Source: Chloroflexota bacterium
Lineage (GTDB): Bacteria; Chloroflexota; Dehalococcoidia; SM23-28-2; RBG-16-64-32
Reading direction: 5' to 3'
Length of the DNA stretch: 37,006 nt
Assembly (NCBI GenBank): GCA_022574655.1
Contig: JACZRQ010000016.1
Location: 1 to 37,006, forward strand
Shown piece by piece: positions 1 through 37,006 of the stretch; position 1 is the stretch's first letter; each line of letters starts with the position of its first letter. A program made the position numbers and the translations under genes. The notes under the pieces are model-generated. The model did not search any database. It saw only the letters and a program-made list of their open reading frames with translations, and was not told the DNA's origin.

Positions 1-864
1 CTCTACCTGCGCATCGCCACCGAGCTCTACCTGAAGCGGTTAATCATCGGCGGCTTCGACAAGGTCTATGAGATCGGACGGGTCTTCCGAAACGAGGGCA
101 TCGACCAAGACCACAACCCGGAGTTCACCCTGCTGGAGAGCTACGAGGCCTACGCCGACTACAACGACGTGATGGCCATGGTCGAAGAGATGATTTCCAC
201 TCTCGCCATCGAGGTAAATGGCTCGTCTAAAGTGACGGTGGGGGACAACGTCATCGATTTCGCGCCGCCGTGGCAGCGGGTGAGTCTGCGTGAAGAACTT
301 GAAAAACGCAGCGGCATCGACCTGGAGTCCTATGACGACGCGGCCCTGCGCCACCGGGCCGGCGAGTTGGGGATCGACACCAAGGTGCTGGAAAGCCGGG
401 GACGTCTGATCGATAAACTGCTTTCCACGTTCGTCGAGCCCCACCTGATCCAGCCGACGTTCGTTCTGGACTACCCGGAGGAGATGTCTCCCTTGGCCAA
501 GGCCAAACCCGACGCCCCAGGGTACGTTGAACGTTTTGAAGCCTTTGCCTGCGGCATGGAGATCGCCAATTCCTACAGCGAGCTCAACGACCCCAAGGTG
601 CAACGGGAGCGGTTCGAGGCCCAAGAGCAGATCCGCGATCTGTACGAGGACGAAGAAGTTGACCGGCAGGACGACGACTTCCTCACCGCCATGGAGTATG
701 GGATGCCCCCAACGGGCGGCCTGGGCATCGGCATCGACCGGCTGGTGATGCTGTTGGCCGGACAGACGTCCATCCGCGACGTGCTGCTGTTCCCCCAGAT
801 GCGGTCCCAGTCCCAAGGGGACGTTTCGACGGAAGGGGACTCCGGCGAAACAGCCCCGGAATAA
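1..864 (+). CDS. lysS: Lysyl-tRNA synthetase, class II (C-terminal part)
   Basis: Charges tRNA-Lys with lysine in the cytoplasm. The frame is open from the first base, so the N-terminal OB-fold anticodon-binding domain and class II motif 1 lie outside the window. About 287 residues remain of a usual ~500. Motif 2 is visible near the start (VFRNEGID followed by HNPEFT), and motif 3 near the end ([14 protein letters not shown], then the typical [11 protein letters not shown] ending). The protein finishes with a short acidic tail after PQMR. serS follows 17 bases downstream on the same strand, so the two synthetases are probably cotranscribed. Identification is firm; only the 5' end is missing. 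Confidence 0.96.
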
Positions 865-881
865 GTACCCAGAGACGACGA

Positions 882-2165
882 ATGTTATCCATCGAGCACA
901 TACGTGAGCACCCCGATGAGGTGCGCCGCGCCCTGCAGACCAGGGGCGAGGAAGACCCCATCACCGAGGTACTCGAACTGGACGCCCAGATACGCCAAGC
1001 CATCACCCAGCGCGACCACCTGAACGCCGAGCGGAACCGCGTCAGCAAAGAGGTCGGGCGCATGCGCTCCCAAGGCCAGGAGGCCACGGAAGAAATACGG
1101 GCCGAGATGCGGAAGATCGGCGGCCAGGCCGACGCCCTCAACCAGCAGACCAAGGACCTGGGAGACAAGATCAACGGTTTGTTGCTGGAACTGCCCAACC
1201 TGCCCCAACCCGACGTGCCCGTGGGCACCGGCGAGGAGGGCAACATCATCGTCCGCCAGGGCGGCGAGCCGCCGATTTTTGACTTCGAACCTATACCTCA
1301 CTGGGACCTGGGTCCGAAACTTGGCATCATCGACTTTGAACGGGGCACCAAGCTGGCCGGAAGCCGCTTCTACACCACCATGGGCGCCGGCGCCAAACTG
1401 GAACGGGCGCTTATCTCCTGGATGCTGGACCTCCACACCCTGGAACACGGATACACGGAGGTCTCGTTGCCGGCGGTGGTGAAACGGGAGATCATGGAGG
1501 GTTCAGGCAACCTGCCGAAATTCGCCGACAACCTCTACCACGACGAAGAGGACGACCTCTGGCTGATACCCACCGCCGAGGTGCCCATCACCAACCTGTA
1601 CCGGGACGAGATCATCCCGGCCAACACCCTGCCCCTCAAGTACGTGGCCCAGACACCCTGCTTCCGCCGGGAGAAGGCGGCCGCTGGCCGGGACACCAGG
1701 GGCATCAAGCGGGTGCACCAGTTCAACAAGGTTGAGATGTACAAGTTCGTGGACCCCGAGACCTCCAATCAAGAGCTGGAACAACTGGTGGACGACGCCG
1801 AGGACGTCTGCCGGAAGCTGGGGTTCACCTACCGGGTGCTGCAACTCTGCACCGGCGACCTGGGTTTCGCATCGGCCAAGACCTACGACATCGAGGTCTG
1901 GGCCGCCGGTTGCCAGGAGTGGCTGGAGGTCAGCTCCTGCTCCAACTGCACCGACTTCCAGGCCCGGCGTTCCAACATCCGCTACCGGGCCGAAGAGGGC
2001 GGCCGTCCGCGCCTGCCCCATACCATAAACGGCTCAGGCTTGGCCCTGCCCCGCGTCATGATCGCCATCCTGGAGAACTACCAACAACCCGACGGCTCGG
2101 TGGTGATACCGGAGGTCCTGCGCCCATACACGGGGTTCGATGTGATTCCCGCCAAGACGGGGTAG
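882..2165 (+). CDS. serS: Seryl-tRNA synthetase
   Basis: Charges tRNA-Ser (and tRNA-Sec, where present) with serine. The 427 residues match the usual family length. Residues ~1-110 form the charged antiparallel coiled-coil arm (QRDHLNAERNRVSKEVGRMR). Class II motif 2 is FRREKAAAGRDTRG, and motif 3 contains NGSGLALPRVMIAILE, followed by the conserved end VIPEVLRPYTGFD. The ATG at 882 places the N-terminus exactly as in relatives (MLSIEHIREHPDEVRRAL). It is probably the second gene of a lysS-serS unit. The stop codon lies inside a 20-bp palindrome. Confidence 0.97.
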   Translation: MLSIEHIREHPDEVRRALQTRGEEDPITEVLELDAQIRQAITQRDHLNAERNRVSKEVGRMRSQGQEATEEIRAEMRKIGGQADALNQQTKDLGDKINGLLLELPNLPQPDVPVGTGEEGNIIVRQGGEPPIFDFEPIPHWDLGPKLGIIDFERGTKLAGSRFYTTMGAGAKLERALISWMLDLHTLEHGYTEVSLPAVVKREIMEGSGNLPKFADNLYHDEEDDLWLIPTAEVPITNLYRDEIIPANTLPLKYVAQTPCFRREKAAAGRDTRGIKRVHQFNKVEMYKFVDPETSNQELEQLVDDAEDVCRKLGFTYRVLQLCTGDLGFASAKTYDIEVWAAGCQEWLEVSSCSNCTDFQARRSNIRYRAEEGGRPRLPHTINGSGLALPRVMIAILENYQQPDGSVVIPEVLRPYTGFDVIPAKTG

Positions 2166-2182
2166 CTGACAGCTGTCAGCTA
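2163..2182. repeat. Perfect 20-bp palindrome at the serS stop
   Basis: TAGCTGACAGCTGTCAGCTA reads the same on both strands and includes the serS stop codon as its first three bases. It could form a stem at the 3' end of the lysS-serS transcript, but no T-run follows, so it is not a classical intrinsic terminator. A Shine-Dalgarno sequence (GAGGAGG, 2191-2197) for the next reading frame follows it. Confidence 0.6.
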
Positions 2183-2204
2183 TCAGCCGCGAGGAGGCTG
2201 ACCA

Positions 2205-2465
2205 ATGGCCGGAAAAGTTAGTTGGGGCATCTCCGTTCCCCAGGTGTTCTTCGACGGGCCCATCGACATGCCGCTGATCGAGCGGTGGGCGAAACGGGCC
2301 GAAGCCCTGGGATACGAAAGTCTCTGGACCCAAGAGCAAATCACCGGGACCGTTCCCATCCTGGAGCCGGTTGCCCTCCTCTCCTACTTGGCCGCAATCA
2401 CGGAACGGGTGAGGCTGGGCGCCTCGGTGATCGTCGCCCCGCTCCGCATCGGCTGCGGGAACTGA
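2205..2465 (+). pseudogene. Truncated luciferase-like (LLM, F420-type) oxidoreductase
   Basis: The first ~80 residues are a clear N-terminus of the bacterial luciferase-like monooxygenase / F420-dependent oxidoreductase family: VSWGISVPQVFFDGP, then WAKRAEALGYESLWTQEQ, then ITERVRLGASVIVAPLR. Family members are ~280-350 residues. Here the homology stops right after APLR, six junk codons follow, and a stop comes at 2463-2465. The start is secure: ATG at 2205 with GAGGAGG seven bases upstream. The missing ~200 residues do not appear downstream, where a minus-strand polysaccharide gene begins 53 bases later. The break therefore marks a recombination junction. The product is presumably non-functional. 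Confidence 0.85.
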
Positions 2466-2517
2466 CTTGCCAGGAACAAGATGCGCATCGGCTCACGCCA
2501 TCCGTTCGGGCATCCAG
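2466..2517. other. Junction between housekeeping genes and polysaccharide locus
   Basis: This 52-base stretch separates the truncated oxidoreductase from the end of the sugar transferase on the opposite strand. A 10-base sequence (CGCATCGGCT) occurs at 2445-2454, at the break in homology, and again at 2484-2493. No integrase, tRNA or IS end is visible. The position marks the left edge of the surface-glycan locus. Confidence 0.4.
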
Positions 2518-3195
2518 CTAGCGGGCGCCCTTCTTGCTGAATACCAGACCGATCGTACGGATGAGGATTTTGAGATCGAGCGCGAAGGGATGGTGCTGGA
2601 CGTACTTCACATCGTGGCGGACCTTCTCGTAATGAGTGAGATCGGACCTACCGTTCACCTGGGCCAGACCGGTCATGCCCGGCTGGACCAGATGCCGCTG
2701 CCGGAACTCCGGCGGCCAGTGACTGACGATCTCCGGGATGTCAGGTCTGGGCCCAACGAGGCTCATATCGCCCTCGATAACATTAAGTAGCTGCGGCAGC
2801 TCGTCGACTGTCGTCTTGCGCAGCGCCCACCCCGCCGCCGTCGCGTTCCGCGGCCGCCCTTTCGGACTGAGGAGACGCTTGGTGAGATCCCCCGACGGGA
2901 GCCGGTCGCCGAGATCATCTTGAACCTCACGATGGACCATCGTCCGAAACTTATAGAAGCCAAACTCCTTGTCGTTGAGACCGACACGCTTCTGCTTGAC
3001 GAGCACGGGGCCGGAGCTATCCATCTTGATGAGAATCGCCGTGATCGCGAAGATCGGCCAAAGTATGCTCACGGCTATCGTACTGACCGCCACGTCCAGG
3101 AGACGCTTCGCGGGAGACGTGGGTCCGGATACTACCGACGAGGGAATGCCGTCGTATGTAGCCGGGGGGTCCTGAACGGCCTGTTCCTCGGTCAC
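2518..3195 (-). CDS. Undecaprenyl-phosphate sugar-1-phosphate transferase (WcaJ/WsaP/PglC type)
   Basis: Starts a surface glycan by moving a sugar-1-phosphate from a nucleotide sugar to the polyprenyl-phosphate carrier at the inner face of the membrane. The 225 residues carry the bacterial sugar-transferase domain: KRLLDVAVS leading into one hydrophobic segment (~30-56), then KFRTM, DELPQLLNV, GDMSLVGPRP, and RHLVQPGMTGLAQVNGR. The length fits the short form, the catalytic domain with a single membrane anchor and no extra N-terminal helices. Start is GTG at 3195. It is the last gene of the minus-strand operon, four bases after rfbD. The sugar it transfers (Gal, Glc, GlcNAc or other) cannot be told from sequence. 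Confidence 0.92.
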   Translation of the reverse strand: MTEEQAVQDPPATYDGIPSSVVSGPTSPAKRLLDVAVSTIAVSILWPIFAITAILIKMDSSGPVLVKQKRVGLNDKEFGFYKFRTMVHREVQDDLGDRLPSGDLTKRLLSPKGRPRNATAAGWALRKTTVDELPQLLNVIEGDMSLVGPRPDIPEIVSHWPPEFRQRHLVQPGMTGLAQVNGRSDLTHYEKVRHDVKYVQHHPFALDLKILIRTIGLVFSKKGAR

Positions 3196-3199
3196 CGCT

Positions 3200-4093
3200 C
3201 TATGCTAGACGATCTGGCACACCAACACCCTGTTTCGAGCCGCGTTCGGCGCTCTGATGGCAGGCGAGAGCTTCACGCCACGGCCGCAATTCTATACCCA
3301 GCTTCGCCGCCCGGATGTTAGCGAGAGCCGAGAACATTGGCTTGCGGTACGGCCCTCCATACTCCGCCAGCGTCGTCGTTTCGACCGATGTTTCGCTGAG
3401 GCTCGCGAGTTTCAGGACTTCGTCCGCCCACTCCTTGCGAGACGCGGCGCCCGCGTTCGTCAGGTGGTAGATACCGAACTGCGGATGCTTAATCAGCTCC
3501 GCTATCGCCGCCGCCAGATCGACCGTCCACGTCGGCGATGCGATCTCATCGGTGACGAGCTTCAACTGCCCTCGTTCACGAGCGGCGTGCACGATCTTCT
3601 CCGGGAAGCTCGTTCGTCCCGGCCCGTACAACCACGACGTTCGCACGATGTAGTGCCGCTCGGTCGCGTCCCGCACCTCCGTCTCGCCTCCAAGCTTCGA
3701 TCGCCCGTACTCGTTCACTGGGTTCGGAGCCGCATCCTCCGTGTACGGCTCACTTGCCACTCCGTCGAACACCTCGTTACTGCTGATGTAAACGATGACG
3801 GCGCCCACGTCCCGGCTCGCCTCGGCCACGATACCGGCGGCGAGCGCGTTGACCTTGGTCGCGCGCACCGGGTCCTTCTCGCAGCCGGCGGTGTCCGTCC
3901 AGGCAGCGGCATGGATCACGACAGCAGGCGTCAGCTCGTCGAAAGTGCGAAGAACCGCCGCCTCATCCGTGACGTCAAGCTCTGAGCGACCGAGAGCGGT
4001 GACCTCCTCACCGGCGAGCGCGTGCTGCAGGGCGATGCCGAGCTGGCCGTTCGCACCGGTGATCAAGATGCGGTGCCGCCCTCGCTCCGTCAC
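3200..4093 (-). CDS. rfbD: dTDP-4-dehydrorhamnose reductase
   Basis: Last step of dTDP-L-rhamnose synthesis: NADPH-dependent reduction of dTDP-4-keto-L-rhamnose. The 297 residues match the family. The N-terminal Rossmann motif is ITGANGQLG. The short-chain-dehydrogenase Tyr/Lys pair is in VNEYGRSKLGGE, with SSNEVFDG before it and RTSWLYGPG after it. The GTG start overlaps the stop of the upstream cupin gene by four bases (GTGA), so translation is coupled. The C-terminal RPWREAL is typical, and the ~20 residues after it look like an unconserved tail. Confidence 0.94.
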   Translation of the reverse strand: MTERGRHRILITGANGQLGIALQHALAGEEVTALGRSELDVTDEAAVLRTFDELTPAVVIHAAAWTDTAGCEKDPVRATKVNALAAGIVAEASRDVGAVIVYISSNEVFDGVASEPYTEDAAPNPVNEYGRSKLGGETEVRDATERHYIVRTSWLYGPGRTSFPEKIVHAARERGQLKLVTDEIASPTWTVDLAAAIAELIKHPQFGIYHLTNAGAASRKEWADEVLKLASLSETSVETTTLAEYGGPYRKPMFSALANIRAAKLGIELRPWREALACHQSAERGSKQGVGVPDRLA

Positions 4094-4539
4094 TTCACTA
4101 TGCCTTGTTCAAGCTCCACCTGCGTGTACTCGACCTGCTCGTCCTTCAAGCCCGGGTCGTACGGGGGGTCGGGGTAGTTGATGAGCCAGGCCTCTTCGTC
4201 GCCGATGTTCTCGAGCCCGGTCGCCACGTCCTTCGGGATGAAGAGCCGCTTCGGTTCACCGGCGTCCAGGATGTGCTCCTCACGCACCCACTTCATCACA
4301 CCATCATCCCGCGACTGGCTATAGAGGGTGATCCGCATCTTCCCCTTCACACACACGTAGCGGGCAGAGCGGACGCGGTGCAGGTGATAGCCCTTAAACG
4401 CGCCGAGCCTAGCGGCGGTGAGGTAAACCTCGGTCTTGTCGCCTCCCTTGAACAGTTCGATCAAGAAGCCGTTCTCGTCGCCGCCGTGATCGTACGTTGT
4501 CACCTTCTTGGCGGGCTCTACCTGGATGCTATCGATCAC
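4090..4539 (-). CDS. RmlC-like cupin sugar epimerase (dTDP-4-dehydrorhamnose 3,5-epimerase family)
   Basis: A 149-residue cupin filling the position of rfbC between rfbB and rfbD, so it probably supplies the 3,5-epimerisation step toward dTDP-L-rhamnose. The core reads AFKGYHLHRVRSARYVCVKGKMRI, then KRLFIPKDVATGLENIG and YPDPPYDP, a jelly-roll pattern shared with RmlC and WxcM-like isomerases. It is shorter than classical RmlC (~180), and the usual RGLHYQ motif is replaced by KGYHLHR. A 3,4-ketoisomerase or a different epimerisation is therefore not excluded. The GTG start lies three bases after the rfbB stop, and the stop overlaps the rfbD start. The family is clear; the exact reaction is inferred from the operon. 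Confidence 0.8.
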   Translation of the reverse strand: MIDSIQVEPAKKVTTYDHGGDENGFLIELFKGGDKTEVYLTAARLGAFKGYHLHRVRSARYVCVKGKMRITLYSQSRDDGVMKWVREEHILDAGEPKRLFIPKDVATGLENIGDEEAWLINYPDPPYDPGLKDEQVEYTQVELEQGIVK

Positions 4540-4542
4540 TCG

Positions 4543-5586
4543 CTAACTCCCCCCGGACGTATATGGCCTCGCATCCGCCAGCCTCTGCCCGTACTGCTTC
4601 TCGTAATACTCCTTGAACTCGCCCTCACGGACGGCCTCCCACCACCAGCGGTTCTCCTCGTACCAGCGGACCGTCTTCTCGATCGCCGCCTCAAAGTCGT
4701 GGCTGGGCGACCAACCGAGCTTGCTGATCTTCCCGTAGTCGACGCCATAGCGGCGGTCGTGCCCAGCGCGGTCTTCGACGAAGCGGATCAAGCTCTTCGG
4801 CTTGCCCAGCAGATCGAGGATAGCCTCCGCAACGTCGATGTTGTAGCGGTGGTTTTTCGCGCCAACGTTGTACACCTCGCCTGGTTCACCTTCGTGCAAG
4901 AGAATGTCTAACGCTTCGATGTTGTCTTCCACAAACAACCAGTCGCGCTGCTGCCGGCCGTCGCCGTAAAGCGGTAGCGGCCGATCGTCCATCGCATTCG
5001 TTGTGCAGAGCGGTACGAACTTCTCGAGGTGCTGCCGCGGCCCAACGTTGTTACCGGGCCGGGCGACGACTACTGGAAGCCCGTACGTCTCGACGTAGGC
5101 GATGACCTGCATCTCCGCCCCCGCCTTGCTCGCGGCGTAGGGACTACGGGGCCGCAGTGGATCGGTCTCGACCGAAAACTGGCCCTCCGCTACGTCCCCG
5201 TACACCTCATCTGTCGAAACGTGCAGGAACCGCTTGAGTTTCGGGTTATGCCGCGCCGCCTCGAGCAGTGTGTACGTGCCGAGGACCTCGGTCGTGATGA
5301 ACGCACCGGACTCCATGAGGGAACGGTCCACGTGACTCTCGGCGGCAAAGTGGGCGATAACGTCCGCTTGCTGTACGAGCTCACCTACTAGCGTCGGATC
5401 GCAGGCGTCGCCTTCAACGAAACGGTAGCCTTCGTCCTGCTCCACCTCGCGGAGGTTATCCGGGTTACCGGCATAGGTGAGCTTATCGAGGTTGATCACC
5501 CGCGCGTCGCGGTGTTCGCGCAGCAGACGCAAGATGAAATTGCTGCCGATGAAGCCGCAGCCGCCGGTCACAAGATAGGTCGTCAT
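4543..5586 (-). CDS. rfbB: dTDP-glucose 4,6-dehydratase
   Basis: Converts dTDP-D-glucose to dTDP-4-keto-6-deoxy-D-glucose using bound NAD+. The 347 residues are of normal length. Visible motifs are the NAD-binding TGGCGFIGSNF at the N-terminus, AAESHVDRS, STDEVYGD with the catalytic Asp/Glu region, the YAASKAGAE Tyr-x-x-x-Lys pair, RPGNNVGPRQHLEKFVP, and GDGRQQRDWLFVEDN for nucleotide-sugar binding. The ATG start overlaps the rfbA stop by four bases (ATGA), showing operon coupling. Identification is firm. Confidence 0.96.
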   Translation of the reverse strand: MTTYLVTGGCGFIGSNFILRLLREHRDARVINLDKLTYAGNPDNLREVEQDEGYRFVEGDACDPTLVGELVQQADVIAHFAAESHVDRSLMESGAFITTEVLGTYTLLEAARHNPKLKRFLHVSTDEVYGDVAEGQFSVETDPLRPRSPYAASKAGAEMQVIAYVETYGLPVVVARPGNNVGPRQHLEKFVPLCTTNAMDDRPLPLYGDGRQQRDWLFVEDNIEALDILLHEGEPGEVYNVGAKNHRYNIDVAEAILDLLGKPKSLIRFVEDRAGHDRRYGVDYGKISKLGWSPSHDFEAAIEKTVRWYEENRWWWEAVREGEFKEYYEKQYGQRLADARPYTSGGS

Positions 5587-6722
5587 CCGTCCGGCATCTC
5601 GATCCGGCTATGGTCGCCCAGCGTCAGGCTGTAGCCCGCTCCAACGTTGTGCCCGCCACGAAGCTCAACGTTGCGCCCGACCATGCTCTTCACGATCGGC
5701 CAGTGGATGTCCTCAATCACGGTATTCTCCATCACGACGCTCCCCTCGATCCGACAGCCTTTGATGCGACATCCGCTATCGATTGACGTATTCGCGCCGA
5801 CGTAGGAATCAACGATCTCGGTACCGGCTGCGACGATCAGCGGGCCGCGCAACACGCTGTTCGACACCCGTGCCCCCTCCTCGACGATCACCGGCTCATG
5901 GACTCGGGATCGTTCATCCACTTCGCCCTCGATACGGTGGGCGATGGTGCCGAGCACCATAGTGTTCGCGTTCAGAATATCGTCCATCTTGCCGGTGTCG
6001 ATCCAGTAACGATCGAGCACTTCTGCATCCAAGCGCTGGCCTCCGTCGATCAGCCCCTGCAGAGCGTCGGTGATCTCCAGCTCGCCCCGGCCCGACGGTT
6101 TCAAACGATCGATGACATCAAACACCGCCGGTCTCAGCATGTAAATCCCGATTACTGCCAGATTCGACGTCGGGTCGGAGGGCTTTTCGACGATCTTCGT
6201 CACACGCCCCTCAACCAGCTCGGCGATTCCGAACGACTGAGGGTCTTCGACCTTATGCAGCAGTATCTGCGAACCAGCGCCCATCCCAACGAACCGCTCA
6301 ACGTACGACTTGATCCCACCGAGCACGAAATTATCACCGAGATACAGCACGAACGGCGACTGACCGAGATAACCCTGCGCCGTCTTCACCGCGTGGGCAA
6401 TGCCGAGCGGTGCGTCCTGGTGGATGAACGTTACGTCGGCTCCAAACCGCTTGCCATCGCCGACTGCGGCTTCGACCTGCTCGGCGGTGTCGCCAACGAT
6501 CACGCCGATGTCGGTGATTCCGCTCTCCACAAGCTGCTCGATGGCGTAGAAGAGCACCGGCTTGTTGGCGATGGGCACGAGCTGCTTCGCGTTCGTGTAG
6601 GTGAACGGCCTGAGGCGGCTGCCCTTCCCACCGCTGAGGATGAGGCCCTTAAGGTGATCGTCGCCGCCCGCAACGCCATCCCTGACGCCGCTCTCTGCCG
6701 TTGCCGTTACTGTTTCAGTCAT
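5583..6722 (-). CDS. rfbA: Glucose-1-phosphate thymidylyltransferase, long form
   Basis: Makes dTDP-glucose from dTTP and glucose-1-phosphate, the entry step of the rhamnose pathway. The nucleotidyltransferase motif is LILSGGKGSRLRPFTYTNAK. At 379 residues it is the long type: after the ~240-residue catalytic domain comes a left-handed beta-helix of hexapeptide-like repeats (VIVEEGARVSNSVLRGPLIV and onward to the end). It also has ~24 unconserved residues before the catalytic fold. No good alternative start is seen between the ATG at 6722 and the fold. It lies 11 bases after the upstream GT2 gene and overlaps rfbB by four bases. Confidence 0.94.
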   Translation of the reverse strand: MTETVTATAESGVRDGVAGGDDHLKGLILSGGKGSRLRPFTYTNAKQLVPIANKPVLFYAIEQLVESGITDIGVIVGDTAEQVEAAVGDGKRFGADVTFIHQDAPLGIAHAVKTAQGYLGQSPFVLYLGDNFVLGGIKSYVERFVGMGAGSQILLHKVEDPQSFGIAELVEGRVTKIVEKPSDPTSNLAVIGIYMLRPAVFDVIDRLKPSGRGELEITDALQGLIDGGQRLDAEVLDRYWIDTGKMDDILNANTMVLGTIAHRIEGEVDERSRVHEPVIVEEGARVSNSVLRGPLIVAAGTEIVDSYVGANTSIDSGCRIKGCRIEGSVVMENTVIEDIHWPIVKSMVGRNVELRGGHNVGAGYSLTLGDHSRIEMPDG

Positions 6723-6733
6723 CGCCTCTCGTC

Positions 6734-7639
6734 TTACCCTAACGAGCCTTGTCGCGGCCGGTTACTCGCGTGCCACAACAGCGCCTTCGCCTCCGGTATT
6801 ATGCGCGCGATCTTGGTTGGGTGCTTCAGCAGGTAGAACGGCCCGAAGAACAACACATGAGTCGCGAGCGCGCTGGCGAACTGCAACGCCGTCCCTCGCT
6901 TGCGCACGAACATCAGCGCGTTGCGCCGGTAGAGGTACTGGAAGCCCGGATCTGGATCCCGCGATCGTGCCGCCTTGTGCCAGATCGTAGCGTCCGATAC
7001 GTAGTAGCACTTGAGGCCGATTTCGCGGGCGCGAGCGCACCAATCAGTCTCCTCCCAGTAGCTGAAGTATTCTTCGTCCAGCATCCCGACGTCCCTGATC
7101 GCCGCTCGTGACATCAGCATGCAAACACCGTCAGCATAGTCGCGCTCAACGATCTTGCTCCGAGCGGCGCGCATCCTCTTGCCACGGCCGATCTGGCGCG
7201 CCGAGCCACGCCAGAGGCTGACGCTACCGCCCGTAGAGTAGATGACTTCGCGGCGGTCGTAGAAGTACGTGGTCGGACAGGCTGCGGCGAAATCTGGGAG
7301 CTGCCGTACCGAGTCCACCATCCGGGGGAGGAACTCCGGATCGACGATCGTGTCGTTGTTCAGAAGCAGGACGTAATCGGCACCATCGTCGATGGCTCGC
7401 TGAATGCCGAGATTGGCGCCACCCGCGAAGCCGAGGTTCTCGTCCGACCGGATAAGTTCGATCGTCTCGCCGAACTCGCCTTCGAGCTTGTCCGCCTCGT
7501 CGTTCTCTGAGCCATTATCGACGAGGATGATCCGCATACGAGGATAGGAAACGGATTTCAGGCTCTCGAGACACTCTCGCGTGTCAGCAAGGCCGTTCCA
7601 GTTCAAGATGACCACTGACACCAGCGGCGACTCGGTCAT
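6734..7639 (-). CDS. Family 2 glycosyltransferase (rhamnosyltransferase-like)
   Basis: Cytoplasmic GT-A glycosyltransferase, 301 residues. It has VSVVILNWNGLADTRECLESL at the N-terminus, the donor-binding LVDNGSEND, ENLGFAGGANLGI, the metal-binding LLLNNDTIVDP, and the acceptor-side EEYFSYWEETDWCARAREIG with IWHKAARS. These are the marks of the WbbL/rhamnosyltransferase branch of GT2. Being the first gene of the operon that makes dTDP-rhamnose, it probably transfers rhamnose to the lipid-linked glycan. A hydrophobic stretch near residues 250-275 may associate with the membrane. Acceptor and linkage are unknown. Confidence 0.88.
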   Translation of the reverse strand: MTESPLVSVVILNWNGLADTRECLESLKSVSYPRMRIILVDNGSENDEADKLEGEFGETIELIRSDENLGFAGGANLGIQRAIDDGADYVLLLNNDTIVDPEFLPRMVDSVRQLPDFAAACPTTYFYDRREVIYSTGGSVSLWRGSARQIGRGKRMRAARSKIVERDYADGVCMLMSRAAIRDVGMLDEEYFSYWEETDWCARAREIGLKCYYVSDATIWHKAARSRDPDPGFQYLYRRNALMFVRKRGTALQFASALATHVLFFGPFYLLKHPTKIARIIPEAKALLWHASNRPRQGSLG

Positions 7640-7779
7640 AGGCGAGATTCTCTAAGAAGAAGCATCTGTACATAGTCCGCGAGTACGTCGGATCAGTAGG
7701 AATCATACCGCTTTCGTCATCAGGCGACAGCGTGCTACATTGTGCATCGTTCCAACGCACTGAGGTAGACCAATCAGCC
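7640..7779. promoter_or_regulatory. Divergent intergenic region between the two glycan units
   Basis: The minus-strand rhamnose operon and the plus-strand fusion gene start back to back here, so promoters for both are expected. I could not assign a convincing -35/-10 pair to either side. GAGGT at 7762-7766 is a reasonable ribosome binding site for the GTG at 7780. Confidence 0.4.
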
Positions 7780-10752
7780 GTGCCTAAGAAACGTTCGCCC
7801 CGCGCCAAGTCCAAGAAGACCACGTCCGAGAGCCAGGCCGTGGACGACCTTCTGAACCTGCCTTTCGACCACTTCGAACGTCACGCCCTTACTCGCCAAA
7901 TCGTTGACATCGTTCGGGAGAGCACCGGACGAGAGACGCTGCGAGTTCTCGACGTTGGCGGCGGTCCGGCCTCGCTTTCGCGCTTCCTTCCCAAGGACTA
8001 CGTCGTCACAGTCGACTCGGACGACGCCGACGTCCCGGCGACCGAATCAAGAACCGACAGCTTCGTGCACGCGGACGGCACTCGCCTGCCGTTCGCAGAC
8101 GGCACGTTCGATCTGGTCGTTTCGCACGACACACTGGAGCACGTTCCCTCCCACCTGCGAACCCCATTTGTGCAAGAGTTGATGCGCGTAGCCGGCGACG
8201 CCCTCGTCATCAACGGTCCGTTCGCGACTCGTGACATCGCTGCTGCCGAGGCCCTCGTGATGGATGTCGCCCGCGAGACGATGGGCGATGGCCACCCTAC
8301 GGTTCGCTACCTTAGCGAACACGCCGAGCACGGTCTCCCTGACCTGCAGCAAACGGTCTCGGAGATCGAGGCGGCGGGCTTCGCGCCGCTGGTCGTACCG
8401 AACGGGGCGCTGAACGAGTGGGTGTCGAAGATGCTCGTCAAGCATCACTCGCAGCGCATGGCATCCCACGGTGTTGACGCGCAAGAGTTGGACCGATGGA
8501 GCAATTCCGGATACGCGCCGGTTGCTGAACCGGAACCAACCTACCGGCACGCTCTGGTTGTCTCGAAGCAGCCCGGGAGCGCCCTCGCAGACACGCTGAA
8601 GTCCCGCCTGTGCCCGACCACGGGCCACGCGCCGGCCCAAGCGTCACTCGCACTTAGCTCAATCGCTGTCCGTGACGTCGTCCGGCAACTGGAGGCGATA
8701 GCCTCAGTGACACTATCCGATAAGGACCTCCACGCTGCTAACCTCGAACGAACTATCGTAGCGCTGCGCCGAAACCTCGGAAAACAGGACGAACGCTTGA
8801 CAACCCTCAACGAACGCGCGACGACACTCGAAGGCGAGCTGCGCCGTACGACCGCCGCTCTCTACACGTCCCAGGAACAGATGAACACGGTCGTGAGCAC
8901 GTTCGGCTTTCGAGCGGTCGAAAAGCTCAGGCAAGGCATCGACTGGATCGCACCGCACGGCAGCCGGCGCCGCCTTCCGTTCATGGCGACGGGCCGCGCG
9001 GGCAGGATCGTCCTCTCGGAGGGATGTCGGTCCCTCCTCAGCAAGTCGACCCGGGTCCGGAGTTGGGCGCCGACTTTCGAGCAGGCGACCGCTATCGATC
9101 CGTCGACGACGCCACTCAACCAGCAGTACCTCGCCTGGCTGGAAGAACACTCCCCAACGCCCTCCAGGCTGCGGGGGATGAAGAAGCGTCTGCGTTCCCT
9201 CGCCGTCCAGCCCACCTTCAGCATCCTGATGCCGACGTACAACACGAAAGCCTCCTGGCTGCAAGACGCGATCGAGTCGGTCAAGAACCAGGTCTACGAA
9301 TCGTGGGAACTGTGCATCGTCGATGACGGATCAACGAAAGAGGAAACGAAGAAGCTTCTCCGAAAGTATGAGGACGACGCGCGGATCAAGGTTCGATATC
9401 TCAAGGAGAACTCAGGGATCTCGGCAGCCTCGAACGAGGCGCTCGCGATGGCGTCCGGCGAGTTCGTCGGTCTGCTGGACCACGACGACGAGCTGCGAGC
9501 AGACGCGCTCTATTGGGTCGTCAGGAAGCTAAACGAGCAAGAGGACCTGGACTTCATCTACACGGACGAAGACAAGAAGGATCTCGATGGCGTCCGGGGC
9601 GAGGCCTTCTTCAAGCCGGACTGGTCGCCGGACCTCGAGATGTCAGTCAACTACGTTACCCACTTCAGCATCTTCCGAAAGGATGTCGTGGAGCGGGTTG
9701 GCGGGTTCCGGTCAGCCTTCGACGGCAGTCAAGACTACGACCTAGTCCTCAGAGTCACGGAGATCACTGACCGCATCGCTCACATCGCCAAACCAGTCTA
9801 TTCGTGGCGAAGGGTACCCGGCTCTACGGCGGCGAATGCCGATGCCAAGAAGTTCGCCACCAAGGCTGCCAAGCGCGCACTGAAGGATGCGCTGAAACGC
9901 CGCGGACACACCGGTGATGTTGAGGATGGGATCATCGAGGGTCGCTACCGGGTCCGCTACGGCATCAACGGCGACCAAAAGGTCGTGATCGTGATCCCAA
10001 CACGGAACCGGCTTGACATGCTCCACCGCTGCATCGACAGCATCCACAAGAAAACCACTTACGCGAACTACGAGATCCTGGTCGTCGACAACGATAGCGA
10101 CGACCCCGAGACGCTCGCATACCTCGATAAGTCCAGCTTTCGCGTGCTGCCGTATCCCGGCGAGTTCAACTTCGCGGCGATAAACAACGCAGCCGCCCGC
10201 GCCGCCTCGGACGCAGATGCCATCCTGTTCCTGAACAACGACACGGAGGTGATCACGCCGGGCTGGCTCGAATCGATGCTCGAGCACGCGCAGCGATCCG
10301 AGGTCGCGGCGGTAGGGGCGCGGCTATTCTACCCAGACGGAACGGTCCAGCACGAAGGGATCATCATCGGGCTAGCGGGCGGATCGGCCGGCAACGTCGA
10401 TCACGGCGGCTACTTCGGTCTCGGAGAGACGGTGCGAAACTGCTCCGCTGTCACCGCCGCCTGCATGATGGTCCGCCCACAGGCCTTCTGGGACGTCGAC
10501 GGATTCGACGAGCAGCTGCGAGTGGCGTTTAACGACGTCGACTTCTGCCTGCGAGCAAGAAAGAAGGGCTACCAAATCGTTTACACGCCGCACGCCCAGC
10601 TCTATCACTTCGAAAGCGCCAGCCGGGGAAACCTCCACCCCGCGGAAGACGAACAGCTCTTCCGCGACCGCTACGGCAACCCCGGTGAGTACTACGACCC
10701 GTACTACAACCCAAACTTCGACATCCTGCGCCCGTTCACGCTGCGCGTATGA
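7780..10752 (+). CDS. Trifunctional fusion: SAM methyltransferase, coiled coil, two GT2 domains (WsaE-like)
   Basis: A ~990-residue enzyme combining three jobs of glycan assembly. Residues ~40-200 form a class I methyltransferase (motif I VLDVGGGPASL; DGTRLPFADGTFDLVVSHDTLEHV). About 314-375 is a charged coiled coil. About 480-710 is a first GT2 domain (SILMPTYNTKASW, LLDHDDEL, DFIYTDEDKKD, GSQDYDLVLRV). About 734-985 is a second GT2 domain (VVIVIPTRNRLDM, LFLNNDTEV, FNDVDFCLRARKKG). The order matches WsaE of S-layer glycan loci, in which a methyltransferase caps the chain and two rhamnosyltransferase domains extend it; that match is from family knowledge. Frame is also open from GTG 7732, but GTG 7780 (PKKRSPRAK) has the better ribosome site. 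Linkages are not predictable. Confidence 0.88.
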   Translation: MPKKRSPRAKSKKTTSESQAVDDLLNLPFDHFERHALTRQIVDIVRESTGRETLRVLDVGGGPASLSRFLPKDYVVTVDSDDADVPATESRTDSFVHADGTRLPFADGTFDLVVSHDTLEHVPSHLRTPFVQELMRVAGDALVINGPFATRDIAAAEALVMDVARETMGDGHPTVRYLSEHAEHGLPDLQQTVSEIEAAGFAPLVVPNGALNEWVSKMLVKHHSQRMASHGVDAQELDRWSNSGYAPVAEPEPTYRHALVVSKQPGSALADTLKSRLCPTTGHAPAQASLALSSIAVRDVVRQLEAIASVTLSDKDLHAANLERTIVALRRNLGKQDERLTTLNERATTLEGELRRTTAALYTSQEQMNTVVSTFGFRAVEKLRQGIDWIAPHGSRRRLPFMATGRAGRIVLSEGCRSLLSKSTRVRSWAPTFEQATAIDPSTTPLNQQYLAWLEEHSPTPSRLRGMKKRLRSLAVQPTFSILMPTYNTKASWLQDAIESVKNQVYESWELCIVDDGSTKEETKKLLRKYEDDARIKVRYLKENSGISAASNEALAMASGEFVGLLDHDDELRADALYWVVRKLNEQEDLDFIYTDEDKKDLDGVRGEAFFKPDWSPDLEMSVNYVTHFSIFRKDVVERVGGFRSAFDGSQDYDLVLRVTEITDRIAHIAKPVYSWRRVPGSTAANADAKKFATKAAKRALKDALKRRGHTGDVEDGIIEGRYRVRYGINGDQKVVIVIPTRNRLDMLHRCIDSIHKKTTYANYEILVVDNDSDDPETLAYLDKSSFRVLPYPGEFNFAAINNAAARAASDADAILFLNNDTEVITPGWLESMLEHAQRSEVAAVGARLFYPDGTVQHEGIIIGLAGGSAGNVDHGGYFGLGETVRNCSAVTAACMMVRPQAFWDVDGFDEQLRVAFNDVDFCLRARKKGYQIVYTPHAQLYHFESASRGNLHPAEDEQLFRDRYGNPGEYYDPYYNPNFDILRPFTLRV

Positions 10753-10822
10753 GGCGCTCCGCTTAGATCACGGTTTCCCTGGGGACGCCGCAGCCTCGAC
10801 AATACCGTGAGGCTACCGAAAA

Positions 10823-13396
10823 ATGAATTCGCTTGCTCAGCGGCTACGTAAATTCCAGAAACCAGGGACAGCACGCGACCTTCTGTCAGCTTTCGCTCGG
10901 AGCGACGCGCTGCCGCTCGTCCTGCTCGCCGCGCTCGTCATCATCGTCTTCTATGACATCGTCTTCCTCGGGAGAACGCTCCAGACATCGTCGTTCCTCT
11001 GGGGCACGGTCGGGGCGAGGCCTCCGTTCGGTTTCCCCGACATTCCTGACTACAACGTCTACCTTCTCGACCCGCTTGCGACGGCGGTCAGCTCTGAACC
11101 GGTAGTCGAGAAGCTCTCCAGAACGTATCGCGACCTCGAGATCCCGTTATGGAACGCCGACACCGCCATGGGACGCCCCCTGCTCGCCAGCTACACGCCA
11201 GAGCTGACCAACCCACTACGGCTGCCGATCGCGATCTGGCCCAGCCCAGTGATGTGGGACGCGTACCTCCTGACCCGATTTTGGATCGCCGGCGCCTTCG
11301 CTTACGGGCTGGCAAGGCGAATGGGGATGGGTCGGACCGGAGGCCTCGGTGCGGGCGCCGCCTACATTCTTTCCGGCTACTTCATGCTCTACGCCAACAT
11401 GCCCCACGTCGACTACGCCATGATGTTGCCGGTCCTACTCTTCTCATTCGAGCTGCTCCAGGAGCGGGGCACCCCATTCAGGCTCGTCTTCGCCAGCACG
11501 GCGATCGCGCTCATGATTCTCGTCGACAACCCGGAGGCGGCCGCTATCGGCCTTCTCGTCGGCGCTGCCTTCTACCTCTTTCGCGTTGCTCCAGCCATCC
11601 AGGCAAACCGCGCCGCGGCTGTGCCCAAGCTTGGACTCTTCTCGCTGGCGGCGCTGGCCGGCGGCGGCATGACTGCGGTCGTCTTGATCCCCTTCCTCGA
11701 ATTCTCAGGCTCGCTGGGCGTCGGAGGGTACTCGATCCATCGGCACACATCTAACCTCGGGCTCGGAACGTTACACGATCCACTTCGGTTCATGATCTCG
11801 CTCTTTATCCCGTACTTCAACGGAACGCCTGTCGACAACTTTCAGCACGATGGCTTGAGCGGCCTCCGCAACTACGTCTCCGTCGTACCCGTATTGCTCG
11901 CCTTGCTCGCCGTTACCCGCCCACGGCCCGTGTCCCATCCCATCTGGTTCTTCGCCGCCGCGGGAACGTTCTTTATCGCGAAGACTTTCGGGGTACCGGT
12001 CGTCAACTGGGTCGGCGAGCTTCCTCTTTTGAACGTAATTGACTTCGGCCTCTATTCCGGTCCGCCGATCAGCCTCAGCGTCGCACTCCTCGCCGGCTGG
12101 GGTCTCCAGCGACTGAGAGACGGTGACCTTTCGCGCCACTACTTGTTCGCGTGCGGCGCGTTCCTGGCGATTTTGCTGGCGTGGCTCGTATGGCTAAACC
12201 GCGACGTACTCGACACGATCCCCAAGAGCCATCTTCTCTTCTGGACTGCAGTGCCCGCGTCTCTCGTCGGTCTCATCGCCACTATCTACCTGCTCGCCGA
12301 GCGACGCCTGATCACCCTGCGAACACTCGCCGTCGTAGCAGCTCTGGCGCTCACCCTGGAAATGGCTCTGCCCACCATCGTCGTCCATGGCGAACTCGGG
12401 ACGCTGACTGAAGAGACGGTGGGGCGCCGCATCGCCACCATCGAGCGGCCACAGCGGCATGATCCTGCCAGTAAGCCACCCTACATCGAGTTCCTTCAAA
12501 GCGACCCCTCGGTCTACCGCGTGTTCGGGTTGGATCGAGTCCTCTATCCAAACTACAGCGAGGCGTTCGGCATCGCTGACATCCGCGGATTCACCGCGCA
12601 AAGCGTCAAGCGCTATATGGATTACATTGTCGCCTTCATCCAGCCGGGCACCAGATCGCGCTTCACGGGAGCCTACCTGCCGCCGCTCAACTCCGAACGC
12701 GACCCGCCGGACATCGTTGGCAACCCAATGTTCAACCTGATGAACGTCAAATACGTGATGACCGCGGCAGGCCGCGACGTCTCGGACGCGCTCGACGAGT
12801 CGACGACCGATGAGGAGGTGGCGGAGCAGTTCACTCTCGTCTACGAAGGAGAGGTGAACGTCTACGAAAATCTGCACGCGATCCCCCGCGCGTTCCTGGT
12901 CGCCGACGTGAGTACCGTGCCAAACCGGGACGCGGCTTTGAACCTGATGAGCGATGCATCATTCGACCCATCGCGGACTGCGATCGTAGAGACGACGGCA
13001 TCTGACGACACGCTCATTGCACTCATCGATGGCGAGCCACCGCCGCTCTCCGCCGTCTCGTTCGAAGACTATTCAGACAACAGCGTACGCCTCACCGTGC
13101 GCACCGATGAGCCCGCCCTGCTGGTGCTCGCGGACACGCACTACCCGGGCTGGCGCGTCACCGTCGACGGCGAGCGCGAGACGATCTACCCGACGAACGT
13201 CGCGTTTCGCGGCGTGTTCATCCCCAGCGGGACGCACACAGTCGAGTTCACGTTTCTCCCGGCCTCGTTCGTCGCCGGAGTGGCGATCAGCCTGGCATCG
13301 ATAGCGATCGTCGGATCGTTCGCGATCGCCTGGACCGTAATCGCTCGCCGTCGATTGACCGATAAGAAACAGACGAGTAGCATCGATCCGAAGTGA
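10823..13396 (+). CDS. YfhO-like multispanning membrane glycosyltransferase (GT-C)
   Basis: An 857-residue integral membrane protein. The N-terminal half has many hydrophobic segments (first near residues 28-50, further ones to about residue 515) separated by short loops. It is followed by a ~300-residue extracytoplasmic domain and a last helix near 815-840. The sequence LLVLADTHYPGWRVTVDG…FIPSGTHTVEFTF before the last helix is the hallmark of the YfhO family, whose members use polyprenyl-phosphate sugars to decorate teichoic acids or glycans outside the membrane. The next gene encodes the kind of enzyme that would make its lipid-linked donor. It starts at ATG 10823, 70 bases after the fusion gene. 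The sugar is unknown. Confidence 0.85.
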   Translation: MNSLAQRLRKFQKPGTARDLLSAFARSDALPLVLLAALVIIVFYDIVFLGRTLQTSSFLWGTVGARPPFGFPDIPDYNVYLLDPLATAVSSEPVVEKLSRTYRDLEIPLWNADTAMGRPLLASYTPELTNPLRLPIAIWPSPVMWDAYLLTRFWIAGAFAYGLARRMGMGRTGGLGAGAAYILSGYFMLYANMPHVDYAMMLPVLLFSFELLQERGTPFRLVFASTAIALMILVDNPEAAAIGLLVGAAFYLFRVAPAIQANRAAAVPKLGLFSLAALAGGGMTAVVLIPFLEFSGSLGVGGYSIHRHTSNLGLGTLHDPLRFMISLFIPYFNGTPVDNFQHDGLSGLRNYVSVVPVLLALLAVTRPRPVSHPIWFFAAAGTFFIAKTFGVPVVNWVGELPLLNVIDFGLYSGPPISLSVALLAGWGLQRLRDGDLSRHYLFACGAFLAILLAWLVWLNRDVLDTIPKSHLLFWTAVPASLVGLIATIYLLAERRLITLRTLAVVAALALTLEMALPTIVVHGELGTLTEETVGRRIATIERPQRHDPASKPPYIEFLQSDPSVYRVFGLDRVLYPNYSEAFGIADIRGFTAQSVKRYMDYIVAFIQPGTRSRFTGAYLPPLNSERDPPDIVGNPMFNLMNVKYVMTAAGRDVSDALDESTTDEEVAEQFTLVYEGEVNVYENLHAIPRAFLVADVSTVPNRDAALNLMSDASFDPSRTAIVETTASDDTLIALIDGEPPPLSAVSFEDYSDNSVRLTVRTDEPALLVLADTHYPGWRVTVDGERETIYPTNVAFRGVFIPSGTHTVEFTFLPASFVAGVAISLASIAIVGSFAIAWTVIARRRLTDKKQTSSIDPK

Positions 13397-13427
13397 GCTG
13401 CTTCGCCGACAGGAGACCAATAACGCC

Positions 13428-14444
13428 ATGAGCACGCTCGTGGTCATCATCCCCGCCTACAACGAGGAAGAGAACATCGGCGACGTGATCCGCGAGATCC
13501 CCCGCCAACTCGATGGCATCGACCGCACGTTCGTGCTCGTCATCGACGACGGCTCTCGCGACCGCACAGTCGAACTCGCTCGCGAAGCCGGCGCAGACTT
13601 CATCGTCCAGCACCGCCACAACCGTGGACTCGCTGTGAGCTTCCGAGATGGGCTAGACGCGGCGCTCTCTCTAGGCGCTGACGTAATTGTCAACACCGAC
13701 GGCGACAACCACTACGATCAGAGCCGGATACCGGAGCTGGTCGAGCCGATCATCGCGGGCGAGGCGGACATCGTTATCGGCTCGCGGCAGATCGGCGGGC
13801 TGTCCCAGATGACGTTCGCGCGGCGCTGGGGCAACCGGCTCGCGAACTCGATATTCCGTATCCTCTACGGCCTCCCCCCTGACACCGACATATCGAGCGG
13901 ATTCCGCGCATACTCTCGCGACGCCGCCTTGCGGCTGTCGGTCACCTCGAAGTACACCTACACCCACGAGACTCTCATCTCAGCCCTCGATCACCGGCTG
14001 ACGATCGCCAGCAAGCTGATCCCCGCACGAGACGTCACGCGCCCCTCCCGCCTCATGTCAAGCGTTGGCTCGCACGTCTTCAGAGCGGGGTCCGTGGCCT
14101 TTATGAGCTTCGTCGTCCACCGCCTGTTCCGAGTCCTCACCGCGGCCTCGGCAGTCCTCGTGCTCGCCGGGGCGGTGCTCTGGGTAAGATTCCTCTACTT
14201 CTTCCTCAGCGGTGATGGCGGAGGGCATCTGCAATCGCTGGTTGCGGCGTCGCTGGCCATTATTCTTGGCGCATTCTTGTTAACGGCAGCGTTCTTCGCA
14301 GCTATTCTCGCCAAGAACCGGCAACTCATTGAGGAGATGCTCTACCAACAAAGAAAACAGTTGCACGAGCACGATACTGACCTCACCCTGCCTGAGGTGC
14401 CCGCCGAGTTAACGGCGGTGACAAAAGTCGCGCCGGAAGACTAG
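13428..14444 (+). CDS. Polyprenyl-phosphate glycosyltransferase (DPM1/GtrB type)
   Basis: A 338-residue GT2 enzyme of the dolichol/undecaprenyl-phosphate hexosyltransferase branch. It has VVIIPAYNEEENIGDVI, VIDDGSRDRTVELAREAGADFIV, the metal-binding VNTDGDNHYD, and VIGSRQIGG. Two hydrophobic segments follow (~238-262 and ~272-296) and anchor it in the membrane. It probably loads a sugar onto the polyprenyl-phosphate carrier, giving a donor for the YfhO-like protein encoded just upstream. Its stop overlaps the stop of the convergent ugd gene in the sequence CTAG. Confidence 0.9.
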   Translation: MSTLVVIIPAYNEEENIGDVIREIPRQLDGIDRTFVLVIDDGSRDRTVELAREAGADFIVQHRHNRGLAVSFRDGLDAALSLGADVIVNTDGDNHYDQSRIPELVEPIIAGEADIVIGSRQIGGLSQMTFARRWGNRLANSIFRILYGLPPDTDISSGFRAYSRDAALRLSVTSKYTYTHETLISALDHRLTIASKLIPARDVTRPSRLMSSVGSHVFRAGSVAFMSFVVHRLFRVLTAASAVLVLAGAVLWVRFLYFFLSGDGGGHLQSLVAASLAIILGAFLLTAAFFAAILAKNRQLIEEMLYQQRKQLHEHDTDLTLPEVPAELTAVTKVAPED

Positions 14445-15790
14445 CGACCCAGACCCAGATACCGGAAGCCAGCCGCTTCGACGGCCTCTTGGTCGAGCCA
14501 GTTCCGGGCGTCGACCACTAATCGCTGCTTGGTTCGCGTAGCCAGGTGTACCCAATCGAGTTCTCGGAACTCAGGCCAGTCCGTCATCAGCACTAGCGCA
14601 TCGCATCCGTCCGACATCTCGTCCGGACGCTCGTTGTACTCGATCGCCATCTCTGGACGGCGAGCCTTCGCCCGTTCCTCACCGGCGGGATCGTAAGCAC
14701 GGACGATCGCGCCTCGCTCGAGCAGGAGCGACGCGACCTCCAACGCCGCGGAGTCTGTCACGTCGTCTGTACCAGCCTTGAAGCTCAGGCCCAGCAGCCC
14801 AACCGTCGCTCCATCAAGTGAGCCGAGCGCGTCCTCTAGCCGGTCAACGATATGTCTCCTCTGAATCGCGTTGCTCTTCGAAACGGACTCCAGCAGAGGC
14901 GTCTCTTCGCCCAAGTCCGCACCCACGGCAGCCAGAGCGCGCGTGTCTTTGCCCAGGCACGGCCCCCCGTAGCCGGGCCCCGGCTGCATGTACTGCGAAC
15001 CGATTCTCGGGTCCAGCCCGATCCCCTCAACCACGTCTCTGATGTCGCCACCCAGCGACTGGGCCAGGCGAGCTATCTCGTTGACGAACGTCAGCTTCGT
15101 CGCCAAGAAAGCGTTTGAACCGTACTTGATCAGCTCGGCGTTCACCGGCGCCGTCCTCACCCACGCGACCTCCCGGTTCGCCAGCCGTTGCAACCCATGC
15201 GGTGCGTCAAACGTTTGCTCCACGATCGATCCGTACAGCTCCCGCATACGATCGTGTGCCGTTTCGTCATCGACTCCGACGACGACGCGGTCGGGATACA
15301 ACGTGTCGGTCAGCGCCGATCCCTGCCTCAGAAACTCCGGGTTGCTCACGACGTTAACGTTCGCTTCCACCCCGCGCTCGGTCAGCACTGAGTCGATGGA
15401 CTCGCGGACCTTCGCTGCGGTGCCCGGCGGTGTCGTCGACTTGATGGCGAGCGCGACATCCGCTTCGTCGCCAACGAGTTCTGCCACACGCTCCGCCACC
15501 GCGAACACGGCCGAGAGGTCCGCATGACCGTCTGCGAGCCCCGGCGTCGGCACCGCTATCATCACCACCCCTGCTGATGCGGTCTCAGCGGTCAACTCCG
15601 GGAACACCTGAACCCGTGACGAAGCTAGAAGGCTCTCAAGGGCCGGATCGTGGAACGGCATCTCCCTCCGGCATAGCGACTCGACAACCGCCTGAGACGA
15701 ATCAATGCACGTCACGTCGTGCCCAAGATGCTCTAGCGCCAGCGCCGTCGTCAGTCCGACACGCCCCGCGCCGACGATGGTTAGGCGCAA
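14441..15790 (-). CDS. ugd: UDP-glucose 6-dehydrogenase (nucleotide-sugar dehydrogenase)
   Basis: Oxidises UDP-glucose to UDP-glucuronate with two NAD+. The predicted 449 residues match the family. NAD-binding motif GAGRVGLTTALALE is at the N-terminus. The catalytic cysteine is in GPGYGGPCLGKDTRAL, and the C-terminal domain has LGLSFKAGTDDVTDS. The frame is open further upstream, but those ~35 residues are unlike the family. TTG at 15790 gives LRLTIVGAGRVG directly and has GGAG five bases before it, so I prefer that start. It is the last gene of the second minus-strand glycan unit, with a 213-base gap from the GT4 gene. It could instead act on UDP-ManNAc or UDP-GlcNAc. Confidence 0.9.
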   Translation of the reverse strand: MRLTIVGAGRVGLTTALALEHLGHDVTCIDSSQAVVESLCRREMPFHDPALESLLASSRVQVFPELTAETASAGVVMIAVPTPGLADGHADLSAVFAVAERVAELVGDEADVALAIKSTTPPGTAAKVRESIDSVLTERGVEANVNVVSNPEFLRQGSALTDTLYPDRVVVGVDDETAHDRMRELYGSIVEQTFDAPHGLQRLANREVAWVRTAPVNAELIKYGSNAFLATKLTFVNEIARLAQSLGGDIRDVVEGIGLDPRIGSQYMQPGPGYGGPCLGKDTRALAAVGADLGEETPLLESVSKSNAIQRRHIVDRLEDALGSLDGATVGLLGLSFKAGTDDVTDSAALEVASLLLERGAIVRAYDPAGEERAKARRPEMAIEYNERPDEMSDGCDALVLMTDWPEFRELDWVHLATRTKQRLVVDARNWLDQEAVEAAGFRYLGLGR

Positions 15791-16003
15791 GGAAACTCCA
15801 GCGGTAAACTTATGATCGACATCTTCCAGCGTTCTTTGGACGTAGCATCGCACTCGCCCTTCGCAAACGTAGCGGTCAAGCGAAGTTTCACACAACCAAA
15901 CGCAAAACGCTACCCCATTGACTCACCGCTTGGCCAGTCTCCAAGCGATCCTGTCCAAATCCGCTCTTAGATACGATGTCGTCTTCGAACAATCGGCGTC
16001 TGC

Positions 16004-17149
16004 TTAGACTTCGAGGACGCTTCTGTAAACCGCAACCGTTCGCTCGGCGATCGGTCCCCACTCAAACTCCTTGGACAGCTCTCGCGCGTCCTGCTCAAGC
16101 TTCTCCCGCAGCGGTTCATCAGTGAGAATCGCCGTGAGTGCCCGGCCAAGCGACCCAACATCTCGTGGCGGGACGATCGCTCGCGGATCGCTCACGACGT
16201 CCGGAAGGCCACCGACGTCAGACACCACGACGGCCCGCTCATAGGCCAGAGCCATCGCCCCTATCCCGCTCTGCGCTTCGAAATGGGAGTAGGGTAACGC
16301 AATCACATCTGCGGCCGCGAAGTAAGCACCCACGTCAGCAGACGCTACAAATCCAAGTTTCGTCGTCACCCGATCCGTCAACTTCAAGACAGCGATCCTG
16401 GCTTCGTATGGGGCCCAATCAACCCACGGCTGCCCGGCAATCACAAGATGAGCTGAAGGCGCCTCATCGGCCACAGTTCGGAACGCATCAAGTAGCGTCC
16501 GTATGCCCTTGTATTTTCGGATGTGCCCGAAATAGAGTACGACTTTGGCGTCGGGCGCCAAGCCTAATCGCTCCTTCGCTTCTTCTCGGCCCAGCGTTGG
16601 ACCGGGAGGAACAAGGACCCCGTGCGGTATGACGGAGACTTCCGACTCTGCGAAGCGCATCTCCTCGACGAGCACGTCGCGCATCCGCCTTGAGTGCACG
16701 ATCAGATGATCCGCGACCCGAATAACCATCCGGTTGAGGAAGTCCTTCCACAGCGACCGTTCGTGTGGAAGCACGTTGTGCAGTGTCATTACAACCCGCT
16801 TGCCCCGTCGCTTCGCCGCCGCAAGCATAACTGCGTACGACGGTGCCAGGGGGTAGCTCCACCACTGCGCATGAACGACATCGCCCGTCGCGCCTCGTCC
16901 AGCGCGCACCCAGGAAACCGGGTCCCACCAGTTCATGATCCGCGAAACGCTCACTGAAGACGGCGTCTCGTCACCGGCAGCGGCATCCTCGACGTCGCCA
17001 CCGGGGTAAAGGAATCCCGGGTACAAGCTACGATAGCCGAGAAGTTCCACATCGACTTCGGGCTGCCGCGCCAGCGCTCCGGCGAGGCCCAGAGTATATG
17101 GCGTGATACCTTTCTGTGGAGGAACGCTGCTCAGCAGCGTCACCTTCAC
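16004..17149 (-). CDS. Family 4 glycosyltransferase
   Basis: A retaining GT-B glycosyltransferase of 381 residues. The N-terminal domain has TLLSSVPPQKGITPYTLGLAGAL and HAQWWSYPLAP. The C-terminal donor domain has KVVLYFGHIRKYKGIRTLLDAF and the E-x7-E region in FEAQSGIGAMALAYERAVVVSDVGGLPDV. The nucleotide-sugar donor is probably bound between the two domains. The GTG start overlaps the stop of the flippase-like gene by four bases (GTGA), so the two are cotranslated. Donor and acceptor are unknown; context places it in glycan assembly. Confidence 0.9.
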   Translation of the reverse strand: MKVTLLSSVPPQKGITPYTLGLAGALARQPEVDVELLGYRSLYPGFLYPGGDVEDAAAGDETPSSVSVSRIMNWWDPVSWVRAGRGATGDVVHAQWWSYPLAPSYAVMLAAAKRRGKRVVMTLHNVLPHERSLWKDFLNRMVIRVADHLIVHSRRMRDVLVEEMRFAESEVSVIPHGVLVPPGPTLGREEAKERLGLAPDAKVVLYFGHIRKYKGIRTLLDAFRTVADEAPSAHLVIAGQPWVDWAPYEARIAVLKLTDRVTTKLGFVASADVGAYFAAADVIALPYSHFEAQSGIGAMALAYERAVVVSDVGGLPDVVSDPRAIVPPRDVGSLGRALTAILTDEPLREKLEQDARELSKEFEWGPIAERTVAVYRSVLEV

Positions 17150-18144
17150 TCCCGAGCCTCCTGACCCCCTCTTCGCGCAGCGATCACCTCAGCCACAACC
17201 AGAAAGACACCGTCCGCCACCAACGTAACCACTCGAAACGCCAGCGCCGCCGTGGCAGCGACTGGCTCGCTGACGATCGGAGTCGCGAACGCAGCGAGGG
17301 TTGCCTCGCGCACGCCGAGGCCCGCGGGCACGAAGATGATCGCGATCGAAAGCATCGTCGCCAGGTTATAGCCGCCGAGGACCTCCGGCAGATCGCTGCC
17401 ATTCACGTCACCTAGGCTGGCGAGCACGAAGAAGAACGCGAGACCGCTAACCACCGCCACCGCTGCGAACGCCGCGGAGAATCGTGCCGAGTCGGCGAAC
17501 GAAAGCTCGGCCCGTTGCCCGTCCTCATCCAGCTCTTCGGCCAGCGAGCGGAATCGCTTGGGGAGCAGGCGGCTGACGTGATCCAGCGCCCAATGCGCGA
17601 GCCGGTTGACGTGCATCGCGAAGTAGACCGCGGAAGGCAACGTAACGACGAGCGCGCCAATTCCCAGCCACACGTTCACCGCGCCCCAGAGCCAGAGTCC
17701 GAACCCGATCGACGTGGTGGTTGCCGCCATAATCGCGAACTCGTCCACCATGCTCGTGGCCAAGACCCGGCGCGATATCCCCGCTTCCGTGTGCACGAAC
17801 CTGGCGCCGTACGTCCAGGCCACTCCTGGGATGTAGCGGGCGATCCAGCTACGCGCGTAAGACCGAAATAGGTCACGATTACTAACTCTGTCCTTCGATC
17901 CGCCGAGGTGCCGGACGAGAGCTATCCAAATCAGACCCACACCCATCACTGCGGTGACCACCAGAGCCAGTGAAACGACGAGCAGCGCGGGCGTCGCGTC
18001 GTCGAACGCATCTTTGACTTCGTCTAGATCGCGATAGAGGTAGGCGATGAAAGCCCACGGGGCGATGAGAAGCGCCAGACGGAACAGATTCAGCGGCGTG
18101 AGGAGCGGACCCTTTTGCCGTTCGTTCTTGTCGGAATCAGCCAT
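17146..18144 (-). CDS. Flippase-like membrane protein (LPG synthase TM region / UPF0104 family)
   Basis: A 332-residue protein with about eight hydrophobic segments (for example FRLALLIAPWAFIAYLY, LLVVSLALVVTAVMGVGLIWIAL, FAAVAVVSGLAFFFVLASL). It has the family motif IIFVPAGLGVREATLAAF near residue 280 and SWIARYIPGVAWTYGAR near residue 110. Relatives lie in many polysaccharide and lipid loci and are thought to move or help move lipid-linked intermediates; that role is by association only. It lacks the soluble aminoacyl-transfer domain of full MprF. It lies 30 bases after wzt and overlaps the GT4 gene. Confidence 0.82.
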   Translation of the reverse strand: MADSDKNERQKGPLLTPLNLFRLALLIAPWAFIAYLYRDLDEVKDAFDDATPALLVVSLALVVTAVMGVGLIWIALVRHLGGSKDRVSNRDLFRSYARSWIARYIPGVAWTYGARFVHTEAGISRRVLATSMVDEFAIMAATTTSIGFGLWLWGAVNVWLGIGALVVTLPSAVYFAMHVNRLAHWALDHVSRLLPKRFRSLAEELDEDGQRAELSFADSARFSAAFAAVAVVSGLAFFFVLASLGDVNGSDLPEVLGGYNLATMLSIAIIFVPAGLGVREATLAAFATPIVSEPVAATAALAFRVVTLVADGVFLVVAEVIAARRGGQEARE

Positions 18145-18174
18145 GCCGGTGATGGGCTACCTCGCGCCCAACAA

Positions 18175-18942
18175 CTAGTTCGTCGTCGTCTCCACGGGAT
18201 GCGGAACAATACTCAGATACTGCTCGACGATCTCCGAAGGCGGCCCGTCGCCGATCAGATGGCCTCCGTCAATCAGCATTACCCGGTCGCAGAACTCCGT
18301 CACCAGCTCCATGCTGTGCGAGACGACGACGATCGACACTCCCGATTTCTTAAACTCGTCCATCTTTGCCAGGCACTTATCCTGAAAATAAGCATCGCCG
18401 ACCGAGAGCACTTCATCGACAAGTAGTATCTCAGGGTTGCTGTATATGGCGACTGCGAACCCCAGCCGCATGTACATACCGGACGAGTACCGCTTTACGG
18501 GCGTGTCGACGAACTCCCACAGCTCCGCGAAGTCGACGATATCGTCGAAACGCTCCGCTGTCTCGCGTGCGGTCATCCCCAGGATCGATGCGTTCATCTT
18601 GATGTTTTCGCGGCCCGTCAAGTCGGGATGGAAGCCGGCACCGAGTTCGATCAGCGGCGACACCCTCCCGAGCACGCGCACTTCTCCCTCCGTCGGGGCG
18701 GTCACCCCGGCAATCAGCTTGAGGATCGTGCTCTTGCCACTGCCGTTTCGGCCGACGATACCCGCCACTTCGCCACGCCCAATCGAGAAGCTGATGTCGC
18801 GAAGGGCGTAGAACGGCTCTGCGAAGCCCTTCTTGCGGAAGAACCTCGGCAGGAACTCACGCAGGCTTTGTCCTTCCGCGAGCCGAAACCGCTTGCTAAC
18901 GTCCAGAAACTCGATCTCGCGGACATCAAATTCGGTCGGCAA
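18175..18942 (-). CDS. wzt: Polysaccharide ABC exporter, ATPase subunit
   Basis: Drives export of the finished lipid-linked glycan. Predicted 255 residues. Walker A is GRNGSGKST, the signature is KRYSSGMYMRLGFA, Walker B is ILLVDEVLSVGD, and the switch His is in VVSHSME. It has the Wzt/TagH start (IEFLDVSKRF…) but ends soon after the ATPase domain, so the C-terminal glycan-binding domain of some Wzt proteins is absent. The frame is open upstream to 19041, but those residues overlap the permease and are unlike the family. TTG at 18942 with GGAG eight bases before it fits best and overlaps the wzm stop by 17 bases. Confidence 0.92.
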   Translation of the reverse strand: MPTEFDVREIEFLDVSKRFRLAEGQSLREFLPRFFRKKGFAEPFYALRDISFSIGRGEVAGIVGRNGSGKSTILKLIAGVTAPTEGEVRVLGRVSPLIELGAGFHPDLTGRENIKMNASILGMTARETAERFDDIVDFAELWEFVDTPVKRYSSGMYMRLGFAVAIYSNPEILLVDEVLSVGDAYFQDKCLAKMDEFKKSGVSIVVVSHSMELVTEFCDRVMLIDGGHLIGDGPPSEIVEQYLSIVPHPVETTTN

Positions 18943-19771
18943 ACCCGCGCTCCATCTTCTTGAACAGGTAGTAGCCGACGAAGAACGTAACCGCGGCGAT
19001 GAGGGCGCCCAACAACACCTTCTCGATGCCTGGACTCTCACCGTACAGCAGAACGCGCCTGTAGGCGTTGACGAACAGCGCGTTCGGGTTGAGGTCGAAG
19101 ATGATCTCGTACTTCTCGGGAACCAGGCTGACTGGATAGATTATCGGTGTCAGGTAAAACCAGAGAAGAAGGACTACGCCGACAAGAAACCTCACGTCGT
19201 GAAAGTAAAGGTTGAGCGCCGCCAGCGGATACGAAAGACCAAGCGTAAACACAAGATGTATGAAGAACAACAACGGTAGCCACACCGATGTCGCTTCCGG
19301 CGGATGACCGTAGTAGAGCATCAGAACGATCAGAATCATCAGTCCGAACGATAGCTCCACAAGCTTGGTCAGCACGGCCGCCGTGGGAAGAATTTCGCGC
19401 GGGAAATAGACTTTCGTCACCAGGCTTGACGCGTTCACAACACTGTCCGTGGCCGACGATATTGCGGACGAAAAGAATATCCACGGTAGCAGGCCAACGA
19501 ACATGAACAGCGGATAAGGCACCTCTTCGGGAACAGCGATGCGAAGGATCGTCGAGAAGACGAAGCTCAGAATGACTATCTGGCTCAGCGGGTTCACGAA
19601 TGCCCACGCGTAACCGAGGATCGATTGCTTGTACTGGCCACGCAAATGGCGGACGGTCATATGCATGAGAAGGTCCCGGCGCTGCCAGAACCGCCGCAAG
19701 TACACCGCCAGGTCCAGCAGGCCGAAGGAATGCCGGAGCGGATGCCTCGTCGTTATCTGGAGATCAGCCAT
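18926..19771 (-). CDS. wzm: Polysaccharide ABC exporter, permease subunit
   Basis: The ABC-2 type membrane subunit, 281 residues with six hydrophobic segments. The cytoplasmic amphipathic start DLLMHMTVRHLRGQYKQSILGYAW is typical of Wzm/TagG, as are the first-helix region FVNPLSQIVILSFVFSTIL and the late segment VVLLLWFYLTPIIYPVSLVP. It pairs with the overlapping wzt gene. Its presence argues that the glycan is polymerised in the cytoplasm and exported whole, without a Wzx/Wzy route. No Wzx or Wzy is seen in the window. It lies 94 bases downstream of the lytic-transglycosylase-like gene on the same strand. Confidence 0.93.
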   Translation of the reverse strand: MADLQITTRHPLRHSFGLLDLAVYLRRFWQRRDLLMHMTVRHLRGQYKQSILGYAWAFVNPLSQIVILSFVFSTILRIAVPEEVPYPLFMFVGLLPWIFFSSAISSATDSVVNASSLVTKVYFPREILPTAAVLTKLVELSFGLMILIVLMLYYGHPPEATSVWLPLLFFIHLVFTLGLSYPLAALNLYFHDVRFLVGVVLLLWFYLTPIIYPVSLVPEKYEIIFDLNPNALFVNAYRRVLLYGESPGIEKVLLGALIAAVTFFVGYYLFKKMERGFADRI

Positions 19772-19865
19772 CAGTTGAACCGCCGGGCCGGTTATTAAAA
19801 GACGCGAGAACCGCCAAGCGCTTCACAAAATGTTAGGGACAGTCGGAGGTGAACGCAACCAATCG

Positions 19866-22397
19866 CTAATCGAACGACTGCGCCGGGCACGGTGGGCCCG
19901 TAACAGGCGGCCCCACGGGTATCCTTGCGAAGCGGCCGTCAGAGATCCCCCTAACATTGCCCCAATCGTAGCCGCAGAGCTCGAAGAGTGTGGCACTGCC
20001 AATCGGCCGCCGGGCGCCCCCCTCCATGATGTATATACCTGGTCGCGAATCCGTCAGGAGGTGCCCATCGCTCAACACGCTCGTCAGCGACTTCCCGGTC
20101 GGTACTGCAGCCACGCGGCTATCCGGCGTCTGGTCCACGTTTCCCCAGTGGAACGGCGTCGATTCGAACGTCTCGAGGTTGGGTACCGCGCGTTTCAGCC
20201 CGCCCTCGATGAGATAGACTGCGCCAATCGAGTTCCGAATGAGCGAGCCGTCAGATGGCACCCACTTTACGCACGGCAGCTCCGAAAGCTCCGGCCCCTT
20301 TTCGATCTTGCCCAGGGATGCGTTCGAAATCGTGTCTACGATCGAGTCGTAGCCGCAAGCCTGCGTCACAACGTCATTGGCCGCCGCCCGCGCGAGCCCA
20401 GCCTCCATCACGTAAAGCTTTCCGCTGCTTCCGGCGATCACGCTTCCAGTAGTCAACACGCTCGGAACGTTGTGGCCGCTGGCGACAGCGCTGGCGATCG
20501 AGTCATGATACTGGTCGACGTTCGCCCAAGCGAACCCGCGGGCCTCGAACGTGGGGATGTTCGGGATTCCGCGCCTGAGCCCCTTGGACATCACGAACAC
20601 CGTCCCCGCTGAGTTGCGCACGAGATGTCCATCGGGAGGCGAAACCCGCGGACAGGACGAGCCGTTGATCTGCGGACCAGTCTCTATCCTCCCCAGCGTA
20701 AGCTCTGAGAGTGTATAGGCCGCGTTAGAATCGTATCCGCAGGCATCGAGGACGTCCGAGTCTATCGGCCGTTTGAGCCCCCCGTCCATCACGTGCAGGC
20801 CGGACACGGTGCCGCGGATAAGGTTGCCGGTGGCGATGACGTTGGGAAGCATCTTTCCCGTTGGCACGCCATCGATGTTCGAGTTTGGAATCCCCGAGAC
20901 GTCGTCCCAGTCGAAACCGTTGGCCTCGAACGTAGCAACGTTCGGAATACCACGCTTGAGCCCGTCCCGCATCACGTAGACGCCGGGTCCGGACCCCCTG
21001 ATCAGCGTGCCGGTCGGGAAGCTTGAAATGACAACCGAAATCCTCCAGGGCGCCCCTTCGGCGTGCAGGGAATCGATGATCACCTCACCGCTGTATTCGC
21101 CCGGGGGCAAGCCGGTCACGTCCGCCGTCACCTTGATGCTCGAAAGCCTCAGGCCCACGTCCGTGCCCAGCGCCAAGCCCTGATGCCGTGACACCTCGAT
21201 CCATGGGGCCGTGGCGACGACGCGGTAGGCCAGCACCCCGCTCCCACTGTTGAGAATCGTGATCGTCGCCTCGCCCGTCGACACTCCCGGCACGGCGACG
21301 ATCTCCACGTTGGACGGCGATGCGAAGATCGCCGGAGCGCCGATGATCTCGTCTCGCAAGAGACTGAGGGCGATCTCGAGTGAGCTGGCCGCAGGGCTGG
21401 ACGTTCCCGACTCCTCTGGATCAGCGGTAGCCGAGGCGGTATCGGTGAGCGAAGACGGCAGAACCGGCGTCGGCATGTCCATCGCCGCGCACTCCGCGCT
21501 CAACGAGCAGCCGTTCCAGTTCGCAACGTTCAGCGGATCGGCGAACGCGGGGGCCGTCAGGTCCGGCATCAGAACCTCTTGCGGCTCCCACAACTGCTCG
21601 CCTGCGACGACCGCCGGATGCTGTACACAGCCCAGCACCAACTCCTGGTACGGGTAGCGCGTGCGGTCGTGACTGAAGCCATCATCCTGGGGCCCGCAGC
21701 TAAACGGGACGCGACCGGCGCTGAAGGCGGGATTTAGCGGGTGGTTCTGAAAAGCAAACCCGTTATACCCCCATAGAGCGAAGTACCAATCTTCGATAAC
21801 CGTAGGATCCCGCTCGCCCACTATCGGCCGTAGCACAGGCGCAAGGTTCCACTTGTCGGCGAGGATGTTCGCACCGCGGGCGATGTTGAACGCGAAGTGC
21901 CCGCCGATCATCGCCTGCTCCAGGTTCGGCACACCGGTGGCGTTCTGCATTCCGGACGTGATCTGCATGATCCCGTACCCGCAGTCGTGAGACGCGAGGA
22001 CGTCGCCGACCGCACCGTACGGCACGGACCAGTCTGCCTGCGCCCAGCCGCTCTCGATCGTGGCGATAGCTTTTAGCAGGACCGGCGGGATATATCCGTC
22101 CACCGGAAAGTCCAGCCCTGCCTCGCGGTCGCCGGATCCCAACGATGGAACGGCGAACGCCTCAAGGTCTGGAAACAGCGCGTTGTAGCCGGCTAACTCA
22201 ATGGCTTGCGCATAGACGTAGCCATAGTCCTCGGCCTCATACGTCTCCATGTCGAAGGCGCCCAGCGGACTGCCAGTGGCGCCGCATAAATGGTTTGCCT
22301 CAGCGGCAGAGGGCCTGGCAAGCAGAAACGCAACGCCGACAACCGCCGCCACAAGCAGAGCAGCGCGCAAAACGACCGTTATTAGAGCCACCTCCAC
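19866..22397 (-). CDS. Secreted lytic-transglycosylase-like protein with alternating C-terminal repeats
   Basis: An 843-residue exported protein. Residues 1-32 form a signal sequence ending RPSAAEA. About 100-215 resembles a lysozyme-fold transglycosylase (IATIESGWAQ with candidate catalytic Glu115, GYGIMQIT, AFNIARGANILADKWN, WYFALWGYNG), so it may cut peptidoglycan or another glycan. About 335-455 looks like a beta-sandwich domain (TITILNSGSGVLAYRVVATAPWIEVS, then LPPGEYSGEVIIDS) similar to BACON or similar Ig-like folds. About 463-843 holds six ~63-residue repeats in three A/B pairs. GTG 22397 is chosen because it gives a full signal peptide. A structural rather than enzymatic role is possible. 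Confidence 0.78.
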   Translation of the reverse strand: MEVALITVVLRAALLVAAVVGVAFLLARPSAAEANHLCGATGSPLGAFDMETYEAEDYGYVYAQAIELAGYNALFPDLEAFAVPSLGSGDREAGLDFPVDGYIPPVLLKAIATIESGWAQADWSVPYGAVGDVLASHDCGYGIMQITSGMQNATGVPNLEQAMIGGHFAFNIARGANILADKWNLAPVLRPIVGERDPTVIEDWYFALWGYNGFAFQNHPLNPAFSAGRVPFSCGPQDDGFSHDRTRYPYQELVLGCVQHPAVVAGEQLWEPQEVLMPDLTAPAFADPLNVANWNGCSLSAECAAMDMPTPVLPSSLTDTASATADPEESGTSSPAASSLEIALSLLRDEIIGAPAIFASPSNVEIVAVPGVSTGEATITILNSGSGVLAYRVVATAPWIEVSRHQGLALGTDVGLRLSSIKVTADVTGLPPGEYSGEVIIDSLHAEGAPWRISVVISSFPTGTLIRGSGPGVYVMRDGLKRGIPNVATFEANGFDWDDVSGIPNSNIDGVPTGKMLPNVIATGNLIRGTVSGLHVMDGGLKRPIDSDVLDACGYDSNAAYTLSELTLGRIETGPQINGSSCPRVSPPDGHLVRNSAGTVFVMSKGLRRGIPNIPTFEARGFAWANVDQYHDSIASAVASGHNVPSVLTTGSVIAGSSGKLYVMEAGLARAAANDVVTQACGYDSIVDTISNASLGKIEKGPELSELPCVKWVPSDGSLIRNSIGAVYLIEGGLKRAVPNLETFESTPFHWGNVDQTPDSRVAAVPTGKSLTSVLSDGHLLTDSRPGIYIMEGGARRPIGSATLFELCGYDWGNVRGISDGRFARIPVGPPVTGPPCPAQSFD
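19869..21011 (-). repeat. Three A/B pairs of ~63-residue protein repeats
   Basis: The C-terminal ~380 residues of the lytic-transglycosylase-like protein divide into six units. Each begins G-x-L-I-R-x-S-x-G-x-V-Y-V-M-x-x-G-L-x-R. Units 1, 3 and 5 (type A) continue IPNxxTFExxGFxWxxVxxxxDSxxxxVPTG. Units 2, 4 and 6 (type B) continue with xxCGYDxxxxxxISxxxLxxIxxGP and, in each, a second cysteine before the next unit. Similar beta-rich repeats are seen in secreted hydrolases of Gram-positive and Chloroflexota bacteria, where binding to the wall or a glycan is suspected. Confidence 0.8.
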
Positions 22398-22528
22398 AGA
22401 TCCACTACGAGTACAACGCGAAACTACGGGTTCAATTAATTAAGACGTGTTAGAAACACGCCTAAGACAACGACCGTTCACCGTCCGCAGCGAATCGAGA
22501 TTGGCGATATCTCTTAGCGAGAGGCTAG

Positions 22529-22747
22529 CTAAGCACGAATGCGCGGTTGGTGTCCCGCGCCGTTAGAAATAGGCTCGTCAACGTACAAATCCCCGTTGCG
22601 GATCTTCAGATTGAATCCGCAGTCTGGATTCGTACAAGCCCAAGCCTTGTAATGAATCGCCGCCCCCTGGCTTCCAAAGTCAGACAGCGGAACCAACTCA
22701 CCAATGTCGCACTTTACGCATCTAGGAAAACCATTCACCTCTACCAC
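22529..22747 (-). CDS. Small zinc-ribbon protein
   Basis: A predicted 72-residue protein with two metal-binding knuckles: CVKC near residue 9 and CTNPDCGF near residue 40. They are separated by a linker containing IGELVPLSDFGSQG, giving a C-x2-C…C-x4-C zinc ribbon. The frame runs further upstream, but GTG at 22747 is preceded at five bases by GGGGGAGG, the strongest ribosome binding site in this region, so I choose it. It lies alone between the transglycosylase gene and cimA on the same strand. Function is unknown; such ribbons bind nucleic acid or protein. Confidence 0.65.
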   Translation of the reverse strand: MVEVNGFPRCVKCDIGELVPLSDFGSQGAAIHYKAWACTNPDCGFNLKIRNGDLYVDEPISNGAGHQPRIRA

Positions 22748-22903
22748 TTGATCCTCCCCCCTAAGCAGTATTGATGCTGAAGTATAGCAATCGCTATAGG
22801 CGATTACAACCTTAAAGATCAGAAACCCAGTCAACTTTTGCGGGTTTCGCAGCCAGACCACCCCTTATGAAGCGATATCTTCAACGGCATGGGCAACGTT
22901 CGC

Positions 22904-24514
22904 TTACTTACCGGACTGTGGCGGTCCCCCATACTTGTACATCCAGTACTCCAGGCTGTCGCTCAGCGCCAGCCAAGACGCCTCGATGATGTCCGTCGAC
23001 GATCCCACCGTCGTCCAGGTGTGCTCGCCCACAGCCGATTCGATGAGGACGCGCACGGACGCGCCCGTCCCGGCCGCCGAGTCGATGATCCGCACCTTGT
23101 AGTCCACGAGGTGGATCGAGTCTATGCCCGGGTAGTGCTGCACCAGCGCTCGCCGCACCGCCGCGTCCAGCGCGTTCACCGGACCGTTGCCGTCCGCCGC
23201 CGTCTGGACGATCTCGCCGCTCTCACCCACCCTCACTTTGACCATCGCCTCCGATTGCATTTCGCGTCCCGATTCGCCGCGCTCGTGGTGTCGGCGCTCC
23301 ACGACCCAGAAGTCGACCAGCTCGAACGGCGGCTCGTACTCCGGGCGACTCCGCCGCACCAGCAACTCAAACGACGCCTCTGCGCCCTCGTACTGGAAGC
23401 CCTTGCTCTCCATGACTTTCACTCGCTCAACGAGGTCTTTCACCTCGTCGTTCGTCAGGTCCAGGTCTATCCCCTGTTCACTGAGTTTCGCCGTGATGTT
23501 CCGGCGCCCACCCAACTCCGATACCAGTATCCGCGTATCGTTCCCCACCTGAGCCGGATCGACGTGCTGATACGACCACGGCTCTTTGACGACCGCCGCA
23601 ACGTGCAAACCGGCCTTGTGCGTGAAGGCCCCGGCTCCAACGTAGGGCTGACGCGGGTTCGGAGGCATGTTCGCGATCTCGCTCACGAATAAGGACGTCT
23701 CTGTAAGCCGCTCCATCTCCTCGTCCGAGATGACGTCATGGCCAAGCTTCAGCTTCAGGTTCGCGATAATGCTAAACATGTTCGCGTTACCGCACATGTC
23801 GCCGTAGCCGTTCGCCGCGCCCTGAACGTGCGTCGCACCCACCTCGATCGCCGCCAGCGAATTCGCGACGGCGACGTCCGCACCGTTGTGCGCGTGTATC
23901 CCTACCACGCACGCAACCTCACTCTTCACGCGTTTCACGATCTCGACCACGTGTGACGTCACAGCGCCACCATTGGTGTCGCAAAGCACCACACAGTCTG
24001 CGCCCGCGTTCGCGGCCGTCTTCAGGCACTGCAGCGCGTACTCTGGGTCGGAGTCGTACCCATCGAAGAAGTGCTCCGCGTCCAGGAAAACCGTTCGCCC
24101 GTTCGCCTTCAGGTAGCGGATCGAGTCCATGAGCATCGCCAGGTTCTCTTCGAGCGACGTTTCGAGGATCTTCGTGACGTGCTTGTCGTGCGCCTTGCCA
24201 ACGATCGTTACGACGGAGGTTTCCGCGTCCAGCAGCGCCTTCAGGTTGGGGTCGCCATCTGCCGTCCCACCCGCTTTTCGCGTCGAGCCAAACGCCGTTA
24301 GCTTCGCCTTGCGCAGCTTGAGCTGCGTCTTCGCCTTCTCGAAAAACTCGACGTCCTTGGGATTCGACCCAGGCCACCCGCCCTCAATGTAGTGGACCCC
24401 CATCTCATCAAGCCGTTCCGCGATTCTCAGCTTGTCCTTCACAGACAGCGATATCCCCTCCATCTGCGTGCCATCGCGGAGGGTCGTGTCGTACAGCTCG
24501 ATTTTGGAAGTCAT
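22904..24514 (-). CDS. cimA: (R)-citramalate synthase
   Basis: Condenses pyruvate and acetyl-CoA to citramalate, opening the threonine-independent route to isoleucine. The 536 residues fit the long CimA form: a TIM barrel starting IELYDTTLRDGTQMEGISLSV, then FGSTRK, then the linker GAGAFTHKAGLHVAAV, and a C-terminal regulatory domain (about 400-520) for feedback inhibition. The combination LRDGTQMEG and GGWPGSNPKD separates CimA from 2-isopropylmalate and homocitrate synthases. The usual HxHND signature is here GIHAHNGADVAVANS, with Gly in place of Asp. ATG at 24514. No other leucine or isoleucine gene is next to it. Confidence 0.92.
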   Translation of the reverse strand: MTSKIELYDTTLRDGTQMEGISLSVKDKLRIAERLDEMGVHYIEGGWPGSNPKDVEFFEKAKTQLKLRKAKLTAFGSTRKAGGTADGDPNLKALLDAETSVVTIVGKAHDKHVTKILETSLEENLAMLMDSIRYLKANGRTVFLDAEHFFDGYDSDPEYALQCLKTAANAGADCVVLCDTNGGAVTSHVVEIVKRVKSEVACVVGIHAHNGADVAVANSLAAIEVGATHVQGAANGYGDMCGNANMFSIIANLKLKLGHDVISDEEMERLTETSLFVSEIANMPPNPRQPYVGAGAFTHKAGLHVAAVVKEPWSYQHVDPAQVGNDTRILVSELGGRRNITAKLSEQGIDLDLTNDEVKDLVERVKVMESKGFQYEGAEASFELLVRRSRPEYEPPFELVDFWVVERRHHERGESGREMQSEAMVKVRVGESGEIVQTAADGNGPVNALDAAVRRALVQHYPGIDSIHLVDYKVRIIDSAAGTGASVRVLIESAVGEHTWTTVGSSTDIIEASWLALSDSLEYWMYKYGGPPQSGK

Positions 24515-24560
24515 AGCCTAATCAGTGTATCCAACGGCGTCACCTCGAAAAACCCTATCC

Positions 24561-24583
24561 CCTCTCCCGTGAGACGGGAGAGG
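24561..24583. repeat. REP-like palindrome between cimA and the PDZ gene
   Basis: CCTCTCCCGT, a GAG loop, then ACGGGAGAGG: a perfect 10-bp stem. It lies in the divergent region between cimA and the PDZ gene. The CCCTCTCCC/GGGAGAGGG core is the same as in the imperfect hairpin at 25855-25881, so these are copies of one dispersed repeat family. Confidence 0.75.
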
Positions 24584-24670
24584 ACCGGGGCAAGGACGCC
24601 TCTGCAACCCGTGACGAACAAAGCACCTGTAACGTTGGTAAACTTAGGCCTAGGTAAAGATGTACTTCGC

Positions 24671-25768
24671 ATGACAAGGTGGCGACTGATTAAGCTGGTT
24701 CTAGCGATCTCCGCGATCGCGATCGTGGGACTCAGCGTGGCCGCAGGCGTCGCGGCGTCACGCAACTCAGACTCCAACGGCAGTAACGACGTCGTCCTGC
24801 AGGGCGACAAGTCCGGCGGAACGTCCTGGCTCGGAATCCAAGCCAGGACGTCGCACGACCCCGTCGGCGTCGCCATCACCGCCGTCGTCGACGGCAGCCC
24901 CGCCGCCGATGCCGATCTCGAGCTCGACGACGTCATCGTCGCCGTTGACGGCGACCATACGAAGAACCCCGGCGCGCTGAAGAGGGCCCTCCACGAGCAC
25001 TCCCCCGGGGACGAAGTCACGCTCTCTGTCGTCAAGGCCGGTGCCATCGATCCTACCGACGTGACCATCATCCTCATCGAGCGGCCCGATGCTCACGAAC
25101 TCTTCGAGGGGCTCAAGGGAAGCCTCCGCCATCGTCTCGAAGGACTCAAGGACAGTCTGCATCACAGCCTCGGTGAGCGCTTCGACCACTTCCTGGATCT
25201 CAACCTCCGCTTCCTCGACGACGACGGAAACGTCGTCGAATTCGAAGCGGTCAGTGGCACCGTCGTGACGGTCAGCGACAACGAGGTCACGATCGAGACC
25301 GCGGACGGCGACGAGCAGACGTTCGCTCTAACGGACGACACCCATGTGCCGAACGACCTGGCCGAAGGTGACCGGGTCGTCGTAATCTCGGTCGACGGCA
25401 CGGTGAAAGCGGTGACCGGCCCCGGACTCGGCATCTTCAAGCACCTGCCGCTGCCCGACTTCGACTTCGATTTCGACCTTGAACTTCCCGAGTTAACGCC
25501 CTTCGAAGGGTGCGAGCCGCACACCGACATCGAATCTTGGTGCAAAACAATGTGCAGGTCACACGGTGGTCCCCCTGGCTACGACTACTGGTTCTGCGAC
25601 GGACACAGCGACAGTTTCCCGTTCCACGGTCCTAGTTTCCCGCTCTGCCGCGACGGCGGCGCGTTCCACTTCGGCCCATGGCCCGGCCTGTTCAACGAAG
25701 ACGATGTCCGTGAAGAGATCGAAGAGTTCTGCGAAGCCCACGAAGGCGACATGTCGCCCACGCCCTGA
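24671..25768 (+). CDS. Membrane-anchored PDZ-domain protein with DUF5666-like domain
   Basis: A predicted 365-residue protein exported or anchored by one N-terminal helix (LIKLVLAISAIAIVGLSVAAGVAA is its extent). A PDZ domain follows at ~50-140 (SWLGIQARTSH…GSPAADADLELDDVIVAVDG…KRALHEHSPGDEVTLSVV), as in HtrA-type proteases, but there is no protease domain. About 195-255 resembles DUF5666 (VSGTVVTVSDNEVTIETADG, EGDRVVVISVDGTVKAVTG). The C-terminus is rich in His, Phe, Pro and Asp with several Cys (CKTMCRSH…DYWFCDGH). The frame is open upstream, but ATG 24671 gives a clean signal anchor. It probably binds peptides or proteins at the cell surface; the partner is unknown. Confidence 0.75.
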   Translation: MTRWRLIKLVLAISAIAIVGLSVAAGVAASRNSDSNGSNDVVLQGDKSGGTSWLGIQARTSHDPVGVAITAVVDGSPAADADLELDDVIVAVDGDHTKNPGALKRALHEHSPGDEVTLSVVKAGAIDPTDVTIILIERPDAHELFEGLKGSLRHRLEGLKDSLHHSLGERFDHFLDLNLRFLDDDGNVVEFEAVSGTVVTVSDNEVTIETADGDEQTFALTDDTHVPNDLAEGDRVVVISVDGTVKAVTGPGLGIFKHLPLPDFDFDFDLELPELTPFEGCEPHTDIESWCKTMCRSHGGPPGYDYWFCDGHSDSFPFHGPSFPLCRDGGAFHFGPWPGLFNEDDVREEIEEFCEAHEGDMSPTP

Positions 25769-25789
25769 CAGCTCCCTTCACACACGTAG

Positions 25790-25809
25790 GGGCGAGGCAT
25801 GCCTCGCCC
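25790..25809. repeat. Perfect 20-bp palindrome after the PDZ gene
   Basis: GGGCGAGGCATGCCTCGCCC lies 21 bases after the PDZ gene stop. It is a GC-rich palindrome of the REP-like type and could act as an RNA 3'-end stabiliser or a weak terminator. No T-run follows. Confidence 0.7.
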
Positions 25810-25854
25810 TCAGCCGATTACCGATCAGTTCACGTCAGTCTAGACCCCTAATTC

Positions 25855-25881
25855 CCCCTCGCCCGACCGGCGGGAGAGGGG
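25855..25881. repeat. REP-like hairpin before purU
   Basis: CCCCTC-G-CCCG, loop ACCGG, then CGGG-A-GAGGGG: an 11-step stem with one mismatch. It is similar in core to the palindrome at 24561-24583. The PDZ gene is therefore bracketed by two members of the same repeat family plus the palindrome at 25790. Confidence 0.7.
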
Positions 25882-25933
25882 CTAGGGGGTGAGGGACCGC
25901 AACACCGTTGGTATAATCTCGTCCAACGATACG

Positions 25934-26797
25934 ATGCCAGACCAACCCGTAACCGCCACCCTCCTCATCTCCTGCCGCGACCAGAAAGGCCTCGTCGCCG
26001 CCGTCTCCGCCTTCCTCTTCGAGAACGACGGCAACATCATCCACGCCGACCAGCATACGGACCAGGAGGAAAGCGTCTTCCTCCAACGCGTCGAATGGGA
26101 GCTGAACGGCTTCAAGGTCTCCCGAAGCGAGATCGCCGACGCCTTCGCGCCCATCGCCAAACGCTTCGAGATGGACTGGAGCATTCGCTTCTCCGACCAT
26201 ACCCCCCGCATCGCCCTCTTCGTCTCCAAGCTTCCCCATTGCCTCTACGACGTCCTCGCCCGCTGGCGCATGGGCGAATTCCGCGCTGACATCCCCATCG
26301 TCATCAGCAACCACCCCGACCATGAGCCCGTCGCCCGCGACTTCGGCTGCGACTTCGAGCACTTCCCGATCACCGAGGAGACGAAGACCGAACAAGAAGC
26401 CGCCATCCTCGACCTCCTCGACAGCGAGAAGATCGACCTCCTCGTCCTCGCCCGCTACATGCAGATCATCGGCGGCGGCCTCGTCGACCGCTACCCCAAC
26501 CGCATCATCAACATCCACCACTCCTTCCTCCCCGCCTTCGCCGGCGCCCGCCCCTACCACCACGCCCACGAGCGCGGCGTCAAGATCATCGGCGCCACCG
26601 CCCACTATGTCACCGCCGAGCTCGACCAGGGCCCCATCATCGACCAGGACGTCGCCCGCGTCTCCCACCGCGACTCCGTCGACGACCTCATCCGCAAAGG
26701 CCGCGACCTCGAAAAGACCGTCTTCGCCCGCGCCATCGACCTCCACCTCCGCAACCGCATAGTCGTCTACGGCAACAAAACCGTAGTCTTTGACTAG
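25934..26797 (+). CDS. purU: Formyltetrahydrofolate deformylase
   Basis: Hydrolyses 10-formyl-tetrahydrofolate to formate and tetrahydrofolate, balancing the one-carbon pool. The 287 residues match the family. An N-terminal ACT domain (LLISCRDQKGLVAAVSAFLF) is followed by a formyltransferase fold. The catalytic Asn and His lie in INIHHSFLPAF and the Asp in TAELDQGPIIDQD. ATG 25934 gives the correct N-terminus; the frame is open a further 15 codons upstream but those are not conserved. Codon third positions are extremely C-rich compared with the neighbours, which leaves long accidental frames open on both strands. It overlaps tenA by eight bases. Confidence 0.95.
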   Translation: MPDQPVTATLLISCRDQKGLVAAVSAFLFENDGNIIHADQHTDQEESVFLQRVEWELNGFKVSRSEIADAFAPIAKRFEMDWSIRFSDHTPRIALFVSKLPHCLYDVLARWRMGEFRADIPIVISNHPDHEPVARDFGCDFEHFPITEETKTEQEAAILDLLDSEKIDLLVLARYMQIIGGGLVDRYPNRIINIHHSFLPAFAGARPYHHAHERGVKIIGATAHYVTAELDQGPIIDQDVARVSHRDSVDDLIRKGRDLEKTVFARAIDLHLRNRIVVYGNKTVVFD

Positions 26798-27482
26798 CTT
26801 CTCCGACCACCTCCACTCCCTCGCCGAGCCCATCTGGCGCGCCCAGCACGAGCACCCGTTCGTCCGCGGCATCGGCGACGGCACCCTCGACGTCGAGACC
26901 TTCAAGCTCTGGCTGAGGCAGGACTACCTCTTCCTCATCGACTACGCACGCGTCCTTTCCCATGCCTCCACCCGCGCGCCCGACCTCGACACCACGCGCC
27001 GCTTCGGCGACCTCGCGCACGAAACGCTGAACGTCGAAATGGACCTCCACCGCTCCTACGCTGCCGAGTTCGGGATCACCAGCGAAGAACTGGAGTCCGA
27101 GACGAAGCTGCCCACCACCCAGGCTTACACCGACTTCCTCGTTCGCACCGCCACCGCCGGCGAGTACCACGAGCTCATCGCGGCACTTCTCCCGTGCATT
27201 TGGGGCTACTGCGAGATCGGCCAACGCCTGGCTGAAAACAGACGTCTCCACGACGACGCCCGCCCCGATTTTATCGGGGCTCGCTACGCCAAATGGATCG
27301 AAATGTACTCTTCCAGCGAATTCGCCGATCTCGCCGACTGGTGCCGCACCCTCACCGACCGCATCGCCGCCGACGCCTCAGACGCCTCCCGAACCCAGAT
27401 GGAACACGCATTCATCACCTGCAGCCGCTACGAGTGGCTCTTCTGGCAAATGGCCTGGACCAACGAATCCTGGCCCGTCTAG
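26790..27482 (+). CDS. tenA: TenA family thiaminase II / aminopyrimidine aminohydrolase
   Basis: A 230-residue all-helical protein of the TenA family, which hydrolyses aminopyrimidines (from broken thiamine) to hydroxymethylpyrimidine or splits thiamine. Seen here are the N-terminal HPFVRGIGDGTL, WLRQDYLFLIDYARVLS, the catalytic Cys in LLPCIWGYCEIG, and the late Glu in SRYEWLFWQMAW. The start is TTG at 26790 inside the end of purU (TTGACTAG), with no ribosome site of its own, so translation probably depends on purU. No thiamine biosynthesis gene is adjacent. Its stop overlaps the convergent dockerin gene stop in CTAG. Confidence 0.92.
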   Translation: MTSFSDHLHSLAEPIWRAQHEHPFVRGIGDGTLDVETFKLWLRQDYLFLIDYARVLSHASTRAPDLDTTRRFGDLAHETLNVEMDLHRSYAAEFGITSEELESETKLPTTQAYTDFLVRTATAGEYHELIAALLPCIWGYCEIGQRLAENRRLHDDARPDFIGARYAKWIEMYSSSEFADLADWCRTLTDRIAADASDASRTQMEHAFITCSRYEWLFWQMAWTNESWPV

Positions 27483-29623
27483 ACGCAGCCCGTCTTCGAC
27501 GATAGACCCGCGACCCGTCTCAGTATCTCCAGCGCGTCGGTGGCGCTCCAGGCGCCGTCGCAGTTCATATCGCCACCTGCGATGCAGCCGAACGCCCCAC
27601 CGAACGCGACCTGAGTCAGTACCAGCAGAGCATCAGTCGCTGCGATGGTGCCGTCGCAAGACGCATCGCCAAGGGTACCTTCCACCAGCTCGAACGTCAC
27701 GTTCCCAACGAATCCGGACCCGGTCACCGTCACCTGGAAGTGATACGTCACGCCGGCTTCCAGCAGCGCGTAGGCGACCAACACCGGCGGTCCGAGTCCG
27801 TTAGCAGATCCCACTGCTGTAGTACCGGTCGAGCTGATCACTTGACCACCCTGGCACTCGATCAGCTCAAGCTCGTCCAAATCATCGCCGCGGTAGATTG
27901 CCGCGGTACCCGAGCCCGTCAGCCGGCTCTGGACGAACGTATCCACGTCCGGGGTGAAGTTGAACCAGACGGTCTGCTGGGCTGAAGGGCAGGCAGACGG
28001 CTCGCCCTCCTGCGGTCCCGCGCCAACGATCACCTGCTCGTGCTCGTACGGGAGTCCCGGGATCAGGGTCGCATCTGCAAAGTCGTCGTTCGGCGGCGGC
28101 ACGACCCACTCCACTCCAACGCTCTCGGACAGCTCCACACCGTCAACCGACGCCGACACGTCGATCGTGTCGATTCCCGGGTTCAGTCCGGTGTAGCTGA
28201 AGGCGCAGGCGCCGAAGAGATCCGTCACACACACGCCCACTCCCGGATTGGCGCCCGTCACTTCGAACCCAACGTCAACCCCCTCAAGGCCCTGGCTCGT
28301 TAGACGGTCTTCCACCCGAGCGGTCACGGTCACCTCGTCGCCGACGGCTGCGAACGGCGTGTCGGCGAACGCCGAGAAGCGCGGCGGTAGCGACAAGTCC
28401 GGTCCCTCCGGGCACGCCGGATCGTCCGGCTGACCGCCAACCGGCGAACCGATCGTCACAAACGACGTCACGCAGACCTGGTGCCGGTGGCTCAATCCAC
28501 CGTCAGACGCATCGTTCGGGGCGCGGTCGCATTCGTCGCCCACTCCATCGTTGTCGGCGTCGAACATGAAGAAGCTACTCGAGTTGACTAGCGTCGGGCA
28601 GAGGTCCAGGCGGTTCAGCCAGCCGTCTCCGTCCTGGTCGAAGTTCGTCGAACTGTCGTTAGGGTCGCAGCTCCCCGGCAGCCCATCACTATCCGCGTCT
28701 CCCGGACTTGTGTTCGCGCGCGGATCCCAATTCGGATCGGCGTCGTAGGGACACGAGTCAAGCTGGTTCTCGATCCCATCATCATCTGCATCCCATTGGC
28801 CGCGTGCGAAGATCGTCCAGGCGTAGTGTCCCGATTCGTCCGGGTTAGTGAGCAGCACACTCCCGCCTTCGTTCTCGGCGGTGGACGGGTTGTCCTCGCT
28901 GAGCCCAAACAGCTCAGTCGTCGTCAAGATGGGGCTGCAGAAGTCGGAGATTGAGCTATTCTCGATCGGTGCCGTCGGGTCCAGCAAGGTGATCAAGATC
29001 GGGTATCCCAGAGACTCATCGAACTCTGGGAAGAGCGGAATCCGGGCGCCCGGCTCGAACACCACGAAGTTCACCGGCGCCCAAAGCCCGGCGACCAGCG
29101 ATTGTCCGTAAAGGCGTTGGATCGGCTGCAGATCTGGAGCGATAAGCGTCAAAAAGCTGGGATATCTCGTCACGTTCTCAACTAGCCCGTCGCCGTCGAA
29201 GTCCACCAGCCCTGAGTAGAGCGGAATCGTGCTCGTTATGTCCGTGGTCGCATCCATTAACTCGAACGGCACCGTCAGCACGCTGTTACATGCTCCGTTA
29301 ATCAGGCCGAGCGTCGCATCCGCTTCGATCGTTCCGGTGAGCGCGCCGTCCGGCACGGCGTCATCGCCGGCGAAGCTGAACGACCCTGGCACGAACGTCA
29401 CCAGCGACTGGAAGTTCGCGTCCGGAGCAGCCACATTGAACTCGAACGAGATCGCGGAGCTTGCGCCGGGCGTCGCATCTGCCATCGTCACCTGGTACGT
29501 AGGCGCGAAGCTGGTCGCGCTCACCCGCTCACCCTGCGACCACAGAGCCAGCGAGACCGCGATCGCGGTCAGGGCCACCAGGCCAACGTACCGAAGCCTT
29601 GAGACGAACTCATCCGCAGTCAT
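27479..29623 (-). CDS. Secreted multidomain protein with thrombospondin type-3 repeats and a C-terminal dockerin
   Basis: A 714-residue exported protein. Signal peptide residues ~1-36 (YVGLVALTAIAVSLALW). The N-terminal ~270 residues are a beta-rich region I do not recognise. About 275-375 contains calcium-binding thrombospondin type-3 repeats (DADDDGIENQLDSCP, DADSDGLPGSCDPND, DQDGDGWLNRLDLCP, DADNDGVGDECD). About 415-505 is an Ig-like domain (VGDEVTVTARVED…GLEGVDVGFEVTG). About 515-640 resembles a PPC-type beta domain (NDDFADATLIPG…TVWFNFTPD). The last ~65 residues are a dockerin with two loops (GDASCDGTIAATDALLVL, GDMNCDGAWSATDALEIL). The dockerin suggests docking to a cohesin-bearing surface partner, but none is in the window. 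Confidence 0.85.
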   Translation of the reverse strand: MTADEFVSRLRYVGLVALTAIAVSLALWSQGERVSATSFAPTYQVTMADATPGASSAISFEFNVAAPDANFQSLVTFVPGSFSFAGDDAVPDGALTGTIEADATLGLINGACNSVLTVPFELMDATTDITSTIPLYSGLVDFDGDGLVENVTRYPSFLTLIAPDLQPIQRLYGQSLVAGLWAPVNFVVFEPGARIPLFPEFDESLGYPILITLLDPTAPIENSSISDFCSPILTTTELFGLSEDNPSTAENEGGSVLLTNPDESGHYAWTIFARGQWDADDDGIENQLDSCPYDADPNWDPRANTSPGDADSDGLPGSCDPNDSSTNFDQDGDGWLNRLDLCPTLVNSSSFFMFDADNDGVGDECDRAPNDASDGGLSHRHQVCVTSFVTIGSPVGGQPDDPACPEGPDLSLPPRFSAFADTPFAAVGDEVTVTARVEDRLTSQGLEGVDVGFEVTGANPGVGVCVTDLFGACAFSYTGLNPGIDTIDVSASVDGVELSESVGVEWVVPPPNDDFADATLIPGLPYEHEQVIVGAGPQEGEPSACPSAQQTVWFNFTPDVDTFVQSRLTGSGTAAIYRGDDLDELELIECQGGQVISSTGTTAVGSANGLGPPVLVAYALLEAGVTYHFQVTVTGSGFVGNVTFELVEGTLGDASCDGTIAATDALLVLTQVAFGGAFGCIAGGDMNCDGAWSATDALEILRRVAGLSSKTGCV

Positions 29624-29661
29624 ACGCCCTCCTAACCTGTATCGTACGATCAGGCGCTCAA

Positions 29662-29690
29662 ATGATCGAACGCCAGCGCACCCTTGTCAA
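29662..29690 (-). promoter_or_regulatory. Probable sigma-70-type promoter of the dockerin gene
   Basis: On the minus strand, TTGACA (29690-29685), a 17-base spacer, then GATCAT (29667-29662). This is a perfect -35 and a partial -10. The dockerin ATG at 29623 follows about 35 bases after the expected start of transcription, with GGAGG four bases before the ATG. Confidence 0.5.
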
Positions 29691-29704
29691 CTCACCTCGC
29701 CACT

Positions 29705-29731
29705 AAGACGGTCTTCGCCCGAGCCATCGAG
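29705..29731 (+). pseudogene. Possible 27-base echo of the purU 3' region
   Basis: 24 of 27 bases match purU at 26714-26740, in the same codon phase (K-T-V-F-A-R-A-I-D/E). Nothing else of purU is recognisable on either side. It may be a relic of a lost purU-like gene or a chance match in C-rich DNA. Confidence 0.3.
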
Positions 29732-29842
29732 GGACTCACCACACTCCACAGCCAGCCCACCTTCGGCCACAGGCTCGCCTATGTACCTCGGATCACCCGC
29801 TGGCGTCGAGCGATACGTTAGCCGGATCCCGCCGGCGTGGTT

Positions 29843-30967
29843 CTACTCCGGTAACACGAACAGTGTCGTATCCGGATGATAAGCGGACCAGCCGTACCAT
29901 TCGCTGACGTACGCAACAACGAAGTCGAGCGCGTCTCCCTCTGCCGCGCCTGCCACCCCGGCTCCCGTGATGTTCCACGTCGTGTTGGTTACGTTGTCGC
30001 GGGCGCGGAAGGGGTCGCTGCCAACAAGCTCGAACTGCGCCTCCCGTCCATCAATCACACGGGAGAAGGCGGTAGCGCTGTTGCTCTCGGCATCGTAGAA
30101 GATGACGATAGGCAACTGATCGATGGTGTCATTGACGATGCCGTCCGTCCCGCTCAGTTCGAACAACGGATAGGCCGCGTAGCTCTCTTCGCTGATAACG
30201 CCCAGCACCAACTCCTCCGCCTTCAGCCGATCGTCTCCGTACAGCAAGTCTTCCCCACCTCGGGGGTTTGGCATCCCGACCTCCACGTCACGATAGCGTG
30301 AGCGGAAGGGCGTGTCGTCGGAGAGCACCACTGTGCCTGGATGGAGGTCGCGCCAATCCCCCCAGGTGCTGAGCAGGATGGGAATAAACTCCATCTCGGC
30401 GCCGGTCAGCGGGCCGTCTATCGCTTCTCCGTCAAGATGGGACCACACACTCCCCGTCTCTCGGTCGATCATTACCAGGACGCCTTGCTGTAGGCCGAAA
30501 ACATCGAAGGTATAAGTTTGCCCTTCAATCACGGGGTCGAACCCGACCCCCGAGCTGCAGCGTATTCAGAAGGTGACGAGGATGGGCCTCCCGTCGAATG
30601 AGTCGTTCACGATATGGTGAAACGTCATCATCCGGAGAGGGTAGGCGCGGCTATCGCCATCAATCGTCACACCCAGGACTAGATCGTCGGCCTCAAGGAA
30701 CGTCGCCTCGGCAGGAGTGATGAACTCCGGGGCGTCTAGAGGGACGAACGGGCTGCCACGCTGAAAGCCGGAAGACACCTCATCGTTGTCGCTGATTCCT
30801 GCATCCGCAGCCGGCGACGATGACGGCGGTACGTCAAAAGCGCGCGGAGTCGGCCCCTGATCGTCATCGCTCTCTGACGACCCACAGGCGACTGCTCCCA
30901 ACGCTAGCAGCCCCAACACAAGGACCGCGATGAAAACATTCACCTTTACTCGCCCGTGCGCCTGCAT
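29843..30967 (-). CDS. DUF3179 lipoprotein with in-frame TGA at the conserved first Cys (candidate selenoprotein)
   Basis: One reading frame of 375 codons is interrupted only by TGA at 30568-30566 (residue 134). The upstream 133 residues start with a lipoprotein signal (LLALGAVAC, lipid Cys28) and contain ADDLVLGVTIDGDSRAYPLRMM…GRPILVTF. The downstream 240 residues continue IRCSSGVGFDPVIEGQTYTFDVFGL…RETGSVWSHLDGEAI, all standard DUF3179. In the family as I know it, VTF/VTY is followed by C-P-L-C; here it reads (TGA)-I-R-C. The TGA thus replaces the first Cys of a CxxC, as Sec would (UxxC). A second, Cys-free copy of the unit follows (AEELVLGV near 250, PIVIFYDAES near 286). The alternative is a nonsense-mutated pseudogene. 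DUF3179 function is unknown. Confidence 0.75.
30533..30550 (-). promoter_or_regulatory. SECIS-like hairpin downstream of the in-frame TGA
   Basis: On the minus strand GGGGTCG, loop GGTT, CGACCCC: a perfect 7-bp stem with a GGUU tetraloop. It begins 15 bases after the TGA, and the loop GU falls at bases 27-28 counting the T of TGA as 1. In the E. coli fdhF SECIS the loop GU is at 23-24. Allowing one bulged G, the stem extends by a further C-G pair. The hairpin lies within the coding frame (encoding GVGFDP), as bacterial SECIS elements do. Structure is seen; function is inferred. Confidence 0.5.
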
Positions 30968-31188
30968 AGCAACCTTCCCTCTCTGGCCAACGATATGTCC
31001 AATAATTTCTGCTATCGTAGCCCCCTCACATTAAATAGAGATTAGGAAGGGTTCGATCGCCCGAGGATTCCGGCCCTGGGAGGTTCGCGCCCTTGATGAC
31101 TCAGACTATGTGGTGTCTGACCCGACCCACCACTCAAGCCGGAATCAGGGAATTGGTGCTGCACGCCGCCCAGGCGCCGGCGCGCCGA

Positions 31189-31830
31189 TCAGCCTCGCGG
31201 CTCATCTCCGAGCGACTCGTCGTCGGCTGGGCGGCGTCTCTCCTCTGCCTCGGCGCGCTCCTTGGCGGTGCGCAACACCCCAGCCGTTATATCCTCGAGC
31301 TCTTCGATCTCTTCAGTGGTCAGCTGGTCTATCCGCTGCAGATAGTAGGTGACGGTGTCGATGATCTGGCGTTTGGGCCGGCGCCAGGTGAGCAGGAAAT
31401 ACGAGCTGAACGCGGCGATGACGCTGCCGAAGAAGAGGGCGACGCTGACCACGGTGTAAATGGAACCGACCACCCTGCCGGGGGCCGTGACCAGCCCGAC
31501 CTCGCTATGGCCGACCGTTGAGAAGGCGGACACCGCCCACCAGAGTCCGATCCAGTAGGAGGTCAGCTCGGCGTCAGCGGCCGAACGCTCGATCAGGAAC
31601 ATGGGGACGGGCACGAGAAACACCAGCAGAGTGAGAAGCCCGATAACCGGCAGAATGGCGGTCTGGGTGAAGATGTCGGCGAAGAGTTCGACGGCGGCTA
31701 CGACAGATCCGCTGGCTTGTCGCTTGATATCGGGAAGGCGCCGATTGCGGGTCAGCACGCGTATAACCCGGTCGCCCGGCTTGGAGGTTCTCACCTCCTG
31801 ATAAGGTCGTTTGCTCGCTTTTTCAGTCAT
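31189..31830 (-). CDS. Two-helix K+-channel-like protein with altered selectivity filter
   Basis: A predicted 213-residue protein of the ion-channel (Ion_trans_2) type. A hydrophobic helix (ILPVIGLLTLLVFLVPVPMFLI) is followed by a pore region (YWIGLWWAVSAFSTVGHSEVGLVTAPGRVVGSIYTVV), a second helix (VVSVALFFGSVIAAFSSYFLL), and a charged C-terminal coil rich in Glu and Arg. The normal filter TVGYGD is here TVGHSE, so K+ selectivity is doubtful. The frame runs to 31863, but ATG 31830 (MTEKASKR) looks better. No regulatory RCK domain follows. It is isolated in its neighbourhood; partner genes are not seen. Confidence 0.72.
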   Translation of the reverse strand: MTEKASKRPYQEVRTSKPGDRVIRVLTRNRRLPDIKRQASGSVVAAVELFADIFTQTAILPVIGLLTLLVFLVPVPMFLIERSAADAELTSYWIGLWWAVSAFSTVGHSEVGLVTAPGRVVGSIYTVVSVALFFGSVIAAFSSYFLLTWRRPKRQIIDTVTYYLQRIDQLTTEEIEELEDITAGVLRTAKERAEAEERRRPADDESLGDEPRG

Positions 31831-32063
31831 AGCTTCATGGATTGGACACACGCCTGCCCACAATCAATCTTACTCCTAGCTTAATCGGCTTGATCGGTCC
31901 ACGAATCGGATCGATGAACAGGTAATCTTTCACAACCGTAGTCTACAGTCCCGACTGTAACGCACAGCGGGTTGCTGTCAACGTTGCTGTCACTCTGACC
32001 CGGACGTAAAGGTGCGCCGCCCAAGTTTAGGCAACTTCTGACGCGCCGCCAGTAAGGAGATTT

Positions 32064-32106
32064 TGGTAGTCCCGGTGGGATTCGAACCCACGACTCCCGG
32101 ATTAAA
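32064..32106 (-). pseudogene. tRNA-Lys 3'-half-like repeat, copy 1
   Basis: Minus strand: anticodon loop remnant TTTAA, a perfect T-arm (GTGGG, TTCGAAT, CCCAC), acceptor 3' strand CGGGACT, A73 and encoded CCA. It shares 42 of 43 bases with the copies at 33859 and 36861. The expected 5' half is not present: the upstream bases form neither an acceptor strand (AGTCCCG expected) nor a full anticodon stem. Only the 3' half is conserved, as at tRNA integration sites. Confidence 0.75.
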
Positions 32107-32192
32107 CGTCACGCCGAGAGGAGCACAACTGCTATGCCAGGATTCTCGTTTCGAGCCTGACGCGCTGATCTACGAGATGATCGACTATGCGG

Positions 32193-32483
32193 TCAACGCG
32201 AGCGCTGTCGCAGGCGAGCCAGCCGAATCGCGCCGCCAGAGAGCACCAGCACGAACGCGGCGACGATCACTACGATCCAGAGCAGCGAGCTTGAACTACC
32301 ATCGGAAGGTGCGCCACCTGTGCCCGGAAGCACCCGCTGCTTGTTCCCTTTGCCGCGCTGGACAAGCATGCAGTGACCGCCGAAGTCGACATCGTCGAAC
32401 TGAAGGCCGGCCAGTTCGCTGGCCCTGAGTCCCGTGTCCAGACGAACGAGGAACAGCGCTCTGTCTATTGCACCCTTGCGAGT
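32193..32483 (-). pseudogene. Tyrosine-recombinase fragment fused to an LPXTG-type surface anchor
   Basis: A 96-codon open frame ending in TGA at 32193. The first ~53 residues match the start of the catalytic domain of phage integrase/XerC-type tyrosine recombinases: AIDRALFLVRLDTGLRASEL, then AGLQFDDVDF and VQRGKGNKQRVLP, including the first catalytic Arg (GLRASEL). The later His-x-x-Arg and Tyr boxes are missing. From LP the frame instead reads LPGTGGAPSDGSSSS, a membrane helix (LLWIVVIVAAFVLVL) and a basic tail (RLARLRQRSR), exactly a sortase sorting signal. The two parts share the LP dipeptide. No start codon for a full gene exists; the fragment begins at the stop of the neighbouring gene. 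It is a chimeric relic. Confidence 0.7.
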
Positions 32484-33067
32484 TACTTCTCTTCCTTATC
32501 GTCCTCGTTATTGAACGGTGCTTTTACAACGACCTTTACACCTGAGATCGTGCTACTCAGGCCATCACGAACGCGCGCCCCGGCCGAGGCGCTGATGTCG
32601 CCAGCCGCCTTCACAGCGCCGGTTGCGGCGGCCGACGCGGCGTCTTCCACGCTCAGTCCCAGCTCCTTGGCCCCTTCGATCGCGCCTTCGACGGTGCCCT
32701 TGGCGGCGTCCACGATGTCTCCACCGACCTCTGACGTGCTCTTGACAACAGCGCTGGCCGTTGTCTCGATAGCGCCCATCGTTTCCGTACCCGTCTCGCC
32801 GGTGGCGCGCACGAGGCCGATCATGATCCCCTTGGCGGCCTTGGTGAGATCCTGGCCAGTATCCGCCACGCCCTGGATCACTCCTCGGACGGTGTCAAAG
32901 ATAACGTTGGTTGCCTCCTGCGTGATTGCGCCGACACCCTTAAGCGCGCCGACGAGCGTACCGCTCACGGCGTCGACCGCGGCCTGCAGGACATCGCCCA
33001 CGCCCTTCACCGCGTCGACCACGAGGTTCTTAGCAAACGTCAAGATGTTTCGTCGCTCTTCCGTCAT
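32483..33067 (-). CDS. Amphipathic-helix repeat protein (LEA/apolipoprotein-like), function unknown
   Basis: A 194-residue protein with no Cys, built of repeating amphipathic segments rich in Ala, Gly, Val, Thr, Asp and Lys: DAVKGVGDVLQAAVDAVSG, TLVGALKGVGAITQEATN, DAAKGTVEGAIEGAKELG, EDAASAAATGAVKAAGDIS. The pattern suggests long helices with one oily face, as in LEA-like, phasin-like or apolipoprotein-like proteins that coat membranes or granules. No signal peptide. It ends in a charged tail (NNEDDKEEK). ATG 33067; a good promoter lies upstream. No enzyme motif is visible, and I do not assign a function. Confidence 0.7.
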   Translation of the reverse strand: MTEERRNILTFAKNLVVDAVKGVGDVLQAAVDAVSGTLVGALKGVGAITQEATNVIFDTVRGVIQGVADTGQDLTKAAKGIMIGLVRATGETGTETMGAIETTASAVVKSTSEVGGDIVDAAKGTVEGAIEGAKELGLSVEDAASAAATGAVKAAGDISASAGARVRDGLSSTISGVKVVVKAPFNNEDDKEEK

Positions 33068-33110
33068 GAAGACATGCCGTCCTTTCGTCCGATAGCTGTG
33101 TTTTGATTCT

Positions 33111-33139
33111 AGTATATGTTGTCCACCGAGGGCTTACAA
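33111..33139 (-). promoter_or_regulatory. Probable sigma-70-type promoter of the amphipathic-helix gene
   Basis: On the minus strand TTGTAA (33139-33134), a 17-base spacer, and TATACT (33116-33111), followed about 44 bases later by the ATG at 33067. Spacing is optimal and the -10 differs from consensus at one base. Confidence 0.55.
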
Positions 33140-33248
33140 TGTTGCAGAACTCTGCGGATCCCTCCCCTCTCCATCCGCCTAGCTCCAGCGCCTGTAGCGC
33201 ACGTAGAATCTCGCAGACCTGTGATCGAATCGCTCCCGGCTGCGCATC

Positions 33249-33321
33249 GACCCCGCGCGGGATTCGAACCCCGGGCTTCACGATTATGTGTCGCCCGACC
33301 GCATCGCAGGAGTCGACGTGT
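33249..33321 (-). pseudogene. Degenerate tRNA-Met-like sequence
   Basis: Minus strand, 73 bases. An anticodon arm with loop CACATAA (anticodon CAT; position 33 is A rather than T) on a 4-bp stem (GCGA/TCGT) is followed by a T-loop TTCGAAT on three pairs. A possible D-stem CGAC/GTCG lies at the 5' side. There is no matching acceptor stem and no CCA. The stretch GTCGGGC…CATAAtC…GAAG resembles initiator tRNA. It is a relic rather than a functional tRNA. Confidence 0.45.
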
Positions 33322-33398
33322 CACGAAGGATGACCACAGGCCTGGGCCTCACCTACCGGGTCGCGGCCCGTGCGGTCGAGCCGTTACGCAGCCATAAC

Positions 33399-33429
33399 CT
33401 GACCAGCTGCCTTCGACGTAGCTGGTCAG
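33399..33429. repeat. 10-bp inverted repeat downstream of the HNH gene
   Basis: CTGACCAGCT and AGCTGGTCAG are perfect complements separated by 11 bases. The element lies just past the HNH gene stop on the minus strand. It could be a transcript-end hairpin (no T-run) or a recombinase/protein binding site. Confidence 0.5.
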
Positions 33430-33445
33430 TTCAGCTGTGAGCCAC

Positions 33446-33658
33446 CTACTCGTCGCCCCGCGCCCGCCGGTTCTTATGAATCTGGCGGTGTGTGCTCGTC
33501 TTGATGACACGGATGTTTTCCGGCGTGTCTTTTCCTCCCGCCGCAAGGGGCTTAGTATGATGCACTTCGTATCCCCGCGGTGGCTTGCCGCCCTTGTATC
33601 CTCTCTGTTCCAAAATTCCCTTGATCTTCTTTTCGTCTGCCACTCTCTTTTTCGGCAT
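33446..33658 (-). CDS. Small HNH-motif protein
   Basis: A 70-residue basic protein. The HNH nuclease core is EVHHTKPLAAGGKDTPENIRVIKTSTHRQIHK: His-His, the Asn in PENI, and the final His in HRQIH. The N-terminus (PKKRVADEKKIKGILEQRG) is Lys/Arg-rich. At this size it consists of little more than the beta-beta-alpha-metal motif and could be a complete small nuclease or a remnant of a homing or phage-type enzyme. ATG 33658 with AAGGGG upstream is preferred over the GTG just before it. It lies between two tRNA-like relics, consistent with mobile-element cargo. Confidence 0.75.
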   Translation of the reverse strand: MPKKRVADEKKIKGILEQRGYKGGKPPRGYEVHHTKPLAAGGKDTPENIRVIKTSTHRQIHKNRRARGDE

Positions 33659-33858
33659 CACGTGCCCCTTTCTCCTACGGCTACTGCTTCGACCCTTGCC
33701 TCGCTCTTCCCAGATGTCTGCGATGCTCAGTGTATCGCAGGGTCAATGAGGCGTCGCGCCGAGACATCCGCCAAACGCGTACACCGGGATTGTATTCTCG
33801 ATTTTGAATGATCTCCTAGCTGTTCCACTCAGCTCTCGAGCTTCGACAGCTATCCCCG

Positions 33859-33934
33859 TGGTAGGCCCGGTGGGATTCGAACCCACGACTCCCGGATTAA
33901 AAGTCCGCTAGTCACCGGGCGAGTTATTGGGCCC
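33859..33934 (-). pseudogene. tRNA-Lys(UUU)-like gene, copy 2, with collapsed D-arm
   Basis: Minus strand, exactly 76 bases with encoded CCA. The acceptor stem GGGCCCA/CGGGCCT has six of seven pairs. Anticodon loop CTTTTAA (UUU, Lys) sits on a 4-of-5 stem. The T-arm is perfect. The D-arm region (positions 10-25) does not pair, and U8-A9 is replaced by A-T. The last 49 bases are identical to the copy at 36861. It may be a decayed tRNA-Lys or an attachment-site copy. Confidence 0.6.
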
Positions 33935-34278
33935 TTGCCAGATATGGAGAGCGCATCTCAGAGGGGCTGCCTCGCGCCGAATCCTCTCGTCGCGTACCCG
34001 ATACGTGCTGACGAGGGGATTTTATCCTGACTTGCGGGCAACTGCAATGAGACTCCATCCTCTGCTTGGAAGCAGATGCTCAACAACTAGGCGACTCGCG
34101 CCCTCAGTCGTTTCTCGATTCCGCACACACGTGAGTAACCAGGCGTTAGGCACCGACTAGAACATTAGAACCGATCTCGAGACAGTTCGGCGCCTGGGTC
34201 ACGGGCAGGACGGGGAGCGACGGCGCGAATCGACCAGGTGCCGCAGGATCAGTCGGCTGTCAAGCGTCAGCCGATACG
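33935..34278. other. Non-coding stretch before the metallopeptidase gene end
   Basis: No supported gene. It holds a long stem (CCTCTCGTC…GACGAGGGG) followed by ATTTTAT, a possible plus-strand terminator with no gene in front of it. A perfect 7-bp hairpin (TCGGCTG, 8-base loop, CAGCCGA) at 34253-34274 lies just past the stop of the minus-strand metallopeptidase gene and may end its transcript, although no T-run follows. Confidence 0.45.
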
Positions 34279-36444
34279 TCACTCCTTGTCAACTCCGAAC
34301 AACCTATAGTAGTACTCGGACGGAGGGCAGATATCGATCTCGCAATCGTCGGGGTCTTCCTCTTCTTCTTCTTCTTCGCACTCGGGGTCGTCGTCGTCGA
34401 CGTCGGTCACTTCGATCGTGAACGTGGTTTTCTCCTCAGTCGTCGTCACCACGAAGACGGCCTCGTCCTGCAGCGACTCTGGCAGATCGTCCGACCATGA
34501 ACCGCCCGACACTCCGGGCTCGCCCATCCGCCACGACGCACGAAGGTCGCCGGATTGCTCGTATTCGAGGCATGCGTATTTGCCGGGATCAACGACCAAG
34601 TGCAGACGCACGACGCCAAACTGCTGCGGGTCCTCTAGCAGGATGATCGGCCCGCTGATCGGGACTGTATCGGCCCTCACCTCGTAGTGCATCGGGCCGG
34701 TTCCGGTGTCAAGGACGTTCTCATCGGTAACGTCCTGCACAAACTCGTGGTACAGCTCGGCGCCGGGGTCCGCCGCCAGCTTTTCCAACTGGCGGGACTC
34801 TCCGCCGGAATCGGGCAGATTCCGGACGAGGTTGAAGATGCCTTCGTTACCGATCTTCCAATACAGAAATTGGAAGAAGATGAAGTTCTCAAGGCTGCGC
34901 TTGACCACGGTCGTGGCCAACTCTTGGGCGGCGAACGGCGCCAAACTATCCCTCGACTCCAGGTCGTTCTCGGGATAGACGATGTTGCTCATGTACTCCG
35001 CCAACCCCTCCTCCCGCCAGGCGGTGACGGCAGTGTCCGGCCGGACTTGATCTTTGAAGTTCTCCCCCTGGAAGCAGTGGGAAAGTTCATGGGCGACGAT
35101 TTGCTTGAAGTCAGCGTCCCCCAGGCCCTGCATCGCGGGGAAGAGGGCAATGCCGCAGGAACGCTCGGGGGCGTCGATGCCGGGGCCGAAGCGGGGAGCC
35201 GCCACCGCCCACGCGACCGGGTTCTGCTTGACGGAGAAGACGATATTGGCACGCGGCATCTGCCCGAACCTGTCGTAGGTCGCCACCGAGGCTGCCATCG
35301 CACTACAGGCCAACTGCTGGTGGTTTTCGGTCCAGCCCGCCGCAGGAAACGGCGGGGCGGGAACGAAGACGCGGTAGTCCTGCGGATAGAACTCGTCTAG
35401 ATACAGGTTGGAGCAGGTTTCCGCTTCCAGGCATTTACCCACGCCCACAGGGATCTGCCAGCCGCTGAAGAACACCGCGCAGTCCTCCACTGGTCCCCGG
35501 GCGGGGCCCAGGATGAGCTGGCCTGGGCGCGCAGCGGTGGGCTGACCGATGCCCGCCATCCCCTCCAGTTGCTCGTTGGAGAACACCAGCAGACCGAGAA
35601 GGCGGGCGATCTCTGTCTTCGCCTCGGCGTCGGGCCCGTTCTCCAAGTACCCGTTGGCCATGGCGAAGATGCCGGTGCCCTCATAGTTGATTAGCTCGTC
35701 ATGCCGCAGGACACTGGCAGTACCTAGTTCGCCGGCGAAGAGCTTGAGCGTCGCCACCACACCTTCACCGCGGGTCCATTCCCCCGCCTCCTCCTTCACC
35801 AGCAGGTTGTCGACGAAACTCACGTTGGAGCGGTCGACCTGCTGTCGTTCGAAGGTTGTAACCACGCCGGGAAATCGAGTCAGCGCGCCCAGCGCCAGGT
35901 TCTTGGCTATGTCGAGCTGTTGGTCGCCGTTGAGATCGGGCCGTCCCAGTGCGATCCGGAAGTGAAGTTCACCCAGCGACGTGCTCTGACTGACGCTCAG
36001 GATTCCAACGGCGCCGCCGCCCTCAGCGCTGGCGCCGCCAAACCACTGAGCGTCGTCGCCAACAGCGCTCACCGGCTCGCCCGGAACGCCCACCAGCTCG
36101 GCGCCTGGTTCGAAGTCTGCCGGCATCCCCGGCTCGATCCGCACGAACACGCGCTCGTCGACATCGAGTTGCTCGGTGCAGGCCTCGCCTTGTTCGAAAC
36201 GGATCGAGTTACGCTCGCCGACCGGCCGGTCCGGGATCCCGAGGGCTTCCTCGATCTCGTCGTTGGTGAGCAGGGGGCGGCAGTCGACGGCGGGCACGTC
36301 GAGGCGTTCGGAGCCAAGCGTAGGCGTACGCTCCTCCGGCCTCGGCGTCTCTTGGCCGGGCGTCGGCGTCTCCTCGTCACCACTGCTCCCGCAGGCAATC
36401 AGCGCCACGAGAGCTGCGGCAGTCAACAGGGCGACGCGAATCAT
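34279..36444 (-). CDS. Lipoprotein zinc metallopeptidase (HExxH…E type)
   Basis: A 721-residue lipoprotein. The signal ends in a lipobox (LIAC, Cys18), followed by a Pro/Thr/Glu-rich linker. The N-terminal region (~50-430) is unrecognised. Near residue 452 it has AHELSHCFQGE (Zn ligands His452 and His456, catalytic Glu453), followed 23 residues on by WREEGLAEYMSN, giving the third ligand Glu479, the gluzincin pattern. It therefore probably cuts peptides outside the cell. The C-terminus is a beta-rich segment, then a strongly acidic tract of Asp and Glu with Cys pairs. It is flanked by tRNA-Lys-like repeats. The exact peptidase family is not recognised. Confidence 0.75.
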   Translation of the reverse strand: MIRVALLTAAALVALIACGSSGDEETPTPGQETPRPEERTPTLGSERLDVPAVDCRPLLTNDEIEEALGIPDRPVGERNSIRFEQGEACTEQLDVDERVFVRIEPGMPADFEPGAELVGVPGEPVSAVGDDAQWFGGASAEGGGAVGILSVSQSTSLGELHFRIALGRPDLNGDQQLDIAKNLALGALTRFPGVVTTFERQQVDRSNVSFVDNLLVKEEAGEWTRGEGVVATLKLFAGELGTASVLRHDELINYEGTGIFAMANGYLENGPDAEAKTEIARLLGLLVFSNEQLEGMAGIGQPTAARPGQLILGPARGPVEDCAVFFSGWQIPVGVGKCLEAETCSNLYLDEFYPQDYRVFVPAPPFPAAGWTENHQQLACSAMAASVATYDRFGQMPRANIVFSVKQNPVAWAVAAPRFGPGIDAPERSCGIALFPAMQGLGDADFKQIVAHELSHCFQGENFKDQVRPDTAVTAWREEGLAEYMSNIVYPENDLESRDSLAPFAAQELATTVVKRSLENFIFFQFLYWKIGNEGIFNLVRNLPDSGGESRQLEKLAADPGAELYHEFVQDVTDENVLDTGTGPMHYEVRADTVPISGPIILLEDPQQFGVVRLHLVVDPGKYACLEYEQSGDLRASWRMGEPGVSGGSWSDDLPESLQDEAVFVVTTTEEKTTFTIEVTDVDDDDPECEEEEEEEDPDDCEIDICPPSEYYYRLFGVDKE

Positions 36445-36602
36445 GAGCCGGATCCTCCTTCACGAAAGGGCCGCAATCGACCGTGCGACAGCCCTCGATG
36501 TGAGGGGATTATAGCGCGGTTAGAACGGTCGCTGAACGAAGAGTTGCGGTCAAGGTAGCTCCAGAACATTGATTTAGTCGTCTTTCAGGCAGAAATCGTA
36601 CC
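36445..36602. other. Upstream region of the metallopeptidase gene
   Basis: 158 bases with the expected promoter of the minus-strand metallopeptidase gene. AGGAGG lies shortly before the ATG at 36444. I could not assign -35/-10 boxes with confidence, and no other feature is seen. Confidence 0.35.
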
Positions 36603-36664
36603 TGGAGCGAGAGACGGGCATCGAACCGGCGACCCTCTCCTTCGAGCAGAGGCTCTGCGCGACA
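36603..36664 (-). pseudogene. Truncated tRNA-like sequence, identity unclear
   Basis: Minus strand: encoded CCA, acceptor 3' strand CTCTCGC matching GCG(C)AGAG about 60 bases upstream with one bulged C, a T-arm GCCGG/TTCGATG/CCCGT with one mismatch, and a CCTCT/AGAGG stem with a nine-base loop in place of the anticodon arm. No D-arm fits. It looks like a tRNA that has lost its D-arm. Confidence 0.4.
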
Positions 36665-36672
36665 TCAGTACA

Positions 36673-36715
36673 CCGGACTGTTATTCCGGGAGTCAGCTGG
36701 CACCAAAACGGTGCC
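36673..36715 (+). pseudogene. tRNA-Asn anticodon-arm-like relic and adjacent hairpin
   Basis: Plus strand: CCGGA, loop CTGTTAT (anticodon GTT, Asn), TCCGG, then GAGTCAGCTGG, which matches the variable region and the T-stem 5' strand of tRNA-Asn. After that the match ends in a perfect hairpin (GGCACC, AAAAC, GGTGCC; 36699-36715) followed by CGCTTTCT. It is on the opposite strand to the other relics. Confidence 0.35.
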
Positions 36716-36860
36716 CGCTTTCTATCTAAGGCCGAGCTGTCGGATGTGTCGAAATCGTCCAGTCCCCTAGTCGCGAAATGAATCCCCTAGTCCGCATTGA
36801 CCGAACGGCATGGTCGAGATCGCCAGATTCGGAGGCGAGACACTAGGTAACAGTGGGAAA

Positions 36861-36936
36861 TGGTAGGCCCGGTGGGATTCGAACCCACGACTCCCGGATT
36901 AAAAGTCCGGACCTCTAACAACTTAGATAGCACCCA
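36861..36936 (-). pseudogene. tRNA-Lys(UUU)-like gene, copy 3, with broken acceptor stem
   Basis: Minus strand, 76 bases with encoded CCA. Anticodon stem CCGGA/TCCGG is perfect with loop CTTTTAA (UUU, Lys). The T-arm is perfect. U8, A9, A14 and G15 are in place and a weak D-stem forms. The 5' acceptor strand TGGGTGC pairs poorly with CGGGCCT. It shares its last 49 bases with copy 2. It is either a decayed tRNA-Lys or an attachment-site copy; a working gene is unlikely but not excluded. Confidence 0.6.
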
Positions 36937-37006
36937 GCCATAGAATCGTCTCGAGCGAGCGAGGCCCGAGAACTCAACGAGAACGTCGATAAGCATAGAT
37001 TCCTCT

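Follow-up and report, generated by a model that had tools for sequence, protein, structure and literature searches.

A DUF3179 lipoprotein gene from a Chloroflexota metagenome bin with an in-frame UGA very probably decoded as selenocysteine

The window analysed here is a stretch of 37,006 nucleotides from a Chloroflexota metagenome bin (contig JACZRQ010000016.1, assembly GCA_022574655.1). On its minus strand, a gene of 374 codons runs from ATG to TAG across positions 29843 to 30967, and contains one in-frame TGA that would be read through. Translation across this codon yields a protein that matches DUF3179 (PF11376) with 226 bits against a cut-off of 27, its residues 77-367 covering positions 7-292 of the 292-position model without a frameshift. 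Membership of DUF3179 was defined as a score over the Pfam gathering cut-off across most of the model, which places the protein in this family. The conserved open frame continues for 240 codons past the TGA. Together, the translation and the Pfam match confirm the first-pass annotation, which had described an otherwise intact 374-residue gene split by a single in-frame TGA. Positions 30884 to 30967 (minus strand) encode a signal peptide with a probable lipobox, read from the sequence as AVA-C28; the equivalent motif in a homologue, L149, is LSG-C. NCBIfam assigns no family to the protein, and a PDB sequence search found no relative of it. Approximately residues 245-370 represent an internal duplication, in which the second half of the protein aligns with the first and the UxxC position has been lost (D-A-E-S).

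The TGA (positions 30566 to 30568, minus strand) aligns with an invariant cysteine and would specify selenocysteine 134, the first residue of a U-I-R-C motif. All Cys forms of the protein carry cysteine in this column, where it is the first residue of CPLC in relatives. The UGA therefore falls at the site of a redox cysteine, and the alignment agrees with the earlier proposal that it replaces the first Cys of C-P-L-C to give U-x-x-C. The putative resolving partner, Cys137 (30557 to 30559, minus strand), and a histidine 17 residues before the candidate selenocysteine, His117 (30617 to 30619, minus strand), are both invariant in one alignment (A1) and conserved in at least 90% of the sequences of another (A3).

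Downstream of the UGA lies a SECIS-like hairpin (30533 to 30550, minus strand), GGGGUCG-GGUU-CGACCCC, with a 7-bp stem that starts 15 nt and a loop that lies 22 nt past the TGA, exactly the perfect hairpin described in the first-pass annotation. Published criteria for bacterial SECIS elements (bSECIS) call for a loop of 3-9 nt with a G within its first two positions, a stem of 4-16 bp, a spacing of 16-37 nt and a folding energy of -7.5 kcal/mol or lower. The window hairpin satisfies all of these (GGUU, 7 bp, 22 nt), folding with -12.8 kcal/mol alone and -16.3 kcal/mol when nucleotides 9-42 after the UGA are considered. It resembles the bSECIS consensus in its 7-bp stem, its 4-nt loop starting with GG, its spacing and its energy, yet its sequence differs from every Rfam family, and a search of Rfam returned no match. 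Perfect 7-bp hairpins whose first two loop positions include a G occur at 0.25% of window positions when spacing is tight, and at 0.84% when the full 16-37 nt range is permitted. Against synonymous-codon shuffles, the hairpin of the window gene gives p = 0.02-0.04.

Conservation across the family points in the same direction. The folding of nucleotides 9-42 relative to a synonymous null has a mean z of -1.51 among TGA forms and -0.23 among Cys forms (p = 8e-12), although p-values for the hairpin and for comparisons of TGA with Cys forms are optimistic, since the sequences are related among themselves. Some 40% of TGA forms fall under 0.05 against this null, versus 5.5% of Cys forms, which is about the null rate; Cys versions have no excess of hairpins. 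Among 19 distinct sequences that share one register, two-sided changes occur in six of the seven stem pairs and 94.7% of cells are paired, and the covariation score is not reached in any of 500 shuffles or when the register is slid. The window hairpin sits about 2 bases further on, in a register common to L149, L150 and one of the two L151 copies.

Homologues were obtained by alignment-based search of genome contigs; a single-protein query of the contigs found none. At codon 134, the fetched DUF3179 homologues have TGA in 43 cases and TGC or TGT in 146 well-matching cases, with TAA or TAG in none. Among the best 150 DUF3179 matches listed from a search of the class, 34 contain a TGA, and in 33 it is located at codon 134. 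Two stop-bearing sequences were rejected as selenocysteine forms, both having Cys at the site: L120, and L142, whose TAG lies 17 codons upstream. Of the homologues that are intact, L149 (Chloroflexi bacterium NC_groundwater_1437) is the closest; this lipoprotein gene has the same TGA, a U-I-K-C-S-S-G motif and a hairpin, GGGGGUCG-GCUU-CGACCCCC, that is near-identical to that of the window. The first-pass annotation had suggested seeking other TGA-containing members with conserved hairpins, and L149 is one of these. A further close homologue, L150 (Dehalococcoidia PW3.181; L150:2776-3892), shares the TGA and hairpin; a second TGA at the position of a Trp in L149 and a frameshift further on indicate that it is decayed or contains errors, possibly of assembly. 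Bacterium HR10 (L151:3016-5807) carries a pair of DUF3179 genes close to each other, each having TGA at this codon, beside an AhpC/thioredoxin-like gene, and in another homologue (L147, G130:C111) Ser (AGT) replaces the first Cys. No gene neighbourhood was evidently conserved around the window gene, L149, L150 and L151.

The source genome, a bin of 2.65 Mb in 156 contigs that is 77% complete, encodes most of the machinery for selenocysteine insertion. It contains a tRNA-Sec with a TCA anticodon (76.9 bits), SelA (545 bits) and SelD (370 bits), the last with its own in-frame TGA within SCAG-U-AGK, at a position that we take to be that of the active-site Cys17 of E. coli SelD. The SelD locus (L071:1501-2433; G000:C87:23976-24908) itself appears to encode a selenoprotein, and has a GG-loop hairpin behind its TGA. 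The machinery that the first-pass annotation suggested looking for is thus present as tRNA-Sec(UCA), SelA and SelD, but SelB was not found in the 77% complete bin, where the best match is EF-Tu. An EF-Tu fragment on contig C108, cut by the contig end, was weighed as SelB and rejected, as it matches EF-Tu. Because several other members of the same taxonomic family (G001, G007 and others) do encode SelB, we read its absence here as incompleteness of the bin, but it is still the main gap in the case. More broadly, SelA was detected in 11 of the 12 genomes that carry a TGA form, and in 13 of the 24 that carry nothing but Cys forms (p = 0.026). In G035, a TGA-bearing genome that is 69% complete, neither SelA nor SelB nor tRNA-Sec scores above cut-off.

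Several other readings of the TGA need to be weighed against selenocysteine. A nonsense mutation that has made the window gene a young pseudogene would explain a stop within the frame, and the close homologue L150 does show decay or misassembly. However, the same TGA and hairpin are found in the intact L149 gene, the window frame stays open and conserved well beyond the TGA, and random nonsense would not leave TAA and TAG unused at codon 134 across the homologues; a pseudogene is consequently very unlikely. Still less credence can be given to a TGC or TGT turned into TGA by sequencing or assembly error: a fragmented metagenome bin invites this suspicion, but TGA recurs at the same codon in independent assemblies from other sources.

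Lineage-wide reassignment of TGA to an amino acid would accommodate the in-frame TGA of selD as well. Yet TGA terminates many genes in the window, as the first-pass annotation had argued from several of them; both interrupted genes have the codon exactly at the catalytic Cys position; and tRNA-Sec and SelA are present in the genome. This leaves reassignment with a negligible probability. The same is true of two functional polypeptides, one stopping at the UGA and the other restarting downstream at a GTG (30532). A GTG-started ORF of 229 aa is indeed available, but the split would bisect a single predicted domain (residues 74-234), and relatives encode a single chain with Cys at the site.

Selenocysteine at the UxxC site, with a SECIS-type hairpin behind it, is strongly supported by the machinery of the genome, the homologues, the covariation and the lack of TAA or TAG at codon 134. 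Judged from these sequence comparisons, the seemingly interrupted gene is almost certainly intact, with its internal stop read as selenocysteine. We infer that tRNA-Sec and SelB would decode the UGA under the direction of the hairpin that starts 15 nt past it, and that Sec134 and Cys137 would form a redox pair near the conserved His117. The most likely activity of the presumably exported, probably lipid-anchored protein would be that of an extracytoplasmic thiol/selenol oxidoreductase. The product is, in our assessment, very probably an exported DUF3179 selenoprotein, itself probably lipid-anchored, that depends on hairpin-steered UGA decoding and carries a UxxC redox pair. It likely works as a UxxC oxidoreductase, and a redox role for DUF3179 as a whole is plausible.

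Exchange between cysteine and selenocysteine appears recurrent in DUF3179 within this Chloroflexota class. On a FastTree phylogeny of 179 proteins, the Sec label requires 11 changes, and branches with good support make at least five of these unavoidable. The window gene groups with L149 and one of the L151 copies in a clade made up entirely of Sec forms (support 98-99). U-I-[R/K]-C marks a distinct subclade of predicted DUF3179 selenoproteins. The source genome also contains a Cys paralogue (CPLC) of DUF3179, L046, cut by a contig end; L046 (end of G000:C102) and L047 (end of G000:C87) may be two halves of one Cys-type paralogue.

The predicted fold offers a lead towards function. The AlphaFold model is confident and comprises two beta-rich domains (pLDDT 84.5 overall and 95.7 for domain 1 alone), with low values only at residues 1-67; residues 74-234 fold as one unit. 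In Foldseek searches with the whole protein and with domain 1, Rieske proteins prevail (probability up to 1.00, TM-score by target about 0.5-0.64, E at least 0.007). The spacing H117-x16-U134-x2-C137 matches the H-x(15-17)-C-x2-H of Rieske [2Fe-2S] domains (PF00355), and the C-P-x-C...F-D of the DUF3179 family resembles the C-P-x-H-G-x-x-F-D of the Rieske domains fetched. In contrast, the Rieske ligand pattern C-x-H...C-x-x-H is absent: the window protein has T115-x-H117...U134-x-x-C137, and no iron-sulfur cluster is expected in it, because Thr replaces the first ligand Cys, and Cys the last His. It does not qualify as a Rieske cluster protein on its sequence, and alignment of DUF3179 with Rieske profiles by hhalign (probability 1-2%) was not significant and leaves homology unsupported. 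In the predicted Rieske-like fold, H117, Sec134 and C137 would occupy cluster-ligand positions. Derivation of the fold from a Rieske domain is possible, and we offer only tentatively, as somewhat doubtful, the idea of DUF3179 as a Rieske-fold domain from which the iron-sulfur cluster has been lost and in which two ligand positions now serve as a selenol/thiol redox pair. If true, selenocysteine would occupy the position of a Rieske cluster Cys. A BFVD search with the model matched an uncharacterised Indivirus ILV1 protein (A0A1V0SD44, E 4.9e-9). A genome of the same order, G016 (2.3 Mb), has 57 Rieske-domain matches over many contigs, far above its relatives.

The first-pass annotation had proposed a candidate new selenoprotein family, a claim that does not hold: DUF3179 (PF11376), with UxxC/T, already appears in the 2022 and 2026 catalogues of prokaryotic selenoproteins (PMC9312934, PMC13188914). 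The window protein is accordingly a well-supported addition to a known family. The DUF3179 selenoprotein is credited there to Zhang and Gladyshev 2007, from an Olavius algarvensis symbiont. In the literature covered by a partial search, there was no mention of a DUF3179 selenoprotein in Chloroflexota, nor of a Rieske-like fold. What goes beyond the catalogues is the U-I-[R/K]-C subclade, the recurrent Cys/Sec interchange and the predicted fold. Automated annotation truncates or splits Sec-containing genes such as these, and with 33 of the best 150 matches having TGA at codon 134, many DUF3179 proteins of the class are probably misannotated. DUF3179 provides repeated natural comparisons of Cys and Sec in one protein family, together with a structural lead toward function. 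The window protein shares with the catalogued DUF3179 selenoproteins its Pfam family and selenocysteine in a UxxC motif, and differs in having U-I-R-C, where U-P-L-C is common, and in coming from a Chloroflexota metagenome-assembled genome, the comparison being with the family as the catalogues describe it.
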